Shown: positions 1 through 64,000 of the stretch, piece by piece
How the letters are laid out: the number at the start of each line of letters is the position of its first letter
Numbering within the stretch: the stretch's first letter is position 1
Origin: Halosolutus halophilus
Lineage (GTDB): Archaea > Halobacteriota > Halobacteria > Halobacteriales > Natrialbaceae
Direction of reading: 5' to 3'
Assembly (NCBI RefSeq): GCF_022869805.1
Contig: NZ_CP094974.1
Span: 4,712,001-4,776,000 of the forward strand
Length of the DNA stretch: 64,000 nucleotides
Notes under the pieces: generated by a model
Seen by the model: the letters and a program-made list of their open reading frames with translations, nothing else
Told to the model about the DNA's origin: nothing
The model's database searches: none
Translations under genes and position numbers: made by a program

Positions 1-1019
1 GTATCGAAGCGGCACTCGAGGAACTCGGCGACGACGTCGTGATCCTCGGACACAACTACCAGCGACGCGAGATCGTCGAGCACGCCGACTTCGTCGGTGA
101 CTCCTACCAGCTCTCGACGGAGGCGGCGAACGCGGACGCCGAGTACGTGATCTTCGGCGGCGTCACGTTCATGGCCGAGAGCGCGGACATCATCACCGAC
201 GACGACCAGACCGTCATCCTCCCGAGCATGGAGGCGTCGTGTCCGATGGCCGGGATGGCCGAGGCCCTTCAGGTCGACAGCGCGTGGGCCGAGATCACCG
301 CGGCCGCGCCCGAAGCAGACATCGTCCCGATCACCTACATGAACTCCTACGCGGACCTGAAGGCCTTCTGTGCGAGCCAGGGCGGCCTCGTCTGCACCTC
401 CTCGAACGCGCACGAGGCGTTCGAGTACGCCTTCGAGAGGGGTGACAAGGTCCTCTTCTTGCCCGACAAACACCTCGGGGAGAACACGGCCCACCGACTG
501 GGCATGGAAGACGAAATCGCCGAGTGGGACCCGTGGGATCCCGACGGGAAAGACGCCGACGAAGTCGCCGAGAGCGACATCATCCTCTGGGACGGCTACT
601 GCCAGGTCCACGAGCGGTTCCGCGAGGACCACGTCGAGGCGATTCGCGCCGAACACGACGACGCGAAGGTCGTCGTCCACCCCGAATGTCGACGCGAGGT
701 CGTCGAGGCCGCCGACAGGGCCGGCTCGACGGCGACGATCTGCGAGACGATCGAAACGGCCGACCCCGGCGAAACGTGGGCGATCGGCACCGAGATCCAC
801 CTCACCGAGCACCTCCAGCGCTGGTACCCCGAGGTGAACGTGCTGCCGCTGTGTGGCGACGCGTGCATGGACTGCAACGCCATGCGTCAGATCGACCCCA
901 ACTACCTCACCTGGGTGCTGGAAGAACTGGTCGAGGGACGTGAACGCAACGTAATCGAGGTCGCCCCCGAGGAGAAAGAGCTCGCGGAACTGGCGCTCGA
1001 TCGAATGCTCGAGATCTGA
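1..1019 (+). CDS. nadA: Quinolinate synthase A, 5' end outside the window
   Basis: NadA condenses iminoaspartate (made by NadB) with dihydroxyacetone phosphate to give quinolinate, using an oxygen-sensitive [4Fe-4S] cluster in the cytoplasm. The frame is open from base 3, so the true start lies upstream; the GTG at 39 is internal, since residues before HNYQ are conserved in the family. About 338 residues are visible. The three expected cluster cysteine regions are present: MEASCPMAGMA, HPECRREV and the C-terminal CGDACMDCNAM. nadB follows after 4 bases, so the two are one transcription unit. Assignment is firm; only the N-terminus is missing. Confidence 0.96.
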   Translation, partial: IEAALEELGDDVVILGHNYQRREIVEHADFVGDSYQLSTEAANADAEYVIFGGVTFMAESADIITDDDQTVILPSMEASCPMAGMAEALQVDSAWAEITAAAPEADIVPITYMNSYADLKAFCASQGGLVCTSSNAHEAFEYAFERGDKVLFLPDKHLGENTAHRLGMEDEIAEWDPWDPDGKDADEVAESDIILWDGYCQVHERFREDHVEAIRAEHDDAKVVVHPECRREVVEAADRAGSTATICETIETADPGETWAIGTEIHLTEHLQRWYPEVNVLPLCGDACMDCNAMRQIDPNYLTWVLEELVEGRERNVIEVAPEEKELAELALDRMLEI

Positions 1020-1023
1020 TTCC

Positions 1024-2595
1024 ATGACCGAGACTCCACCAGACGCCCACACGGACGGGGATACGAACGCGGAGACCGCGGACGTCCTCGTCGTCGGCAG
1101 CGGGATCGCCGGCTGTGCGGCGGCCCTCGCGGCCGCCCGGGAGGGTGCCGAGGTGCTCCTGATGACCAAGGCCGAGCGGCCCGACGACGCCAGCACCGAC
1201 TGGGCACAGGGCGGCATCTCGACCACCCGCGGCGACCCGGAGAGCCTCAAAGCGGACATCCTCGAGGCCAGCGACTGGACGGCCGATCCCGACGCCGTCG
1301 ACGTCCTCGTCGCGGACGCCGACGACGCCGTCGAGGACGTCCTGCTCGACACGCTCGGGATCGGCTTCGACGAGTCCGCGGACGGCGAGTTCGACTACAC
1401 CCGCGAGGCTGCCCACTCCGAGTCCCGCATCCTCCACGTCGACGCCGCGACCGGGTCGCACATCCTCCGACCGTTCCTGAACCACGTCGACGACCACGAT
1501 CGGATCGAGGTGCGCCAGGACACCGCCGCGCTCGAGTTGATCACCCACGAGGGCCGCGTCCACGGCGTGGTAAGCGACGACGAACCGACGGGCAAGCCGA
1601 TCTACGCCGGCGCGACGATCCTCGCGACCGGCGGGATCGGCGCGCTCTACACCCGATCGACCAACCCGGACGACGCGACCGGCGACGGCATCGCCATGGC
1701 CGCGCTCGCGGGTGCGGACGTCGAGGATCTCGAGTACATCCAGTTCCACCCGACGGCCTACGATGGCGACGATCCCTTCCTGCTCTCGGAGGCACTTCGG
1801 GGGGAGGGCGCAGTACTGCGAAATGGCGACGGCGAGCAGTTCATGGCGGACTACCACCCGCAGGGCGACCTCGCACCGCGGGACGTCGTCGCCCGTGCGG
1901 TCGAGACCGAACGCGAAGCGACCGGGGAGGTCGTCCTCGACGTGAGTCCGCTCGAGTTCGAGGCCGAGTATCCGGACATCGCCGACACGTGTCGCGATCG
2001 CGGCATCGAGGGCGACGAGATTCCCGTCGCACCCTGCGAGCACTTCCTGTGTGGCGGGATCGACGTCGACGATCGCGGTCGAACGAGCCTCGATCGGCTC
2101 TACGCGGTCGGCGAGTGTGCCCGGACGGGCGTCCACGGCGCGAACCGCCTCGCGAGTACGAGCCTGCTAGAGGGACTCGTCTGGGGGCTGCGCGCGGGCG
2201 AGGACGCGGTCGGCGAGGCGCAACGCGCCTCGAAGCGAAGCGGTGAAACCGCGGAACGGGCCGATGCCGAGGTCGTCGAAGCGCCCGAACTCCGCGACAG
2301 CGATCCGGCCCTGCCAGATCGCTTCGCCGCCCAGAAGTTCACCCGGCTGAATCGGACGATGGACGAGGCGCTCGGCCTCGAACGCGATCCCGCCGCGATC
2401 GGCCGCGCGAGTGCCGTCCTCCGGCGGCTCAAAGGCGAGGTCGACGCTTACATCCGAACGCGGACGGCTCGAGACCTCTACGAACTCCGTAACGCCAGCG
2501 TCGTGGCGCTGCTGATCGCGCGCGCGGCGAGCGAGAATCGCGAGTCGGTCGGGTGTCACTACGTCCGAGAGGACGACGTGGCCAGCACGCAGTAA
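1024..2595 (+). CDS. nadB: L-aspartate oxidase
   Basis: FAD-dependent oxidation of L-aspartate to iminoaspartate, the first step of de novo NAD synthesis. The N-terminal Rossmann motif GSGIAGCAAAL (about residues 25-35) binds FAD. The family landmarks DWAQGGIS, QFHPTA, EALRGEGA and the C-terminal HGANRLASTSLLEG are all present, followed by the helical fumarate-reductase-type C-terminal domain. The ATG at 1024 lies 4 bases after the nadA stop. The linker between the flavin domain and the helical domain (about residues 395-412) is coded by two adjacent short palindromes, listed separately. 523 residues is normal for the family. Confidence 0.95.
   Translation: MTETPPDAHTDGDTNAETADVLVVGSGIAGCAAALAAAREGAEVLLMTKAERPDDASTDWAQGGISTTRGDPESLKADILEASDWTADPDAVDVLVADADDAVEDVLLDTLGIGFDESADGEFDYTREAAHSESRILHVDAATGSHILRPFLNHVDDHDRIEVRQDTAALELITHEGRVHGVVSDDEPTGKPIYAGATILATGGIGALYTRSTNPDDATGDGIAMAALAGADVEDLEYIQFHPTAYDGDDPFLLSEALRGEGAVLRNGDGEQFMADYHPQGDLAPRDVVARAVETEREATGEVVLDVSPLEFEAEYPDIADTCRDRGIEGDEIPVAPCEHFLCGGIDVDDRGRTSLDRLYAVGECARTGVHGANRLASTSLLEGLVWGLRAGEDAVGEAQRASKRSGETAERADAEVVEAPELRDSDPALPDRFAAQKFTRLNRTMDEALGLERDPAAIGRASAVLRRLKGEVDAYIRTRTARDLYELRNASVVALLIARAASENRESVGCHYVREDDVASTQ
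2214..2252. repeat. Two in-frame palindromes inside nadB
   Basis: CGAGGCGC-AAC-GCGCCTCG at 2214-2232 (8-base perfect arms, 3-base loop) is followed by GCGGT-GAA-ACCGC at 2240-2252. They code for about residues 397-410, a linker rich in Arg, Ser and Glu. The first one has the same arms as a palindrome inside the TrpD-like gene at 17902-17920. They may be small mobile palindromes tolerated in a flexible loop; that origin is inference. Confidence 0.7.
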
Positions 2596-2662
2596 CGCAG
2601 TAGCGCAGTAGCGACTCGGCGGGAACACGCGCCGCCGTTCGCGCCCTGACCAGGAGTGGCCG

Positions 2663-3811
2663 TTACGGTCGCCGTTCGGAGGTGATCGGTTCCGATCCGG
2701 TCCCGATCGATGCGGTCGAATCTGACGCGCCGTCATCGTCGCTCGCAGTAGCCGTCTGCAGATTGATGTCGCGTTGCGGAAACGGAATCTCGATCTCCGC
2801 CGCGGTTAGCGCCTTGTACATCGACCGGTTGAGTACGTGTCGCGTTTTGCTGGCGCGAGTCGGCGACGGGATCCAGCAGAGGAGTTCGTACTCGAGCGCC
2901 GAATCGCCGAAGGCTCGAAATCGCATCCGCGGTTTCGGCGAATCGAGGACGAGCGATTCCTCGCGGGCGATGTCCAGTACGAGTTCCTCGAACGCGTCGA
3001 TATCCGTCCCGTAGGCGACGCCGATGGGGATCTTGAGTCGCTTCCGACGCTGGGGTGCCGACTGGTTGATGACCTTCGCAGCGTTCAACGCCGCGTTCGG
3101 AACCGTGACGAGGACTTCGTCGCGCATCATCAGCGTCGTCGATCGGACGCCGACGGTGACGACGGTCCCGGCCTCGCCCGAGTCGAGTTCGATGTAGTCG
3201 CCGAGTTTGTACGTGTCGTCGAAATACAGCGCGATACCGCCGAAGAAATTGGCGACGGTGTCTCGGGCGGCGAAACCGACGGCGATGCCCGCGACGCCCG
3301 CCGCTCCGAGCAGCGGCGAAATACTGTACTCCCACAGCGACAGCAAGACGCCGATCGTGCCGACGAACACGATCAACGTCCAGACGTTCGAGAAGACCGG
3401 TGCGAAGTCGAAGCGCGAGCCCCTGTCCTTGATCTCCTCGACGAACCGGTTGACGACCCGGTTGGAGGCGAAGGCCCACGCGACGATGATGACGGACAGC
3501 GACGGCTTCCCGAAGAACGTATCGAGCTGTTCGGGCGAGAGCAGGACGTTCTCGCTGATCGAGGGGATCTGCGTGAGCAAATAGACGCCCGCCAGCGCGG
3601 CCGTCAGAACGACCGGTATCCGGAGTTCCTGGACGAGGATGTAATCGTACTGGGTCCTCGTGCGACTGGTATAGCCCAGCAGCGTCCGGAGGACGACAAC
3701 TTCGAGGAGGACGGCAATCCCGAGCGAGATTCCCACGAGCAGCGCGGTCGCTTGCCAGGCGGGTACTCCCTCGAACAGCGAGGTGAGCGGACCGAGGAGG
3801 ACGTCGATCAT
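2663..3811 (-). CDS. MscS-type mechanosensitive ion channel
   Basis: Membrane channel that opens under membrane tension to release solutes in hypo-osmotic shock. Several hydrophobic segments precede the core (about residues 20-45, 65-85, 100-118, 140-185). The pore-lining helix and start of the beta domain show GFAARDTVANFFGG, followed by the typical MscS beta-domain sequence GDYIEL and VPNAALNAAKVIN. 382 residues is typical of the small-conductance group. Transcribed toward nadB and away from nadC, so it separates nadAB from nadC. ATG at 3811 chosen because hydrophobic sequence begins directly after it. Confidence 0.9.
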   Translation of the reverse strand: MIDVLLGPLTSLFEGVPAWQATALLVGISLGIAVLLEVVVLRTLLGYTSRTRTQYDYILVQELRIPVVLTAALAGVYLLTQIPSISENVLLSPEQLDTFFGKPSLSVIIVAWAFASNRVVNRFVEEIKDRGSRFDFAPVFSNVWTLIVFVGTIGVLLSLWEYSISPLLGAAGVAGIAVGFAARDTVANFFGGIALYFDDTYKLGDYIELDSGEAGTVVTVGVRSTTLMMRDEVLVTVPNAALNAAKVINQSAPQRRKRLKIPIGVAYGTDIDAFEELVLDIAREESLVLDSPKPRMRFRAFGDSALEYELLCWIPSPTRASKTRHVLNRSMYKALTAAEIEIPFPQRDINLQTATASDDDGASDSTASIGTGSEPITSERRP

Positions 3812-3976
3812 GGCTGAAACAGGGCGATGATCGACGTAACTGTTTTTGCATCCTGAGCGTCACGTCTTCCTGACCGTCAGCGGTCGTGCCCGTATCGGTC
3901 GACGCCGACCGGGCGGACGGTTCCAAAAACGGGTGCTTTATTCTCACCGGGCCCGCATCCGCGCACAACGAGTCGC

Positions 3977-4798
3977 ATGATCACCGATCTGCAGATCGAT
4001 CGCTGGCTCCGCGAGGACGTCGGCCACCACGACGTCACGAACCAGGTCCCCGGCGAGACGACTGGGCGACTCGTCGCGAAGGAATCCGGCGTCGTCGCGG
4101 GCCTCGACGCTGCACGCGCCGTCTTCGACTACCTCGATGTCGACGTGTGCGAGTCGACCGAGGACGGAACGTCGATCGAGGCCGGTGACACGCTCCTTCG
4201 CATCGAGGGGCCCGCACGCGACGTGCTCCGCGGCGAACGCGTCGCCGTGAACCTCGCAGGTCACGCGTCCGGGATCGCGACGCGGACCGACAGCGTCGTC
4301 GAGCGTGTTCGCACCGAGTCCGACGACGTCCGGATCGCCGCGACCCGCAAGACTACGCCCGGCCTCCGCGGCATCGAGAAACGGGCCGTCGTCGCGGGCG
4401 GCGGCGACACCCACCGGCTCGATCTCTCGCACATGGTCATGGTCAAGGACAACCACGTCAACGAGATGGGACTCGAGGGCGCGATCGAACACTTCCAGGA
4501 CCGGACCTCCTTCGCGACGAAAATCGACGTCGAAGTCGAAGTGGTCGACGACGCACCGCGAGCCGCCGCGGCGGGCGCGGATATCGTCCTCCTCGACAAC
4601 ATGACGCCCGCGGAGAACCGGGCAGCCGTCGATCGGCTCCGCGCGGAGGGCCACGACGAGGTCCTCGTCGAAGCCAGCGGCGGGATCACGATCGAGTCCG
4701 TCGCTGAGTACGCCGCAACGGGCGTCGACGTGATCTCGATGGGATCGCTCACGCACTCGGCACCGTCGCTGGATCTGTCGTTCCGGACCGGTGAGTAG
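3977..4798 (+). CDS. nadC: Nicotinate-nucleotide pyrophosphorylase (quinolinate phosphoribosyltransferase)
   Basis: Converts quinolinate and PRPP to nicotinate mononucleotide, CO2 and pyrophosphate, completing the pathway begun by nadA and nadB upstream. The N-terminal domain carries REDVGHHDVTN; the barrel shows RKTTPGLRGIEK (substrate-binding Arg/Lys), GGGDTHRLDLSHMVMVKDNH, and EVEVV..LLDNM phosphate-loop sequences, ending with EASGGI and GVDVISMGSLTHS. 273 residues, normal. A T-rich TATA-like stretch at about 3934-3943 suggests its own promoter, which is needed because mscS lies between it and nadB on the other strand. Confidence 0.96.
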   Translation: MITDLQIDRWLREDVGHHDVTNQVPGETTGRLVAKESGVVAGLDAARAVFDYLDVDVCESTEDGTSIEAGDTLLRIEGPARDVLRGERVAVNLAGHASGIATRTDSVVERVRTESDDVRIAATRKTTPGLRGIEKRAVVAGGGDTHRLDLSHMVMVKDNHVNEMGLEGAIEHFQDRTSFATKIDVEVEVVDDAPRAAAAGADIVLLDNMTPAENRAAVDRLRAEGHDEVLVEASGGITIESVAEYAATGVDVISMGSLTHSAPSLDLSFRTGE

Positions 4799-4832
4799 GG
4801 CCCGCAGTCGAGCATCGCGACCCCGTTCGTGG

Positions 4833-5267
4833 TCACTCCGCCCCGGTGCCGTCGGGCGCGTATCGATCGACGAGTTCGGCGACGAACCAGAGTTTGAGCC
4901 CCATCGTGGCGATCGTCGCCAGGAGCGTCCGAACAGGCTGTCGTCGGTACGCAGCGTACAGATTGTAGCAGAACACCGGAACCTGTACGAGGTTCAGCAC
5001 CTGCGGAAACCCGAGCCCGAGCAGCGGGTTGCCGTCGTCGGTCCACTGCTGTTCGGCGCGCACGACCCGGAACATCCAGTCGTCGGTCGCCGTTTCGGGA
5101 TCGGGTTCCGGAAACAGAATCGGATTGACGAGTACGAACAGTCCCGTCAGGGCGAGCAGCCACCACTTCCGGGCGTAGAGGGCGAACACGAGGACGGGAT
5201 AGGTGGCGAGACGACTCCATCCGCTGTTCGGATTCGCGTGTCGATCCCAGACGGACTCGGGGAGCAT
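4833..5267 (-). CDS. DUF6653-type small membrane protein
   Basis: Protein of 144 residues that I recognise as the haloarchaeal DUF6653 family, function unknown. It begins MLPESVWDRHANPNSGWSR, followed by a hydrophobic hairpin (about residues 22-50, with YARKWW and LFVLVNPILFPEP) and a second hydrophobic region around residues 85-125. The ATG at 5267 is preferred to an upstream start at 5375, because the extra 36 residues are polar, Arg-rich and unlike a membrane protein N-terminus. Convergent with nadC. Confidence 0.7.
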   Translation of the reverse strand: MLPESVWDRHANPNSGWSRLATYPVLVFALYARKWWLLALTGLFVLVNPILFPEPDPETATDDWMFRVVRAEQQWTDDGNPLLGLGFPQVLNLVQVPVFCYNLYAAYRRQPVRTLLATIATMGLKLWFVAELVDRYAPDGTGAE

Positions 5268-5403
5268 AGGGAAGACCAGGGTGAGCGCGTCCAAACCCGT
5301 TTCGCTAGAATCCGGCCGGACACGCGTTCGGTGGGGGACTCCGGGCTGAATCCGGTCGCGTTGCTCCCTCCCCACCGATCGATCTTTTTCGCTGGCTCGA
5401 CCA

Positions 5404-6105
5404 GTGTCCCCCGTGACGGAGCCGATCCGAATCTGCGAGGAGCACGGCCCGTTCGGCGGCGAGCGCGAACGCTGTCCCGTCTGCAGTGCCCGCGGCGCGC
5501 AGTTGCTGTCGGGACCCCAGCGACGCCAACTCTCGAAGTTCTTGAGCGGTGCACTTCGGCACTTTCCGGACGACGCGGAATTCGATCTCGACGATCGGGG
5601 GTGGGTGAGCTACGACGCGCTCGTCGACGCGGTCGAAGACAGGTACGACTGGGCCATCCCGGAGCACGTCGCCGCGGTGATCGCGACGGACCCGAAGGGC
5701 CGATTCGAGCGTCCCGACGTCGATGCGTCGACCGCCGAGTCGATCGCCGGTTGCGTCCGTGCCGCGTACGGCCACTCCGTAGACGTCGACCTCGAACCCA
5801 CCGACGCGCCGGTCCCCGACGAACTGTACCACGGGACCGCTCCCGGGAACCTCGCATCGATCCGCGAGGAGGGGCTGCAACCGATGTCACGGCAGCGGGT
5901 CCACCTGTCGGGAAGCCGCGCGGGAGCGCGTCGCGTCGGCCGTCGCCGCGCGAACGACCCGATCGTGCTCGTCGTCGACGCTGCGCGGATGCTCGCGGAC
6001 GGTCACCGGATCGCGAAACGGGGTGTGGAAACGTACACTACCGACCGGGTCCCGCCCGACTACGTCGAGGTCGACGTGGAGTCGTCGGACTTCGAGCGGG
6101 AGTGA
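5404..6105 (+). CDS. kptA: RNA 2'-phosphotransferase (Tpt1/KptA family)
   Basis: NAD-dependent removal of an internal 2'-phosphate from RNA, classically at the tRNA splice junction. After an N-terminal Cys/His segment (ICEEHGPFGGERERCPVC), which looks like a small zinc-binding module, the core shows LSKFLSGALRHFP with the conserved Arg-His, YHGTAPGNLASIREEGL, and MSRQRVHLS with the next conserved Arg and His. 233 residues. Start may be the GTG at 5404 or the GTG at 5413. The 3' end overlaps the tail of the convergent GNAT gene by 46 bases. Confidence 0.9.
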   Translation: MSPVTEPIRICEEHGPFGGERERCPVCSARGAQLLSGPQRRQLSKFLSGALRHFPDDAEFDLDDRGWVSYDALVDAVEDRYDWAIPEHVAAVIATDPKGRFERPDVDASTAESIAGCVRAAYGHSVDVDLEPTDAPVPDELYHGTAPGNLASIREEGLQPMSRQRVHLSGSRAGARRVGRRRANDPIVLVVDAARMLADGHRIAKRGVETYTTDRVPPDYVEVDVESSDFERE

Positions 6106-6617
6106 GCCGTGCGGTCGTTCTCCTCCGAGGCACCGCGGTCTGGCGTGCCGACGAACGACTTCTCCATCGAGACGAACTCGCCAGCCCACCCCGGCTGCCC
6201 CGGCAGGCCGATCGGTTCGTACCCCCGTGACCGGTACCACTCGAGCAGGAAGGGGTGGTCCCTGAACGTCGTCAGTCGGAGCCGATCGTCGCCCCGTTCC
6301 CGGGCGAGGGCCTCGGCTCGATCGAGCAACAGGGTCGCGATCCCCTCCCGCTGACGTTCCGGGACGACCGCGAGGCGTTCGACGCTCGGCACGGTGTCGT
6401 CGACCAGGCGAAGCGTCCCGATCAGCGCCCCGTCGTCTTCGGCGACGAAGCTGATCCCGTCTCGATCGAACCACGAACCGATCGTCCCGGCGCCGACGTC
6501 GGCCAGGCGAGTCCGGTACCCGAGTTCGGCAGCCGTCGCATACGCTGTCCGGTAACAGCGTGCGATCGCAGCCGCGTCGTCGCCGCTCGCACGACGGATC
6601 TCGGGGTCGGTAGTCAC
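6060..6617 (-). CDS. GNAT family N-acetyltransferase
   Basis: Predicted acetyl-CoA-dependent acyltransferase, 185 residues, substrate unknown. The acetyl-CoA binding motif A reads VERLAVVPERQREGIATLL, preceded by the beta-bulge FVAEDDGALIGTLRLVD and followed by the typical FLLEWYRSRGYEPIG. I choose the GTG at 6617 (VTTDPEIRRASGDD) because the fold begins there; an upstream GTG would add 33 residues of low-quality sequence. The polar last 30 residues overlap the 3' end of kptA on the other strand. Confidence 0.8.
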   Translation of the reverse strand: MTTDPEIRRASGDDAAAIARCYRTAYATAAELGYRTRLADVGAGTIGSWFDRDGISFVAEDDGALIGTLRLVDDTVPSVERLAVVPERQREGIATLLLDRAEALARERGDDRLRLTTFRDHPFLLEWYRSRGYEPIGLPGQPGWAGEFVSMEKSFVGTPDRGASEENDRTAHSRSKSDDSTSTST

Positions 6618-6653
6618 GGCTGAAGAGAGGCGTCGGACGGGTAAAACCGTCAC

Positions 6654-6676
6654 GCAAGCCTCAGCTGCCGGCTTGC
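6654..6676. other. Stem-loop between divergent GNAT and aldehyde dehydrogenase genes
   Basis: GCAAGCC at 6654-6660 pairs with GGCTTGC at 6670-6676 across a 9-base loop. It sits about 47-69 bases before the aldehyde dehydrogenase ATG, just upstream of its TATA-like TTATCG at about 6694. It could be an operator for one or both divergent genes. Function is inferred from position only. Confidence 0.35.
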
Positions 6677-6722
6677 CCGTGCATGTCTCTCCCTTATCGA
6701 CGCTGCGCCGGTTCACTCATCC

Positions 6723-8198
6723 ATGCCGGACGATCTCCCGCTGACACCCGACTCGGGCTGGAACGCGCTGTATCTCGCCGGGAAGTGGACCGATCCCGGC
6801 GATCGAGATTCGATCGAGGTCGAGAACCCCTACACGCGCGAATCGATCGCGACGGTTCCGGCGGGGACGACGGACGACGTCGATCGGGCCTACGAGACCG
6901 CCGCCGACGCACAGGCGTCGTGGGCCGACCAGCCGCCCCAGCGCCGGGCGGGCGCCGTGACGGCGGCGCTCGAGTTCGTTCGCGAGCACCGCGGGGAGAT
7001 CGTCGAGTTGCTCGCCCGCGAATCGGGCAGCACGCACGTCAAGAGCGACGTCGAGATCCAGACCGCTCGCGGGATGATGCAGGAGGCGGCGAGCTACCCG
7101 TTCCGGATGAAAGGCCAACACGCCGAATCGATCGTGCCCGGCAAGGAGAACGTGGTCGAGCGCCAGCCCGCCGGGGTCGTCGGCGTCATCTCGCCGTGGA
7201 ACTTCCCCCTGCACCTGTCGATGCGGGCCGTCGCGCCCGCGATCGCGACCGGGAACGCGGTCGTGCTCAAACCCGCCTCGAACACGCCGATCACCGGGGG
7301 CCTGTTGCTCGCACGGATCTTCGAGGAGGCCGGACTTCCGGAGGGCGTGCTTTCGGTCGTTCCCGGCCGGGGCTCCGACATCGGCGACGCGATCGCGGAT
7401 CACGAGCTTCCCCGCGTACTCGCGTTCACGGGATCGACCGAAATCGGTCAGCGGGTCGCGAAAAAAGCCGCGAACAACTGTGCGCTGCCCGCCCTCGAAC
7501 TCGGCGGGAACAACGTCCACGTCGTCACCGAGAACGCCGACATCGATCGCGCCGTCGACGGCGGCGTCTTCGGGTCGTTCCTCCACCAGGGCCAGGCCTG
7601 CATCTCGATCAACCGCCATCTCGTCCACGAGGACCTGTACGACGACTACGTCGACGCCCTGGCCGATCGCGCGACGAGCCTTCCGACAGGCGATCCGACC
7701 GCCGACGACACGATCATCGGCCCGGTCATCGACGAAACCCAGCGGGACACGATGCTCGAATTCGTGCAGGATTCGATCGACGCCGGCGCGACTGTCGAGA
7801 CCGGCGGCGACCACGACGGACTGATCGTGGAGCCGACGGTGCTCTCGGACGCCGAAAACGACATGGCCGCCGCGTGTAACGAACACTTCGGCCCGATCGC
7901 ACCCGTCGTCCCATATTCGAGCGACGCGGAGGCGATCGAACTGGCGAACGACACGATCCACGGCCTCTCCGGGTCGGTTCACAGCGAGGACCTCGACCAG
8001 GCCCGCCGGATCGCGGACGGGATCGAGACGGGAATGATCCACGTCAACGACCAGCCGATGAACGACGAGCCCCACGTCCCCTTCGGCGGGATGAAACAGT
8101 CCGGTCTGGGCCGGTACAACGCCGACTCGATTCTCGAGGAACTCACGACGACGAAGTGGGTCTCGATCCAGCGCGAGCCGCGGGAGTACCCGTTCTGA
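6723..8198 (+). CDS. NAD(P)-dependent aldehyde dehydrogenase
   Basis: Oxidises an aldehyde to the acid. Recognisable landmarks in order: PWNFPLHLS (cofactor binding), the Lys in VVLKPASNTP, FTGSTEIGQRV, the general-base Glu in LELGGNN, the catalytic Cys in QGQACISINR, and EHFGPIAPVVPY. 491 residues. The sequence resembles the benzaldehyde/vanillin dehydrogenase branch, so an aromatic aldehyde is possible. It could also supply the aldehyde-oxidising step that the C-terminal half of PaaZ performs in bacteria, but it lies 19 kb from the paa genes. Substrate not determinable here. TTATCG about 25 bases upstream suggests a leaderless start. Confidence 0.9.
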   Translation: MPDDLPLTPDSGWNALYLAGKWTDPGDRDSIEVENPYTRESIATVPAGTTDDVDRAYETAADAQASWADQPPQRRAGAVTAALEFVREHRGEIVELLARESGSTHVKSDVEIQTARGMMQEAASYPFRMKGQHAESIVPGKENVVERQPAGVVGVISPWNFPLHLSMRAVAPAIATGNAVVLKPASNTPITGGLLLARIFEEAGLPEGVLSVVPGRGSDIGDAIADHELPRVLAFTGSTEIGQRVAKKAANNCALPALELGGNNVHVVTENADIDRAVDGGVFGSFLHQGQACISINRHLVHEDLYDDYVDALADRATSLPTGDPTADDTIIGPVIDETQRDTMLEFVQDSIDAGATVETGGDHDGLIVEPTVLSDAENDMAAACNEHFGPIAPVVPYSSDAEAIELANDTIHGLSGSVHSEDLDQARRIADGIETGMIHVNDQPMNDEPHVPFGGMKQSGLGRYNADSILEELTTTKWVSIQREPREYPF

Positions 8199-8246
8199 CG
8201 GGCTGATCGCTTCTGACGGGGCCGATCGGTCGGGTACGATCGATCG

Positions 8247-8489
8247 TCACTCGAAGAACGAGAGGACCCGTTTCCAGCCCCAGATCGTCAGCGCGATCGC
8301 GACCGCGATCAAGAAGAGGATCAGAGGCACGGCGTCGATCGCGGGCCCTCCCGCCGGGACGAGGACCTCGAGCCAGCCGTACCGGTGGAGGATGGCGAGG
8401 CCGACGGCGACGAGGACGGAACCGACGACGATCATCGCCGCCATCCGGTTCTCCTCGACGGTCGATCGATCGCGGTCCGGAGCGCCCAT
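8247..8489 (-). CDS. Small two-helix membrane protein
   Basis: 80 residues: a short polar N-terminus (MGAPDRDRSTVEENR), one hydrophobic helix (about residues 17-40, with MIVVGSVLVAVGLAIL), a Pro/Gly turn, and a second helix (about residues 52-70, with VPLILFLIAVAIALTIWGW) ending in a positively charged tail. No family recognised. ATG at 8489 is chosen since upstream in-frame sequence overlaps tRNA-like repeats. Convergent with the aldehyde dehydrogenase. Confidence 0.6.
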   Translation of the reverse strand: MGAPDRDRSTVEENRMAAMIVVGSVLVAVGLAILHRYGWLEVLVPAGGPAIDAVPLILFLIAVAIALTIWGWKRVLSFFE

Positions 8490-8721
8490 GGTGTCCGTCG
8501 CGTGCCGAGTCGTGACGAACGCGTGAAACGGTGCGCCCTGCACCCTCCGGCCGATCGGCGGGCAGGGGCTGATCCGATCGACTCGGACGCGTCTCCACGA
8601 AGTTACTGGCTCGGGATCGAGCGTCTTGTACGGGACTCGCCGTCTCACTGGGCTCGATCGGGTTCGAGCGTCGACTCTCGGCCTTCTGCTACTGTTGTGA
8701 GCGAATCGAGAGCAACAGCAG

Positions 8722-8821
8722 TGCGAGGGACGGGATTTGAACCCCGCCCAAGACGGTCCGGGTCGTTCGCTTCGCTCACGTCCGGGCTGCGACTTCTCTC
8801 GTTCGAATCCCGTGTCTCGCA
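8722..8821. repeat. tRNA 3'-end echoes as an inverted pair
   Basis: 8722-8743 (minus-strand sense) repeats the T-arm/acceptor end of the neighbouring tRNA-Leu with one difference over 22 bases. 8800-8821 carries a similar T-arm/acceptor end on the opposite strand, TTCGAATCCCGTGTCTCGCA. Between them lies about 56 bases with GTCCGGG direct repeats and a TTCGCTTCGCTCAC core. No D-arm or anticodon arm can be formed, so this is not a working tRNA. It looks like the remnant of tRNA-targeted integration or a tRNA-derived repeat. Confidence 0.65.
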
Positions 8822-8852
8822 TACACGACTCTCACTGTCGTTCGAGTCGGTA

Positions 8853-8937
8853 TGCGAGGGAAGGGATTTGAACCCTCGGACCCCTACGGGAGCGGGTCTT
8901 AAGCCCACCGCCGTTGGCCTGCTTGGCTACCCTCGCA
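8853..8937 (-). tRNA. tRNA-Leu(UAA)
   Basis: 85-base gene read on the minus strand. Acceptor GCGAGGG pairs with CCCTCGC, followed by discriminator A, with no encoded CCA. The anticodon stem GTGGG/CCCGC holds loop CTTAAGA, giving anticodon TAA (plus-strand 8899-8901), which reads UUA. The long variable arm CTCCCGTAGGGGT and the T-arm with GGTTCAAATCC are typical of class II tRNA-Leu. No intron is needed to fold it. Confidence 0.95.
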
Positions 8938-9006
8938 CAGAAGCGCACCCGCAAGTAGTCCCCCGCCGGGAATGTGCGTTTCGATGTCCGTGCCGGATTG
9001 GAGACC

Positions 9007-9351
9007 CTACCAGTCGACGCTCAGCGTCCCGTCACCGTGCGGATCGGGGGCGATCTCTTCGTCGGTGCGCCGATCGACGACGTGGATACAGCCGTCGTCT
9101 TTCTTCGCCGGGCAGACCTCCGCGGCGCGGACGTTGTGGTCGAGGTCCTCCTCGCCGATGAAGTAGGTGGTGGGCTGGGCCATACCCGAGTCGATCGACA
9201 TCTCCCAGGTGTCGCTGACCTCGGCGCACTTGCCCGCGCCGAAGCACCGATTCGCCTCGAAGATGATCTTGTAGGGCTTTTCCTCGATCGGCGGCGCGTC
9301 GGCCGATCCGACGTCGCTGGGATCCTGTATTTCGGCGTCCAGGTCGCTCAT
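9007..9351 (-). CDS. Ferredoxin-like iron-sulfur protein
   Basis: 114 residues, very acidic. Cysteines are arranged as CFGAGKC near residues 41-47 and VCPAKKDDGC near residues 80-89, as in small single-cluster 3Fe-4S or 4Fe-4S ferredoxins that serve oxygenases and P450s. The N-terminal 25 residues are polar and probably unstructured. The cluster type cannot be fixed from sequence alone. Its partner is unknown. It lies just downstream of an SDR gene on the same strand (58-base gap) and might share a transcript with it. Confidence 0.8.
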   Translation of the reverse strand: MSDLDAEIQDPSDVGSADAPPIEEKPYKIIFEANRCFGAGKCAEVSDTWEMSIDSGMAQPTTYFIGEEDLDHNVRAAEVCPAKKDDGCIHVVDRRTDEEIAPDPHGDGTLSVDW

Positions 9352-9409
9352 TACGTACCCCTTCGCGTGCGTCGCCTTTCGCGTTACGGTCGATCGGCGG
9401 TGGCGGCGG

Positions 9410-10384
9410 TCACCGACGTGCTCCGGATTCGGGTTCCGGTCCCGGCTTCGGTCTCGGCAGGTCGTAGGTGACGCCGGTCAGGTCGCTCGAGACGTTCCAC
9501 AGGCGGCGTGCGGTCTCTTCGTCGTAGGATCGGTCCGAAGAGGCCTGTCGTTCGGGCGGGCCGCGCATGTTGAGCAGTCCGCCGGGGCCGTAGTACGCGC
9601 CACCCTCGACGTCCGGCGCGGTCGCGGCGTACAGCGTCGGCAGCGCGCCCTTCTCGGCCGATTGAGCCACCACCGTGTTCATGAGCCACATCGCGGCCTT
9701 CCGGAACCGCTGGCCGTTCTGTTCGGGACCGCGAAACTGGAGGTGCGTGTTCGCGTAGCCCGGATGGACCGCGACGCTCGCGGCGTTCAGGTCCGCGGTG
9801 CGGAACCGGCGCTCGAGTTCGTACGCGAACAGCACGTTCGCCAGTTTCGACTGGGCGTAGGCGTCCCACTCGTCGTACGATCGCTCGCCCTGGAGGTCGT
9901 CGAAGTCGATCTCGCCCCGTTCGTGCATCCCGCTCGAGACGGTGACGATTCGCGACTCCCGCTCGTCGTCGCCCGCCGCGAGTAGGTTCTCGAGCAACAG
10001 GCCCGTGAGCGCGAAGTGACCGAGGTGGTTGACGCCGAACTGGGTCTCGAACCCGTCGTCGGTTTCGGAGCGCGGAATCGCCATGACGCCCGCGTTGTTG
10101 ACCAGGACGTCGAGGGATTCGCCCTCGAGTCGATCCGCGAACGATCGGATCGACTCGAGACTCGCCAGATCGCATTCCACCACGCGGAGGTCGGCGTCGG
10201 GGACGTCGCCACGGATATCGCTGGCCGCGTCCTCGCCGCGGTCGGTGCTCCGGCAGGCCATGATCACTGTCGCGCCGTTGCGCGCCAGTTCCCGCGTCGC
10301 TTCGAGGCCGATCCCGCTATTCGCGCCCGTGACGACGACCGTCCGTCCGTCCTGATCGGGAACGTCGTCTGCCGTCCAGTCCAT
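9410..10384 (-). CDS. Short-chain dehydrogenase/reductase (retinol-dehydrogenase-like)
   Basis: 324 residues. Cofactor motif TGANSGIGLEA, DLASLESIRSF, NNAGVM, the catalytic Ser in TVSSGMHERG and the YAQSK catalytic pair are all present. The extended C-terminal part is like that of the WW-domain oxidoreductase/retinol dehydrogenase branch. Substrate unknown. ATG at 10384 (MDWTADDVPDQDGR) chosen over 10432 because the extra 16 residues carry no family sequence. Confidence 0.88.
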   Translation of the reverse strand: MDWTADDVPDQDGRTVVVTGANSGIGLEATRELARNGATVIMACRSTDRGEDAASDIRGDVPDADLRVVECDLASLESIRSFADRLEGESLDVLVNNAGVMAIPRSETDDGFETQFGVNHLGHFALTGLLLENLLAAGDDERESRIVTVSSGMHERGEIDFDDLQGERSYDEWDAYAQSKLANVLFAYELERRFRTADLNAASVAVHPGYANTHLQFRGPEQNGQRFRKAAMWLMNTVVAQSAEKGALPTLYAATAPDVEGGAYYGPGGLLNMRGPPERQASSDRSYDEETARRLWNVSSDLTGVTYDLPRPKPGPEPESGARR

Positions 10385-10456
10385 ACGATCGCCTCGTTCG
10401 CTCGGCGCTAAACGAATGGGGTATCCCCCCACGCTCGCCGGCTCCGCGGTGGGACG

Positions 10457-13400
10457 CTACCGATCGTCGCTCGCGGGAAGCGTGAACGAGAACGTCGCCC
10501 CCTCGCCGGGTTCGGACTCGACCCAGATGTCGCCGCCGTGGCGCTCGACGATGCGCTCGCAGAGGGCCAGCCCGATGCCCGTCCCCTCGTACTCCTCGCG
10601 GCTGTGGAGCCGATCGAAGATGGTGAACACCCGGTCCTGATCGGCCGGATCGATCCCGATCCCCTCGTCGCGGACCGAGATGACCCACTTCCCGCCCCGT
10701 CGATCGGCACCGACGTGAACGCGCGGCGGCTCGTCGCCGCTGTACGCGATCGCGTTCGACAGGAGATTCTGTACGACCTGGCGTAACTGACTGGCGTCGC
10801 CCTCGACGCGTGGCAGTTCCGCCGTCGTGATCTCGGCGTCGCTCTCGTCGATACGGAACTGCAGGTCCGCGAGCACCTCGTCGACGACGGCGTCCAGGTC
10901 GACCGGTTCGAACGGATCGCCTCGCGTCTCGACCCGCGAGTACTCGAGGAGTCCGTCGATCATCTCGCGCATCCGATCGGCACCGTCGACGGCGAACTCG
11001 AGGAACTCCTCGCCGTCCTCGTCGAAGGCGTCGCCGTACCGGTTCTCGAGCAACCGGAGGTAGCTCGTGACCATCCGGAGCGGTTCCTGCAGGTCGTGCG
11101 AGGCGGCGTAGGCGAACTGCTCGAGCCGCTCGTTCGACTCTTCGAGTTTGCGCTGGTACTCCCGCCGTTCGGTGTCGTCCTGGACCACGAGCATGCCGGC
11201 GAAAATTTCGCCGTCTGCGTTCCTGACGGGGAGGGTGTGAGCGTGCAGATACCGGTCGGCGAACCCGAGCTCGAACGAGTTCTCTTCGCCCTCGAGCGCG
11301 GCGTGGAAGTACGGTTCGATCTCCGCGAGCAACTCGTCCGAGTGAATCTCGGAGATGCGTCTCCCGATCCGATCTTCCGGTGAGAGGCCGAGCGTATCCA
11401 GGAGCTGTCCGCCGACCGCGGTGTATCGCAGGTCGTCGTCGAACATGCCGACCGACCCGTTCGGGAAGTTCTCGACGAGCGTCCGGTACCGGCGCTCGCT
11501 CTCCTCGATCCGTCGTTCGCGCGCCTTCCGTTCGCTGATATCCCGGACCACGCCGACCCGATACCACGTGCTGTCGTCCCCGGGAACCGTCGCGAAGGTC
11601 GCCTCGACGGGGAGGCGATCGCCGTCCGCCGTCCGGAGTTCGGCCTCCATCGTCGGCCGATCGACGCGTCCCTCCACCGTGGCCGTCTGCAGTTCTTCGA
11701 CTCGGTCGACGACGTCGTCGTCGACGACGATGGAGACGTCGGCACCGACGAGTTCCTCGGGGGTGTAGCCGAGCATCTCCGCGTACGTTTCGTTGACCAT
11801 CGTGAACCGGCCGTCAGCGTCGACGACGTAGACCCCGTCGTTGACCACTTCGACGATCGTTTCGTATCGCTCGAGGTGCGTCTTGCGCTCGCGCAGTTCG
11901 CGTTCGCGGTCCTTCTGCTCGCTGATGTCCTGGACCATGATCATCCCCCCGGAGATTTCGCCCTCGTCGTCCGTGACGGGGACCGTGTACGCCATCCAGT
12001 CCTGTCCGTGCAACTCCATCTCGAAGGCGTTCGTCTCGCCCTCCAGGGCGGCCCTGAACTTCGGTTCCAGTCGATCCGCCAGGTCCGGCGGATAGCGCTC
12101 CCGGAGGGTCTTGCCGACGACTGACTCCGTCGAGTCCTCGATGTCGTCGAAGGCCCTGCCGCCCGCGACCTGGTATCGCAGATCCTCGTCGAACAGTCCC
12201 ACCGCACCGTTCGGGAAGTGGTCGATCAGCGTCCGATAGCGCCGTTCCGACTCCTCGAGTTGGCGCTGGATTTCCGTGCGCTCCGTGACGTCCTGGGACA
12301 TCCCCAGCGCGGCGAATACCTCGCCGTCGTCGTCGCGAACCGGGACGACCTGGAAGTCGTAGACGCGACCGTTGGACGTCGTCTCGAACTCGCTCGACTC
12401 CCCGTCCAGCGCGGCCTCGTAGCGCGGGCCGAGTTCGTCCGCCAACCCCGACGGCAGGGCGTCCCGGATCGGTTTCCCCTCGACTTCTTCGGTAGTGACG
12501 CCGGCCACGTCCACGGGATCGCCGCCGACAGTCCGGTACCGAAGGTCCTCGTCGACGAGGGCGACGGCACCGTTCGGGAAGTTTTCGACCAGCGTTCGGT
12601 ACCGTTGCTCGGACTCCTCGAGTTCGGATTCCAGGCGCTTGCGCTCGGTCACGTCGGCGACGATCCCCTCGAGTTCGACGAGATTGCCCGCGTCGTCGAA
12701 GACGCCTCGGCCGTAGTCCCTGACCCACCGCTGGTCGCCGTCGGCAGTCTCGATGCGGTAGGTTTCGGAGAACGTCTCGCCCTCGCCCGCCTCCCGCTGG
12801 ATCGTTTCCCACAGCTTCTGGCAGTCCGCCTGCACCATGACGTCCGTACCCCAGCTGACGTCGCCGCGCTCGATGGCTTCGGGATCGTAGCCGGTTAACT
12901 CGTCGCAGGCGTCGCTGACGAACTCCATCGGCCAGCCGCGTTCGTTCCGGCAGCGATAGACCATCCCGGGAACGTTGTCCATCAGCCTCGAGAGACGGCG
13001 CTCCCGTTCCCTGCGCTCGGTAATGTCGCGATCCGAGACGACGACCGAGACGACGTCCCCCTCGTCGTCCGTGACGGGCCTGAAGACGCCGTTCAGGGTG
13101 TACCGCTGGCCGTCCGGCCGCGTGAGGTCCGCTTCGAAGTCCACGTACTCGCCGTCGGCGGCTCGTTCGGTCCACCGCTCGACGTCGGCCCGGACCTCGT
13201 CGCCGGTCCCCCACCACGGGGTCTCCCAGAACGGCTCGCCGGTCACGTCCTCGAGGTCGGCGTCGACGTACTCCATCGCCGTCCCGTTGATGTCGAGCAC
13301 CGTCCCGTCGGGCTCGAGCAGGCCGACGAGGATGTTCGGGTCCTCGAATATCGCCTCGAAGCGCCGCTCCTGTCGTTTGCGTTCACGTTCGAGTTCGCGT

Positions 13401-13930
13401 CGCTCCCGCTCGTTTTCGATGGCGGATGCGAGGAGGTTCGCGACGTGCCGGACGAACGTGGCCTCGGACCCGGTAAACTCCCGCTGTTCGGTCGTATACG
13501 CTCCCACTACGCCCCACGGGTCGTCGATCGAGCCGATACGGACGCTGACACCGCTGACGACGTCGTGATCGGTGAGTAATTCGGGGGCGGAGAACCGATC
13601 GTCCGCCCGCACGTCGTCGACGAGGACCGGCTCGCCGGTACGGAGCGTGTCCCCCGTCTGCGAACCCCGGTCGGTCGGGACCGTCGTCTCCCCGACGAGT
13701 CCGGCCTGCCAGCCGACGCCACGTCTGAGAACGCCCTCGTCCTCGCCTGGCACAAGTTCGAGCACGCCGCAGTACTCGGTGTCCAGCGTCTCCGCGACGG
13801 CCGCCGTGGCATCGTGCAGCAGCTGGTCGAGATCGTCGGTCTCCAGGGCCTGCTGGCCGAGTTCTGAGACGACCTCCTGCCGTCTGATCCGGGTGTGGTG
13901 TGTTGCATCAGTGGGCGAAGACGATCCCAT
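10457..13930 (-). CDS. Soluble sensor histidine kinase: GAF, six PAS, HisKA, HATPase
   Basis: 1157 residues with no membrane helix, so a cytoplasmic sensor. Order: GAF-like domain (about 20-170), PAS domains starting near residues 190, 317, 447, 568, 693 and 820, HisKA with phospho-acceptor His in SHDLQEPLRM (about 945), and HATPase with N-box QNLLSNAIAYSG (about 1053), RDEGIGIDP and GTGIGLALCERIVERHGG. PAS 3, 4 and 6 are close copies with ENFPNGAV/DHFPNGAV/ENFPNGSV cores. No response regulator is next to it, as is usual for haloarchaeal orphan kinases. ATG at 13930; a GTG three codons earlier is also possible. Confidence 0.93.
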   Translation of the reverse strand: MGSSSPTDATHHTRIRRQEVVSELGQQALETDDLDQLLHDATAAVAETLDTEYCGVLELVPGEDEGVLRRGVGWQAGLVGETTVPTDRGSQTGDTLRTGEPVLVDDVRADDRFSAPELLTDHDVVSGVSVRIGSIDDPWGVVGAYTTEQREFTGSEATFVRHVANLLASAIENERERRELERERKRQERRFEAIFEDPNILVGLLEPDGTVLDINGTAMEYVDADLEDVTGEPFWETPWWGTGDEVRADVERWTERAADGEYVDFEADLTRPDGQRYTLNGVFRPVTDDEGDVVSVVVSDRDITERRERERRLSRLMDNVPGMVYRCRNERGWPMEFVSDACDELTGYDPEAIERGDVSWGTDVMVQADCQKLWETIQREAGEGETFSETYRIETADGDQRWVRDYGRGVFDDAGNLVELEGIVADVTERKRLESELEESEQRYRTLVENFPNGAVALVDEDLRYRTVGGDPVDVAGVTTEEVEGKPIRDALPSGLADELGPRYEAALDGESSEFETTSNGRVYDFQVVPVRDDDGEVFAALGMSQDVTERTEIQRQLEESERRYRTLIDHFPNGAVGLFDEDLRYQVAGGRAFDDIEDSTESVVGKTLRERYPPDLADRLEPKFRAALEGETNAFEMELHGQDWMAYTVPVTDDEGEISGGMIMVQDISEQKDRERELRERKTHLERYETIVEVVNDGVYVVDADGRFTMVNETYAEMLGYTPEELVGADVSIVVDDDVVDRVEELQTATVEGRVDRPTMEAELRTADGDRLPVEATFATVPGDDSTWYRVGVVRDISERKARERRIEESERRYRTLVENFPNGSVGMFDDDLRYTAVGGQLLDTLGLSPEDRIGRRISEIHSDELLAEIEPYFHAALEGEENSFELGFADRYLHAHTLPVRNADGEIFAGMLVVQDDTERREYQRKLEESNERLEQFAYAASHDLQEPLRMVTSYLRLLENRYGDAFDEDGEEFLEFAVDGADRMREMIDGLLEYSRVETRGDPFEPVDLDAVVDEVLADLQFRIDESDAEITTAELPRVEGDASQLRQVVQNLLSNAIAYSGDEPPRVHVGADRRGGKWVISVRDEGIGIDPADQDRVFTIFDRLHSREEYEGTGIGLALCERIVERHGGDIWVESEPGEGATFSFTLPASDDR

Positions 13931-14085
13931 TCTAGCCACACACAGCGGTGCATGCGATAAAAGATCTCGGTCCGCTCCAGCCTCGAACCGCCGTCAGCGA
14001 CCGGACGGGGCCGATCGCCAGTCCGGACGGACCGCGGCCGCGATCGGGTACTCGGAGTCGATCGACGTCGATTCGTTCCCGCGCC

Positions 14086-14604
14086 TCACTCGTAGTCGAC
14101 CGACACCGACTCGAGCACGACCTCCTCTCGTGGCTGATCGTTCGGGTCGGTATCGACGCTGCCGATCTCCCGGACGACGTCCATTCCGTCGACGACCTTT
14201 CCGAAGACGGAGTGACGATCGTCGAGGTGGGGCTGGGCGTCGAGCGTGATGAAGAACTGCGAGCCGTTGGTGTCGGGGCCGGAGTTGGCCATGCTCAGGA
14301 TCCCCTCGTCGTCGTGGCGCAGTTCGGGGTGGAACTCGTCGTCGAACTCGTAGCCGGGGCCGCCGCGACCGGTTTCGGTCGGGTCGCCGCCCTGGATCAT
14401 GAAGCCCTCGATGACGCGGTGGAACGCGACGTCGTCGTACAGCGGTTCGCCCTCGACTTCCTCGCCCGTCTCGGGGTCGGTCCAGGTCTTGCCGCCGGTC
14501 GCGAGGCCGACGAAGTTGTCGACGGTTCGCGGCGCGCGTTCGTCGTAGAGTTCGACCTCGATGTCGCCCCTGTTGGTGTGCAGGGTCGCAGTAACGTCTC
14601 CCAT
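14086..14604 (-). CDS. Cyclophilin-type peptidyl-prolyl isomerase
   Basis: 172 residues; speeds cis-trans isomerisation of proline bonds in the cytoplasm. Cyclophilin landmarks: the active-site stretch [16 protein letters not shown] (Arg and Phe in FHRVI), [27 protein letters not shown] and [14 protein letters not shown]. The insert [15 protein letters not shown] is common to haloarchaeal members. ATG at 14604 matches the conserved start. Confidence 0.95.
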
Positions 14605-14763
14605 ACTCTCGGTGACGGCGGGCCGACGGAAAACAATAGTGGTCTCGGACCACCCCTTCCGGAACCCCTCACGTTCGCCCGTCGCCGGATCGTCTCCGCG
14701 ACGATCGCCCCGCCGGCCGTCGCCTCCCGCAGGTACATACCGCGGGAGGTGGTACGCCCGGCC

Positions 14764-15741
14764 ATGACCGCCGGGACCCACACCGCCGAGTCGGTGACGC
14801 TCGCGAGGCTCCCCTCCGGCGTCGAGATTACGACCACGGTCCACACCTATCGCGGGGCGGAGGACGGGCCGACGCTCTACGTGCAGGCGGCCCAGCACGG
14901 CCGCGAGATCAACGGGACCGAGACCCTCCGCCGGTTTCACGATCGCCTCTCCCTGCGATCGCTGTCCGGAACGATCATCGCCGTCCCCGTCACGAACCCG
15001 CTGACGTTCGATCGGGTCTCCTACACGACGCCCGAGCAACTCGACAGCGTCAACCCGAACATGAACCGGGTCTGGCCGGGGGACCCCGAGGGGAGCCTCC
15101 ACCAGCGGATGGCCGCCCGCCTCTGGGAGTACGTCGAACGGGCCGACGCCGTCGTCGACCTTCACACGGGCAGTCCGAACATGCTCCCCCACGTGGTCTA
15201 CCTCGAGGGTGACGAGCGCTCGCGCGACCTCGCGGCGGCGTTCGGGACCGACCTCCTGCTCTCCGAGCAGGCCGACGACGACGCTACGGACGAGTGGCAC
15301 CGCCGGGGATTCGACGGCAAACTCCGCGTCGCCGCTGTCAACGAAGGAATCCCCTCGATCACGCCGGAACTCGCCTACAACAAGCAGATCGTCGAGGACG
15401 TCGTCGAGACGGGCGTCGAGGGACTATTCGACGTCTGCCGGTCGCTCGACATGCTCCGCGGCGAGGTCGCCGATCGGGACCAGACGATCGCTCGGAACCA
15501 CCTGGGACAGGTGACCGCGAACCGTTCCGGCCTCTTCCGCCCGAGGCCGTCGCTCGAGGTCGGCCAGTTCGTGCCGGACGGCGCGGATCTCGGGACGCTC
15601 TACGATCCGACGACCTACGAGGAGCTACAGGTGGCGACGGCCGATCGAGACGGGTTGTGCTACGCGCTCACGAGGGAGGCGACGGTCACGGCTGGCGATC
15701 AACTCGCGAGCATCGCGCTCGTTCGAACGGAACCCGAATAG
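14764..15741 (+). CDS. Succinylglutamate desuccinylase/aspartoacylase-family zinc hydrolase
   Basis: 325 residues of the M14-like AspA/AstE superfamily, which cleave N-acyl or peptide-like bonds with one zinc ion. Zinc-binding HxxE appears in [13 protein letters not shown] (about residues 46-49) and the third ligand in [16 protein letters not shown] and [10 protein letters not shown] are typical substrate-pocket sequences, and ITPEL near residue 200 holds the likely catalytic Glu. The C-terminal beta domain ([15 protein letters not shown]) is like those of AstE-like deacylases. Substrate unknown. Divergent from the cyclophilin gene. Confidence 0.87.
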
Positions 15742-15840
15742 GGCGTTTCCGGACAGGTGGTCACGGAGGAGACGCCCTCGGACGGAAAATCGCGAAGGCG
15801 ACGGCCTCCGACCGGAACCGAGGACGCGGGTTCGACCGAC

Positions 15841-16503
15841 TCAGTCGGCCACCAGGTCGGCGACCTCGTGGAGCGTCGACACCTCGTAGGTCGGCGGGGT
15901 CGAGAGCGTCGCCTCGCTGCGGTGTGATCGGCGGACGAAGACTGAGTCGAGCCCCGCCCGGTGGGCCGCGATCACGTCGCTCTCGCTGTCGCCGACGTAG
16001 AGCGCCGATTCGGCGTCGAGATCGGCGAGCGCCCGTTCGAGGTAGTGCGGGTTCGGTTTCTTCAACTCGAGGCTCTCGATCGTCTTGGGACGACCGTAGT
16101 AGGTCTCGAACAGCGGCTTCAGGTCGAAAAACTCCAGGACGAACTCGATCGTGCTGTGGTGGTTGTTGCTCACGATCCCGAAGCGGTGGTCGAGATCCGT
16201 AATCGCCGTCACGTCCTCGTACCGCGCTCGAGAACCGGCACGGAACTGCTCGAACTGCGATCGCTCGTCCTGTCGCTCGCGTGCCTTCCAGAGCGCCGTC
16301 ACGTCGAGGTCGTACGTCGTACAGATCTCGCGAAGTCGATCGACGGTCACACCGGCGACGATATCGTCGACGTCCCGCTGGTCCGGGTCGTCGACGCCGA
16401 CCTCGCGGAACGCGGCCCGGGCCGCCTCGGCCTGGATTTCGAACGCAGGCGGTTCGACCAGAACCCCATCGCTGTCGAACAGGACGGAATCGTACGGTGT
16501 CAC
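15841..16503 (-). CDS. HAD-superfamily hydrolase (phosphoglycolate-phosphatase-like)
   Basis: 220 residues. Motif I is FDSDGVLVEP, unusual in having Ser between the two Asp residues; the nucleophile and acid/base Asp are kept. Motif II is IVSNNH, motif III Lys lies in ELKKPNPHYLE, and motif IV is YVGDSESDVIAAHRAG. The cap is the helical type used by phosphoglycolate or beta-phosphoglucomutase relatives. Substrate not determinable. It starts with GTG at 16503. Confidence 0.86.
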   Translation of the reverse strand: MTPYDSVLFDSDGVLVEPPAFEIQAEAARAAFREVGVDDPDQRDVDDIVAGVTVDRLREICTTYDLDVTALWKARERQDERSQFEQFRAGSRARYEDVTAITDLDHRFGIVSNNHHSTIEFVLEFFDLKPLFETYYGRPKTIESLELKKPNPHYLERALADLDAESALYVGDSESDVIAAHRAGLDSVFVRRSHRSEATLSTPPTYEVSTLHEVADLVAD

Positions 16504-16591
16504 TCGTCGAGAGTATTCAGAAGAGAACCATAGTCGTTATGATAGAACGCGGTTCCGTCGGCCGCTCCTCGTCGAAACGCTGTCCGTCCGA

Positions 16592-17353
16592 TCAGCAGGT
16601 CGAGTAGCCGCCGTCGACCACCAGACCGTGGCCGCTGACGAACGAGGCCTCCTCGCTGGCGAGGAACAGGATGGCGTCGGCGATCTCTTCGGCTTCGCCC
16701 AGGCGTTTGAGCGGGTAGTCCTCGGCCATCGCCTCGCGGGCGGCCTCGGGGTCGTCCTGGGTTGCCAGGTACTGTTCGAGCAGCGACGTGTCGGTGAAGC
16801 CGGGACAGACGGTGTTTGCTCGCACACCGTAGGGACCCGCCTCGGCGGCGATCGCGCGGGTCAGGTTCAGCACCGCGCCCTTGCTCAGCGAGTAGGCCGC
16901 CTGCTTGGGCAGGCCGAGAATGCTCGCCAGCGAGCCGACGTTGACGATCGAGCCGTGGCCCTGCTCTTTCATGTGCGGGAGGGCGGCGTGACAGCCGTTC
17001 CAGACGCCCTTGACGTTGACGTCGATGACGAAGTCCCGCATCGAGTCGTCGGTGTCCTCCAGGCGGGCCGAGGGGTGGCCGGTCCCCGCGTTGTTGACGA
17101 TGATATCGAGGCCGTACTCCTCGGCGACCGTGTCCACGACCGCGTGGAACCCCTCGCTGTCGGTGACGTCGAGGTCGTAGAACTCCGCCTCCGCCCCCGA
17201 TTCCTGGAGGCTCTCGGTAACCGCCTGGCCGCCGTCGCTGTCGATGTCCGTCACGATCACCCGTGCGCCTTCGTCGGCGAACCGTTCGGCCGTCGCCTTC
17301 CCGATGCCCGACGCCGCACCCGTGATGAGCGCTGTCTCGTTATCGAGTCGCAT
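16592..17353 (-). CDS. Short-chain dehydrogenase/reductase (FabG-like)
   Basis: 253 residues, classical SDR. TGAASGIGKAT binds the cofactor, and IVTDIDSDGG with Asp at the end of the second strand suggests NAD preference. NNAGTG, the catalytic Ser in NVGSLAS, YSLSK and the PGFTDT segment follow, ending with FVSGHGLVVDGGYSTC. Substrate unknown. A GGAGGT sequence lies directly before the ATG and AATTTATG about 30 bases upstream could be its TATA box. Confidence 0.9.
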   Translation of the reverse strand: MRLDNETALITGAASGIGKATAERFADEGARVIVTDIDSDGGQAVTESLQESGAEAEFYDLDVTDSEGFHAVVDTVAEEYGLDIIVNNAGTGHPSARLEDTDDSMRDFVIDVNVKGVWNGCHAALPHMKEQGHGSIVNVGSLASILGLPKQAAYSLSKGAVLNLTRAIAAEAGPYGVRANTVCPGFTDTSLLEQYLATQDDPEAAREAMAEDYPLKRLGEAEEIADAILFLASEEASFVSGHGLVVDGGYSTC

Positions 17354-17583
17354 ACCTCCGCAATCGGACGACCGCTACATAAATTCGTTCATGATTTTGG
17401 CGATCAATGGTGCCGATGTTTGGATAGGTACCTTTCCAGGAAAACAGTGGTAAGTGAAGATGGCCTCATCACCTTAACTGACAACATCTTCGGGATGCGG
17501 AATTCTGGATCGGAGACGACCGATACCAACGTGCGATCGAGGCTGTTGACGAAACTGACGGCGAGTGAATCTGCGAGAGGGTT

Positions 17584-18702
17584 TCAGTACTCGCGCAGGT
17601 CTTTGAGCACCGCCTGGGCACTGCCGTCCGCGATAGCGTCACGAGCCTGTTCGAGTCCATTCTCCAGGCTATCGACGTCTTGACGGGCGTACATCCGGAA
17701 CGCGCCGTTGAGCGCGATCGCGTCGGCGAACCGGTCGTCGCGCTCGCCGGCGAGTACCTCCTCGGTGATCGACGCGGAGTCGGCCGTGACGTCGTCCACC
17801 GCGAGATCCTCGCTCTCCATCTCCATGCCGTAGGTGGCGGTCTCGATCTCGTAGTCCTCCAGTTCGTCGCCTGCTCGCGGCTCGTCGCCGCTCGCATCGT
17901 CCGAGGCGCTACGCGCCTCGCTCTCGTTCCACTCGGCGACCTTCGTGTACCCGGGTCGGACGTCGTCGTAGCCTTCCATTCCCTGGAAGAAGATCGCGCG
18001 CGAATAGCCGAGTTCCGCGCTCTCGACCATGAGGTCGGTCATCTTCTTCGCGAACGCGAGGTGATAGAACGAGCCGAGGTGGACGTCGGCGTTCGCGGGG
18101 TTGGCGACCGTCTCGATCGTGTTGACGAACGTGCGCACGCCCATCTGGTCGCGCCGATCGTAGAGGTCGTGGATACCGGGGTTGAACGCGGGCTGGTAGT
18201 AGAATCCGAACCCGGTCTCGTCGACCATGTCCGCGCTCTCCGCGGGCGTGAGGTCCGTCCGGACGCCGAGTTCGTCGAGGACGTGTTTGTACGCCGTGGC
18301 CTTCTGAGTCGGGACGCGATCGCCGGAGTGGACGACGACGGGCGTGCCCGCGGCGGCGGCGACGAGGCCGGCCCCGACGCCGAGCAGGGCGGAGGTGTGT
18401 TTGCCGTCGTAGTTCGCGCCGCAGTCGATCGGGTCGCAGTCGGGTTCGGCGGTGACGACCGACTCCTCGCGCATGACGTCGGTGTAGGCCGCCAGTTCCT
18501 CGGGGGTGTTTCGCTTCCAGCGGTTGGCCAGCCAGAAGGCACCGAGGGTCGTTTCGTCGGGTTCGCCCGCGAAGATGCGCTGCATCGCTTCGCGGGCCTG
18601 CTCGCGGGTCATGTCGTCGGCGGACTTCGGGCCGGAGCCGACGACCGCGGTCATCAGCCGCTTGAGCGGCCACTCGCCGAACTCCTGGGATGCCTGAGCC
18701 AT
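17584..18702 (-). CDS. TrpD-like glycosyltransferase family 3 (anthranilate phosphoribosyltransferase homologue)
   Basis: 372 residues. The helical N-terminal domain (FGEWPLKRLMTAVVGSGP, DETTLGAFWLANRWK) and the PRPP-type domain (YDGKHTSALLGVGAGLVAAA, VVVHSGDRVPTQKA) place it in the TrpD/nucleoside-phosphorylase fold. The GTGGD and GNRS signatures of true TrpD are absent, so it is better seen as a TrpD2-like paralogue of unknown substrate. A low-complexity acidic insert (about residues 258-285) is coded partly by a perfect palindrome. ATG at 18702 chosen; upstream codons do not match the fold. Confidence 0.8.
   Translation of the reverse strand: MAQASQEFGEWPLKRLMTAVVGSGPKSADDMTREQAREAMQRIFAGEPDETTLGAFWLANRWKRNTPEELAAYTDVMREESVVTAEPDCDPIDCGANYDGKHTSALLGVGAGLVAAAAGTPVVVHSGDRVPTQKATAYKHVLDELGVRTDLTPAESADMVDETGFGFYYQPAFNPGIHDLYDRRDQMGVRTFVNTIETVANPANADVHLGSFYHLAFAKKMTDLMVESAELGYSRAIFFQGMEGYDDVRPGYTKVAEWNESEARSASDDASGDEPRAGDELEDYEIETATYGMEMESEDLAVDDVTADSASITEEVLAGERDDRFADAIALNGAFRMYARQDVDSLENGLEQARDAIADGSAQAVLKDLREY
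17902..17920. repeat. In-frame palindrome inside the TrpD-like gene
   Basis: CGAGGCGC-TAC-GCGCCTCG, 8-base perfect arms and 3-base loop, coding for about residues 261-267. The arms are identical to those at 2214-2232 in nadB. Next to it the coding strand has an imperfect 17-base direct repeat around GGCGACGA, so the whole insert looks built from short repeats. Confidence 0.7.
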
Positions 18703-18789
18703 GTCCGAGGGTTCGGAGGGGCCGTGCAAAAGCGTCCCGCTTCCGGCCTCTTCTCCCCCCATCAAATGGGGTGACGCGGCGAGAGCTCC

Positions 18790-19551
18790 CTACAGCGTGA
18801 TCGCCATCATCACCTCGTCGATGTACTCGTCGCCGAGTTTGTAGTGGTCCTCGCGCACTGCCTCGGTCACCCAGCCGCGATCCTCGAAGAATTCGATCGC
18901 GTCCTCGTTCGTCGACGGGACGCTCTGGTAGACCTTCTCGTGGCCGCTCGATTCGGCCCACCCGAGGGCCCGATCGAGCAGTTCGCTCCCGATTCCCATC
19001 CCGCGGTACTCCTCCAGGATGCCGACGGTGAGTTCCGCGGTGTGTGAGAGCTTCTCGAGGTTCGGGACGTGCAGGTGGGCCCAGCCGACGACCTCGTCGT
19101 CGACGGCCGCGACGAAGAACATCCGGGACTCGAACTCGTTGTGCCGGAGCAGGACGTTCTCGTGGTCGAGTTCGTCCGCGACGCTCTCGGCCTCGATGTA
19201 GGTCATCTCCTCGACGACCTGTCGCATCGCGCCGACGATGCCCGAGAGGTCCTCCTGTCTCGCCGGCCTGACCGTGACGTCTACGTCCTCGGCCGTGAAC
19301 TCCTGGCCCTCCGCCTCGATGTCGATCGCGATGCGCAGGGTGCCGTCGTCGTCCTCCCTGAGATAGCCGTCCCGCTTGAGGATCGCGACGTTGTGCTGGA
19401 ACGCACGCGAATACTGCGGATCTCCCGGCGGGTCCGCCGGGAACAGTTCCTCGCGTGCTTCCTCCCGATCGACCGCGCCGTGGGATTCGACGTACTCGTA
19501 GATCTGTTCCCGCTCGTCGCCCTCGATCGAGATCGGTTCGGTGAGTTCCAT
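18790..19551 (-). CDS. GNAT acetyltransferase with N-terminal winged-helix-like domain
   Basis: 253 residues. Residues 1-80 resemble a small winged helix (EREQIYEYVESHGAVDREEA, then FQHNVAILKRDGYLRED). The GNAT domain follows (about 90-250): VRPARQEDLSGI, then motif A TVGILEEYRGMGIGSELL, then STNEDAIEFFEDRGWV. This is a common haloarchaeal architecture; the target is unknown. Divergent from ahbAB, with a tandem 10-base repeat just ahead of its TATA-like region. Confidence 0.85.
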   Translation of the reverse strand: MELTEPISIEGDEREQIYEYVESHGAVDREEAREELFPADPPGDPQYSRAFQHNVAILKRDGYLREDDDGTLRIAIDIEAEGQEFTAEDVDVTVRPARQEDLSGIVGAMRQVVEEMTYIEAESVADELDHENVLLRHNEFESRMFFVAAVDDEVVGWAHLHVPNLEKLSHTAELTVGILEEYRGMGIGSELLDRALGWAESSGHEKVYQSVPSTNEDAIEFFEDRGWVTEAVREDHYKLGDEYIDEVMMAITL

Positions 19552-19582
19552 GCGCGCTGATAACGATACCCACAGTAATAAT

Positions 19583-19602
19583 CGTTGCAGTCCGTTGCAG
19601 TC
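19583..19602. repeat. 10-base perfect tandem repeat upstream of the GNAT gene
   Basis: CGTTGCAGTC occurs twice back to back, 32-51 bases ahead of the GNAT start at 19551 and directly upstream of its TATA-like ATTATTAC. The position fits a transcription-factor site at the BRE/upstream region. Function is inferred. Confidence 0.4.
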
Positions 19603-19711
19603 GGTTCTCCGTGGCCGCGCGTCGGGCGGCCCACCCGGAGGAACGGCTGGACCCCTGTTGTCGCCGCACTGACCCGAAAACCATACGGTGCCGTTCTCCC
19701 TAGGTCCGACA

Positions 19712-20752
19712 ATGAGCAGCCTGTCGGGGGACTGGCGCGAAGCGATCGACGACGTCGACGCCGCGATCGTCGACGGCTACCAGAGCGGGTTCCCGATCGA
19801 GGAACGTCCGTTCCGTCGCGTCGGCGCGGAACTCGGAATCGACGAGTCTGCCGCCCTCGATCGCGTCCGAACGCTCTCGGACCGGGGGATCTTCCGCCGG
19901 TTCGGGGCCGTCCTCAACCCGCCGGTGATCGGGTCGTCGACGCTCGCCGCGGTGCAGGCCCCGGACGATCGATTCGACGAGGTCGCCGCGATCGTCAACG
20001 AGTATCGGCAGGTCAACCACAACTACGCCCGCGACCACGAGTGGAACATGTGGTTCGTCGTCACGGCCGGATCGCGCGAGCGGCGCGACGAGATCCTCGC
20101 GGAGATCGAGTCTCGAACCGGCTGTGACGTGCTGAACCTGCCGATGCTGACCGACTACTACATCGACCTCGAGTTCCCCGTGGTCAACGCCGATCGGTTC
20201 GCGCGGGAATCGCTGTGCGAGGGGACCGATTCGTCCGCGACGCACATTAGCGAGGAGGCCGCGGGCGACCTCTCGGCGTTCGAGGCCGACCTCCTGCTCG
20301 CGATCCAGGACGGATTCCCGCTTTCGCGGACGCCGTACGGCGACGTGGCCGATCGGATCGGGACCGACGTGGACGACGTGCTCGCCGGCGTCGAACGGCT
20401 CCGGAACGACGGCTGTATCAAGCGCATCGGCTGCATCGTCAACCACGTCGTCACCGGGTTCGACGCGAACTGCATGGTCGTCTGGGACGTGCCGGACGAG
20501 CACCTCGACGCGTGGGGCGAGCGCGCGGGTTCGCTGCCGTACGTCACGCTCTGTTATCACCGGCCGCGCCGTCCCGACCAGGAGTGGCCGTACAACCTGT
20601 TCACGATGATCCACGGCCGCGACCCCGCGGCCGTCGACGAGAAGATCGACGAACTGGGCGCCGACTACCTTCCCGTCGATCACGAGCGACTCTACTCGAC
20701 CGAGACGCTGAAACAGACCGGCGCGCGGTACGAGGAACTGGTCGGCCGCTGA
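19712..20752 (+). CDS. ahbAB: Siroheme decarboxylase, AhbA-AhbB type in one chain
   Basis: 346 residues made of two tandem Lrp/AsnC-like units, each a winged helix plus an alpha-beta domain: unit 1 about residues 8-165 (AIVDGYQSGFPIEERPF, GIFRRFGAVLNPPVIG) and unit 2 about 190-346 (LLLAIQDGFPLSRTPY, CIKRIGCIVNHVVTGF, YHRPRRPDQEWPYNLFTMIHG). This is the AhbA/AhbB (NirD/L-like) enzyme that decarboxylates siroheme to didecarboxysiroheme in the alternative heme pathway of archaea. His and Arg in CYHRPRR are the likely active-site residues. The separate subunits of many organisms are fused here. ATG at 19712 (MSSLSGDWR) chosen over one 24 bases upstream. Confidence 0.85.
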   Translation: MSSLSGDWREAIDDVDAAIVDGYQSGFPIEERPFRRVGAELGIDESAALDRVRTLSDRGIFRRFGAVLNPPVIGSSTLAAVQAPDDRFDEVAAIVNEYRQVNHNYARDHEWNMWFVVTAGSRERRDEILAEIESRTGCDVLNLPMLTDYYIDLEFPVVNADRFARESLCEGTDSSATHISEEAAGDLSAFEADLLLAIQDGFPLSRTPYGDVADRIGTDVDDVLAGVERLRNDGCIKRIGCIVNHVVTGFDANCMVVWDVPDEHLDAWGERAGSLPYVTLCYHRPRRPDQEWPYNLFTMIHGRDPAAVDEKIDELGADYLPVDHERLYSTETLKQTGARYEELVGR

Positions 20753-20834
20753 CTCGATCGCGAAGGTCGGTGCTCGACGAAGCCGGGTTCCGGGGTGACG
20801 AACACTTATCGGACCCGATATCGTCGTCCGGCGT

Positions 20835-22193
20835 GTGACCGACGCGACGACCACGGAGTCCCCTGCCGACGCCTATCGCGGCGATCCGACCCGGGGCAAA
20901 CTCCTCGAAATCGCGACGTACTACCTGTTCATCGGTATCGTCGGGTTCGGCGGGCCGCTGGTCCACATCGCGATGATGGAAGACGACCTCGTCGGCGAGG
21001 GCAGTCGCGAGTGGACCGACGAGTCGACGTTCATGGAAGGGCTCGCGATCTGTAACATGCTTCCCGGCCCCGCCTCGACGCAACTCGGGATCTTCATGGG
21101 CTGGATTTACGCCGGGAATCCGGGAGCGATCGTCGCCGGCTTCTTCTTCATGCTCCCGACGTTCGTCATCGTCGTCTTCTTCTCGTGGCTCTACTTCGCC
21201 TACCAGGAACTGCCGTCGGTTGAGGCGCTGTTTTACGGCATCAATCCGGTCGTGATCGGGTTGATCGTCGGTGCGTCGTGGTCGATGGCCCAGAGCGCCT
21301 TCGCGGAGGGACGGCGCGACCTCGAGTTCGAACTCGGCGACGAGACGTGGACGATCGACTACCTGCTGGTGGCACTGCTCGCCGCCGCGGTCGTCGCGAC
21401 CGCCACGCTCGGCACGAATCCGGTCGTCCAGTTCGTGGTCGCCGGCGCGATCGCGGTCGCGATCTACCGCTCGACGTGGGTTCGGGAACACTGGCGTCGC
21501 GTCTCGCTGTGGACGATCGGCGGGGTAGTCGCCGGCATCGCGTTCGCGCTCCGGGACCGGCTGTTCGACCTCCTCGGCCCGGCGACGCGGCGGACTATCG
21601 AGACGAGCCCGCTGTGGAGCGTCTTGCTCGCGATATGGGCCAATCCGTGGGTACAGTTGTTCGCGTTCATGGTCTACACCGGCTCGTTCATCTACGGCGG
21701 CGGACTCGTCCTCATCCCGTTCATCGAACTCTACGTCGTCGGCGAGTTCGGCTGGATGACCGGTCGCGAGTTCGTCGACGGGATCGCGATCGGACAGCTC
21801 TCGCCCGGCCCCGTCGTGATGACGACCGCGTTCGTCGGCTACAAGCTCATGCTCGACACCTACGGGCTGGTTTCGATCGCCGTCGTCGGCGCGTTCGTCG
21901 CGATGGTCGGCGCGTTCGGCCCGTCGTTCGCGTTCATCATGGGCTTCTTCCCGTACTTCGCGCGGGTTCGGGAGAACGACGTCATCCAATCGGCCCTCGT
22001 CGGCGTCAACGCCGCGGTCGTCGGCGCGATCCTCGGCGCGACCGTGACCCTCGCCGCGGAGTCGTTCGTGGATACGTTTACCGTCCTGCTCGCCATCGTG
22101 ACCTGTCTGCTCTTCGTCCGCGGGGTTCACGCGGCGTACCTCATCGTCGGCGGTGGCGGGGTCGGGATGGCGTGGTTCGTCCTCGCGCTGTGA
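20835..22193 (+). CDS. chrA: Chromate transporter family (ChrA) membrane protein
   Basis: 452 residues with two homologous CHR halves. Half 1 has IGFGGPLVHIAMMEDD, ICNMLPGPASTQLGIFMGW and several helices; half 2 has YTGSFIYGGGLVLIPFIE, AIGQLSPGPVVMTTAFVGY. The duplicated GFGGP/YGGG and LPGPA/SPGPV motifs are diagnostic. It would export chromate or sulfate-like anions; the actual substrate is not shown by sequence. GTG start at 20835, with CTTATC about 26 bases upstream, which fits a leaderless transcript. Confidence 0.92.
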   Translation: MTDATTTESPADAYRGDPTRGKLLEIATYYLFIGIVGFGGPLVHIAMMEDDLVGEGSREWTDESTFMEGLAICNMLPGPASTQLGIFMGWIYAGNPGAIVAGFFFMLPTFVIVVFFSWLYFAYQELPSVEALFYGINPVVIGLIVGASWSMAQSAFAEGRRDLEFELGDETWTIDYLLVALLAAAVVATATLGTNPVVQFVVAGAIAVAIYRSTWVREHWRRVSLWTIGGVVAGIAFALRDRLFDLLGPATRRTIETSPLWSVLLAIWANPWVQLFAFMVYTGSFIYGGGLVLIPFIELYVVGEFGWMTGREFVDGIAIGQLSPGPVVMTTAFVGYKLMLDTYGLVSIAVVGAFVAMVGAFGPSFAFIMGFFPYFARVRENDVIQSALVGVNAAVVGAILGATVTLAAESFVDTFTVLLAIVTCLLFVRGVHAAYLIVGGGGVGMAWFVLAL

Positions 22194-22279
22194 ATGCAGG
22201 TCGGGATCCACGTCCCGATCGAGCGAGGTCCGACCGACGATCGGCGCTCACTCGAGCGAGCGTCGCGACTCGGCCGGCA

Positions 22280-25200
22280 TCACTCGATCGCCGCGTCGAC
22301 GAGTTCGATCGGCGTGGGCGGCTCCTTGGCCGCTCCGGGGCGGTTCTCGAGTTGCGTCCGGCAGGACGCGCCGGGGGCGACGACCCGCTCGCCGTCGCTG
22401 TCGTCCACCTGGTCGTAGAGAATCCCGGCGATCGCGTCGCTCATCGAGGCGTGTTCGGTCTCGTAGCCGAAGCTCCCGGCCATCCCGCAACAGCCCGAAT
22501 CGAGCGGATCGACCGCGTAGCCGGCCCGCCGGAGGACGCCGACGGCGTGGTGGTCCTTCCGGGTCGCCTTCTGGTGGCAGTGGCCGTGGTAGGTCAGGCC
22601 CGGCCCGCTCTCGGGGTCGCGGGCGAACGCGATCGATTCGTCCAGGCGGAACGCGTCGAGATACTCGCAGACGCCGTAGGTCGCGTTCGCGACCCGATCG
22701 ACGGCCTCGCCGGTGAGCAGGTCGCGATAGTCCGACTGGAACATGACCGCGTCGGAGGGTTCGATCACGACCACGTCCCGGCCGTTCTCGACGAGCGGGT
22801 CGAGCACCCGGACGTTCTCCCGGGCGGTCTCGCGTGCCGTCTCGAGGAACCCCTTCGAGAACGCCGGACGGCCGGTGTCGCCGAGTTCGTCGGGGACCGT
22901 CACGTGGACGTTCGCCGCCTCGAGCACGCGGACGGCCGCTTTTCCCGCTTCGGGGTGGCTGTAGTTGGTGTAGGTGTCGGGATACAGAACGACCCGGCGA
23001 TCGGCTTCGTCGGGATCGACTTGTGCGCCGCCGCGGTACTCGAACCAGTCCCGGAACGTGGTCGCGTAGAACGTCGGTAGCGGACGATCCGAGGCGATGC
23101 CGACGGTCGCGTCGAGCAGCGTGCGAGCGCCCGGGAGTTTCGGGAGGACGTTCGAGAGCGGCGCGAGTTGGGATCCCCACCTCGAGAGGGTCGCGACGTT
23201 GGCGAAGAGTCGATCGCGCAGCGTCGACCCGTTGCGCTGGTGGTACTCGTGGGTCACTTCGGCCTTGAGCTTCGCCATGTCGACCTCGCTCGGACAGTCG
23301 ATGGCACAGCCCTTGCAGCCGATACACAGCCCCATCACCTCCTCGATAAACTCGTCGGAGAACGCCTCGTCTGGATCCAGGTCGCCGCTCATCGCCTGCC
23401 GGAGTGCGTTCGCCCGGCCGCGGGTGGCCGTGATCTCCTCGCGACTCGCGCGGAAGGTCGGACACATCACGCCGCCGGTCGTCGACTGCTCGCCCCGGCA
23501 GCCGCCACAGCCGTGACAGAGTTCGACCATCCCCTGCATCCCGTTGTCGTTGTCCCACTCGAGTTCGGGTTCGAAACCGGTCTCGAACTCGTAGTCGGGA
23601 TCGAACCGCAGGTGCTCGCGTAGGTCCGTGGGATCGTCATCCCGGAAGACGACCTGTCCGGGGTTCAGGAGCCAGTCGGGGTCGAACGCCGACTTGAGGT
23701 CCTGGAAGGTCTCCCAGAGCCGATCGCCGTACAGCTTCCGGTTCCACTGGGTACGAGCGCGGCCGTCGCCGTGTTCCCCGGAGACCGAGCCCCCGAGTTC
23801 GACGACGAGGTCGGTCACATCGTCCGCGATGCCGTGCAGTTGCTCGAGGCCAACGTCCGTCTTCGTGTTGACGAGCGGCCGGACGTGGAGGACGCCGGGG
23901 CCGGCGTGGGCGTAGAAGCTCGCGTAGGTGCCGTGTTCCTCGAGAATTTCTTCGAACCGCTCGACGAACTCCGGGAGTTTTGCGGGCGGGATCGCCGTAT
24001 CCTCGATGAACGAGATGTGCTTCTCGTCGGTCGTTCGCGAGAGCAGGATCGGGAGCCCGGACTTGCGGAGTTTCCAGAGTTTGGCGCGCTCGTCCTTCTC
24101 GTAGGCTTCGAGCGCGTCGATCGCCAGCCGCTCGGCATCGTCTTCGCGCGGGCGCTGTCCGTGCGAATGGTCAGAGGGACTTCGTCCCTCGCTACTCGCC
24201 GACGCGGTTGCGGCGGGCGCACCCTCGGGAGTGACGGCCGGACAGCGATCGGCCAGCAGGCCGGCGACCTGGTCGCGGCCGTGGTCGCCGTCGTCGGCGT
24301 AGAACTCCACGAGGAGGACGGCGTTCGTCCCCTCGGGAAGCATCCCGGTGACGGGGCCGAACTCCGCGGTATCGCGTGCGAGGTCGATCAACACGTCGTC
24401 TAGCACTTCGACCGCCGCGGGGTCGTGTTCGAGGATCGGTTCGACGTCTTCCATCGCCTCGTGGAGGTCCCGGTAACAGAGCAGCGACACGGCCTTGGTC
24501 TCGGGAATCGGTTCGAGCGACACCGTGGCCTCGGTGACGATCGCGAGCGTCCCCTCGCTGCCCGCGAGGAGCCGTGCGAGGTTGACCGTGCCCGGCTCAC
24601 CGCCGGCTTCGGCACCGCCTTCGGTTCGCGACGACTCCGCCGTCGCGCTCTCCTCGCCGCCCGGCAACGCCGCGCCACGGGCCTCCGCGACGAGCCGATC
24701 GAGGTTGTATCCCGACACGTTTCGCTTGAGATCGGGGTAGGTCTCCGCGATGACGTCGGCGTCCTCTTCGAGAATCCGTTCGACTTCGGCGTAGATCCGG
24801 CCTTCGAGGTCGCCGTCCGGATCGGCCCGTTCGGCGATTTCGTCGAGCGTGACCGCGCCGAACGTCGTCACCGTGCCGTCGGCGAGCACGGCCTCGACTT
24901 CCTCGACGTAGGCGTCGGTCTTGCCGTACACGAGCGAGTGCGACCCGGTCGAGTTGTTCCCGATCGCGCCGCCGATCGCGCTCTTGTCGCCCCAGGCGGG
25001 GTCGGGCGCGAACTTGAGATCGTGCGGGACGAGGGCCTCGTTCAGCGTCCCGAGGATCGTCCCCGGCTGGACCGTCGCCGTTCGAGCGTCGGGATCGATC
25101 GAGCGGATCTCGTTCATGTGTCGCGTGAAATCGAGTACGACGGCCCGATTGACCGTCTGACCGGCGAGACTCGTCCCGCCACCCCGCGGGAGAACCGGAA

Positions 25201-25456
25201 GCCCCCGGGCGGCGCAGTACTCGACGATCCCGACGACGTCGGCCGTCGACTCGGGGAAGGCGACCGCGATCGGGGTCACCTCGTAGGCGCTCGCGTCCGT
25301 CGCGTACAGTTCGCGCGAGTAGGTGTCGGCACGCACGGTGCACTCGACGAGCTCCGCCAGGTCCGCGACGAGCGCCGGCCGATCGACGCCCTCGCTCCGG
25401 TAGTCGTAGTTCGCACGCCGGTCGGCAGCCGGGTCAGCGCTCCGCTCCGTGGCCAT
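22280..25456 (-). CDS. FAD-linked D-2-hydroxyacid (D-lactate-type) dehydrogenase with Fe-S and CCG domains
   Basis: 1058 residues. An FAD-binding PCMH-type domain (LPRGGGTSLAGQ at 90-100) and an FAD-oxidase C-terminal domain are followed by iron-sulfur motifs CHGCGGC (about 647) and CIGCKGCAIDC (about 715), then cysteine-rich GHCHQKA and SGCCGMAGSFGYE (about 995), as in glycolate oxidase GlcD-GlcF fusions. It should oxidise a D-2-hydroxyacid such as D-lactate or glycolate and pass electrons to the respiratory chain. Two Glu/Ser/Gly-rich inserts (near residues 275 and 425) break the flavin domain; the second is coded by a perfect palindrome. ATG at 25456. Confidence 0.9.
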   Translation of the reverse strand: MATERSADPAADRRANYDYRSEGVDRPALVADLAELVECTVRADTYSRELYATDASAYEVTPIAVAFPESTADVVGIVEYCAARGLPVLPRGGGTSLAGQTVNRAVVLDFTRHMNEIRSIDPDARTATVQPGTILGTLNEALVPHDLKFAPDPAWGDKSAIGGAIGNNSTGSHSLVYGKTDAYVEEVEAVLADGTVTTFGAVTLDEIAERADPDGDLEGRIYAEVERILEEDADVIAETYPDLKRNVSGYNLDRLVAEARGAALPGGEESATAESSRTEGGAEAGGEPGTVNLARLLAGSEGTLAIVTEATVSLEPIPETKAVSLLCYRDLHEAMEDVEPILEHDPAAVEVLDDVLIDLARDTAEFGPVTGMLPEGTNAVLLVEFYADDGDHGRDQVAGLLADRCPAVTPEGAPAATASASSEGRSPSDHSHGQRPREDDAERLAIDALEAYEKDERAKLWKLRKSGLPILLSRTTDEKHISFIEDTAIPPAKLPEFVERFEEILEEHGTYASFYAHAGPGVLHVRPLVNTKTDVGLEQLHGIADDVTDLVVELGGSVSGEHGDGRARTQWNRKLYGDRLWETFQDLKSAFDPDWLLNPGQVVFRDDDPTDLREHLRFDPDYEFETGFEPELEWDNDNGMQGMVELCHGCGGCRGEQSTTGGVMCPTFRASREEITATRGRANALRQAMSGDLDPDEAFSDEFIEEVMGLCIGCKGCAIDCPSEVDMAKLKAEVTHEYHQRNGSTLRDRLFANVATLSRWGSQLAPLSNVLPKLPGARTLLDATVGIASDRPLPTFYATTFRDWFEYRGGAQVDPDEADRRVVLYPDTYTNYSHPEAGKAAVRVLEAANVHVTVPDELGDTGRPAFSKGFLETARETARENVRVLDPLVENGRDVVVIEPSDAVMFQSDYRDLLTGEAVDRVANATYGVCEYLDAFRLDESIAFARDPESGPGLTYHGHCHQKATRKDHHAVGVLRRAGYAVDPLDSGCCGMAGSFGYETEHASMSDAIAGILYDQVDDSDGERVVAPGASCRTQLENRPGAAKEPPTPIELVDAAIE
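24174..24190. repeat. In-frame palindrome inside the dehydrogenase gene
   Basis: GAGGGAC-TTC-GTCCCTC, 7-base perfect arms with a 3-base loop, in the stretch coding the Ser/Ala/Glu-rich insert near residue 425. Same design (3-base loop, in frame, in a surface insert) as the palindromes in nadB, the TrpD-like gene and the thioesterase at 41.5 kb. Confidence 0.65.
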
Positions 25457-26253
25457 ACCTGAACCTTTCCGCTGAACGGCTTAAACGGTCGGCATTGTCG
25501 ACGGGCCGGTCCGCGACACCCGAAACTGTCCGTTCGCCGGCACCGGCTTCCGAGCGATCGGTCGGAGAACGAGACTCGATGAGCGCGATCGACCGGGCGG
25601 CGGCTCTCGGATCGCCCGATCGGCACGTGGCGATTCGGCAGCGAGGGGGAGTGATCGAGGGGCAGCGAGGGGGAGTGATCGAGGTGAAAAGTGGCCCCGT
25701 CGTTTTTCCCACGTGCGCCCCCGGGGCCGCCGTCCGGATCCCCGGACGGTACCTGTCCGTAGGCGACGACTCCATACGAACTGAGCGCCTAACTGGTTGG
25801 GTTCGGACGCCGTCCCTCGCTCACCCCCGATCGCTCTCGAAAAAGCGAGCGGCGATCAGCGACAAATAGCTAACCAGAAAATTATACCTGTGTATACGAT
25901 ATGTTCGAACAGTGTTCGATATCGACGATCCCTATCGATTCGGTCGAAATAGGTGGCTGTATGCTTCAACACTGGTCATCTGGGATGGAGTTCCTCGATC
26001 GTCTCTGGACTTGACCGATGAGATTGCTGCCGCCGAAAACACGATCCTGGGCGACTATTTCGGAATTCTATCGATATCGGCTGAATTCGAAGACCGATCG
26101 CGAAAAATACCATCCTACTGATCATTTGGGCCACTAGTTCGATAGCTATTATCTCTCGGATCGACGGCTCCGCCGGCCACGATGGCTCGTGAGCGCGGTC
26201 TCCCGTTCGGTACGATCGCTGCGGGCGGTCGGCACGCCCGCTCTCCGGTCGCG
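25457..26253. other. Gene-free region with a tandem duplication
   Basis: Upstream of the dehydrogenase and downstream of the PaaG-like gene. It holds a perfect 24-base tandem duplication (25637-25684) and, from about 25850 to 26150, a clearly A+T-richer stretch with no convincing gene. A short open frame at 25912-26121 has no start context and no recognisable family. Confidence 0.5.
25637..25684. repeat. Perfect 24-base tandem duplication
   Basis: The unit starts GGCAGCGAGGGGGAGTG and ends ATCGAGG; two exact copies run 25637-25660 and 25661-25684. It lies about 180-230 bases upstream of the dehydrogenase start. It may be slippage-derived or a doubled binding site. Confidence 0.85.
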
Positions 26254-27018
26254 TCACTCGAACGTCGGGGATCGACCCTCGAGAAACGCCTCGACGCCCG
26301 TTTCGTGGGCGTCCGTTCCGTACGCGAGCGACTGGAGGTGCGCTTCGCGCTCGAGTCCGTCCCGCCACGATCGCCCGAGATTGTCGTGGATCGCCCGCTT
26401 TGCGAGCCCGATGTTCTCCGTCGGCTGCGCCGCGAGCGTCTCGAGGAGGTCGTCGACGCGGTCGTCGAGTTCGTCGTCGGGAACCGTTTCGTTGACGATG
26501 CCCAGCCGTTCGGCTTCCGCGGCGTCGACGAGTCGGCCGGTGAACGCGAGTTCCTTCGCCTCCCGCAACCCGACGAGTCGCGGCAGCGTCACCGTTCCAC
26601 CCAGGTCGGGAACGAGCCCGACGTTGACGAACGACGCACCGAACCGGGCCGATTCGCCGGCGTAGGCGAAGTCCGCGGCGGCGACGAGCGAGAGCCCCGC
26701 GCCGACGGCGTCGCCGTCGACGCTCGCCACGATCGGGACGGGACTCCGCAGCGCCCATTCCGCGACGCGGCCGAGCGTGGTGCGGACGCGATCGTACGCT
26801 TCCTTCGGCGTCTCCTCGCGCTCGGCCATCGCCTCGATGTCGCCGCCGGCGCTGAACGCCTCGCCCTCTCCCGCGAGGACGACGGCGTCGAGTTCGGTCG
26901 GATCGAGATCGGCGAGCGCGTCCGCGAGTTCGCGCGCGACTTCCGCGGTGAACGCGTTTCGAACGTCGGGTCGATCGAACGTGAGGTACCGGACGGCGTC
27001 CGCGTCGTGGACGTGCAT
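26254..27018 (-). CDS. paaG: Enoyl-CoA hydratase/isomerase family, PaaG-like
   Basis: 254 residues of the crotonase fold. The oxyanion-hole sequences FSAGGDIEAM and GDAVGAGLSLVAAAD are present. The two catalytic Glu residues of true hydratases are missing (Ser and Phe in their places); instead FVNVGLVPDLGGTVTLPRL carries the Asp typical of PaaG, the 1,2-epoxyphenylacetyl-CoA isomerase that makes oxepin-CoA. The MaoC gene lies 123 bases upstream on the same strand, matching the next pathway step. An upstream GTG at 27063 is possible, but the ATG at 27018 fits the fold. PaaG is inferred from motif plus context; other crotonase isomerases are possible. Confidence 0.72.
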   Translation of the reverse strand: MHVHDADAVRYLTFDRPDVRNAFTAEVARELADALADLDPTELDAVVLAGEGEAFSAGGDIEAMAEREETPKEAYDRVRTTLGRVAEWALRSPVPIVASVDGDAVGAGLSLVAAADFAYAGESARFGASFVNVGLVPDLGGTVTLPRLVGLREAKELAFTGRLVDAAEAERLGIVNETVPDDELDDRVDDLLETLAAQPTENIGLAKRAIHDNLGRSWRDGLEREAHLQSLAYGTDAHETGVEAFLEGRSPTFE

Positions 27019-27141
27019 GCGGTACCGTGCGTCGGCGGTCGACTTCAACGTCCGTGTGGTCACCCGATCGGCCGTGCGGTCGAGCGCGATCGGTACCGCC
27101 CGTATCCGTCGATCCAGGTTCGCCGCCGATCGGCGGTCAGA

Positions 27142-27600
27142 TCACTCCTTGCGATGAATGAGGAACTTCATGTCGCCCTGGAAGACGACGGTGCCGTCCT
27201 GGTTGGTCATTTCGGTGTCGAGGACGACGATTCCGGCGTCGTCGTGATCGACGTCGTTCTTCTCGCTGACGACCATCTCGAGCGAGATCGTATCTCCGAT
27301 GTAGACGGGGTTCGGAATGTCCATGTAGTTCATTCCGAGGAAGGCGTAGGCCGTGCGCTCGACGATTCCCGATCGGTAGACGAAGCCCGTCGCGTGGACG
27401 AACGTCATCGGGCCGTGGGCGATTCGGCCGTCGAACGGGCCGTCCTCGGCGTACTCCTTGTTGGTGTGTAACTCCGTCCAGTCGCCGGCCAGCGCCGAGT
27501 GCATGACGAAGTCGGTCTCCGTGACGGTGCGACCGACGCTCTGGAACTCCTGGCCCTCTTCGAAGTCCTCGAAGTAATGCGGCTCGTAACTGTATGCCAT
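27142..27600 (-). CDS. MaoC-like (R)-specific hydratase, candidate oxepin-CoA hydrolase
   Basis: 152 residues, hot-dog fold. The hydratase-2 motif appears as LAGDWTELHTN with catalytic Asp and His, followed by RIAHGPMTFVHATGF and YMDIPNPVYIGDTISLEMVV. In bacteria the MaoC domain of PaaZ hydrolyses oxepin-CoA to open the ring; here such a domain stands alone beside the PaaG-like gene. The aldehyde-dehydrogenase half of PaaZ would then be a separate protein. A general (R)-enoyl-CoA hydratase is the alternative. The eight bases ATGGTGGT found in the liv promoter also lie 15-22 bases upstream of this start. Confidence 0.78.
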   Translation of the reverse strand: MAYSYEPHYFEDFEEGQEFQSVGRTVTETDFVMHSALAGDWTELHTNKEYAEDGPFDGRIAHGPMTFVHATGFVYRSGIVERTAYAFLGMNYMDIPNPVYIGDTISLEMVVSEKNDVDHDDAGIVVLDTEMTNQDGTVVFQGDMKFLIHRKE

Positions 27601-27888
27601 ATGTAGACATCCTAACCACCATACAAATAGTTTACCTCGAATACGTCAACGGGACACGCATCGTGCGATTGATACCGGAACGACCCTCGTGACCGCCCCC
27701 GTTCGCGATCGGGTTCACCGACGGGGCGTTCGTCACGGTCTCCGCTATCGAGAGCCGACCCGGTAGCGAGAGGGCGACGGGCGTCGCTCACCGACGGCGT
27801 CCGTCGTCTTCAGTCCCGCGGCGGTCGGTGGGACGATCGACGCGCCGTCGAGGCCGGCGCGATCGACGTCGGTAGCCGGTCGCGGCCG

Positions 27889-29175
27889 CTACCGGTGATC
27901 GTAGACACGCTTGACCTTCCCCACCTCGGTCCGTTCGATGCTGCCCGGTTCGGCGATGATCAGGTCGTCCGGCGTGAACGAGAGGACGTTCTCGAGTCGG
28001 GTGAGCACGCGGTCGTGCAACTCCGTCTCGTCGACGGCGACGTCCGGTTCGCGCTCGATCGACAGTTCGAGGCGATCCAGATTGTCCTCCCGATAGAGGT
28101 CGATCCGGTAGTACGGCGCCACCTCGTCGAACTCGAGGACGACCTCTTCGATCTGGCTGGGGTAGAGGTTGACGCCGCGGACGATGAGGAGGTCGTCGGC
28201 ACGACCGGTGACGTTGTCCATGCGAACCATGGTGCGCCCGCACTCGCACTCGTCGGACGTGAGCGTGGTGAGGTCGCCGGTGCGATACCGGATGGCCGGT
28301 AAGGCCTCTTTCGTCAGCGTCGTCAACACGAGTTCGCCCTCCTCGCCCTCGGGGAGCACCTCGCCCGTCTGGGGATCGATCACCTCGGGGTAGAAGTGAT
28401 CCTCCCAGATGTGCAACCCGTCCTGGGCCTCGTGACACTCGTTTGAGACGCCAGGGCCGATGATCTCCGAGAGGCCGTAGATGTCGATCCCGGTCGCGTC
28501 GAGTCGGTCTTCGATCTCCTCGCGCATCGGGTCGGTACAGGGTTCGGCACCGAAGATAACCGTCGAGACCGGCAGTTCCGACGGGTCGATCCCCATCTCG
28601 TCGGCCGTCTCGGCGAGGTACAACGAGTACGAGGGCGTACACGCGATCGCGTCGCTCTCCAGGTCCTGCAGCAACTCGACCTGCCGCTGAGTCTGGCCGC
28701 CGCCGATCGGGATGACCGTCGCCCCGAGTTCTTCGATCCCGTAGTGGAGGCCGAGGCCACCCGTGAACAGGCCGTAGCCGTAGCCGTTCTGGACCGTATC
28801 TCCCGGTTCGACGCCGGACGCGACGAGACTCCGGGCGACGACCTCGCTCCACACGTCGAGGTCGTCCTCGGTGTAGGCGACGATCTTGGGTTTGCCGGTC
28901 GTGCCGGAAGAGGCGTGAATGCGGAGAACGTCGTCGTCGTCGACGGCGAAGAGGCCGTCGGGGTACTCGTCGCGGAAGTCGGCTTTCGTGGTGAACGGTA
29001 CCTTCTGGAGGTCGTCGACCGTCCGAATGTCCTCCGGCGCGACGCCCGCTTCGTCGAACGCGTCCCGGTAGTACTCGACGTTCTCGTAGGCGTTGCGGAC
29101 CGTCTCGCGGAGCCGTTCGTTTTGCAGCTCCCGAATCTCTTCCCGCGGTGCCGTCTCGATCTGCGTATAACTCAT
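27889..29175 (-). CDS. paaK: Phenylacetate-CoA ligase, copy 1
   Basis: 428 residues. Activates phenylacetate (ATP + CoA) to phenylacetyl-CoA. The AMP-loop RIHASSGTTGKPKIVAYT (about residues 88-105), FGAEPCTDPMREEIE, YGLSEIIGPGV, the RYRTGDLTTL segment, the CECGRTMVRM Cys pair and the hinge/C-terminal IERTEVGKVKRVYDHR are all diagnostic. It is about as similar to copy 2 (39798-41096) as recent paralogues are, with long stretches of identical nucleotides. It faces away from the ABC importer. ATG at 29175 (MSYTQIE); an ATG 20 codons upstream is less likely. Confidence 0.93.
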   Translation of the reverse strand: MSYTQIETAPREEIRELQNERLRETVRNAYENVEYYRDAFDEAGVAPEDIRTVDDLQKVPFTTKADFRDEYPDGLFAVDDDDVLRIHASSGTTGKPKIVAYTEDDLDVWSEVVARSLVASGVEPGDTVQNGYGYGLFTGGLGLHYGIEELGATVIPIGGGQTQRQVELLQDLESDAIACTPSYSLYLAETADEMGIDPSELPVSTVIFGAEPCTDPMREEIEDRLDATGIDIYGLSEIIGPGVSNECHEAQDGLHIWEDHFYPEVIDPQTGEVLPEGEEGELVLTTLTKEALPAIRYRTGDLTTLTSDECECGRTMVRMDNVTGRADDLLIVRGVNLYPSQIEEVVLEFDEVAPYYRIDLYREDNLDRLELSIEREPDVAVDETELHDRVLTRLENVLSFTPDDLIIAEPGSIERTEVGKVKRVYDHR

Positions 29176-29216
29176 CCTCGTCCACCAATCTTCCGTGCCC
29201 CGACAAAAATCATGTG

Positions 29217-29228
29217 GTGTGTACACAC
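29217..29228. promoter_or_regulatory. 12-base palindrome upstream of paaK copy 1
   Basis: GTGTGTACACAC, perfectly self-complementary, 42-53 bases ahead of the paaK start at 29175, in an A+T-rich promoter-like stretch. A candidate operator by position only. Confidence 0.35.
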
Positions 29229-29405
29229 TCATCTGTAGATGGAAAATTTGTGGGTCTCGATCGGCTCTCTCGACGATCGAGGTCGGACGAGCGCCGTCAC
29301 GTTCGGCCGACTGTCGTAACCCGACTGCGAGAGTCCGACTCGGAACGGTGTGACGGACTCGCCGTCCCTTCTGGACCTTCCGGAAGTCGATCCCGTCGCG
29401 TACGA

Positions 29406-30002
29406 TCAGCGGTTCGCCGGTCGCTCCGCCGGCGGTAACTGCACCGTCTCGACGATCGGTTCGTCGAACGAGAGGCGCATCCGGAGGTCGTTCCCGCTCC
29501 GATCGACCGTCTCGAACCCCATCCGACGGTAGACGTGCACTGCCCGCTCGTTCGCGGCGTCGACGTCGAGCACGAGCGCGTCGTGTCCGGCGTCGGCGGC
29601 GAAGGCGATCACGTGTCGGCAGAGTTCGGTCCCGATGCCGCGGTCGTGGAACGCCGGATCGACGAAGACGACGAACTGGGGTTCCACGCTCGAGCACGGC
29701 GAGTAGGCCGCGTGGCCGACGACCGTCCCGTCGTGAGCGGCAACGACGTTAAAGCCGCGCTCGATCAGGCGATCGAGCCACTCCGCGATGCGATCGCGGC
29801 CGACGGGCGGAATCCCCATCGATCGGTGGGCCTCGGGATAGTCGACGTACATCGAGACGAGCGCCTCGAAGCGAGCGGACTCGAAAGGCTCGACCAGAAT
29901 CGGTTCGCCGTGTTTGTCGACGAATCGGGGGCAGCGAGGGGGACAGCCCGCCGTTCCGTCACAGTTCGAGGGGTCCCAGGCGGAGCAGGTATCGGTCGGC
30001 AT
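29406..30002 (-). CDS. GNAT acetyltransferase with Cys-rich N-terminus
   Basis: 198 residues. The N-terminus has a cysteine cluster (SNCDGTAGCPPRCPRFVDKHG) that may bind metal. The GNAT domain follows: motif A in FVDPAFHDRGIGTELC, then VDAANERAVHVYRRMGFETV. The cysteine-headed GNAT arrangement is one I have seen in haloarchaea, but its substrate is unknown. Not evidently related to phenylacetate metabolism. Confidence 0.82.
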   Translation of the reverse strand: MPTDTCSAWDPSNCDGTAGCPPRCPRFVDKHGEPILVEPFESARFEALVSMYVDYPEAHRSMGIPPVGRDRIAEWLDRLIERGFNVVAAHDGTVVGHAAYSPCSSVEPQFVVFVDPAFHDRGIGTELCRHVIAFAADAGHDALVLDVDAANERAVHVYRRMGFETVDRSGNDLRMRLSFDEPIVETVQLPPAERPANR

Positions 30003-30133
30003 CGGCGGTCACGGGTGTGAGTTGGACGCACACGCCCATCACTCTCGTCCCGTTTATGTACGCCCTTTTTATAGGATAGCGTCGAGCGGCGGGATGAGTC
30101 ACCGTCGCGGCACGGGCGACTCGTCGCCACGGA

Positions 30134-30529
30134 TCACCCTTCGGGACTGACGGTCATCACGGGCATATCGGTTCCGAGGATGACCGACTGCGTGACGCTG
30201 CCGAAGATGACCTTCCCAGTCGGCGTTCGTTTCCGTCCCGACAGACAGATCATGTCCGCGTCCGTCTCGTCGGCCGCGGTGATCAGTTCGCGTGCCGGTT
30301 CCCCGCTCGCCTCGTAGTACTCGTAGTCGACGCCGCGCTCGTCGAAGGACGCTGCTACGTGTCGGACGCCGTCGAGTTGCTGGACCGATCGTCCCTCGGG
30401 GTTCTCCTGAAAGACGTGCGCGAGTATCGCCGTAATCTCGTCGGTCGCACCCGGCATGGTCTCGATCGCCGACGCCTGTGCGGTCGCCCGGTCCACGTCG
30501 GTGTCGAGTCCGACCAGTATCCGGTACAT
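30134..30529 (-). CDS. Universal stress protein, UspA family
   Basis: 131 residues with the UspA fold. It begins MYRILVGLDTDVDRA and ends with the ATP-binding signature in SGRKRTPTGKVIFGSVTQSVI and MPVMTV. It therefore belongs to the nucleotide-binding class. Divergent from the ABC importer operon. Two TTTATAC words at about 30570-30587 may give its TATA box on the minus strand. Confidence 0.9.
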   Translation of the reverse strand: MYRILVGLDTDVDRATAQASAIETMPGATDEITAILAHVFQENPEGRSVQQLDGVRHVAASFDERGVDYEYYEASGEPARELITAADETDADMICLSGRKRTPTGKVIFGSVTQSVILGTDMPVMTVSPEG

Positions 30530-30772
30530 ATCACGCTACTCGTTCGCGGAATGCATAACGATCGGGCGCTATTTATACGGGTTTTATACTATCGGGGGAC
30601 GTCGTCGATGCGCCGGATGACCGCCCTCCCCGCAGAGTACGGCCGAGTTCGGAGCCGTCTGCGGGGGGTCCCGTGACGGGTAGGGTCCCCGGTCGTCCGG
30701 CATCGTTCCGAACTGGTCGAGCGCGCCTCGGACGATCGAGAGTCCGAACTCGGAGAGTTTTGCCGGCAGTTT

Positions 30773-30813
30773 GTATATAAAACCACGATAAATGGTGGTC
30801 GATTTTTATAGGT
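30773..30813 (+). promoter_or_regulatory. Liv operon promoter sharing an element with the paaA promoter
   Basis: TATATAAAACC (TATA box) followed by ACGATAAATGGTGGTC and GATTT. It contains the inverted repeat ACCAC-N8-GTGGT (30782-30799). Aligned without gaps to 36896-36936, 32 of 41 bases agree, and the leader just before both ATGs is also alike (CTACTGAACG versus CTAGTGAAACG). The ATG is at 30834, 61 bases from the start of the element. It is read as a common operator overlapping or following the TATA box. Confidence 0.75.
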
Positions 30814-30833
30814 TATTATGATCTACTGAACGT

Positions 30834-32099
30834 ATGACCCGAGGTGGCAGGGGCCATGGGCGGAGACGTGACGTTCTCAAAGCAATAACTGCGGGGACTG
30901 TCGCCGGACTGACCGGATTGGCCGGTTGTGTTGGCGATCCTGAAGAAGCATCCGACGAAGACGACGAGGAGTTCGACACGGTCCAGTTCGGCGTCCTCGA
31001 ACCGTTCACGGGCGAGTTCAGTGACCTCGCCGAAGAGCGACATCAGGGGACCGAACTCGCGATCCAGCAGGTCAACGAGAGCGACGAGTACGACTTCGAA
31101 ATCGAGTACAGCGAGTACGACACGCAACTCGACCCGGCGACGGCGACACAGCGAGCCCAGGAGGCGGTCCAGTCCGACGAGGCGCAGTTCATCACCGGCT
31201 GTATCTCGAGTTCCGTCGCGCTCGCGATCAACGATTTCGCGCTCGAGAACGAGGTAGTCTACACGCCGGGGGCGGCAGACGTCTCGATCACGGGGAGCAA
31301 CTGCAACGAGTACGTGTTCCGGTTCGAGACGAACACCGCACAGATCGCCGAAGTGATGGCCCAGTGGACCACCGACGAATTCGGCGATCGGATCTTCTAC
31401 CACATCGCGGACTACGCCTACGGCGAGTCGGTCCTGAACGAAGTCGAGACGCGGATGGAGTCGATCAGCGACTCCTACGAACAGGTCGACGTGACCCGAT
31501 CGGACCCGGGGTCGACCGACTTCGAGGCGTTCATCAGCCAAATCGCGAGCGCGAGCGACGACGCCGACGCGCTCGTCGTGGGGATGACCGGTGCCGACCT
31601 CGCGATTTTCCTCTCGCAGGCCAGCGAGCGCGGGCTACAGGACGAGATTCCGATCGTGACGACGACGGGGTCGTTCCGCGCCATCCGCGCCGGTGCCGGC
31701 GCGGGTGCGTACAACACCTACAGCGGGGTCCGATACGTTCCGAGCATCGAGACCGGTGACAACCAGGCGTTCGTCGAGGCGTACGAATCGGAGTACGACG
31801 CCGTCCCGGACAACTTCTCGCGCGTCGGCTACGAGTCGATCCGGATGGTCGCGAACGGGATCCGCGAGGCCGGATCGCGCGATCCGACGACGGTCGCGGA
31901 AACGCTCTCGGGACTGGAACACGACACGATCTTCGGCCCGAACGAGTTCCGGGAGTGCGACCAACAGGCGCTGAACCCGGTCTGGATGGGCGAGTGCGTC
32001 GAACCGGACGACGGCGACATCGCGGACGTCGAACTCCTGACGGACCTGTCCGGGGAAGACGCAGCGCCCGACTGCGAGGAGATCGACTGTGACCTGTAA
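30834..32099 (+). CDS. ABC transporter substrate-binding lipoprotein (LivK type)
   Basis: 421 residues. The N-terminus has a Tat motif (RRRDVLK, residues 10-16), a short hydrophobic core and lipobox LAGC with Cys32, so it should be exported folded and anchored by lipid. An acidic linker (about 34-48) follows, then a type I periplasmic-binding fold beginning VQFGVLEPFTGEFSDL, with GCISSSVALAI, GDRIFYHIADYAYG and FSRVGYESIRM. The family takes up branched-chain amino acids, amides or aromatic acids. Placement between paaK and the paaA operon and the shared promoter suggest an aromatic acid such as phenylacetate; this is inference. Confidence 0.9.
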   Translation: MTRGGRGHGRRRDVLKAITAGTVAGLTGLAGCVGDPEEASDEDDEEFDTVQFGVLEPFTGEFSDLAEERHQGTELAIQQVNESDEYDFEIEYSEYDTQLDPATATQRAQEAVQSDEAQFITGCISSSVALAINDFALENEVVYTPGAADVSITGSNCNEYVFRFETNTAQIAEVMAQWTTDEFGDRIFYHIADYAYGESVLNEVETRMESISDSYEQVDVTRSDPGSTDFEAFISQIASASDDADALVVGMTGADLAIFLSQASERGLQDEIPIVTTTGSFRAIRAGAGAGAYNTYSGVRYVPSIETGDNQAFVEAYESEYDAVPDNFSRVGYESIRMVANGIREAGSRDPTTVAETLSGLEHDTIFGPNEFRECDQQALNPVWMGECVEPDDGDIADVELLTDLSGEDAAPDCEEIDCDL

Positions 32100-32129
32100 C
32101 GGGTGCGTGCCAGGCGCTTCCAGATAACC

Positions 32130-34109
32130 ATGGTCGGAGAACTCCTCCAGATTCTGTTCGACGGGCTGACGATCGGCGTCGTCTACGTGTTGCTCGCCGC
32201 CGGACTGTCGGTCATCTTCGGCGTCATGCACGTCATCAACTTCGCCCACGGAGAACTGTTCGCGCTCGGGGCGTACTTCGCGCTCGCACTGGTCGCGCCG
32301 TTCGGGGCGGCCGGCTTCTTCGTCGCGTTGCTCGTCGCCCCGCTGCTGGTCGGCGTCGTCGGCGTCGCGATCGAACGCTACACGGTGCGACCGCTGTACG
32401 GTCGGAATCCCCTCTATCACATCCTGCTCACGTTCGGCCTGGTGCTGGTGATAAACGACCTGATATACCTCGTCTGGGGGACGGGAAGCACCAGCCTCGC
32501 CGTGCCGGCGGTGCTCTCGGGATCGATCGACGTCCTCGGGCTCAACACCAGCGTCTACAACACGTTCATCATCGTCTTCGGGAGCGTCATGGCGCTGGCC
32601 GTCTGGGCGGTCCTCGAACACACGAAGTACGGGCTGATCATCCGGGCCGGGTCCCAGGACCGGCAAATGGTTCGCAACCTCGGGATCGACATCGATCGGT
32701 ACTACTCGCTCGTCTTCGGCGGGGGCGCGGCGCTCGCCGCCGTCGCGGGTATCATCCTCGGCGGCTACCAGACGGTCAACCCGGGGATGGGGATGTCGAT
32801 CATCATTCCGGCGTTCGTAATCGTCGTCCTCGGCGGCCTCGGCAGCTTCAGGGGCGCCGTCGTCGGCGGTCTCCTCGTCGGGATCATCCAGACGTTCCTG
32901 CGTACCTACGTCCCGTTCTTCGAGGGACTGGTGATCTTCCTGCTGATGATCGTCGTCCTCCTCTTTCGACCCCGCGGGCTGTTCGGGGTCGAATTCGAAG
33001 AGGAGAGCGGCGGCGACCTCCTCACCGGCTCCGATGGCGGGATCCTCGACCCGCGGACCCGGACCCGACTCGGACTCGCGATGGTCGGCGTGCTCGCGGT
33101 GGTCCCCCTCGGGGCGGGGACGCTGTACTCGTCGTACGCGGTCACGTTCGTGATCGAGGTCATGATCTGGGCGCTGTTCGCGCTCAGCCTGGACTTCGTG
33201 ATGGGCTACACGGGACTGGTTTCGCTCGGCCACGCGCTGTTCTACGGGCTCGGGGCCTACGCGGTCGCGATCGCCTTGCTCTACGTGAGCGGTTCCGCGA
33301 TCGTCGCGATCGCTTTCGCGATCGTCGTCTCCGCGGCGATCGCCTGGTTCGTCGGCTACCTCTCGATCCGCGTCTCCGGGGTCTACTTCGCCATGATCAC
33401 GCTCGCCTTCGCCGAGTTGTTCTACAACGCCCTGTACCGGGACCCGCGCGGGCTGACCGGCGGTTCGGAGGGCCAGTTCGGGCTCTCGACGTACTACGGG
33501 ATCGCCGGGATGGGAGTCTCGCTCGACGACGTCGCGATTTTCCTCGGCCCCGTCGCGCTGACCGGCCAGTCGCTGTTTTACTACATCGCGCTCGCGAGTC
33601 TGGTCGCCGCGTTCCTGCTCACCCGGCGGATGCTCGAGTCGCCGTTCGGGTCGGTGCTCAAGTCCATCCGCGAGAACGAGCAGCGAGCGACGTTCATCGG
33701 CTACGAGACGACCGTCTACAAGCGGCGCGCGTTCGTGATCAGCGGCGCGCTGGCGGGCGTGGCCGGCGGGCTCTTCACCCTCAACGCGGGGTACGCGACG
33801 CCGTCGTTCGCCTACTGGCTCCACTCCGGCGAAGTGATCGTGATGGTCATCCTCGGGGGCCTGGGAACGCTCTACGGACCGATCGTCGGTTCGGCGGTGT
33901 TCTTCGGTCTCGAAGGGGTACTCACGGACTTTACCAGCAGGTGGCGGCTGGTGCTCGGGACGATCTTCGTCCTGTTCGTCATCTTCCTCCCGCGCGGACT
34001 GGTGTCGCTCCCGGCCCAGGTCGCCCCGTACGTGACGGGCGGGTCCGGTCCCGGCCCGGACGCCGCGGAGCCCACGCCGGACGAACCGAGCGTCAGAGGT
34101 GACGACTGA
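32130..34109 (+). CDS. Fused LivH-LivM ABC permease
   Basis: 659 residues carrying both permease subunits that are usually separate. Residues about 1-290 are LivH-like (GLSVIFGVMHVINFAHGELF, MVRNLGIDI, GLGSFRGAVVGGLLVGI, RPRGLFG). A polar linker (about 291-318, EEESGGDLLTGSDGG) follows, then a LivM-like half (YTGLVSLGHALFYGLGAYA, YLSIRVSGVYFAMITLAFAE, SIRENEQRATFIGY, LGGLGTLYGPIVGSAVF, FLPRGL). No frameshift is needed and the linker is in frame. ATG at 32130 preferred to a GTG at 32103. Its stop overlaps the livG start as TGATG. Confidence 0.93.
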   Translation: MVGELLQILFDGLTIGVVYVLLAAGLSVIFGVMHVINFAHGELFALGAYFALALVAPFGAAGFFVALLVAPLLVGVVGVAIERYTVRPLYGRNPLYHILLTFGLVLVINDLIYLVWGTGSTSLAVPAVLSGSIDVLGLNTSVYNTFIIVFGSVMALAVWAVLEHTKYGLIIRAGSQDRQMVRNLGIDIDRYYSLVFGGGAALAAVAGIILGGYQTVNPGMGMSIIIPAFVIVVLGGLGSFRGAVVGGLLVGIIQTFLRTYVPFFEGLVIFLLMIVVLLFRPRGLFGVEFEEESGGDLLTGSDGGILDPRTRTRLGLAMVGVLAVVPLGAGTLYSSYAVTFVIEVMIWALFALSLDFVMGYTGLVSLGHALFYGLGAYAVAIALLYVSGSAIVAIAFAIVVSAAIAWFVGYLSIRVSGVYFAMITLAFAELFYNALYRDPRGLTGGSEGQFGLSTYYGIAGMGVSLDDVAIFLGPVALTGQSLFYYIALASLVAAFLLTRRMLESPFGSVLKSIRENEQRATFIGYETTVYKRRAFVISGALAGVAGGLFTLNAGYATPSFAYWLHSGEVIVMVILGGLGTLYGPIVGSAVFFGLEGVLTDFTSRWRLVLGTIFVLFVIFLPRGLVSLPAQVAPYVTGGSGPGPDAAEPTPDEPSVRGDD

Positions 34110-34909
34110 TGGCTACGGAACCGACCACATCCACACGACGCAATACCGACGAACCGATCCTCCGGACGGAGAACCTCGTCAAGAAGTTCGGCCAGTTCAC
34201 GGCGACCGATCGGATCGACCTGACGGTGCCGCGAGGCGAGTTTCGGAGCATCATCGGCCCGAACGGCGCCGGCAAGACCACGCTGTTCAACCTCGTCACG
34301 GGCGCACTGCCCGTCACCGACGGGTCGATCTACTTCGACGGCGAGGAGATCACCTCCCTGTCGCCCTCGCAGCGAGTGCGCCGCGGGATCGGCCGATCGT
34401 TCCAGATATCGAACGTCTTCGGTGGGCTCACCGTGCGCGAAAACGTCAGGCTCGCCGCCCAGTCGATCGGGCGCGACCAGTACAACGTCGCCGAATCGCT
34501 GTTCAAACCGACCGATCGGTACGACGAGATGAACGATCGGACCGATCGGATCCTCGACCGGATCGGCCTCGCCGACGTCGCCGACGAAACGGCGGACGCG
34601 CTCGCCTACGGGGACAAGCGACGACTCGAGATCGGGGTCGTGCTCGCGACCGACCCCGATCTCGTCCTGTTCGACGAACCGACCGCCGGCATGAGCGTCG
34701 AGGAGACCCAGGAGACGATCGACCTGATCGAGGAGGTGCTGGTCGACCAGACGCTGTTGCTCATCGAGCACGACATCGAACTCGTCATGGAACTCTCCGA
34801 TCGCATCACCGTGTTGAACCGCGGGCAGGTCCTCGCGGAGGGGACGCCCGACGAGATCGCCGAGAATCAGGACGTTCAGGACGCCTATCTCGGGGGGATG
34901 CTCGAATGA
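34109..34909 (+). CDS. livG: ABC transporter ATP-binding protein, LivG type
   Basis: 266 residues. Walker A IGPNGAGKTT (about residues 53-62), Q-loop SFQISNVFGGLTV, signature-region LAYGDKRRLEIG (a LivG-style variant of LSGGQ), Walker B DLVLFDEPTAGM and switch His in LLIEHDIELVM. It energises the fused permease upstream and pairs with LivF downstream. Its ATG overlaps the permease stop and its own stop overlaps the livF start (ATGA), so translation is coupled. Confidence 0.94.
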   Translation: MATEPTTSTRRNTDEPILRTENLVKKFGQFTATDRIDLTVPRGEFRSIIGPNGAGKTTLFNLVTGALPVTDGSIYFDGEEITSLSPSQRVRRGIGRSFQISNVFGGLTVRENVRLAAQSIGRDQYNVAESLFKPTDRYDEMNDRTDRILDRIGLADVADETADALAYGDKRRLEIGVVLATDPDLVLFDEPTAGMSVEETQETIDLIEEVLVDQTLLLIEHDIELVMELSDRITVLNRGQVLAEGTPDEIAENQDVQDAYLGGMLE

Positions 34910-35628
34910 GTGACGATCCGCTGCTCTCGGTCGATCGGGTCGACTCGGGCTACGGCGAGACGCAAGTGCTCCGGGACCTGTCGCTGTCGGTCGACGAGGG
35001 CGAGATCGTCTCGCTGGTCGGTCGAAACGGCGCGGGGAAGACGACGACGCTGCGGACCATCATGGGAATCCTCGCCCCGACGAGCGGGCGAGTCACGTAC
35101 CGTGGGGAGGACATCTCGACGCTCGACGCGACGACGACGGCACAGCGGGGGCTCGCACTCGTGCCGGAGGAGCGACGGATCTTCCCGGAGCTCTCGGTCA
35201 GGGAGAACCTGGAACTCGCCGACCACGGCGGGGCCCCCGACGCCGATTCGCTGTCGGTCGACGAGGCGCTCGAGACGTTCGAGAACCTGCAGACGCGCGC
35301 GGGCAACCCCGGGTCGTCGCTGTCGGGCGGCGAACAGCAGATGCTCGCGATCGCTCGCGCCCTCGTCGGCGGTGCCGAGCTCGTCCTGCTCGACGAACCG
35401 ACCGAAGGGCTCGCGCCCTACATCGTCCAGGACGTGATGGACATCGTCGCCGACCTCAACGATCGGGGAATCACCGTCCTGCTCGTCGAACAGAACGTCC
35501 ACGTCTGTCTCGAACTCGCCGATCGGAACTACGTGATCAACCAGGGCGAGATCGTCTACGAGGGAACCGCCTCGGACCTCCGGGCGAACGACGACGTCCT
35601 CGACAGGTACCTCGGCGTCACCGCGTGA
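34906..35628 (+). CDS. livF: ABC transporter ATP-binding protein, LivF type
   Basis: 240 residues. Walker A VGRNGAGKTTT, Q-loop region VPEERRIFPELSV, signature LSGGEQQMLAIARAL, Walker B ELVLLDEPTEGL and switch His in LLVEQNVHVCLEL. Last gene of the importer operon. Four-base overlap with livG. The next gene is convergent. Confidence 0.94.
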   Translation: MSDDPLLSVDRVDSGYGETQVLRDLSLSVDEGEIVSLVGRNGAGKTTTLRTIMGILAPTSGRVTYRGEDISTLDATTTAQRGLALVPEERRIFPELSVRENLELADHGGAPDADSLSVDEALETFENLQTRAGNPGSSLSGGEQQMLAIARALVGGAELVLLDEPTEGLAPYIVQDVMDIVADLNDRGITVLLVEQNVHVCLELADRNYVINQGEIVYEGTASDLRANDDVLDRYLGVTA

Positions 35629-35747
35629 GCGAGGCTGGCCCGAAGTCTGTACGATCGAGTCGATTCCGCCGGATTTTCGAGCGATCGAGACACCACCATC
35701 GTGGCGTCCGGACGATCGTTCTCGTCGCTCACACACTCACGCGTCGC

Positions 35748-36140
35748 TCACGGGTTGTACACGCGGCCGCGAAACGTCGCGACGCGATCGTCGTCCTCGT
35801 CGGTGACGACGACCTCGAACTCTGCGGTGCGCCCACCGTCGTGGGTTTCTTCGGCCGTCGCGGTGAGGACGGTCCCGACCTCGACGGCTTCGAGGTACGA
35901 GATGTTCGTCTCGAGGGCGACCGCGGTCTCCCCGTCCGCGTTCGAGGCGGCGGCGAACGCGGCGTCGGCGAGCGAGTAGATTGCGCCGCCGTGGGGCGTC
36001 CCGTGGAAGTTCGTCAGGTCGTCGGTGATCTCGAGTCGCGTCCGTGCGACTCCCGGTTTGAGGTCGACGAGGTCGATCCCGAGCGTCTCGCAGTAGGGGT
36101 CGCTCTCGATGTGGTTGCGGATGGCCTCGGTATCCGTCAT
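35748..36140 (-). CDS. PaaI-type acyl-CoA thioesterase, copy 1
   Basis: 130 residues, hot-dog fold of the PaaI group. The active-site stretch NFHGTPHGGAIYSLADAAFA holds the conserved HGG and the catalytic Asp. PaaI-type enzymes hydrolyse stalled phenylacetyl-CoA and hydroxyphenylacetyl-CoA to rescue CoA. It lies 79 bases downstream of the bat-type regulator on the same strand. ATG at 36140 (MTDTEAIRNH); an upstream GTG at 36152 is less likely. A perfect 14-base palindrome lies 15-28 bases ahead of the start. Confidence 0.87.
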   Translation of the reverse strand: MTDTEAIRNHIESDPYCETLGIDLVDLKPGVARTRLEITDDLTNFHGTPHGGAIYSLADAAFAAASNADGETAVALETNISYLEAVEVGTVLTATAEETHDGGRTAEFEVVVTDEDDDRVATFRGRVYNP

Positions 36141-36154
36141 ACCATACCACACCG

Positions 36155-36168
36155 ATTTCCGCGGAAAT
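36155..36168. promoter_or_regulatory. 14-base perfect palindrome ahead of the PaaI-type gene
   Basis: ATTTCCGCGGAAAT, self-complementary throughout, 15-28 bases upstream of the start at 36140 and between it and the regulator gene. The position would overlap the transcription start of a leaderless gene, as a repressor operator would. Confidence 0.4.
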
Positions 36169-36218
36169 GTATCTAGTGGATCCGGAACTCGATCGGAACC
36201 TCGCCGGTGGAGCCGAAC

Positions 36219-36863
36219 CTACCGGAAGATCTGCCGAAACAGCGCCGCTTCGCCGCGGCGGAGTCGCTCGAGAAACGCGGACTTGCTGATCCCGAGTTCG
36301 TCGGCGACGACTTCGGAGGACGTCTCGCGGGGAATCGCGAAGTATCCCATCTCGAGGGCCGTGCGGATGCACTCCTCCTGGGCCGGCGTGAGATTCCACC
36401 GCTGACTGGGGGACTCCTTCGCTTCGGACTGGAGTGGATAGACCCGCTCGAGTTTGACGCCGACGGTGTCGCCGGCCGCCTCCATGACGCCCTTGAGAAC
36501 GTCTCGACCGACGACCGCGCCGAAGATCATCGCCGCGCCATCCCGGTATCGCAGCGTCTCGACGATGAGTCCCCCGTCGATCAGTCGGTGGACGACGCAG
36601 GGATGTTTCGACAGGCACCGATACCGGTTCCGTCCGTCGGTCTTCGAGACGTGCAGGTACGAGATCCGCTCGTCGTCGTCGAGGGCCTGGGTCAACCGAT
36701 CGCTCGTCGGCGAACTGAACTGCAGGAGATCGTAGCCGTCGCTGCGCCGCTGTGGCGGTTGCGCGCTGACCTCGACGTCGACGGAACTCGCCTGTGTCGC
36801 CTCCGCAAGCGGACAATCGTCGTTTTCGACGCGAAATTCGACCGCGAGACATTCGTCGATCAT
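36219..36863 (-). CDS. Bacterio-opsin-activator-type HTH regulator
   Basis: 214 residues. The N-terminal about 150 residues form a sensor-like domain (FRVENDDCPLAE, CLSKHPCVVHRLIDGG with paired Cys/His). The C-terminal HTH_10 domain reads LTPAQEECIRTALEMGYFAIP, then ETSSEVVADELGISKSAFLERLRRGEAALF. Such regulators control catabolic genes in haloarchaea. It is divergent from paaA with only 100 bases between starts, so the shared promoter element lies in its own upstream region. It is the best candidate to regulate paa and liv genes, by position; its ligand is unknown. Confidence 0.9.
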   Translation of the reverse strand: MIDECLAVEFRVENDDCPLAEATQASSVDVEVSAQPPQRRSDGYDLLQFSSPTSDRLTQALDDDERISYLHVSKTDGRNRYRCLSKHPCVVHRLIDGGLIVETLRYRDGAAMIFGAVVGRDVLKGVMEAAGDTVGVKLERVYPLQSEAKESPSQRWNLTPAQEECIRTALEMGYFAIPRETSSEVVADELGISKSAFLERLRRGEAALFRQIFR

Positions 36864-36895
36864 CCGGATCGTCTACACACGTTTACTTCGGCGTA

Positions 36896-36936
36896 GTATT
36901 TAAAACCTCGTTATATGGCGGTCAATTTCTAAGGGT
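36896..36936 (+). promoter_or_regulatory. paaA operon promoter with the element shared with liv
   Basis: TATTTAAAACC (TATA box) followed by TCGTTATATGGCGGTC and AATTT. Consensus of the two copies: TATnTAAAACCnCG, then nTAnATGGnGGTCnATTT. It has an imperfect ACCTC-N8-GCGGT inverted repeat. The paaA ATG at 36964 is 68 bases from the element start. It lies between the divergent regulator and paaA. Confidence 0.75.
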
Positions 36937-36963
36937 CTATCCATCGTTCATTCTAGTGAAACG

Positions 36964-37905
36964 ATGGACCTCGACACAGTGAAAGACCGGGCGGGGCCGC
37001 GGGAGTTTAGCCCCGCCGACGACCTCCCCGAGGAGTACCGGAAGGCGGCGACGCGGATGATCGAATTCCACGCGAACAGCGAGATCATGGGCGCGTACCT
37101 GGAGCGGCCGTTCATCCGCCAGGCCCCGAGCATCGATCGGAAGCTGGCCTTTTCGGCGAAGGTACAGGACGAAATCGGTCACGGACAGTTGCTCTATCGC
37201 GCCGCCGAATCGCTCGGCGTCAAGACCCGCGAGGAGATGCTGGACGACCTCGCCAACGGCGACGGGAAGTTCCTCAACTGCTTTCACTACCCGATGGAGA
37301 AGTGGCCCGAGACGGCGATGATCGCGTTCTTCGTCGACGGTGCGGCGATGCGTCGGCAGGCCACGCTCCGGCGGACGAGTTGGGAACCGTACGCCCACGC
37401 GATGGACAAGGTGTGTTTCGAGGAAGGGTTCCACGTCAAACACGGCGAGGACATCCTCGCGACGCTGATGAGCGGCTCGCGGAAAGAACAGGAACAGACC
37501 CAGGAGGCCTTCGAGACGTGGTGGCCCCGCATCATCCAGTTCTTCGGGCCGACCGACGATCAGAGCACGCACCACGACTTCGCGGCCTCCGTGGGGCTGA
37601 AACAGAAGTCCAACGACGAACTCCGGACCGCCTTCCTCAACCAGTACATCCCCAAGGCGGAGAAGTACGGCCTCGAGATCCCGGACGAGCCCCGCATCCG
37701 CAAGAACGACGAGGGCGATTACGAGGTCGTCGAGAGCGACCTCGACTGGGACGAGTTCTTCACGATCGCGAAGAACGAGTACGACCCCGGACTCGGCCAG
37801 ATCAACGGCCGCAAGGCCGCACAGGAGGCCGTCCAGTGGGTCCGCGACACGATCGAAACCGACAGTACAGCCGCCGGCGGCCACGCGCCGCAGGCGGCCG
37901 ACTGA
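36964..37905 (+). CDS. paaA: Phenylacetyl-CoA epoxidase catalytic subunit
   Basis: 313 residues, di-iron oxygenase of the ferritin-like fold that forms the 1,2-epoxide of phenylacetyl-CoA. The two ExxH iron-binding motifs are visible: DEIGHGQ (Glu70, His73) and EEGFHVKHGED (Glu154, His157). FAAK-like SAKVQDE and the WWPRIIQFFGP segment also match. It heads a tight operon with paaB, paaC, paaD and the zinc-ribbon gene. It normally needs PaaC as structural partner and an external reductase. Confidence 0.95.
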   Translation: MDLDTVKDRAGPREFSPADDLPEEYRKAATRMIEFHANSEIMGAYLERPFIRQAPSIDRKLAFSAKVQDEIGHGQLLYRAAESLGVKTREEMLDDLANGDGKFLNCFHYPMEKWPETAMIAFFVDGAAMRRQATLRRTSWEPYAHAMDKVCFEEGFHVKHGEDILATLMSGSRKEQEQTQEAFETWWPRIIQFFGPTDDQSTHHDFAASVGLKQKSNDELRTAFLNQYIPKAEKYGLEIPDEPRIRKNDEGDYEVVESDLDWDEFFTIAKNEYDPGLGQINGRKAAQEAVQWVRDTIETDSTAAGGHAPQAAD

Positions 37906-37907
37906 CC

Positions 37908-38225
37908 ATGATCTGGGAAGTGTTCCGCCAGGAGAAGACCGGGGGGTACCACACCCACTGTGGCAACGTCCACGCGCCCGATCGGGAGATGGCGAAGCAG
38001 TTCGCCGCCATCCAGCACGGCCGCCGCAAGCCCACCAACAGCCTCTGGGTCGTTCCGAGGGACGAGATCGGCGAGATCGACGCCGAGGACGTCGCCTTCG
38101 GCGGGACGATCGACAAGAGCTACCGCTGGGCGACGGCGTACAACACGACCGGGCAGGACGCCCGCGAGGTCGTCGAATCGGAGGACGAACAGGCGACGGC
38201 CGAAAAACAGCGGGGTGACGACTGA
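37908..38225 (+). CDS. paaB: Phenylacetyl-CoA epoxidase subunit B
   Basis: 105 residues. WEVFRQEKTGGYHTHCGNVHAPD and the GRRKPTNSLWVVPRDEI segment are typical of PaaB, a small subunit needed for activity that bridges PaaAC heterodimers. The start lies 2 bases after the paaA stop and the stop overlaps the paaC start as TGATG. The acidic, Gln-rich tail is longer than in bacteria. Confidence 0.93.
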   Translation: MIWEVFRQEKTGGYHTHCGNVHAPDREMAKQFAAIQHGRRKPTNSLWVVPRDEIGEIDAEDVAFGGTIDKSYRWATAYNTTGQDAREVVESEDEQATAEKQRGDD

Positions 38226-39094
38226 TGTCGACGACGCTTGACGATCCCACGGACCTCGACGAGCGCGAACGAACCGCGCTCGAAACCCTGCTAAAGCGAC
38301 TGGGCGACGACGAGTTCGTACTCGCCGAACGCTACACGGAGTGGCAGGTTCGCGCGCCGAGCCTCGAGTCCGACCTCGCGCTGGCGAACAACGCGCAGGA
38401 CGAACTCGGCCACGCCCGCCTGTGGTACGACGTGCTCGCGGACCTCGGCTTCGAGGAGCGCGATCTGGTGTACGAGCGCGACCCCGAGGACTTCCGGCAC
38501 AGCACGCTCGTCGAACTCCCGTTCGAGGAGGGCGACTGGGCCGACGCCGTCCTCCGATCGTACCTCTACGACGTCGCCGAGGACCTCCGGCTCGAGGCGC
38601 TGGAGGACTCGTCGCACCCGAAGATCGCCGATCGGGTTGGCAAGATCCGCAGCGAGGAGGAGTACCACCGCGAGCACGCCCAGAACTGGCTCGACCGCCT
38701 CGCCGACGGCGAGGAGGGCCACGAGCGCCTGCAGGACGCGCTCGATCGGCTGTTCCCGCACGCGTTGACGCTCTTCGAGCCAGTGGATCCTGATATCGAG
38801 GCGGACATCGTCGACCTCGGCCTTCGCGACGCGACCCTCGAGGAACTGGGTGAGGAGTGGCTGTCGATCGTCGTCCCGTACCTCGAGTCCCTGGATCTCG
38901 TCGTTCCCGCGAGCGGCCAGCGGGACGCCGACGACGAGTTCGAGTTCGCGGTCACCCGCGAGATGCTCCCCGAGGCGCGCGGCCGGGACGGCTCCCACAC
39001 CGACGCGTGGTTCGACCTCTACGACGAGTTCACCCACACGTACCGCGACCTCGGGCGAAGCGACACGACGAAAATCATGGACGAACCAGAATGA
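38225..39094 (+). CDS. paaC: Phenylacetyl-CoA epoxidase structural subunit
   Basis: 289 residues, ferritin-like fold without a complete iron site, partner of PaaA. The family stretches ERYTEWQVRAPSLESDLALA, NNAQDELGHARLWYDVL and KIRSEEEYHREHAQNWLDRL are present. It overlaps paaB by one base and paaD by four (ATGA), so synthesis is coupled. Confidence 0.94.
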   Translation: MSTTLDDPTDLDERERTALETLLKRLGDDEFVLAERYTEWQVRAPSLESDLALANNAQDELGHARLWYDVLADLGFEERDLVYERDPEDFRHSTLVELPFEEGDWADAVLRSYLYDVAEDLRLEALEDSSHPKIADRVGKIRSEEEYHREHAQNWLDRLADGEEGHERLQDALDRLFPHALTLFEPVDPDIEADIVDLGLRDATLEELGEEWLSIVVPYLESLDLVVPASGQRDADDEFEFAVTREMLPEARGRDGSHTDAWFDLYDEFTHTYRDLGRSDTTKIMDEPE

Positions 39095-39540
39095 GCGGCG
39101 AGATTCCGGACCCGGGCGCGAAATCGAGCTTCTCCCCCGCCCCGGACGCCGAGGCGACGCCCTGCGCGTACACCGACTACCGAAAGGGTGAGGCGGCCGA
39201 CGACCTCCCGGCGACGGGCGACGACGCGACCGGCGTCGAGGCCGACGTGTGGGACGTCCTCTACGAGATCGAGGACCCCGAGATGCCGATCAGCATCGTC
39301 GACCTCGGGCTGATCTACGGCGTCACGGTCGCGGACGGCGTCGCGACGGTCGACATGACGCTCACCTACTCGGGCTGTCCGGCCCGGGACATGCTCACGG
39401 AGCAGGTCGAGGAGGCGGTCGCCGCCGTCGACGGCATCGAGGAGGCGGCGTTGCGACTCGTCTGGAGTCCGGAGTGGACCGTCGAGATGGTGACCGAACG
39501 GGGCAAAGACGACCTGCGAGAGTTCGGCCTGAGCATATGA
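39091..39540 (+). CDS. paaD: PaaD, MIP18/DUF59 part only
   Basis: 149 residues. After a 45-residue acidic N-terminal extension comes the MIP18-family domain (VWDVLYEIEDPEMPISIVDL, GLIYGV, TYSGCPARDMLTEQV) thought to help assemble the iron cofactor or cluster. Bacterial PaaD continues into a C-terminal zinc ribbon; here the frame stops first and the ribbon is in the next overlapping gene. Stop and next start overlap as ATGA. Confidence 0.9.
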   Translation: MSGEIPDPGAKSSFSPAPDAEATPCAYTDYRKGEAADDLPATGDDATGVEADVWDVLYEIEDPEMPISIVDLGLIYGVTVADGVATVDMTLTYSGCPARDMLTEQVEEAVAAVDGIEEAALRLVWSPEWTVEMVTERGKDDLREFGLSI

Positions 39541-39707
39541 GACGAACGTCAGATCCGAGCGTCACGACGGGCGGCGACGATGCCGGCGCCGAGTGCCCGT
39601 ACTGCGGCTCGACCGACACCGTCCGCGAGCACCCGAAAGGGCCGTCGCTCTGCCGGTCGATGCACTACTGCAACGGCTGCGAGCAGCCGTTCGAGAAGTT
39701 CGAGTAG
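39537..39707 (+). CDS. PaaD zinc beta-ribbon as a separate small protein
   Basis: 56 residues. CPYCGSTDT and YCNGCEQPFEKFE give a four-cysteine ribbon, with SLCRSMHYC between, matching the C-terminal end of bacterial PaaD (GST-CKALYRC-CLEPFDYF-like). Its start overlaps the paaD stop by four bases. Either the bacterial gene is a fusion or this one is a split; the clean ATGA junction argues for a functional two-protein form rather than a frameshift. Confidence 0.87.
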   Translation: MRRTSDPSVTTGGDDAGAECPYCGSTDTVREHPKGPSLCRSMHYCNGCEQPFEKFE

Positions 39708-39797
39708 GACCGGTCGGGACGGGAGTCGCGTCCCCGCCTACCTGTCCCGATCGGTGACTGCCAGTCGAACGAAGAATTTTGGTCCTCGAAAGCGAGA

Positions 39798-41096
39798 ATG
39801 CAAACTGAACACATGGCAGGGATTAGCCAGCACACCTCCCGCGAGGAACTGCGGGAGTTGCAGTCGAAGCGACTCCGAGATACAGTCGAACACGCCCACG
39901 AGAACGTGCCGTTCTATCGCGAACGGCTGGACGAGGCCGGCGTCTCGCCGGCGGATATCGACGGCGTCGACGACATCGAGACGGTACCGTTCACCACGAA
40001 GGCCGACTTCCGCGACGAGTACCCCGACGGCCTCTTCGCCGTCGGCGACGACGACGTTCTCCGCATCCACGCCTCTTCCGGCACGACCGGCAAACCCAAG
40101 ATCGTCGCCTACACCGAGGACGACCTCGACCTGTGGAACGCGGTGATGGCCCGATCGATGGACGCCGCGGGCATCGGGCCGGCCGATACGGTCCAGAACG
40201 CCTACGGCTACGGCCTGTTCACGGGCGGCCTCGGCTTTCACGGCGGTGCCGAGGAACTCGGGGCGACGGTCGTCCCGACGAGCAGCGGCAACACCCAGCG
40301 GCAGGTCGAACTCGCTCGCGACCTGGAGAGCGACGCGATCGCGTGTACGCCCTCGTACGCGCTCTACTTCGCCGAGACGGCCGACGAGATGGGCGTCGAT
40401 CCGCGCGACCTGTCCATCTCCACGGTGCTGTACGGGGCCGAACCCTGCACGGAACCGATGCGCGAGGAGATCGAAGACCGACTCGACGCGACCGGGATCG
40501 AGAACTACGGCCTCTCGGAACTGATCGGCCCCGGCGTCGCCGCCGAGTGCCGCGAGGCCCAGGACGGCATGCACATCTGGGAGGATCACTTCTACCCCGA
40601 GGTGATCGATCCCCAGACGGGCGAGGCGCTCCCCGAGGGCGAGGAGGGCGAACTCGTGTTGACGTCGTTGACGAAGGAGGCGGTCCCCGTCCTGCGATAC
40701 CGGACCGGCGACCTCACCACGCTCACGTCCGACGAGTGCGAGTGCGGGCGCACCATGGTTCGCATGGACAGCGTCACCGGCCGCGCCGACGACCTCCTCA
40801 TCGTCCGCGGCGTCAACCTCTACCCCAGCCAGATCGAGGACGTCGTCCTCGAGTTCGACCCGATCGCGCCGCAGTATCGGATCGACCTCTATCGGGAGGG
40901 GACCCTCGATCGACTCGAACTGACGATCGAACTGGTCGACGGATTCGACGGCGAGACGGCCGCCCTCCGCGAGGCGGTGCTCGATCGGCTGGAGAACACC
41001 CTCTCGTTCAGGCCGGACGCCCTCGACCTGGTCGAGTACGGGACGATCGAACGGACGGAGGTCGGGAAGGTCAAGCGCGTGTACGATCATCGCTAA
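39798..41096 (+). CDS. paaK: Phenylacetate-CoA ligase, copy 2
   Basis: 432 residues, same reaction and motifs as copy 1: RIHASSGTTGKPKIVAYTED, YGAEPCTEPMREEIE, YGLSELIGPGVAAEC, the RYRTGDLTTLTSDECECG run and IERTEVGKVKRVYDHR. Follows the zinc-ribbon gene by 90 bases. AATTTT at 39775-39780 is about 20 bases ahead of the ATG at 39798; a second ATG at 39813 (MAGISQ) aligns better with copy 1, so the start is uncertain by five codons. Copies may differ in substrate (phenylacetate versus substituted forms) or in timing. Confidence 0.93.
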   Translation: MQTEHMAGISQHTSREELRELQSKRLRDTVEHAHENVPFYRERLDEAGVSPADIDGVDDIETVPFTTKADFRDEYPDGLFAVGDDDVLRIHASSGTTGKPKIVAYTEDDLDLWNAVMARSMDAAGIGPADTVQNAYGYGLFTGGLGFHGGAEELGATVVPTSSGNTQRQVELARDLESDAIACTPSYALYFAETADEMGVDPRDLSISTVLYGAEPCTEPMREEIEDRLDATGIENYGLSELIGPGVAAECREAQDGMHIWEDHFYPEVIDPQTGEALPEGEEGELVLTSLTKEAVPVLRYRTGDLTTLTSDECECGRTMVRMDSVTGRADDLLIVRGVNLYPSQIEDVVLEFDPIAPQYRIDLYREGTLDRLELTIELVDGFDGETAALREAVLDRLENTLSFRPDALDLVEYGTIERTEVGKVKRVYDHR

Positions 41097-41192
41097 CCCG
41101 CCGACGCGGATCGATCGTCGTCCTGGATCGTACCGCGACAGCCCCTCGGAGGATCTCCCACTTTTATTACCAGTCGCGTGCGATCGTCGTGT

Positions 41193-41624
41193 ATGGACGC
41201 CGAAGCCTTCTTCGAGGGGATGCCGTTCGCGTCCCTGCTGGGTATCGAGGTAACCGAGTGCGCCGACGGCCACGCCGAAGGGCACCTCGAGATGACCGAA
41301 GACCTCTCGTGGAACGAGGAGCAGTTGATGGCCCACGGGGGCGTCACCTTCACCCTCGCGGACACCGTCGGCGGCGCGGCGCTCGTCTCGATCGTCGACC
41401 AGCCCGTGCCGACGATCGACATGCGGATCGACTACCTGTCGGCGGGCACAGGCGACCTCTACGCGGAAGCCGACGTCGTCCGCTGCGGGAGCGACGTCGG
41501 GACCGTCGACGTGGAGGTGTACGCCGCGGACGAGGACGGCGAGACTCCGCTGGAGTCTCGGGAAGACGGCGAAGCCGTCGGTACCCTCATCGCGGACGCA
41601 CGCGGCGTGTACAAAACCGGCTAG
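41193..41624 (+). CDS. PaaI-type acyl-CoA thioesterase, copy 2
   Basis: 143 residues, hot-dog fold. The active site reads NEEQLMAHGGVTFTLADTVGG with HGG and a following Asp; PVPTIDMRIDYL and GDLYAEADVVRCG match the PaaI group. It follows paaK copy 2 on the same strand and would rescue CoA from dead-end esters. TTTTATTA 25 bases ahead of the ATG at 41193 supports a leaderless start. Near the C-terminus (about residues 116-129) an acidic loop is coded by two adjacent perfect palindromes, before the last strand (GTLIADARGVYKTG). Confidence 0.86.
   Translation: MDAEAFFEGMPFASLLGIEVTECADGHAEGHLEMTEDLSWNEEQLMAHGGVTFTLADTVGGAALVSIVDQPVPTIDMRIDYLSAGTGDLYAEADVVRCGSDVGTVDVEVYAADEDGETPLESREDGEAVGTLIADARGVYKTG
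41540..41579. repeat. Two adjacent in-frame palindromes inside the thioesterase gene
   Basis: CGAGACTCC-GCT-GGAGTCTCG at 41540-41560 (9-base perfect arms) and GACGGC-GAA-GCCGTC at 41565-41579 (6-base perfect arms), both with 3-base loops. Together they code residues 116-129, GETPLESREDGEAV, an extra loop before the final beta strand. Same architecture as the palindrome pair in nadB. Confidence 0.75.
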
Positions 41625-41668
41625 AGAGCGCCGTTCGACCGTCTCGATTCCTGGGAGAACGGAACGGG

Positions 41669-42289
41669 TTACGCGTCCGGCCGGGCTGCGAAGAAGACCC
41701 ACCGTTCGCCTTCGACGAGGACGTCGCGGACTTCCCACTCGGCCTCGATAGTGAAGCCGGCGTCACGCATTCTGGCTCGTGTGGCCGCTGCGCCCGCGAT
41801 GTCCCACTGCATCTCGGCACCGCTTCCGAGCCAGTCGGAATTGGTCCCGGTCCACTCCCCGTTCCCCTCGGAGACGAGCACCCGCCCGTCCGGGCGGACG
41901 ACGCGTGCGAACTCGTCGAGTACCGTCCGATGCTCGTCCACGGGGACGTGTATGAGGGAGTGAAACGCCGTAACGACGTCGAACGTGTCGTCATCCACCG
42001 GCAGTTCCGTCATGTCTCCCTGGACGAGCGACGCGTCGGGAGCGTTCGAGGCGGCACCGTCGAGTTGCGCCCGCGAAAAATCGACGCCAACGATCGTCGC
42101 CTCGTCACCGACCTGCTGGAGTGCCGGCGTTCCCTGCCCGCAGCCGACGTCGAGTATCCGAACCGACGAGGAACGCGGTTCGAGAAACGCTTCGAGTAGT
42201 CGCGCCTCTTGCTCGGTCGGTGATCGTTCGTCGGCCCACACGTCGGCCACACCGTCGTAGCCACGACGCACCACGTTCCTTTCTACCAT
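41669..42289 (-). CDS. Class I SAM-dependent methyltransferase
   Basis: 206 residues. Motif I ILDVGCGQGTPALQ, the acidic end of strand 2 in VGVDFSRAQL, QGDMTELPVDDDTFDVVTAFH and RVVRPDGRVLVSE give the SAM-binding Rossmann fold. The substrate is unknown; the small size suggests a small-molecule target. Last gene of the minus-strand set starting with the TPP enzyme, but an 88-base gap leaves room for its own promoter. ATG at 42289. Confidence 0.87.
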   Translation of the reverse strand: MVERNVVRRGYDGVADVWADERSPTEQEARLLEAFLEPRSSSVRILDVGCGQGTPALQQVGDEATIVGVDFSRAQLDGAASNAPDASLVQGDMTELPVDDDTFDVVTAFHSLIHVPVDEHRTVLDEFARVVRPDGRVLVSEGNGEWTGTNSDWLGSGAEMQWDIAGAAATRARMRDAGFTIEAEWEVRDVLVEGERWVFFAARPDA

Positions 42290-42377
42290 CCGTGCGGTCA
42301 CCGTACCAGCTACTCCGGCAAGATAGTTCCGGAGGCAACCCAGCGGGTCCTGCTGAGCCCCGCGTTGCCGGCTGTAC

Positions 42378-43385
42378 TCAACGGAGGCTCGGGGCGACTT
42401 CGTCGCCGAGACGGTGGACGCAGTCGACCATCTCCTCGGTGCCGACGCCGGGGTGATAGGTCCGGAAGATGAAGTGGACGTCGTCGCCGAGCGCCTCGCG
42501 GTACTCCTGTAGCTCTTCGACTACCTGTTCCGGCGTGCCGAAGATCGCCTGGTCTTTCAGTTCCCGCTTCCGTTCGGGGTCGAGTTCCTCGACCGACTCG
42601 CCAGAGAAGATCTCGGCGTATCGGCGCTGGATGTAGAAGTAGCCGCCTTTCATCGTCTCCCAGGCCCCCTCGCGGGAGTCGCCGACCCAGCCGTGCTGGA
42701 GGACGTAGATCGTGAACTCGTCGTCGAGACCCGCCTCCTCGCGAACCGATCGGATGTCCGCGACTCGCTTCCTGACGCCCTCGATCGAGAGCGACGACGG
42801 GGCACACCAGGCGTCCGCCGTTCGAGCAGCGCGCCGGACGGCCGGTTTCGCGCCCCCGCCGAGCATGATCGGGACCGATTCACCGGCGGGTTTCGGCGTG
42901 ATCGAGACGTCCGCCGGCACGTCGTGGAACGCCGACTCGTACGCGAGGTCGCCCGCGCTCCACGCACCCCGGAGGAACGGGACGAGATCCGCGAGCCGAT
43001 CGGCTCGCTCGTCCCGCGGGACGCCGAAGACGTCGAACTCGCGGGGGTTCGAACCGATCGCGAGCCCGAGCGTGAGCCGTCCGTCTGCGAAGAGGTCGAC
43101 GGTCGCCGCGTCCTCGGCGAGCCGAATCGGGTCGTACAGCGGCCCGAGGGAGACGCAGCTACCGATCTCGAGGGCGTCGGTCTCGGCGGCCATCGCGCCG
43201 AGCGCCGGCATCGTTCCCGAGAGGTAGCCGTCCTCGGCGAAGTGGTGTTCCGACACCCACGCGCTGTCGAGCCCCGCGGCCTCGATTTCGCGGGTCAGCG
43301 TCAGGATCTCGTCGTACAGTTCGCTCGGCTCTCGATCGTCGTCCGGCCGCTGCTGGGCCGTGAACAGGCCGGTCCCGAGTTTCAT
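42378..43385 (-). CDS. LLM-class (luciferase-like) flavin-dependent oxidoreductase
   Basis: 335 residues, bacterial-luciferase fold using FMNH2 or F420. Landmarks: GLDSAWVSEHHF, LGPLYDPIRLAEDAATVDLF, GRLTLGLAIGSNPREFDVFG, IMLGGGAKPAVRRAARTAD and FGTPEQVVEELQEY. F420 is common in haloarchaea, but the sequence alone does not decide the cofactor. It could be the oxygenase of the surrounding catabolic cluster. Same strand as the M24-fold, epimerase and TPP genes. Confidence 0.88.
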   Translation of the reverse strand: MKLGTGLFTAQQRPDDDREPSELYDEILTLTREIEAAGLDSAWVSEHHFAEDGYLSGTMPALGAMAAETDALEIGSCVSLGPLYDPIRLAEDAATVDLFADGRLTLGLAIGSNPREFDVFGVPRDERADRLADLVPFLRGAWSAGDLAYESAFHDVPADVSITPKPAGESVPIMLGGGAKPAVRRAARTADAWCAPSSLSIEGVRKRVADIRSVREEAGLDDEFTIYVLQHGWVGDSREGAWETMKGGYFYIQRRYAEIFSGESVEELDPERKRELKDQAIFGTPEQVVEELQEYREALGDDVHFIFRTYHPGVGTEEMVDCVHRLGDEVAPSLR

Positions 43386-43464
43386 ACGACTGTCATCGAT
43401 CGTGAGCGTCTTAATTGTTGGTGAGCGGGCGACCGATCGGTCGTGGCGGGTTCGGGACGGGCCG

Positions 43465-44739
43465 TCAGTGATCGATGACGGTGATCTCCTCGACCGGCCA
43501 CTGGCTCAGGATCTCGACGCCGTTCTCGCGGACGACGACCATCTCCTCGACGCGGACGCCCTGCCGACCGGCGGGCTCCTGGGTCTCGACGGCCATCGTC
43601 ATTCCCTCCTCGATCTCGATCGGGTGGTCCGGCGAGAGGCCGCGCCAGATCAGCGGCACCTCGTACAGCTGGAGTCCGAGGCCGTGAGCCCAGTGGTTTG
43701 TCGTCAGCTGCCAGTGTTCGTCGGCGTCGTAGTAGTCGGCGTGCTCGCCTTCCATGTCGGGGAAGCCCTGGGCGATCTCGTCGGTGGTCACGCCGGGTTC
43801 GATGCGCTCCAAGACGTCGTAGAGGTTGTCTCGAGCGGTTTCGTAGGCCTCTTTCTGTTCCCGGGTCGGCTCGCCCATGCTGAACGTGCGGTAGTAACAC
43901 GATCGGTAGCCGAGGTAGCCGATGTTGTAGAAGTCGGCGTAGACGAGATCGCCCGGGCGGATGACTCGATCGGTCGTGTTGGCCTGGTGCTTTGGCCACG
44001 TGTTCGGTCCCGACGTGAGGTAACCGCCGCCGACGAACGCGCCGTGGCGCCACAGTTCGCGGACGGCCTCGCCCCACACCTCGGTTTCGCGCATTCCGGG
44101 CTTCGCGGCGTCTTTGATCGTCTGGAAGCCGGCCTCGCAGATGGCGGCGACCATCCGCAAGCACTCGATCTCGTCGTCGGTTTTCACCTTCCGGGCGTCC
44201 TCCATGATCGCCGTGCAGGTCTCGACGTCGGTCTCGAGTCCCTGGGCCTCGAGCGCCGAGAGCAGGCCCCGGTTGCCGACGTCGACGCCGAGTTTCTCGT
44301 CGGCGACGCCGTACTCCGCCATCGCCTCGGCGACGCCCTCGGCCATCGTCGTTCGGAGGAACTGGCGGGCGGAGTCACGTCCGGACGCTCGCGGGACGTT
44401 CCCGAGTCCGGGACAGGCGTAGCGGACGTCGTGGAGCCAGGGGCAGTTGAACCGCTGGTTGCTCGCGTGATCGGCGGTGTCCCAGTGGACGACGTCGCCG
44501 TTCTCCGTCAGCAGGGTGTAGTGGTCCGCGCCGCTGCCGCCGGTCATCGCCAGCCCCGTCACGTAGCGGATGTTCGGGTCCGACAGCAGCAACACCGCCC
44601 CGAGGTCCGTCTCCCGTAGCCGTTCGAGCGCCCGCTCCTTGCGCTCCTCCCGGAGCCGTTGGGTGTCGATTCGTTCTTCCCAGTCGACGGCCTGCGTGCC
44701 GCGGGTCCCCTCCATGAAGCGCCGCTCGTAGCCGGTCAT
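43465..44739 (-). CDS. M24-fold (Xaa-Pro peptidase/creatinase-like) protein with altered metal site
   Basis: 424 residues: N-terminal creatinase-type domain (about 1-190, LGAVLLLSDPNIRYVTGL) and C-terminal pita-bread domain. Of the five metal ligands, the first Asp (LVYADF), the His (WAHGLGLQLYEVP) and two Glu (ETQEP, GVRVEEM) are present, but the second Asp position is Cys in GYRSCYYRTF. This points to a creatinase-like or otherwise altered enzyme rather than a standard peptidase. ATG at 44739 has a TATA-like TTTATGG about 30 bases upstream; a TTG five codons earlier is unlikely. Confidence 0.8.
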   Translation of the reverse strand: MTGYERRFMEGTRGTQAVDWEERIDTQRLREERKERALERLRETDLGAVLLLSDPNIRYVTGLAMTGGSGADHYTLLTENGDVVHWDTADHASNQRFNCPWLHDVRYACPGLGNVPRASGRDSARQFLRTTMAEGVAEAMAEYGVADEKLGVDVGNRGLLSALEAQGLETDVETCTAIMEDARKVKTDDEIECLRMVAAICEAGFQTIKDAAKPGMRETEVWGEAVRELWRHGAFVGGGYLTSGPNTWPKHQANTTDRVIRPGDLVYADFYNIGYLGYRSCYYRTFSMGEPTREQKEAYETARDNLYDVLERIEPGVTTDEIAQGFPDMEGEHADYYDADEHWQLTTNHWAHGLGLQLYEVPLIWRGLSPDHPIEIEEGMTMAVETQEPAGRQGVRVEEMVVVRENGVEILSQWPVEEITVIDH

Positions 44740-44823
44740 GTACGATCGTATCAACCGAGGCGAGCACCATAAATCGTGGCGCTTTCTCGCCCGGAGCGAA
44801 CCCGATCTGTCGTTCCAGTCGCG

Positions 44824-45792
44824 TTAGACCGGGTCGAGCCCCTGCTCCTCGCGAAGCACGTTGATGTACTTCCGGAAGCCGGCCTCGAGGTCGTACTGGA
44901 CCTCGTAGCCCAGATCTTCCTGGGCCTTCGTCATGTCGAGGTTCTGCGTCCAGGGCAGTTCGCCGTCGTCGGAGACGTCGATATCGGCGTCCGGCAGCAC
45001 GGCCTCGACGGTCTCGGCGGCCTCGCGGACCGTCGCGAGCACGCCGCGGACGTTGTAGACGCGCTGGGTCAACTCGTCTTCCGGCGTGAACGCCGCTTTC
45101 CGGAAGGCCTGCGCGATGTCCTCGACGTGTTGCCAGTCGATCGCCTGATCGCCGTACTCGACGCTGTAGGACTCGCCGAGCGCGGGCTTCTCGATGATGT
45201 TTGCGAGAAAGGCCGAACCGCCGGTTTCGCGATAGGGGCCGTAGGCGACGGTCGGCCGCAGGGCGACGTGGTCGAGGCCGTAGTCCTCGTGGTAGACCCG
45301 CGCCTGGTGCTCGTTGTACTCTTTGGTCGCGCCGTAGAGCGTGTCGGGGTAGACGAGTTCGTCCTCGTCGACCCAGTCGGCGTCGTAGTTCGTCGGCGGG
45401 GCGTAGACCGCCGCCGAGGACGCCCACGCGACGCGCTCGACCTGGTCGTCGAGGATGCGGGCCGCCTCGAAGACGTTGTTCGTTCCGAGGACGTTGACGT
45501 CGGCCGCCGCCCGGGGGTTCTCGCGGGCGGTCGTCGTCAGCAGCGCGGCGAGGTGGACGATGTGGGTCGCCCCCGTCTCTCCGACCGCGCGGATCACGTC
45601 GGTCGCCTCGGAGACGTCGCCCCGGCGCACCGTCACGTCGTCGGCGACGCCGAGTTTCTCGAGGATCTCCGTATCCGTCGAGAGGTCGTAGGCCACGACG
45701 TCGTGGCCGTGTTCGAGCAGGTCCTGTACCACGTAGGAACCGATGAAGCCGGTTCCGCCGGTTACCAGTACCGTCGTGTCGGTGTCGTTCAT
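44824..45792 (-). CDS. NAD-dependent epimerase/dehydratase (extended SDR)
   Basis: 322 residues. Cofactor motif VTGGTGFIGSYV near the N-terminus; catalytic Ser in WASSAAVYAPP and the Tyr/Lys pair in YGATKEYNE. RPTVAYGPYRETGG is the usual substrate-loop region. It resembles sugar-nucleotide epimerases, but no glycan genes are nearby, so it may act as a dehydrogenase on a sugar acid or cyclic diol. It lies 69 bases downstream of the TPP enzyme gene, and TATACG upstream may give it its own promoter. Confidence 0.88.
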   Translation of the reverse strand: MNDTDTTVLVTGGTGFIGSYVVQDLLEHGHDVVAYDLSTDTEILEKLGVADDVTVRRGDVSEATDVIRAVGETGATHIVHLAALLTTTARENPRAAADVNVLGTNNVFEAARILDDQVERVAWASSAAVYAPPTNYDADWVDEDELVYPDTLYGATKEYNEHQARVYHEDYGLDHVALRPTVAYGPYRETGGSAFLANIIEKPALGESYSVEYGDQAIDWQHVEDIAQAFRKAAFTPEDELTQRVYNVRGVLATVREAAETVEAVLPDADIDVSDDGELPWTQNLDMTKAQEDLGYEVQYDLEAGFRKYINVLREEQGLDPV

Positions 45793-45861
45793 GTCTGGGT
45801 GATAGTTCGATCGGTCACGTATAGGTTGGTGTTCGTTCGCACGGCGATGCTCGGGTTCGCA

Positions 45862-47559
45862 TTACTCGTGGAGCCCCCCGACCGACTCGTAGAACGAGGA
45901 GGCCAGCGTCTCGGCCATGTCCGCCTCGCGATCGATGCGCACGTCGACGACGTGGGGTACGTCCGCCGCTTTCCCCTCCGCGAGCGCTTCGGCCAGTTCG
46001 TCGGGAGCGGTCACGCGTCGGCCGATCGCGCCGAACGCCTCCGCCGCCATCACGAAGTCGGTGTCGTGGAACTCGACGCCGGCGATGTCGCCGTTCTCGC
46101 CTTGCATCTGGCGGACCATCCCGAGACTGGTGTCGTTCAGAACGACGAAGGTGGGCGCGACGCCGTACTCGACGGCGGTCTCGACGCTGTTCATCGTCAT
46201 CGAGAAGCCGCCGTCCCCGGCGACCGCGATCACGTCCTTCTCGGTCGCGAGCGCCGCCGAGACGGCCGCGGGGTTCGCCCACCCCATCCCGCCGACGCCG
46301 CCGCTGCCGAAGTAGGTGCGGACGGCCGGCGTCTGGAGGTAGTACAGCAGCCAGAACCGGTTGTTCCCGGAGTCGGCGGTGACGATCGTCTCCTCGTCGA
46401 CGACGGCCTCGATCTCCTTGGCCGCGCGCTGCGGTTTGATGGGTGCCGAATCGTCCTCGCACTCGGGGGCCGAAAACCAGTCCCGCGCTTCGGCGGCCCG
46501 ATCGAGCGCCCAGTCGTTCGACGCACCGCCGGCTTCGGTGAGCGCGGCCAGGCTCTCTTTCGCGTCGCCGATCAGCCCGACGTCGGCGGGATAGACCCAG
46601 CCGGCGTTCCGGGTGTCGACGTCGGCGTGGACGATCGTCTGCTCGTCGGGTCGGACGAACTCGGGCGCCTGCCAGTTGGTGTCCATCGGGTTCAGCCGAC
46701 AGCCGACGACGAGCAGCGTGTCGGCCTCGCTGACGACCCTGTTGGCCCCCTCGTGGCCGAACGAGCCGATCACGCCCGCGGCGCGATCGTCGGTCTCGGG
46801 GTAGGTCGACTTCCCGAGGTAGGACGTGACGACCGCGCAGTCGTAGGCGTCGGCGACGGCCGCGAGTTCGTCGTACGCCTGCGCGGCGTGGACGCCGTTG
46901 CCCGCGACGATAACCGGCCGATCGGCAGCCTCGAGGTGCTCGACGGCCGCCGCGACGTCGGCTGCGGTCGGCGCCGCGTCCCAGGTTCGCGTCTGTTCGA
47001 CGGCGTCCCACGCGGGCGGCGTCGGATCTCCGGGAACGTCGCCCGTGACTCCGTCCCCGTCGAGGATCACCGCCGTCGGCCCGGGACGACCGGCGACGGC
47101 GTGTTTGAACGCGAGCTGGGTCGATCGCAGGGTCTCGATCGGCGTCCGGGGGAACCACCACTCCTTCGTCACGCCGCCCAGGATGTCCGGGAGGCTGAAC
47201 CCGCCGTAGTCGCCGCGGGCCTGCTGGTAGGGCGCGAGCGTGGAGTACTCGCCGCGCTCCGAGGCCTCCGTGAGCACGACCATCGGCGACGAGGACAGAG
47301 CGGCCTCCATCTGTCCGATCAGTCCGAGGCTGCCGATCCAGGGTCCCTGCCCGGTGAGGACGCCGGGGGTGCCGGTGAGTCGGCCGTACGTCTCCGCCAT
47401 GACGCTCGCCTCGCGTTCGTCGCGGGGCCGGACGAGGTCGACCTCGGAGTCGGGGAGGTGCTCGAGCAGTTCGATCACCCGCCCGCCCGGATAGCCGAAG
47501 ACGTATTCGACGTCGAGGTCCTCGAGGGTCTCGACGAGTGCTGCGGCCGTGGACGTCAT
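45862..47559 (-). CDS. Thiamine-diphosphate enzyme of the acetolactate synthase/benzoylformate decarboxylase family
   Basis: 565 residues with the three domains of the family. N-terminal PYR domain: VFGYPGGRVIELLEHL and RPRDEREASVMAETYGRLTG with the cofactor-activating Glu. Middle domain about 190-330. C-terminal PP domain: VAGDGGFSMTMNSVETA and VVLNDTSLGMVRQMQ (GDG...N signature). No regulatory small subunit is nearby, so biosynthetic acetolactate synthase is unlikely. A decarboxylase or a C-C bond hydrolase/lyase acting on a 2-oxo acid is more likely. ATG at 47559 overlaps the stop of a 40-codon reading frame. Confidence 0.9.
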   Translation of the reverse strand: MTSTAAALVETLEDLDVEYVFGYPGGRVIELLEHLPDSEVDLVRPRDEREASVMAETYGRLTGTPGVLTGQGPWIGSLGLIGQMEAALSSSPMVVLTEASERGEYSTLAPYQQARGDYGGFSLPDILGGVTKEWWFPRTPIETLRSTQLAFKHAVAGRPGPTAVILDGDGVTGDVPGDPTPPAWDAVEQTRTWDAAPTAADVAAAVEHLEAADRPVIVAGNGVHAAQAYDELAAVADAYDCAVVTSYLGKSTYPETDDRAAGVIGSFGHEGANRVVSEADTLLVVGCRLNPMDTNWQAPEFVRPDEQTIVHADVDTRNAGWVYPADVGLIGDAKESLAALTEAGGASNDWALDRAAEARDWFSAPECEDDSAPIKPQRAAKEIEAVVDEETIVTADSGNNRFWLLYYLQTPAVRTYFGSGGVGGMGWANPAAVSAALATEKDVIAVAGDGGFSMTMNSVETAVEYGVAPTFVVLNDTSLGMVRQMQGENGDIAGVEFHDTDFVMAAEAFGAIGRRVTAPDELAEALAEGKAADVPHVVDVRIDREADMAETLASSFYESVGGLHE

Positions 47560-47678
47560 CCCTCGGACGCGACGCGGACGGTTCCTTCGGCGACCATCCG
47601 GGGACCGGACCCGGGGTCGACGCCCTCCTCGTGGCTGTACTCCTCGTTCGGGACGAGAGGCGCTGCCGGTTGTATCAT
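47556..47678 (-). CDS. Possible 40-residue leader protein coupled to the TPP enzyme
   Basis: ATG at 47678 opens a frame of 40 codons, MIQPAAPLVPNEEYSHEEG and on to VRVASEG, whose TGA overlaps the TPP enzyme ATG as ATGA. The overlap is the same kind seen in the paa operon, which argues it is translated. No family recognised; it may only couple translation. Low confidence because of its length. Confidence 0.4.
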   Translation of the reverse strand: MIQPAAPLVPNEEYSHEEGVDPGSGPRMVAEGTVRVASEG

Positions 47679-47796
47679 GCGTCTGCACTGTTGCCGTCCG
47701 CCGACTTTGTTCTATCGGTGGGGTGCGGTCGCTTGACACGTGACGATTGCTACCGGGAACCGGACTATTATGATCGCCGCCAGTCGTTTCCGGTGT

Positions 47797-48264
47797 ATGA
47801 CCGAGATGCCCGCGACGCGCGTCGACCACGTCGGCATCGCCGTCGAATCGATCGAGAACGCCGAAGCGCTGCTGTTCGCCCTCGGCTGTGAGAAGATCCA
47901 CGAGGAATCGAGCGAGTACGGCGAGTTTACCTGGGCGACGTACGTCCTCGGCGACGCCTCCCGAATCGAACTGATCGCACCCGACGACGGATCCGAGTCG
48001 TTCCTGACCGAATTTCTCGATCGACACGGACCCGGCTTCCACCACGTCACGCTCGAGGTCGCCGACCTCGAGTCGGCGATCGACGCGCTGGAAGTCCGCG
48101 GCGTGAGCGTCGTCGACCGCGCGGAGTTCGAACACTGGAGCGAGGCGTTCGTTCCGCCGAGCAATCCGACCGGGGCGTTGTTCCAGTTGATGGAGTATTA
48201 CGAGGGCTACGCGGCGCATCGTTCGGCCGGCGATCGACTGTTCGTGGGCGGCGAGCCGCTCTGA
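47797..48264 (+). CDS. VOC-family protein (methylmalonyl-CoA epimerase/glyoxalase-like)
   Basis: 155 residues with two beta-alpha-beta-beta-beta units: RVDHVGIAVESIENAEALLF and the second HHVTLEVADLESAIDALE. Metal-binding residues are visible as His in VDHVGIAV, Glu in SRIELIAP, His in FHHVTL and Glu in FQLMEYYEG, as in methylmalonyl-CoA epimerase. Divergent from the TPP enzyme set. ATTATG-like A+T-rich sequence at 47764-47770 is about 27 bases ahead of the ATG at 47797, so a leaderless start is likely. Could isomerise or cleave a ring-fission product. Confidence 0.85.
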   Translation: MTEMPATRVDHVGIAVESIENAEALLFALGCEKIHEESSEYGEFTWATYVLGDASRIELIAPDDGSESFLTEFLDRHGPGFHHVTLEVADLESAIDALEVRGVSVVDRAEFEHWSEAFVPPSNPTGALFQLMEYYEGYAAHRSAGDRLFVGGEPL

Positions 48265-48359
48265 TGGGACCGTGAGCCGATCGGAGCGGTACCGATCTCC
48301 CCACGCGAACTGGTCACCGGCCTCATAATTTATTGTAGTGTGTGGAAAAGTCAGTCGTG

Positions 48360-49082
48360 ATGTACAAGCACATCGCTCTCCTGGTCCGCCAGGAGGGGCT
48401 ATCCCACGAGGAGTTCGTCGACTACTGGCAGACCGAGCACACGCCGATCGCCCGCGAGATCGAGGGCGTCGTTCGCTACCAGCAGGTACTCCCGACGGAA
48501 CCGGCACACGCGGAGTTCGACGGGCTGGCGGAACTGTACTTCGAGGACCTCGAGGACCTGCACGACGCCCTCGGAAGCCCCGGTTCGCGCGACTACGATC
48601 CCGCGAAGGAGATCGCTGCGAAGGCCCGCGAGGACGTGGACAACTTCCTCGCGATCGAGGAACGGCCGCGATTCATCGGCGAGGAGATCGTCCAGAAAGA
48701 CGAGGTCGACGGCGAGACGGACGGCCTGTACAAGCACTCGGCGTTTCTCGTCCGCCAGGACGGGATGACCCACGAGGAGTTCGTCGACTACTGGCAGACG
48801 AACCACACGCCGATCGCCCGCGAGATCGAGGGCGTCGTGAAGTACAACACGGTGATTCCGACCGATCCGGAGCACGCGGAGTTCGACGGCGTCGCCGAAC
48901 TGTACTTCGAGGACCTCGAGAAACTCTACGACGCGCTCGGCAGCGAGGGCTCGCGCGACTACGATCCGGACAGAGGGAAGGCCAGAGAAGCCCGCGAGGA
49001 CGTCGACAACTTCCTCGCGATCGACGAACGGCCCCGGTTCATCGGTCGGGAACGGCTCGTCAAAACCGCGGCCGAGCGCTGA
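48360..49082 (+). CDS. Tandem-duplicated EthD-type protein
   Basis: 240 residues made of two nearly identical halves of about 120 residues: YKHIALLVRQEGLSHEEF and YKHSAFLVRQDGMTHEEF, each followed by VDYWQTxHTPIAREIEGVV, AELYFEDLE, and EDVDNFLAIxERPRFIG. Each half is an EthD-type dimeric alpha-beta barrel monomer, so the chain could form an internal dimer. EthD relatives act in ether, lactone or quinone metabolism. ATAATTTATT at 48325-48334 supports the ATG at 48360 as a leaderless start. It lies 95 bases after the VOC gene. Confidence 0.88.
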   Translation: MYKHIALLVRQEGLSHEEFVDYWQTEHTPIAREIEGVVRYQQVLPTEPAHAEFDGLAELYFEDLEDLHDALGSPGSRDYDPAKEIAAKAREDVDNFLAIEERPRFIGEEIVQKDEVDGETDGLYKHSAFLVRQDGMTHEEFVDYWQTNHTPIAREIEGVVKYNTVIPTDPEHAEFDGVAELYFEDLEKLYDALGSEGSRDYDPDRGKAREAREDVDNFLAIDERPRFIGRERLVKTAAER

Positions 49083-49087
49083 TCGAG

Positions 49088-49681
49088 ATGTCCGACATCG
49101 ATTTCGACGAGCAGGTTCGCGACGCCTTTCCGGAACTCGAGCACATCGAGAGCGACGACCTCCGCGATCGCGTCGTCGAGGCGTGGACGCTCGGTCTGGA
49201 GCGCGGCGGGTGGCGAGACGTCGCGGACATTCCGTACGCGTGGAACATCCACGAGGTCACGAACGTCGAGCACGTTCGCGGCGTCACCCGGATCGCGCTC
49301 GACGCGGCGGACGAACAGCGATCGTTCCACGGCGCGGATCCCGACACCGACACCGTCGTCGCCGCGTGTCTCTTGCACGACGTCGGCAAGTGCTACGAGT
49401 ATCCCGACCACGTCGACGGCGACCTGCTCGACGAACCCGACCCGCGGTACGTCAGCGAGGAGATCCCCCACTCCATCTCCGGCTACGCGCTCGCCCACGA
49501 GGTCGGCTGTCCGCTCGCCGTCCAGCGGGCGATCCCCCACTTCATCGGCGAAGTTCCGACGCGAACGCTCGAGGCCGAACTCGTCAAGAGCGCCAACTCG
49601 GCGTCGTCGAACGCGATCACACAAGCGACGATGGGAATCACGTTACAGGAGTGGGTCGAGGAGTACTCCCAGACCTCGTGA
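49088..49681 (+). CDS. HD-domain hydrolase
   Basis: 197 residues. Metal-binding HD motif: His in NVEHVRGVTR, then ACLLHDVGKCYEYPDH with the His-Asp pair, then HSISGYALAHEVGCP and the Asp-equivalent region near IPHFIG. HD proteins are metal-dependent phosphohydrolases, lyases or oxygenase-like enzymes. Start is 5 bases after the EthD stop, so the two are co-transcribed. A catabolic rather than nucleotide role is suggested by neighbours only. Confidence 0.85.
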   Translation: MSDIDFDEQVRDAFPELEHIESDDLRDRVVEAWTLGLERGGWRDVADIPYAWNIHEVTNVEHVRGVTRIALDAADEQRSFHGADPDTDTVVAACLLHDVGKCYEYPDHVDGDLLDEPDPRYVSEEIPHSISGYALAHEVGCPLAVQRAIPHFIGEVPTRTLEAELVKSANSASSNAITQATMGITLQEWVEEYSQTS

Positions 49682-49783
49682 ACGACGCGGACCGCTGTCC
49701 GGACTGCTCGCCGCATCGTTCCCGGTTCGCTTTCTCCCTCGATCGCGACGTCGACGTTCACCGCCGCGATCGGCTCGTCACCT

Positions 49784-49802
49784 CGTTCGAATTATTCGAA
49801 CG
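49784..49802. promoter_or_regulatory. IclR-type operator upstream of iclR
   Basis: CGTTCGAA-TTA-TTCGAACG, 8-base perfect arms with a 3-base centre, 64-82 bases ahead of the iclR ATG at 49866. A half-site CGTTCGAATA follows at 49814-49823, close to the TATA-like sequence near 49835. Two near-identical 17-base copies lie downstream of the gene. It is most simply an autoregulatory site of the adjacent regulator. Confidence 0.65.
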
Positions 49803-49865
49803 ACTTGCATATCCGTTCGAATAGCGGGAACAAGGTTTTTGTCGATTCGGGACGAGCACCGGACC

Positions 49866-50633
49866 ATGGCACGCGACTCGGCACACAGGCCCGTCGAAAC
49901 CGTCGAGACCGCCTTCGACGTCGTCGAGTTCCTCAAACGCAACGACGGCGCGGGGATCACCGAAATCGCCGACGAACTTGGGCTGGCGAAGAGTACCGTC
50001 CACCGACACGTGAAGACGCTCGAGTCCCGGGGCTTGCTCGTCCAGGAGGGCGACGCGTACCGGATCAGCACCTGGTTTCTCGACTACGGCGTTCACGTCC
50101 GCAACGAGCACACGCTGTTCCCGGTCGTCAAACCGAAAGTGGACGAACTGGCCGCGGAAACCGACGAAAAGGTCTGGGCCGTGATCGAGGAACACGGCGT
50201 GGGCGTCCACATCTACGGAGCGGAGGGCCGCCACTCGGTCAAGACGCACGCCCGAATCGGTCAGCGGACGTATCTCCACCAGTTCGCCGCGGGCAAGGCA
50301 ATCCTGGCGCACCTCCCCGACGAACGGATCGACGAAATCCTCGACGACTACGGCCTCGCCACGCAGACCGCCCGGACGATCACCGATCGGGACGAACTGC
50401 GCGAGGAACTCGCGACGATTCGAGACCGGGGGTACGCGTTCAATCGAGAGGAGTCCGTCGTCGGCGTTCACGCGGTCGGAGCGCCGATCCGGAACCAGTC
50501 GGGGACCGCCATCGGCGCGATCAGTATCGCGGGCCCGGCCAACCGACTGCGCGGCGACCTGTTGATCGAGGAGTTCCCCGACCTCCTGCTCGGTGCGACC
50601 AACGAAGTCGAGATCAATCTCGCACACTCCTGA
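49866..50633 (+). CDS. IclR-family transcription regulator
   Basis: 255 residues. N-terminal winged helix (about residues 12-75) with GITEIADELGLAKSTVHRHV and LESRGLLVQEGDAYRIS, then the IclR effector domain (about 85-250) with HQFAAGKAILAHLPDE and GAPIRNQSGTAIGAISIAGP. It should control the neighbouring catabolic genes in response to an unknown ligand. T-rich sequence about 30 bases upstream of the ATG at 49866 fits a leaderless promoter. The palindrome GTTCGAAnnnTTCGAAC lies upstream. Confidence 0.93.
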   Translation: MARDSAHRPVETVETAFDVVEFLKRNDGAGITEIADELGLAKSTVHRHVKTLESRGLLVQEGDAYRISTWFLDYGVHVRNEHTLFPVVKPKVDELAAETDEKVWAVIEEHGVGVHIYGAEGRHSVKTHARIGQRTYLHQFAAGKAILAHLPDERIDEILDDYGLATQTARTITDRDELREELATIRDRGYAFNREESVVGVHAVGAPIRNQSGTAIGAISIAGPANRLRGDLLIEEFPDLLLGATNEVEINLAHS

Positions 50634-50958
50634 GATCCTCGCCACGGACGCTGTTCGAGTAATTCGAACGAACGACGTGCGGGATTCACGATCGAAACGT
50701 CGCTCTCTCGTTCGGAGCCGCTAGCTGGATCCCGTCCCTGTTCGTCGCTTTCGCACGCTCTATCGGGTTGCATCGGCCGGTTCGGGTTCAGTCGATAGAC
50801 GGGAACGTCGTCACGCGAATGGTGCGGGTTCGAGCCCATTGTATTACGTTCGTATGGCTGTAATCACTTGGCGGCCGCGAGAGCACTGTCGTTCGAGTAG
50901 TTCGAACACCGGCCGGTTCGACGTCGACCCGTCGGCGAGCGAGACGATCGACGGCCCG
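50634..50958. other. Convergent gene-free region with two further operator copies
   Basis: GTTCGAG-TAA-TTCGAAC at 50653-50669 and GTTCGAG-TAG-TTCGAAC at 50891-50907 each differ from the upstream iclR palindrome by one arm base. Neither lies ahead of an evident gene: the region sits between the ends of iclR and the amidohydrolase. They may titrate or loop the regulator, or serve a small RNA I cannot recognise. No other gene seen. Confidence 0.55.
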
Positions 50959-51828
50959 TTACAGTCCGAGAAACTCCTCGGCGTTCTCCCAGAGGATCTT
51001 GCGCTGGATCTCCTCGTCGAAGTCGAGTTCGGCGAACTGTTCGAGCCACGGTTTCGGTTCGAGCATCGGATAATCCGTACCGAACATGACCTTGTCCGAG
51101 AGCAGCGATTTCGCGTAGTGAAGCACCTGATCGTCGATGTACCGGGGCATCCAGCCCGAGAGGTCCATGTAGACGTTGCCCTTCTGCTGGCAGATCGCGA
51201 GTTGCTCTTTCTCCCAGGGGTAGGCCGGATGCGCGATGAGGATCTGCAGGTCGGGGTGGTCGGCGGCCACGTCGTCGATCAGCATCGGATTGCCGTACTT
51301 GATCTTCAGTCCGCGGCCACCCGGCGAGCAGGCTCCGAGCGTGGAGTTTCCGCCGTGGAACACGACCGGCACGCCGAGATCCTCGATCGTCGACCAGAGG
51401 GCCTCGTGTTCGGGCGCGGACGGATCGAACCCCTGGGCGATCTGCTGGAACTTGAACCCGGAGAGGTCGAGGTCCTCGACGCAGCGGATCGCCTCCGCGA
51501 CGCAGTCGTCCTTGAGCGGATCGACGGAGCCAAAGCCCACGAAGAAGTCGTCGTACTCGTCGCGTACCTCGGCGACGTAGTCGTTCGGCACCGGCGGATT
51601 CCCCGTGTTCGTCTCCGCGTCCCACCCGAGCAGGACGGCTCGATCGACGCCGGCGTCACGGTACTCCGCGATCATGTTGTCGTACGTGTCCGTCTCGAGG
51701 TCGGCACCGAACCGATCGGCCGCGTCCTGCATCATTTCGCCACCAGCGTCGTGGAGGAATTCGCTGGTCGGTTGATGTGCGTGGGTGTCGATCGCGCGCG
51801 GCTCGTCGAGTACGTCGGGCAAACCCAT
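50959..51828 (-). CDS. Amidohydrolase-2 family protein (ACMSD/decarboxylase-like)
   Basis: 289 residues, TIM barrel. Metal-binding residues: IDTHAHQP (HxH), Lys/His region in GFKFQQIAQGF and VVFHGGNS, IAHPAYPWEKEQ, and the final Asp in FGTDYPMLEPKPW. This is the family of ACMS and resorcylate decarboxylases and of some hydrolases of ring-fission products. An upstream A+T-rich ATACATATAG on the minus strand looks like its TATA box. It fits an aromatic pathway under the adjacent IclR, by context only. Confidence 0.88.
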   Translation of the reverse strand: MGLPDVLDEPRAIDTHAHQPTSEFLHDAGGEMMQDAADRFGADLETDTYDNMIAEYRDAGVDRAVLLGWDAETNTGNPPVPNDYVAEVRDEYDDFFVGFGSVDPLKDDCVAEAIRCVEDLDLSGFKFQQIAQGFDPSAPEHEALWSTIEDLGVPVVFHGGNSTLGACSPGGRGLKIKYGNPMLIDDVAADHPDLQILIAHPAYPWEKEQLAICQQKGNVYMDLSGWMPRYIDDQVLHYAKSLLSDKVMFGTDYPMLEPKPWLEQFAELDFDEEIQRKILWENAEEFLGL

Positions 51829-51902
51829 ACCGTACGCGAGGTCGCGACGCTATATGTATTTTTTCTCACGTCCGGGACGGGATCGGATTGCGCCCGCGGG
51901 GA

Positions 51903-52097
51903 TCACTCGATCGACTCCGATCGCTGGTCGAGCAGTCGTTCGATCTCCGCCTCGTCGAGCACGTCGACCAGCGCGGCGTCGTCGTGCTGGTAGGCCTCCC
52001 ACTGATCGTCGGTCAACGCGTCTTCGAGTTCGTCGGCGTCGACTACCGCTTCCAGCGCGTCGTCGAGGTCGTCCGGGTCGTAGCCGGGAATCGGCAT
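51903..52097 (-). CDS. Small acidic protein of unknown function
   Basis: 64 residues, over a third Asp/Glu: MPIPGYDPDDLDDALEAVV ... LTDDQWEAYQHDDAALVDVL. It looks helical with no cysteine or membrane segment. No family recognised. Start at 52097 is about 26-30 bases downstream of GGTATAAGG on its strand, a good TATA box, which supports expression. It lies 74 bases upstream of the amidohydrolase on the same strand. Confidence 0.6.
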   Translation of the reverse strand: MPIPGYDPDDLDDALEAVVDADELEDALTDDQWEAYQHDDAALVDVLDEAEIERLLDQRSESIE

Positions 52098-52670
52098 AGG
52101 CGGTGCTACGTCGGTCGCATCCTTATACCTCACAGGTGATTGGTGGTCAGATGGTACTTCACAGGTGGTCAGGTGGCGGGATTCGGAACACCGACGGGAA
52201 TCCGTACAGTCGTCGCTGACCACGACCGCGTCGCGTCGGTCGTCCGGTACGCCGATCTCGATCGGCGATCCGAAACGATTACTCTCAGTACGATAGTATT
52301 GACACGTTTCGAATATTTACTCCATTCCGTTTCCGTTCGTGCGATTTATCAGGCCTCTGTTCGGCGTTACGTTCGCCCTCGGGACGGTAACCTCTTTCCA
52401 TACTCGAAGAGAACTCTATCTCGAGTCATCTACTAGTAGTTGGCGTTGTTTCATCGAAAATCCTGGCATCGGAACTGTTCCAATAACGAGATTTTATGGG
52501 AAATACAGCACGATCGTTGGATAATATCGGAAACATCGATCATCACTCATATTGGGGAAAACATCATAATACAGTAATATATGGCAGCACGACGTGCCGC
52601 GAGACGAGTCTCGTCCAGCCGTCGGCCCGATCGGTCGATCGAGACCCAAATCGAGGGTATCGTGAGGCCG
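52098..52670. other. A+T-rich gene-free region
   Basis: Begins with a 13-base repeat GGTGGTCAGrTGG at 52142-52154 and 52164-52176, 22 bases apart. From about 52275 to 52580 base composition falls far below the rest of the window. Open frames here are short, rich in Arg/Ser and lack family sequence. It could be the remains of an inserted element or a promoter-rich spacer; no gene is called. Confidence 0.45.
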
Positions 52671-53477
52671 TCACTCGCCGGTAAATTCCGGGTCGCGCCC
52701 CTCGAGGAAGGCCTCGATCCCCTCGTCCTTGTCCGCGGTCGCGAACAGCTGGACGAACAGTTCGGACTCGTATTCGAGACCCTCTTCGAGTCCCATCCGG
52801 GACCCGGCCTTGATAGCGTTCTTGGCGAACTCGAGTGCGATCGGGCTCTTCTCGGCCATCGAACTCGCGAGGTCGTAGACGCCGTCGTCGAGGTCGTCTT
52901 CATCGTAGACCGCGTCGACGAGGCCGATCTCCTTCGCTTCCGCGGCGTCGATCAGTTCGCCGGAGAGGATCAGCCGCATCGCCTGCCCCTCGCCGACGAG
53001 GCGGGCGAGTCGCTGGGTGCCGCCGCCGCCCGGGATCAGCCCGAGGTTGATCTCCGGCTGTCCGAGTTTCGCGCCGGCCGCGGCGATCCGGACGTCACAG
53101 GCCTGCGCGAGTTCACAGCCGCCGCCGAGCGCGTGGCCGTTGATCCGGGCGATGACCGGAATCGTCGCGTCGTCGACGGTCTCGTAGACCCGCGGCCGCT
53201 CGCTGGCCCGGCGCTGTTCGACGGGGCCGCGGTCCTGGAACTCGGTCACGTCGGCCCCCGCGACGAACGCGCCCGATCCCTCGCCGCCGGTGAGCACGAG
53301 CACGCGCACGTCGTCGTCCTCGTCGGCGGCGTTCACGGCGTCTTTCAGTTCCGCCCGGACCTGCCCGTTGAGCGCGTTCCGGGCGTCCGGTCGCTCGATC
53401 GCGATCGTCGCGACCCGATCGGCGTGCTCGCCGACCTCGACGGAGAGCACGTCGTACTCGTCTTCGAGATCACTCAT
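52671..53477 (-). CDS. Enoyl-CoA hydratase
   Basis: 268 residues, crotonase fold with both catalytic Glu residues: GHALGGGCELAQACD and GQPEINLGLIPGGGGTQRL. The oxyanion-hole sequence FVAGADVTEF is also present. This is a true hydratase, unlike the PaaG-like protein at 26.3 kb. It follows the 3-hydroxyacyl-CoA dehydrogenase gene with an 8-base overlap, making a pair equivalent to PaaF and PaaH or to general beta-oxidation. ATG at 53477 (MSDLEDEYD). Confidence 0.93.
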   Translation of the reverse strand: MSDLEDEYDVLSVEVGEHADRVATIAIERPDARNALNGQVRAELKDAVNAADEDDDVRVLVLTGGEGSGAFVAGADVTEFQDRGPVEQRRASERPRVYETVDDATIPVIARINGHALGGGCELAQACDVRIAAAGAKLGQPEINLGLIPGGGGTQRLARLVGEGQAMRLILSGELIDAAEAKEIGLVDAVYDEDDLDDGVYDLASSMAEKSPIALEFAKNAIKAGSRMGLEEGLEYESELFVQLFATADKDEGIEAFLEGRDPEFTGE

Positions 53478-54360
53478 CGACACCACCCCAGTCGCCGCTC
53501 GTGCCGACGCGCTCGCCGTCCTCCCAGACGTAGAACCCCTCGCCGGTCTTCTTCCCGAGATTGCCCGCCCGGACCTTGCGGCGAAGTGCTTGCGGCGGCT
53601 TGAACCGTTCGCCCAGTTCCTCGCGGAGGTGTTCGGCGATGTGCAAGCGCACGTCCAGTCCGACGTGATCCGTGAGTTCGATCGGCCCCATCGGGTGGCC
53701 GTAGCCGAGCGTCATCGCCTCGTCGATGTCCGCCGGGCTGGCGACGCCCTCCTCGACCATCCGGATCGCCTCGAGTCCGGTCGCGAGACCGAGCCGCGAG
53801 GTGGCGAAGCCGGCGCTGTCGCGGACGACGACGTCCTCCTTCTCGATGTCGCGGACGTAGTCGATCGCGAACGCCTCGGTCCGCTCGTCGGTCTGTTCGG
53901 CGATTACGATCTCGACGAGGTCCATCACGTGCGGCGGGTTGAAGAAGTGGAGGCCGACGGCGCGCTCGGGCCGATCGAGCGCGCTCGCCATCTCCGTCAC
54001 GGACAGCGAGGAGGTGTTCGACGCGATCACCGTCTCGTCGCCCGCGGCGTCCTCGACGTCCGAGAAGACGTCTTTCTTCAGGTCCATCTCCTCGGGCACG
54101 GCCTCGATCACGAGGTCGGCGTCGGCGACGGCGCGCTCGAGGTCGGTCGTCCCCTCGATTCGATCGAGGGTCGTCTCCATCTCGCGTTCGGTCACCTTGT
54201 TCCGATCGACGCCGCCCTGCAGGTTCTCGCGAATTCCTTCGAGGCCGTCGTCGACCAACTCCTCCTCGACGTCCCGCAGGACGACCTCGTGGCCCGCCAT
54301 CGCGGACACCTGAGCGATTCCGTGTCCCATGCTCCCGGCGCCAAGGACTGCGATTTGCAT
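53470..54360 (-). CDS. 3-hydroxyacyl-CoA dehydrogenase
   Basis: 296 residues. NAD-binding VLGAGSMGHGIAQVSAMAGH near the N-terminus, ASNTSSLSVTEMA with the catalytic Ser, HFFNPPHVMDLVEIV with the catalytic His, and the C-terminal YGHPMGPIELTDHVG and GKKTGEGFYVW. Single-function HbdA/PaaH size. The final codons overlap the start of the hydratase gene (ATGAGTGA), so the two are co-translated. Confidence 0.94.
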   Translation of the reverse strand: MQIAVLGAGSMGHGIAQVSAMAGHEVVLRDVEEELVDDGLEGIRENLQGGVDRNKVTEREMETTLDRIEGTTDLERAVADADLVIEAVPEEMDLKKDVFSDVEDAAGDETVIASNTSSLSVTEMASALDRPERAVGLHFFNPPHVMDLVEIVIAEQTDERTEAFAIDYVRDIEKEDVVVRDSAGFATSRLGLATGLEAIRMVEEGVASPADIDEAMTLGYGHPMGPIELTDHVGLDVRLHIAEHLREELGERFKPPQALRRKVRAGNLGKKTGEGFYVWEDGERVGTSGDWGGVDE

Positions 54361-54428
54361 GTGTGGATCCACTCCGGTGCGTCTCAAAAACGTTCCCATT
54401 CCGATACTCCGGCCCCCTCGACGCCCGA

Positions 54429-55568
54429 CTACAGGAGCCGATCGGCGATGATGTTCTTCTGGATCTCGCTGGTGCCCTCGTAGATCTTCGTGATGCGGGC
54501 GTCGCGGTAGTAGCGTTCGGCCGGGTAGTCGGTGACGTAGCCCGACCCGCCGTGGACCTGGATCGCCTCGTCGGCGACGTCGACCGCGTGCTCGCTCGCG
54601 AACAGCTTCGCCATGCTCGAGAACTGCGCGGCGGTCTCCTGGTTCCCCTCCTCGACCTGGGTCGCGGCCCGGTAGGTCAGCGATCGGGCGGCCTCGACGT
54701 TGGTCGCCATCTCGGCGAGTTTGTGCTGGATCGCCTGAAACTCGGCGATCGGCTGGTCGAACTGTTCGCGCTCCTGTGCATACGCGAGCGCGGAATCGAG
54801 CGCGCCCTGTGCGGCACCGACGGCCTGGGCGGCGACGCTGGTGCGCCCGGAGGCGAAGAACTCCATCAACTGGTAGAAGCCCTGGTCGACCTCGCCGATG
54901 ACGTTCGCTTCGGGAACGCGGACGTCGTCGAGGATGACCTCCGCGAGGTCGGAGGCGCGAATCCCGAGTTTGTTGTCGATCTTCTCGGTCGTGACGCCCT
55001 CGGTGTCCATCGGGACGAGGAACGCGGTGATGCCGCGGTGGCCCTCTCCGGGGCTGGTCTTGGCCATCACGACGCCGACGTCGGCGACGGTGCCGTTCGT
55101 GATCCACATCTTGGTGCCGTTGAGCACGTACTCGTCGCCGTCCTCGTCGGCTACTGTCTCGATTCCCGCCACGTTCGAGCCGTGGGCTGGCTCGGAGATC
55201 ATGGAACAGGAGGCGGACTCGCCGTTGGCGATCTTCGGGAGCCACTCCTCTTTCATCCACTCGTCGCCGAACTCGACGATCATGTCCGTCCCGAAGCCGG
55301 CGCTGCCGACCGCGGAACCGATCCCCGGGTCTGCACGCCAGAGTTCTTCGGTGACGATCGTCGAGGCGAGTTTGTCCATTCCGGCCCCGTCGTACTCGAT
55401 CGGGATGTTCGGCGCGACGAAGTCGTATTCGGCCGCCTCCTTCCGGATCGCTTCGGGGTATTTGCCCTCCTGGTCGTGTTCCGCCGCCACCGGAACGATC
55501 TCGTTCTCGCCGAACTCGCGAACGGCGTCGCGGATCGCCCGGTGTTCGTCTGACAGGCGAAAGGCCAT
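54429..55568 (-). CDS. Acyl-CoA dehydrogenase
   Basis: 379 residues, FAD flavoenzyme of the first beta-oxidation step. SMISEPAHGSNVAGIET and KMWITNGTVAD bind FAD and substrate; DYPAERYYRDARITKIYEGT holds the catalytic Glu; EIQKNIIADRLL ends the protein. Chain-length preference cannot be read. Upstream of the 3-hydroxyacyl-CoA dehydrogenase/hydratase pair on the same strand (68-base gap), so probably one operon. Confidence 0.94.
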   Translation of the reverse strand: MAFRLSDEHRAIRDAVREFGENEIVPVAAEHDQEGKYPEAIRKEAAEYDFVAPNIPIEYDGAGMDKLASTIVTEELWRADPGIGSAVGSAGFGTDMIVEFGDEWMKEEWLPKIANGESASCSMISEPAHGSNVAGIETVADEDGDEYVLNGTKMWITNGTVADVGVVMAKTSPGEGHRGITAFLVPMDTEGVTTEKIDNKLGIRASDLAEVILDDVRVPEANVIGEVDQGFYQLMEFFASGRTSVAAQAVGAAQGALDSALAYAQEREQFDQPIAEFQAIQHKLAEMATNVEAARSLTYRAATQVEEGNQETAAQFSSMAKLFASEHAVDVADEAIQVHGGSGYVTDYPAERYYRDARITKIYEGTSEIQKNIIADRLL

Positions 55569-55950
55569 ACGTGATGCTCAGCCGGGAGTTACAAAATAGC
55601 TTCGGTGTTTCCAAACGTTGCAAATCCCTTGGAAGAATACAGAATCAATGTTAACTATGGAAACTAATATCTGAATAATGTAAGGGCAGGGTAGGTGCAG
55701 CGCTCCTCGTCTCGACGCGATCAGCGGGCGAACCGATCGGGCGTCACTGACCGGGGCTGGACCGGGGATTCCGATCCGGTGGCAGCGTGCGGTGCCCGAA
55801 CCGATCGCGCCGTTCGTCGGCCGCGCCGGGCGTTCTCTTCCTCTCCAGTCCGGTTCCCCGCGATAGTCTCATCCCTACCAGCGTCTCCGCGAACGACTCT
55901 CCGAGGGAAAGACCGCAATCTCTATACCGCCAATTCCGTACTACTAGCGT
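55569..55950. other. Divergent promoter region between two acyl-CoA dehydrogenase genes
   Basis: No gene seen. A+T-rich from about 55590 to 55690 ahead of the minus-strand gene. Near the plus-strand gene, CTCTATACC at about 55919-55927 lies about 25 bases ahead of the ATG at 55951, which fits a leaderless transcript. Confidence 0.45.
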
Positions 55951-57114
55951 ATGTTGGATTTCGTTCAACTCGAAGCCGATCTCGATCAGGAGGAACGGAT
56001 GATCCGGGATACGGCCCGGGAGTTCGTCGAAGAGCACGTCAAACCCGACATCGGCGAACACTTCGAGGCCGGAACGTTCCCGAAAGAACTCATCCCGAAG
56101 ATGGGAGGGCTCGGGTTCTACGCGCCGAATCTCGAGGGCTACGGCTCGCCGAACGTCTCGGAGACGGCCTACGGACTCCTGATGCAGGAACTCGAGGCGG
56201 GTGACTCGGGGCTGCGATCGATGGCGTCGGTCCAGGGGGCACTCGTCATGTACCCGATCCACGCCTATGGCAGCGAGGTCCAGAAGGAGAAGTGGCTCCC
56301 GAAACTCGGCGAGGGCGAGGCCGTCGGCTGTTTCGGTCTCACCGAACCGGAACACGGATCGAACCCCTCCGCGATGGAGACCCGCGCCGAACGCGACGGT
56401 GAGGGGTACGTGCTCAACGGCTCCAAGACGTGGATCACGAACGCGCCGATCGCCGACGTCGCCGTCGTCTGGGCGCGTGACCGCTCGGTCGAGGACGACC
56501 CGGTCCGGGGCTTCCTGGTCGAAACCGATCGGGACGGCGTCACGACGAACAAGATCACCGAGAAGCTCTCCCTGCGGGCGTCGATCACGGGCGAGATCGG
56601 TCTGAACGGCGTCTACGTCCCCGAGGAGAACGTCCTCCCCGGCGTCTCGGGCATGAAGGGGCCGCTCTCCTGTCTCACGCAGGCGCGATACGGCATCGCG
56701 TGGGGTGCGGTCGGCGCTGCACGGGACGCGTTCGAGGAGGCCCGCCGGTACGCCCAGGATCGCGAGCAATTCGGCGGCCCGATCGGCCGGTTCCAGCTTC
56801 AACAGGAGAAACTCGCGGAGATGGCGACCCAGATCACGCTCGCGCAGTTGCTGGCCTACCGGCTCGCGGAACTCAAGGAGCGCGGTGAGATGCGGCCACA
56901 GCACGTCTCGATGGCGAAGCGGAACAACGTGCGAATGGCCCGCGAGCAGACGAAGGTCGCCCGCGAGATGCTCGGCGGAAACGGTATCACGACGGACTAC
57001 TCGCCGATGCGCCACATGGCGAACATGGAGACGGTCTACACCTACGAGGGGACCCACGACATCCACACGCTGATCCTCGGCGAGGACCTGACCGGACTCC
57101 AGGCCTACCAGTAG
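55951..57114 (+). CDS. Glutaryl-CoA dehydrogenase-type acyl-CoA dehydrogenase
   Basis: 387 residues. Matches the decarboxylating glutaryl-CoA dehydrogenase branch: GDSGLRSMASVQGALVMYPI (with the substrate-binding Arg), GCFGLTEPEHGSNPSAMETR, KTWITNAPIADV, and TYEGTHDIHTLILGEDLTG with the catalytic Glu. It would convert glutaryl-CoA to crotonyl-CoA and CO2, which feeds the hydratase and dehydrogenase encoded nearby. Glutaryl-CoA arises from lysine, tryptophan or aromatic breakdown. Divergent from the other acyl-CoA dehydrogenase. Confidence 0.88.
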   Translation: MLDFVQLEADLDQEERMIRDTAREFVEEHVKPDIGEHFEAGTFPKELIPKMGGLGFYAPNLEGYGSPNVSETAYGLLMQELEAGDSGLRSMASVQGALVMYPIHAYGSEVQKEKWLPKLGEGEAVGCFGLTEPEHGSNPSAMETRAERDGEGYVLNGSKTWITNAPIADVAVVWARDRSVEDDPVRGFLVETDRDGVTTNKITEKLSLRASITGEIGLNGVYVPEENVLPGVSGMKGPLSCLTQARYGIAWGAVGAARDAFEEARRYAQDREQFGGPIGRFQLQQEKLAEMATQITLAQLLAYRLAELKERGEMRPQHVSMAKRNNVRMAREQTKVAREMLGGNGITTDYSPMRHMANMETVYTYEGTHDIHTLILGEDLTGLQAYQ

Positions 57115-57443
57115 CGGACCCGCACACCGACGGGGCGCTCGTTTCAGCATCCGGGTCCGAGCAATCGGTTCGCGACGATCGTCACCTCCCCGTGCGGCGC
57201 GATCGCTGCGTACGGCCCGAACGGGGGCGATCTGAGTACGTACGCGGGCTACGCGGCTGCGACGTGGCCGATACCCGACACGGAAACCGGCGAAATCTGG
57301 AGTTCGATTCCTCGTCGAACACCGCCGTTTCGACCGGTAACACGGCCACGACACGATTGTTGCTCGTCGACGCGCGTTCCGCACAGCAGCGAACGCGTTT
57401 CACTATCCGGAACATTGATTGGGATTCCTCTCGACGTCCCGCT
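57115..57443. other. Upstream region of the second IclR gene
   Basis: No gene seen. Contains an inverted repeat CGCGTTC (57373-57379) and GAACGCG (57391-57397), 7-base arms with an 11-base spacer, 47-71 bases ahead of the IclR start at 57444. A candidate operator unlike the GTTCGAA palindrome of the first IclR. Confidence 0.4.
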
Positions 57444-58208
57444 ATGAGCATGGATCGAGATTCGGGGGACGAAACGGGGGTCGAGACGACCCGGAAGACG
57501 TTCGGAATCCTCGAAGCTCTCAAGGACGAGGAGGGACTCACGATCGCCGAACTCACGCGGCGGACGGAGTTGACGAAGAGCACCGTCTACCGCCACCTCT
57601 CGACGCTCACCGACATGGGATACGTGATCGAGCGTGACGGTGCGTACTACATCGGCCTGCGACTGCTCGAGATCGGTGAACAGACGCGAAACCGCGAAGC
57701 GGGATACAAGGCCGCGAAACGCAAAGTGTTCGAACTCGGCCAGGAGACCGACGAGCGGGCGCTGTTCCTGGTCGAGGAGGAATCCGAAGGCGTCTACCTC
57801 CACCGGTACGGCAGCCTCTCGGACACGATGATCGGGAAGCGTCGGCCCCTGCACTCGCTGGCCTCGGGAAAGGTCGTTCTCGCGGAGTGGGACGAGGACG
57901 AGGTCGATCGCTTCGTCGAGGAGAAAGGGCTCGAACGACACACGTCGCACACGATCACGGACGCGGACGCTCTCACCGACGAACTCGATCGGATCCGCGA
58001 ACGGGGATACGCGGTCAACGACGAGGAGTACATGGACGGCCTCTGTGGGGTCGCGGTCCCGGTCTACACGCCGGACGACGACCTGCTCGGCGCGTTGGGG
58101 CTGTTCGGCCCCACGAGTCGGTTCAGGGACGAGTACGTCCACGACGACCTCGTCAATCGCCTGTGGGACAAGGCGGGCGAGATCAAGGTGACGCTCGCGT
58201 ACGGCTGA
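57444..58208 (+). CDS. IclR-family transcription regulator, second copy
   Basis: 254 residues. Winged helix (about 15-70) with GLTIAELTRRTELTKSTVYR and LTDMGYVIERDGAYYIG, then the effector domain with HSLASGKVVLAEW and CGVAVPVYTPDDDLLGALGL. Downstream of the glutaryl-CoA dehydrogenase gene on the same strand and likely to regulate it or the divergent beta-oxidation operon. Only moderately similar to the IclR at 49.9 kb, so not a recent duplicate. Confidence 0.93.
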   Translation: MSMDRDSGDETGVETTRKTFGILEALKDEEGLTIAELTRRTELTKSTVYRHLSTLTDMGYVIERDGAYYIGLRLLEIGEQTRNREAGYKAAKRKVFELGQETDERALFLVEEESEGVYLHRYGSLSDTMIGKRRPLHSLASGKVVLAEWDEDEVDRFVEEKGLERHTSHTITDADALTDELDRIRERGYAVNDEEYMDGLCGVAVPVYTPDDDLLGALGLFGPTSRFRDEYVHDDLVNRLWDKAGEIKVTLAYG

Positions 58209-58519
58209 ACCGGGAGTTCGGATACCGAAACGCGGTCGCGTATCTCTCCGCGCCGATCCGGGGAGTGTTGGCGCGATTGCACGGCGAATCGTGGTGAATT
58301 TTGCCGCGCGAAGCACCGGTCGGCGCTGGCAGCGGTCCGCGCTCTCGGGACAGGGTGATCGAGACGGCGTTTCACCGATAGGTGTGTGCCGACCGGAAAT
58401 CCCGTCCGAGGTATAGTCACCGATAGACCGAGGAGGACCCTTCCCAACGACGAGTTTCGAAACCAGCGTCAGACAGTTCGAAAAGTCAATCTCCCCCGTC
58501 AGGGGGAATACTCCGTCGC
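58209..58519. terminator. Convergent spacer with a G/C stem-loop
   Basis: No gene seen between the ends of iclR and the SMC-like gene. TCCCCC at 58492-58497 pairs with GGGGGA at 58502-58507 across loop GTCA, 13 bases after the minus-strand stop codon at 58520. It may end transcription or protect the RNA, but it has no following T-run, so this is tentative. Confidence 0.3.
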
Positions 58520-60484
58520 TCAGATCTCAGCGATCACGTCGTGTTCTCCCTCGATCGCCTGTGCGTCTTCCTCGAGCAGCGCCACGACGAGGAAGGGCGC
58601 GTACTCCTCGAAGTACTCGACGACGGTGGCGATCCGCGCGGAGTCGATCGCTTCGAGCGAGTCCAGGAGCATGAACGGGACCGTCTCGTAGACGTCGTGG
58701 ACGAGATAGCCCGCGAGCGCGAACACCAGCCCCGTCACCTCCCGCTCGCTCTCGCTCAGGTGGTCGATCGAGTCCTCGTAGGCCGCTCCCGCGTCGGTAC
58801 TGCGGACGATCTTCAGGTCGAACGTGGACTTCGAGACCTTGCGACGTCCCTCTCGTACCTCGCGGGTCGTCCGATCGATCCAGATCCGATCGAGGTTGTC
58901 GTACTCGAGCGTCTCGAGGAGGTTCGCCATGTGCTCGTTGAACGCCTCGACCGCGTCGGCCTCGATCCGATCGATGCGGGTTCGCAGGTCCGTCAGTGCC
59001 TCCCTGACGTCCTCCTGTTCCGCTTCGAGGCGGTTTCGCTCGTCGAGTTGGTCCTCGATCGACGCGATTTCGTCCTCGATCTCGTCGCGGTCGCGCTCTT
59101 TGCGCTCGAGTTCGAATTCGAGTTCGTTGACCGCCCGGTGTTGCTCGAGGACGTCGCCGTAATCCTCGGTCTCGAGGTCGTCGATCGTCTCCTCGAGGTC
59201 GTCGATTTCGTCGGTCAACGACTCGCGTTCGGCCGTCAGTTCGTCGATCCGGTCGCGTCGCCGCTCGATCTCGTCGTCGATCGATTCGAGGCGGCGCTTC
59301 GCCCGTCGGTACGCCGTCCGGTTCTCGTTGATCTCGTCGAGCGTCGTTCGCTTCTCGTCGAGTTCGGCGCTGACGTCGGATCGCTCCTCGAGGCGGTCCT
59401 GTCTGGCGGCCTGTAACTGTTCGATGGTGGTTTCGATCTGGTCCCGGGCGACCGTCGAACCACAGGTCCAGCAGGTGATCGAATCGGACTCGGCGTCGGG
59501 GAGCAACTGGTCGGTCACGGAGCCACCGTCGGTCTCCTCGCCACCGCCGAGGATCTCGGTGGACTCCTCCAGAAGCTGTTCGTTGAACTGGATGGTGCTT
59601 TGCAACTGTGAGATTTCCTCGCTGAGCTCGGCCTTTTCGTCCTGGAGGACGTCGATTTCGGCCTCGAGTCGGTCGACCTCCGTCTCTCCCCCGGTCGAGA
59701 GGTCGTCGAGTCGCTCCTCGACCTCCTCCCGTTCGGTCTCGAGCGCCTCGATACTCTCCCGTTCCGTTTCGACCCGGTCTCTGGTCCGCTCGAGTTCGGA
59801 TCGCGTCTCTCGTAACTCGTCGAGTCTGTCCTCGAGTTCCGACTGGTCCGCGCGCCGCTCCTCGACGTCGACGTTCGCGTCCTCGAGGTCCGCCTGTGCC
59901 GTCTCGAGTTCCCCCTGGAGCCGTTCGATCTCGTCGATCACTCGCGTCCGTTTCGCCTCCAGGTCGGGTAGCCGGTTCTCGAGTTCGTCCAGTTGCGCGA
60001 GCCGATCGTCGATGTCCCGTTTCCGCTGCTCGTACTGTTCGATCTCGGCCGTGATCGCGTCCGTGTCGACCGGGCGCATGATCAGTTCCCGGAGGTCGTC
60101 CCCCCGAGCCACCGCCCGGCGCGCCTCGTTCGACTCGAGCAGGAACGCGAACAGGTCGGCGAGTTCCGGGTCGTCGAGGTACGGGTCGCCGTCGCTGACG
60201 ACCGTTCCGCCTCCCCGCTGTAGCGATCGGTGGTACGTCTCGTCGCCGAACGAGAGCGTGGCTCCACCCTCGTCGGCGTCGGCTTTGAGACTCACCCGAT
60301 CGCTGCCCAGCGCCGCCATGATGCCCTGTAGCAGCGACGTCCGGTTGGTTGCGTTTCGTCCCGAGAGAACGGTGATTCCCTGCTGGAACGTGACCTCCGT
60401 TTCGTCGATTCCGCCGATGTTGTCGACCGAAAGGGTTGCCCGTTCCGGCGTCCTCCGTTGTTCCGAATCCATACCAGTTTCCAT
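58520..60484 (-). CDS. Archaea-specific SMC-related protein (Sph-like)
   Basis: 654 residues: an N-terminal ATPase half, a long coiled coil (about residues 145-540) with a single CxxC hook CWTCGS near residue 340, and a C-terminal half with HLSESEREVTGLVFALAGYL (signature) and FMLLDSLEAIDSARIATVV (Walker B). The Walker A position reads SGRNATNRTSLLQ (residues 41-53) and lacks the usual Lys. In Haloferax volcanii an SMC-like gene of this kind next to rdfA (Sph3) was reported to be needed for rod shape. Start is at 60484 or 60472. Confidence 0.88.
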   Translation of the reverse strand: METGMDSEQRRTPERATLSVDNIGGIDETEVTFQQGITVLSGRNATNRTSLLQGIMAALGSDRVSLKADADEGGATLSFGDETYHRSLQRGGGTVVSDGDPYLDDPELADLFAFLLESNEARRAVARGDDLRELIMRPVDTDAITAEIEQYEQRKRDIDDRLAQLDELENRLPDLEAKRTRVIDEIERLQGELETAQADLEDANVDVEERRADQSELEDRLDELRETRSELERTRDRVETERESIEALETEREEVEERLDDLSTGGETEVDRLEAEIDVLQDEKAELSEEISQLQSTIQFNEQLLEESTEILGGGEETDGGSVTDQLLPDAESDSITCWTCGSTVARDQIETTIEQLQAARQDRLEERSDVSAELDEKRTTLDEINENRTAYRRAKRRLESIDDEIERRRDRIDELTAERESLTDEIDDLEETIDDLETEDYGDVLEQHRAVNELEFELERKERDRDEIEDEIASIEDQLDERNRLEAEQEDVREALTDLRTRIDRIEADAVEAFNEHMANLLETLEYDNLDRIWIDRTTREVREGRRKVSKSTFDLKIVRSTDAGAAYEDSIDHLSESEREVTGLVFALAGYLVHDVYETVPFMLLDSLEAIDSARIATVVEYFEEYAPFLVVALLEEDAQAIEGEHDVIAEI

Positions 60485-60552
60485 GCGTGGTTATTTCGGT
60501 TCCTCCTAAATATGTATTGCCACTTTCAATCGCCGGGTCGGGCGCGGCTCAC

Positions 60553-61185
60553 TTACGTTCGATCGCAGTCACAGGATCGTTCGTCGAGCAGTTCCCTGAC
60601 CGTGTACTGTTGCTGGCACTCCTGGCAGGTTACCGTGACGGAGACGAGCACGTCGAAGTCGCCGATGTCGACGACGTCGTTGCGTTCGAGCTGCGCGATC
60701 GTATCTTCCGTCACCACTGCGGTCCGGTTCTGGAGCGCGCCGAGTTTCTCCGCGCCCCGTTCGAGCCGTTCCTCGTCGTCCGGTTCCTCGAGCGACGCCT
60801 CGAGACAGCCCGTCAGGTGGTTGTAGACGGTCTGGTGGGAGACGAAATCCGACTCGACGTCCTCGATCGGGACGCCCTCGCGCTCGAGTTCGTTCCGGGT
60901 CTGGACCCGCGTCCCGCTGGTGACGTCGTCGTCGGTGAGCAGCCGATACGTGTTCTCGACTTCGCCGTCCTTGAGCGCCACGCCGGCGTCGTCGAGTGCC
61001 GACTCGAGGACGCGCTGGTTCACCCGCGTCGCGAGTTCCCGCGTACTGTACTGTTCGTCGCCGGTCCCTGTCCAGGACGCGACGAGGTCGTCGTCGAGTC
61101 CCGAGAGGTCGTACTCCGTCGCGATTCGGCCGAGTTTGCAGCCACACGACTCGTCCGACGATCGGGATGTGGATGATTCGGTCAC
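60553..61185 (-). CDS. rdfA: Rod-determining factor RdfA
   Basis: 210 residues. N-terminal CGCKLGRIATEYDLSGLDDD, middle GEVENTYRLLTDDDVTSGTR and FVSHQTVYNHLTGCLEASL, and C-terminal cysteine pairs CQECQQQY and CDC that may bind metal. This matches the haloarchaeal RdfA described as needed for rod cells in Haloferax volcanii. The adjacent SMC-like gene 68 bases downstream is the usual partner. GTG start at 61185, preceded by a clear Shine-Dalgarno GGGAGGA (plus-strand 61188-61194), unusual among the mostly leaderless genes here. Confidence 0.88.
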   Translation of the reverse strand: MTESSTSRSSDESCGCKLGRIATEYDLSGLDDDLVASWTGTGDEQYSTRELATRVNQRVLESALDDAGVALKDGEVENTYRLLTDDDVTSGTRVQTRNELEREGVPIEDVESDFVSHQTVYNHLTGCLEASLEEPDDEERLERGAEKLGALQNRTAVVTEDTIAQLERNDVVDIGDFDVLVSVTVTCQECQQQYTVRELLDERSCDCDRT

Positions 61186-61973
61186 TGTCCTCCCGTTGGG
61201 TATCCGATCGCAAAAACGTACCGGAACGTTAACTGTTTACAGACATATGATTGTAACATATTTTCGTCGGCGATAGCGCCGCCGTTCCCATCCATCGCCG
61301 TGCTGCCGGCTTATTTCCTTCGCGATCCCGACGTCTCCGATCGCCTCACCGGTTCGATCGCATTCCTCTCCGATCGTCCGGGGTCCGTGATCGTGCGTCG
61401 CCCCTGTAGAGGGGCGCTCGAACACCGCCGACGATTATACCAAATTATATATGGTTCTCTAAACTAGACAGAAAACAAATAATTCTATGAGGGGGAACCG
61501 ATCGTCAGATTCGTTTGCTAGTTTTCCCCCAGAAATTCGAAGATATCACCCTCGCTGGACCGGCTGACGTCGTAATTGTTGTACGAATATTCCGTAACTT
61601 CCCCAGATAACCGGACATTCGGCCTCGTTACGAGCGTCGATCTCTATTTTGTCGTCCAGCGATAGGGTACTGCGGAATCGTATTCGACCGTTTGATCGGC
61701 TCCGGTGGCGATTAGATCTCCAGTCGGGTCATACCAGTGTGACTCTCGCTTGGCTCCATTCGATCGTGGATCCGACGCCGATCGCTATACTCTCGACAGG
61801 TCTCCTTACCTCTCGTTTCTATAGGTATATCTCAAAACAGAGGAATTCCGGGGCTAGTCGAGTACGTCTCCTGATGCCCGGATCGTTCTATCACCCTCTC
61901 ACTGGTACGATCGAACACTCGTCCCCGCCACACCGAACGCGTGTTTATACGTGATACCGCGGCCGGACGGGGC
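61186..61973. other. Long A+T-rich gene-free region upstream of rdfA
   Basis: About 790 bases with no recognisable gene. From about 61235 to 61700 it is clearly A+T-richer than the neighbours. Short open frames (for example 61649-61954) lack family sequence and read as non-coding. It may hold rdfA regulatory sequence or a degraded element. Confidence 0.45.
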
Positions 61974-62339
61974 ATGGCAGCCAACTTTAAACTGTCCCGA
62001 CGCGGTCTCGTTCGAACACTCGGCACCGGTATCGGCGCGACGACCGTCGCCTCGACGAGCATCGGCGCACGGACGGGTTCCGACGCCGACGAATCGGCGG
62101 GCGCGGAGCGATACGTCGCCGTCGTCGATCGGATCGTCGACGACAGACACGTCGTGCTCCTGCTCGAGGCGGACGGCGAACTCGTCGATCAACACGTCGA
62201 ACCGGCGTCGAAGCTGGCCGACGTCGAGGAGGGCGACGTTCTGCACGTCGTCATCAGGGACGGTGACCGCTGTACGTACCAGCACCTCCCGAACCGGTCC
62301 GGTGACCCTGCGGCTCCCGACTCCGGGCGGGACTCCTGA
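61974..62339 (+). CDS. Tat-exported DUF3006-like protein
   Basis: 121 residues. The N-terminus SRRGLVRTLGTGIGATTVAST is a Tat signal; no lipobox Cys is present, so it should be released or retained by other means. The mature part, AVVDRIVDDRHVVLLLEADG and VEEGDVLHVVIRDG, matches the DUF3006 beta-rich family of unknown function. TTTATAC at 61943-61949 lies about 25-30 bases ahead of the ATG at 61974 (leaderless). Confidence 0.75.
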   Translation: MAANFKLSRRGLVRTLGTGIGATTVASTSIGARTGSDADESAGAERYVAVVDRIVDDRHVVLLLEADGELVDQHVEPASKLADVEEGDVLHVVIRDGDRCTYQHLPNRSGDPAAPDSGRDS

Positions 62340-62380
62340 CGACGTGGCGTCACCCGGTCCCCGGACGGACGGCCGATCGA

Positions 62381-63133
62381 TCAGTCGATCGGGATCCGGG
62401 TCACCGATCGCGAGGACGTTTTGATCGGCACGACCGTATCGGGATCGGTGGAGTCGCGTTCGAGTTCCTCGAGCACGCGTCGAATCCCGTTGTGGTGGCC
62501 CGCACCGACGACGGCGACGACGTCGTACCCGTCGCTGCGAAGCCGGTGGAGACGGTTCGCCATCGACCGGTCGCGTCCGTCGATCATCACCTCGGCGACT
62601 TCCGGCAGCAGTCGTCGGACGTGGTCGATCATCGGCTGGACGTCGTCGCCGTGATCGACGTCCGAGAACGACGTCGTCATCGCCTCGATCTGTCTGGCGT
62701 AGTCCTCGGGCCCCATCAACTGTGCGCGAACCAGCAGCTTCGGAAGCGTCTCGAACCCCACGCGTCGTCCGAGCGCGTCCATCGTTTCCACGATCGGGTC
62801 GTCGATGAGGGCGACCTCGGTGTCCAGTTCCGCGGCGGTTTCGATCGCGGTTTCCATGTCGGTCTTCGTGGGGTCGAGTCCGTACAGCCGGACGACGGTC
62901 CGCTGGAGGGCCCGCAGTGTCGCGTACGCGGCCGCGGTCGGCGGCGGGAACTCCCGGGTCAGGTCGAAGGGGGACGACTGCTGGTTCCGATCGAGTCGCT
63001 CGAAGCGTCGCTCGTCGAGTTCGACGGCGACGACGTCGGGGTCGACCTCGCGAATCGTCTCGCGAACCCGCCGTCGGTGGGCCGGAGAGAAGTGGACGCT
63101 CGGGACGAACGTGATGGTGCCAGTCTCGGTCAT
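62381..63133 (-). CDS. TraB/PrgY/TIKI-family protein
   Basis: 250 residues. The family's conserved residues are seen in VPSVHFSPAHRRRV, VVAVELDERRFERL (Glu pair), MIDGRDRSMANRL and VVGAGHHNGIRRVLEEL. TIKI proteins are metal-dependent proteases and PrgY lowers a pheromone; the archaeal members have no known substrate. This copy has no membrane helices, unlike many archaeal TraB proteins that carry a C-terminal membrane domain. ATG at 63133. Confidence 0.85.
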   Translation of the reverse strand: MTETGTITFVPSVHFSPAHRRRVRETIREVDPDVVAVELDERRFERLDRNQQSSPFDLTREFPPPTAAAYATLRALQRTVVRLYGLDPTKTDMETAIETAAELDTEVALIDDPIVETMDALGRRVGFETLPKLLVRAQLMGPEDYARQIEAMTTSFSDVDHGDDVQPMIDHVRRLLPEVAEVMIDGRDRSMANRLHRLRSDGYDVVAVVGAGHHNGIRRVLEELERDSTDPDTVVPIKTSSRSVTRIPID

Positions 63134-63306
63134 TCGATCGGTCCGTTCACCGCCGAGGGGTATGAAGCTAGCAGACACCGTCGATCGTGACGGTGGAGTC
63201 ACGACCCGTTTCGTCCCGCTGCCTGGCCGGCTCCGCGTAGGCGAACGGCTAGGCTCCACACCTAAAGGAGCAGACGATCCGCTGACCAACGGCTCGTCTC
63301 ACGGTC

Positions 63307-64000
63307 TCACGCGTCCTCGGCGCCGGTCGTCGCCCCGTCGTCGTCCTGCCAGGGTCGATCGACGTCGAGGTCGTACGCGTCGATCGCGTCCGTCCAGAAC
63401 TCCCGGAACGCCGACTCTTCGAGCCGTCCCACGTCGCTCTCGCCCGCGTCGACGCGCTCGAGTCGTTCGTCCACGGTCTCGAGGAGTCGATCGGCGTCGG
63501 CTCCCTCGACGACGCCCGACTTGATCGCTTCCATGACCGCGTCCTTCTCGCTCTCGAGCACGCGCCGCTCGCCCGCGAGTTCGGCCCGCCGACGGACGGA
63601 CGGATACCGATCGAGAAGTTGCGAGATCGCCGCCTCGAGGCGGTTCTTCTCCCGACCGTACGTATCGCAGAACTCGACGTAGAGGTCCTGTGGGAGTTCT
63701 TCGTCCCGGTGCAGTGCGCTTGCGGTCGCAATGGCGGCGTCGACTCCTCGAAGTCGGGCCGTCAGGAGCCGATAAACTTCCTCGGGCGGCGATCGCTGGA
63801 CGATCCCGAGGCGATCGAGCAGCGGGGCGATCGTCAGCCCCTGGACGAGGAGGCTGAGCGCCGCCACGCCGAAGACGAGCACGCGGAGTTCTTCGCGCAG
63901 GGCGGCCGGAAGTTCCGGCGGCAAGCCGAGGACCAGCGCGATGGGGATCGACGCGTGCAGGCCGCTCCAGGCGATCAGGTGCTGGGACGATCGCGAGATC
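63307..64000 (-). CDS. CPA1-type Na+/H+ antiporter, C-terminal part (5' end outside the window)
   Basis: The frame is open to base 64000, so the start is outside. Visible residues begin ISRSSQHLIAWSGLHASIPI and continue ALVLGLPPELP, then a last hydrophobic helix LVFGVAALSLLVQGLTIAPLL, matching the end of NhaP-like antiporters. A long cytoplasmic helical tail follows (about 170 residues, EEVYRLLTARLRGVDAAI ... WQDDDG). It exchanges Na+ for H+ across the membrane. Confidence 0.88.
   Translation of the reverse strand, partial: ISRSSQHLIAWSGLHASIPIALVLGLPPELPAALREELRVLVFGVAALSLLVQGLTIAPLLDRLGIVQRSPPEEVYRLLTARLRGVDAAIATASALHRDEELPQDLYVEFCDTYGREKNRLEAAISQLLDRYPSVRRRAELAGERRVLESEKDAVMEAIKSGVVEGADADRLLETVDERLERVDAGESDVGRLEESAFREFWTDAIDAYDLDVDRPWQDDDGATTGAEDA

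Follow-up and report, generated by a model that had tools for sequence, protein, structure and literature searches.

A conserved dyad element before the phenylacetyl-CoA epoxidase operon and an ABC importer of Halosolutus halophilus, with a Bat/DmsR-type protein as candidate regulator

Two near-identical elements in the genome of Halosolutus halophilus, one before the paaA operon and one before the operon of an ABC importer, are probably sites for a dedicated transcription factor that governs a small regulon of phenylacetate uptake and catabolism, with the HTH_10 protein encoded beside paaA as its activator. We analysed a stretch of 64,000 nucleotides (contig NZ_CP094974.1, positions 4,712,001 to 4,776,000), called the window here and numbered from its first base. 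The features concerned are as follows.

27889-29175, minus strand: paaK, first copy, behind usp and gnat (NF041878, 827 bits, cut-off 700)
29406-30002, minus strand: GNAT acetyltransferase, gnat (PF00583)
30036-30073, minus strand: fourth, weaker copy of the element, 71 bp ahead of the gnat gene that precedes paaK (score 13.5, simulated maximum 6.8; E 0.036)
30134-30529, minus strand: usp, universal stress protein family (PF00582)
30553-30590, minus strand: third copy of the element, 61 bp ahead of usp and divergent from the importer (E 2.9e-6; score 22.5)
30774-30811, plus strand: candidate regulatory element of the importer promoter (E 2.5e-9; 31.7 with the paaA-only matrix; A+T peaks)
30782-30799: dyad core of the importer-promoter element
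about 30800-30811: putative core-promoter block CGATTTTTATAG of the importer element
30834-32099, plus strand: importer solute-binding protein (PF13458, Peripla_BP_6, E 5.3e-66)
32103-34109, plus strand: importer permease, LivH-LivM fused (PF02653, BPD_transp_2, in two stretches)
34109-34909, plus strand: importer ATPase LivG (PF00005 and PF12399)
34909-35628, plus strand: importer ATPase LivF, start approximate (PF00005, E 8e-36)
35748-36152, minus strand: 4HBT thioesterase, PaaI-like, adjoining the regulator gene (PF03061)
36219-36863, minus strand: HTH_10 (Bat/DmsR-type) candidate regulator, divergent from paaA (PF04967, PF15915)
36897-36934, plus strand: candidate regulatory element of the paaA promoter (32/41 identity; E 5.8e-10; 54.4 bits with the other-genome matrix, simulated maximum 6.8)
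36905-36922: dyad core of the paaA-promoter element
36964-37905, plus strand: paaA (TIGR02156, above cut-off)
37905-38225, plus strand: paaB (NF041867, above cut-off)
38225-39094, plus strand: paaC (TIGR02158, above cut-off)
39091-39540, plus strand: paaD (NF041868, above cut-off)
39798-41096, plus strand: paaK, second copy, downstream of the paa operon (NF041878, 798 bits, cut-off 700)

PaaA, PaaB, PaaC and PaaD equivalogs lie in order and above their NCBIfam cut-offs, which identifies a 1,2-phenylacetyl-CoA epoxidase operon; a Peripla_BP_6 protein, a BPD_transp_2 permease and two ATPases likewise identify an ABC importer of the branched-chain (HAAT) type. The permease is a single protein of 668 aa, apparently a fusion of the two usual Liv permeases. 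The start of the first paaK was placed at 29175 from the model match, which begins at residue 177 of a long ORF, and from the sequence. Elsewhere in the window, 22280-25456 encodes a protein of 1058 aa that joins an FAD oxidase domain to 4Fe-4S and CCG cysteine-rich domains and is a large fused D-2-hydroxyacid-dehydrogenase-like enzyme.

An initial annotation had described the pair of elements at 30773-30813 and 36896-36936, and our alignment agrees with it: the two copies share 32 of 41 bases with no gap, both contain the inverted repeat ACCnC-N8-GnGGT, and they start 61 bp (importer) and 68 bp (paaA) ahead of the ATGs. Its further statement, that similarity resumes right before the ATG, holds only weakly (CTACTGAACGT against CTAGTGAAACG, 7/11, at differing spacing) and may reflect chance. 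Two more copies, absent from that annotation, lie on the minus strand at 30553-30590 and 30036-30073. The best further same-strand match to either original copy in the window is 21/41; on the opposite strand it is 26/41, to the importer copy, at 30551-30591, the genuine third copy. Only four of ten usp orthologs have an element at -61, and similar sites are found upstream of gnat orthologs.

Specificity was assessed over the whole 5.06-Mb genome with a 19-base pattern, TAAAACCNCGNTANATGGNGGTC, allowing three mismatches or fewer. Both copies matched perfectly, together with one 3-mismatch site in apparent coding sequence; the reversed control pattern had one match. A 29-site profile hit exactly three places in the genome (E 5.8e-10, 2.5e-9 and 2.9e-6) and a broader 57-site profile four, all within the paa/importer cluster. 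Since both profiles contain the genome's own sites, the fair test is a matrix from the paaA promoters of other genomes. Such a matrix, trained solely on these promoters and controlled with 30 simulated windows, scored four window sites at 54, 32, 22 and 13.5; the next position scored -4.2 and the simulated maximum was 6.8. Many equally good hits at unrelated promoters had been named beforehand as evidence against joint control, and the scans instead place the sites near-exclusively at the paaA/importer cluster. Off-target pattern matches (L003, L048-L052) lie away from paa and importer genes, in apparent coding sequence, in a transposase-like ORF and at a spot beside a DNA methylase gene common to related genomes, and were taken as chance. 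Chance resemblance or a generic promoter as the explanation of the element was ruled out by the genome-wide scans and by the genomes that lack paa genes.

The expected conservation of both copies in relatives was found, for the paaA and the importer promoters alike. With two mismatches or fewer, the pattern occurred in 34 of 125 family genomes, nearly always some 63 bp ahead of paaA; the few remaining matches were the importer copy or chance sites. Direct reading of upstream regions showed the element ahead of all paaA orthologs examined, from within the family out to Haloferax, Halorussus, Halobaculum and Halobacterium, some versions being more divergent yet recognisable. Strong profile matches in 12 paa-positive relatives sit at paaA, importer or usp positions, and the eight paa-negative genomes of the same sample have no profile match below E 0.1. 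Applied to 116 genomes sampled across the class, the broad profile detected the element in 48/54 genomes with paaA versus 0/62 without, and all 32 loci that were opened are located at paaA or its cluster. Judged by this distribution, the element is ancient.

The left edge of the element lies 65.2 +/- 2.9 bp (61-72 bp across Halobacteria) from the paaA ATG, whereas its distance to the regulator ATG is 51 +/- 81 bp (range 21 to 419 bp). Because the first spacing is steady and the second variable, the element belongs to the paaA promoter, and the notion that it merely accompanies the promoter of the regulator gene was rejected. It may serve the regulator too where both are close.

Importer orthologs, defined at E <= 1e-90, were found in 52 family genomes, 50 of which have paaA; the two exceptions are matches of 44% identity. 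In many genomes the importer lies away from paaA. Scored with a matrix from paaA promoters only, 40 of 48 importer upstream regions beat the best of 1000 shuffles; the left edge is mostly at -60, and three further regions carry a weaker site at precisely that position. The importer element is present in every one of the 11 genomes that have importer and paaA on separate contigs or at a distance of about 100 kb or more (G001, G002, G003, G005, G006, G028, G030, G032, G099, G110 and G113). Linkage or recent copying cannot explain an element at unlinked importers; joint control can. With the same matrix, no element was found at four importer homologs of 50-54% identity (L293, L294, L300 and L302) or at two paralogs of 42-44%. 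The proposal that uptake and ring epoxidation are jointly controlled is thus strongly supported at the level of sequence, by an element conserved at both promoters, near-exclusive to them and persistent when they are unlinked. Family models give the importer just generic amino-acid/urea-type solute-binding matches, and its solved relatives are diverse solute-binding proteins that are not decisive on substrate; regulon membership predicts that the importer is likely a phenylacetate or aromatic-acid transporter. At one importer locus (L261, G107) the binding-protein gene has a single in-frame TAG stop, a pseudogene or a sequencing error, and an intact promoter element.

The logo pooled from 117 distinct sites begins with TATWTAAA, followed by a dyad whose arms are CC and GG and whose centre is the AT of a middle YATR, and then by CAA-n(4)-TAWG, a block resembling a core promoter. 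The TATWTAAA flank is nearly invariant and itself TATA-like. The dyad is imperfect: clear covariation between the halves is confined to one base pair (z 5.8), and overall covariation (0.588 versus 0.551 in shuffles) is weak beyond it. Importer promoters have A+T peaks at -32 to -25 and at -10/-9 of the ATG, and usp orthologs with neither dyad nor TATWTAAA retain a GGAA-ATTATG-like block at -35 to -24, with ATTATG at -28. These features match the haloarchaeal BRE (CGAAA), TATA (TTWT) and -10 (WW) elements (PMC4983044), at positions that would fit a leaderless or nearly leaderless transcript. Since the core block is kept in usp orthologs that lack the dyad, we infer that the dyad is an upstream activating site; it sits directly upstream of the putative BRE/TATA core, as an activator site would.

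We propose that a dimer of the linked Bat/DmsR-type HTH_10 protein binds the dyad at about -53 to -36, through half-sites of the form ACC/CCC...GGT/GGG centred on YATR, and would aid TBP/TFB at the core promoter next to it (CAAnnnnTAWG for paaA, CGATTTTTATRG for the importer). The regulon would comprise paaABCD(K) and the branched-chain-type importer, and in this genome also usp and gnat-paaK. Importer and epoxidase would be induced together, the presumed inducer being phenylacetate or its CoA ester and the presumed cargo of the importer an aromatic acid; the cell would thus probably turn on uptake along with breakdown. Activation is further suggested by analogy, because the HTH_10-domain protein Bat (PMC1447603) and its HTH_10 relative DmsR (PMC3184054) are positive regulators. 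Against the proposal count the TATA-like flank, the importer homologs that lack the element, its presence at just four of ten usp orthologs and the imperfect dyad. In Haloferax alexandrinus silver induced paaABCDHIJK together (PMC10694973), which shows that the whole pathway can be induced at once.

The same regulon and regulator could also work by repression, with the dyad lying between TATWTAAA as the TATA box and the start site, and phenylacetyl-CoA releasing the regulator. TATWTAAA is suited to this role by its near-invariance and TATA-like sequence, a start about 27 bp downstream of it would land near TAWG, and in bacteria PaaX and PaaR repress the paa genes (PMC13186573). We nevertheless consider repression somewhat unlikely, given that usp orthologs without TATWTAAA and the dyad keep a core-promoter-like ATTATG at -28 with GGAA upstream, that the A+T peak at -10/-9 is consistent with transcription beginning at the ATG, and that the known HTH_10 relatives activate.

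The C-terminal domain of the linked protein is an HTH_10 (PF04967, E 6.8e-17, 61.5 bits, residues 158-209), which places it in the family; the BAT-associated N-terminal domain PF15915 scores 26.1 bits, barely above the cut-off of 25.8, and a DmsR_N-like N-terminus scores 21.4 bits, below the 27-bit cut-off. In a Pfam scan at E 0.001 the 214-aa protein has no GAF, PAS or PAC sensor domain, so it is not a Bat proper, and it has no domain of GntR-type PaaX or TetR-type PaaR (Pfam matches are solely HTH_10, BAT and DmsR_N; NCBIfam gives no match). The predicted structure (mean pLDDT 84.8) combines an N-terminal beta-alpha sandwich with a helix-turn-helix like that of sigma region 4. For the N-terminus, Ta1207 is the best fold match (Z 9.9, rmsd 3.4 over 138 residues), followed by many middling ferredoxin-like, ACT and NikR matches from which no ligand can be read. 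The recognition-helix region ISKSAFLERLRR is nearly invariant among orthologs. In the N-terminal domain C5, C17, C83, C89 and H92 are invariant across 36 orthologs and, by way of speculation, might form a ligand or metal site. It is possible, and we suggest it tentatively, that the protein is a one-component sensor of phenylacetate or phenylacetyl-CoA, a Bat-family activator of a class-wide regulon whose N-terminal sandwich, perhaps with the Cys/His set, binds the inducer or a metal/redox co-signal.

Orthologs of the regulator track paaA exactly, both in the family (74/74 genomes with paaA, 0/51 without) and in the class sample (54/54 and 0/62). The gene is adjacent and divergent to paaA in most genomes, and this adjacency partly explains the co-occurrence. 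Five genomes, all of one genus, have it far from paaA, beside a MaoC-type gene in the one that was opened, and two other genomes have it about 4 kb away; paaA retains the element also where the regulator lies elsewhere. Haloferax species possess paaA, the regulator and the element ahead of paaA. Perfect co-occurrence and adjacency thus favour the Bat-type gene as the candidate regulator, as the initial annotation had suggested. Joint control could alternatively be exerted by another factor, an HTH_10 paralog or a specialised TFB/TBP pair, with the neighbouring gene a passenger. The regulator has about 55 matches in the genome, for the most part other HTH_10 proteins, one of which could bind instead, and the element abuts the core-promoter region. 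We regard this as quite unlikely, as the regulator is present in exactly the genomes with paaA, even when unlinked, and general factors would mark far more promoters than three or four. That the copies are chance or a recently duplicated promoter segment with no regulatory meaning might be suspected from this genome alone, where the two copies share a strand and are separated by 6 kb, yet it deserves almost no credence, being refuted by class-wide conservation at fixed spacing and by the element at unlinked importers.

With the linked protein as activator, the system would belong to a known kind, the small regulon in which an HTH_10-type protein acts on a palindromic site. Like the Bat-bop regulon of Halobacterium, it has a candidate regulator with C-terminal HTH_10 and an N-terminus that matches the BAT-associated domain, and few promoters that would be co-regulated, and the position of its site fits one next to and upstream of the putative core promoter; unlike Bat, the regulator has 214 aa with neither GAF nor PAS in the Pfam scan, and its targets are phenylacetate genes. 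It resembles DmsR of the dms operon as an HTH_10 protein with a (sub-threshold) DmsR_N-like N-terminus that is expected to activate, and differs in its operon and presumably its signal. The proposed local one-component control of paa genes is shared with bacterial PaaX (GntR-type) and PaaR (TetR-type), although by Pfam and NCBIfam scans the protein here is of a different family. A 2026 survey reported most Halobacteria to be without PaaX/PaaR and local phenylacetate regulators; the regulators it scored were PaaX, PaaR and PaaY, and HTH_10 genes were not among them (PMC13186573). The locus described here argues against that conclusion. Our literature search, to which subscription journals were mostly closed, found no paper on a haloarchaeal phenylacetate regulator, which is not proof of novelty. 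For Halobacteria the locus points to a probable regulator and operator acting locally on phenylacetate genes, where the survey found most without one (PMC13186573); an otherwise generic importer gets a probable role, and one of many unassigned HTH_10 regulators (about 55 matches in the genome) gets a specific, testable candidate target site.

In conditioned-medium proteomics of Haloferax volcanii, PaaC and a UspA protein (HVO_B0095) fall strongly together, and LivJ1 shifts in the opposite direction (PMC12240190). One genome contains a second, diverged paaA/regulator pair (L100, G084:C1:2992000-3003000; 49% and 40% identity), in whose intergenic region a canonical element (score 21.7) faces the second regulator, and TTAAATCCTGCTCTATAGAGCA, of the same layout with a different half-site, faces the second paaA.
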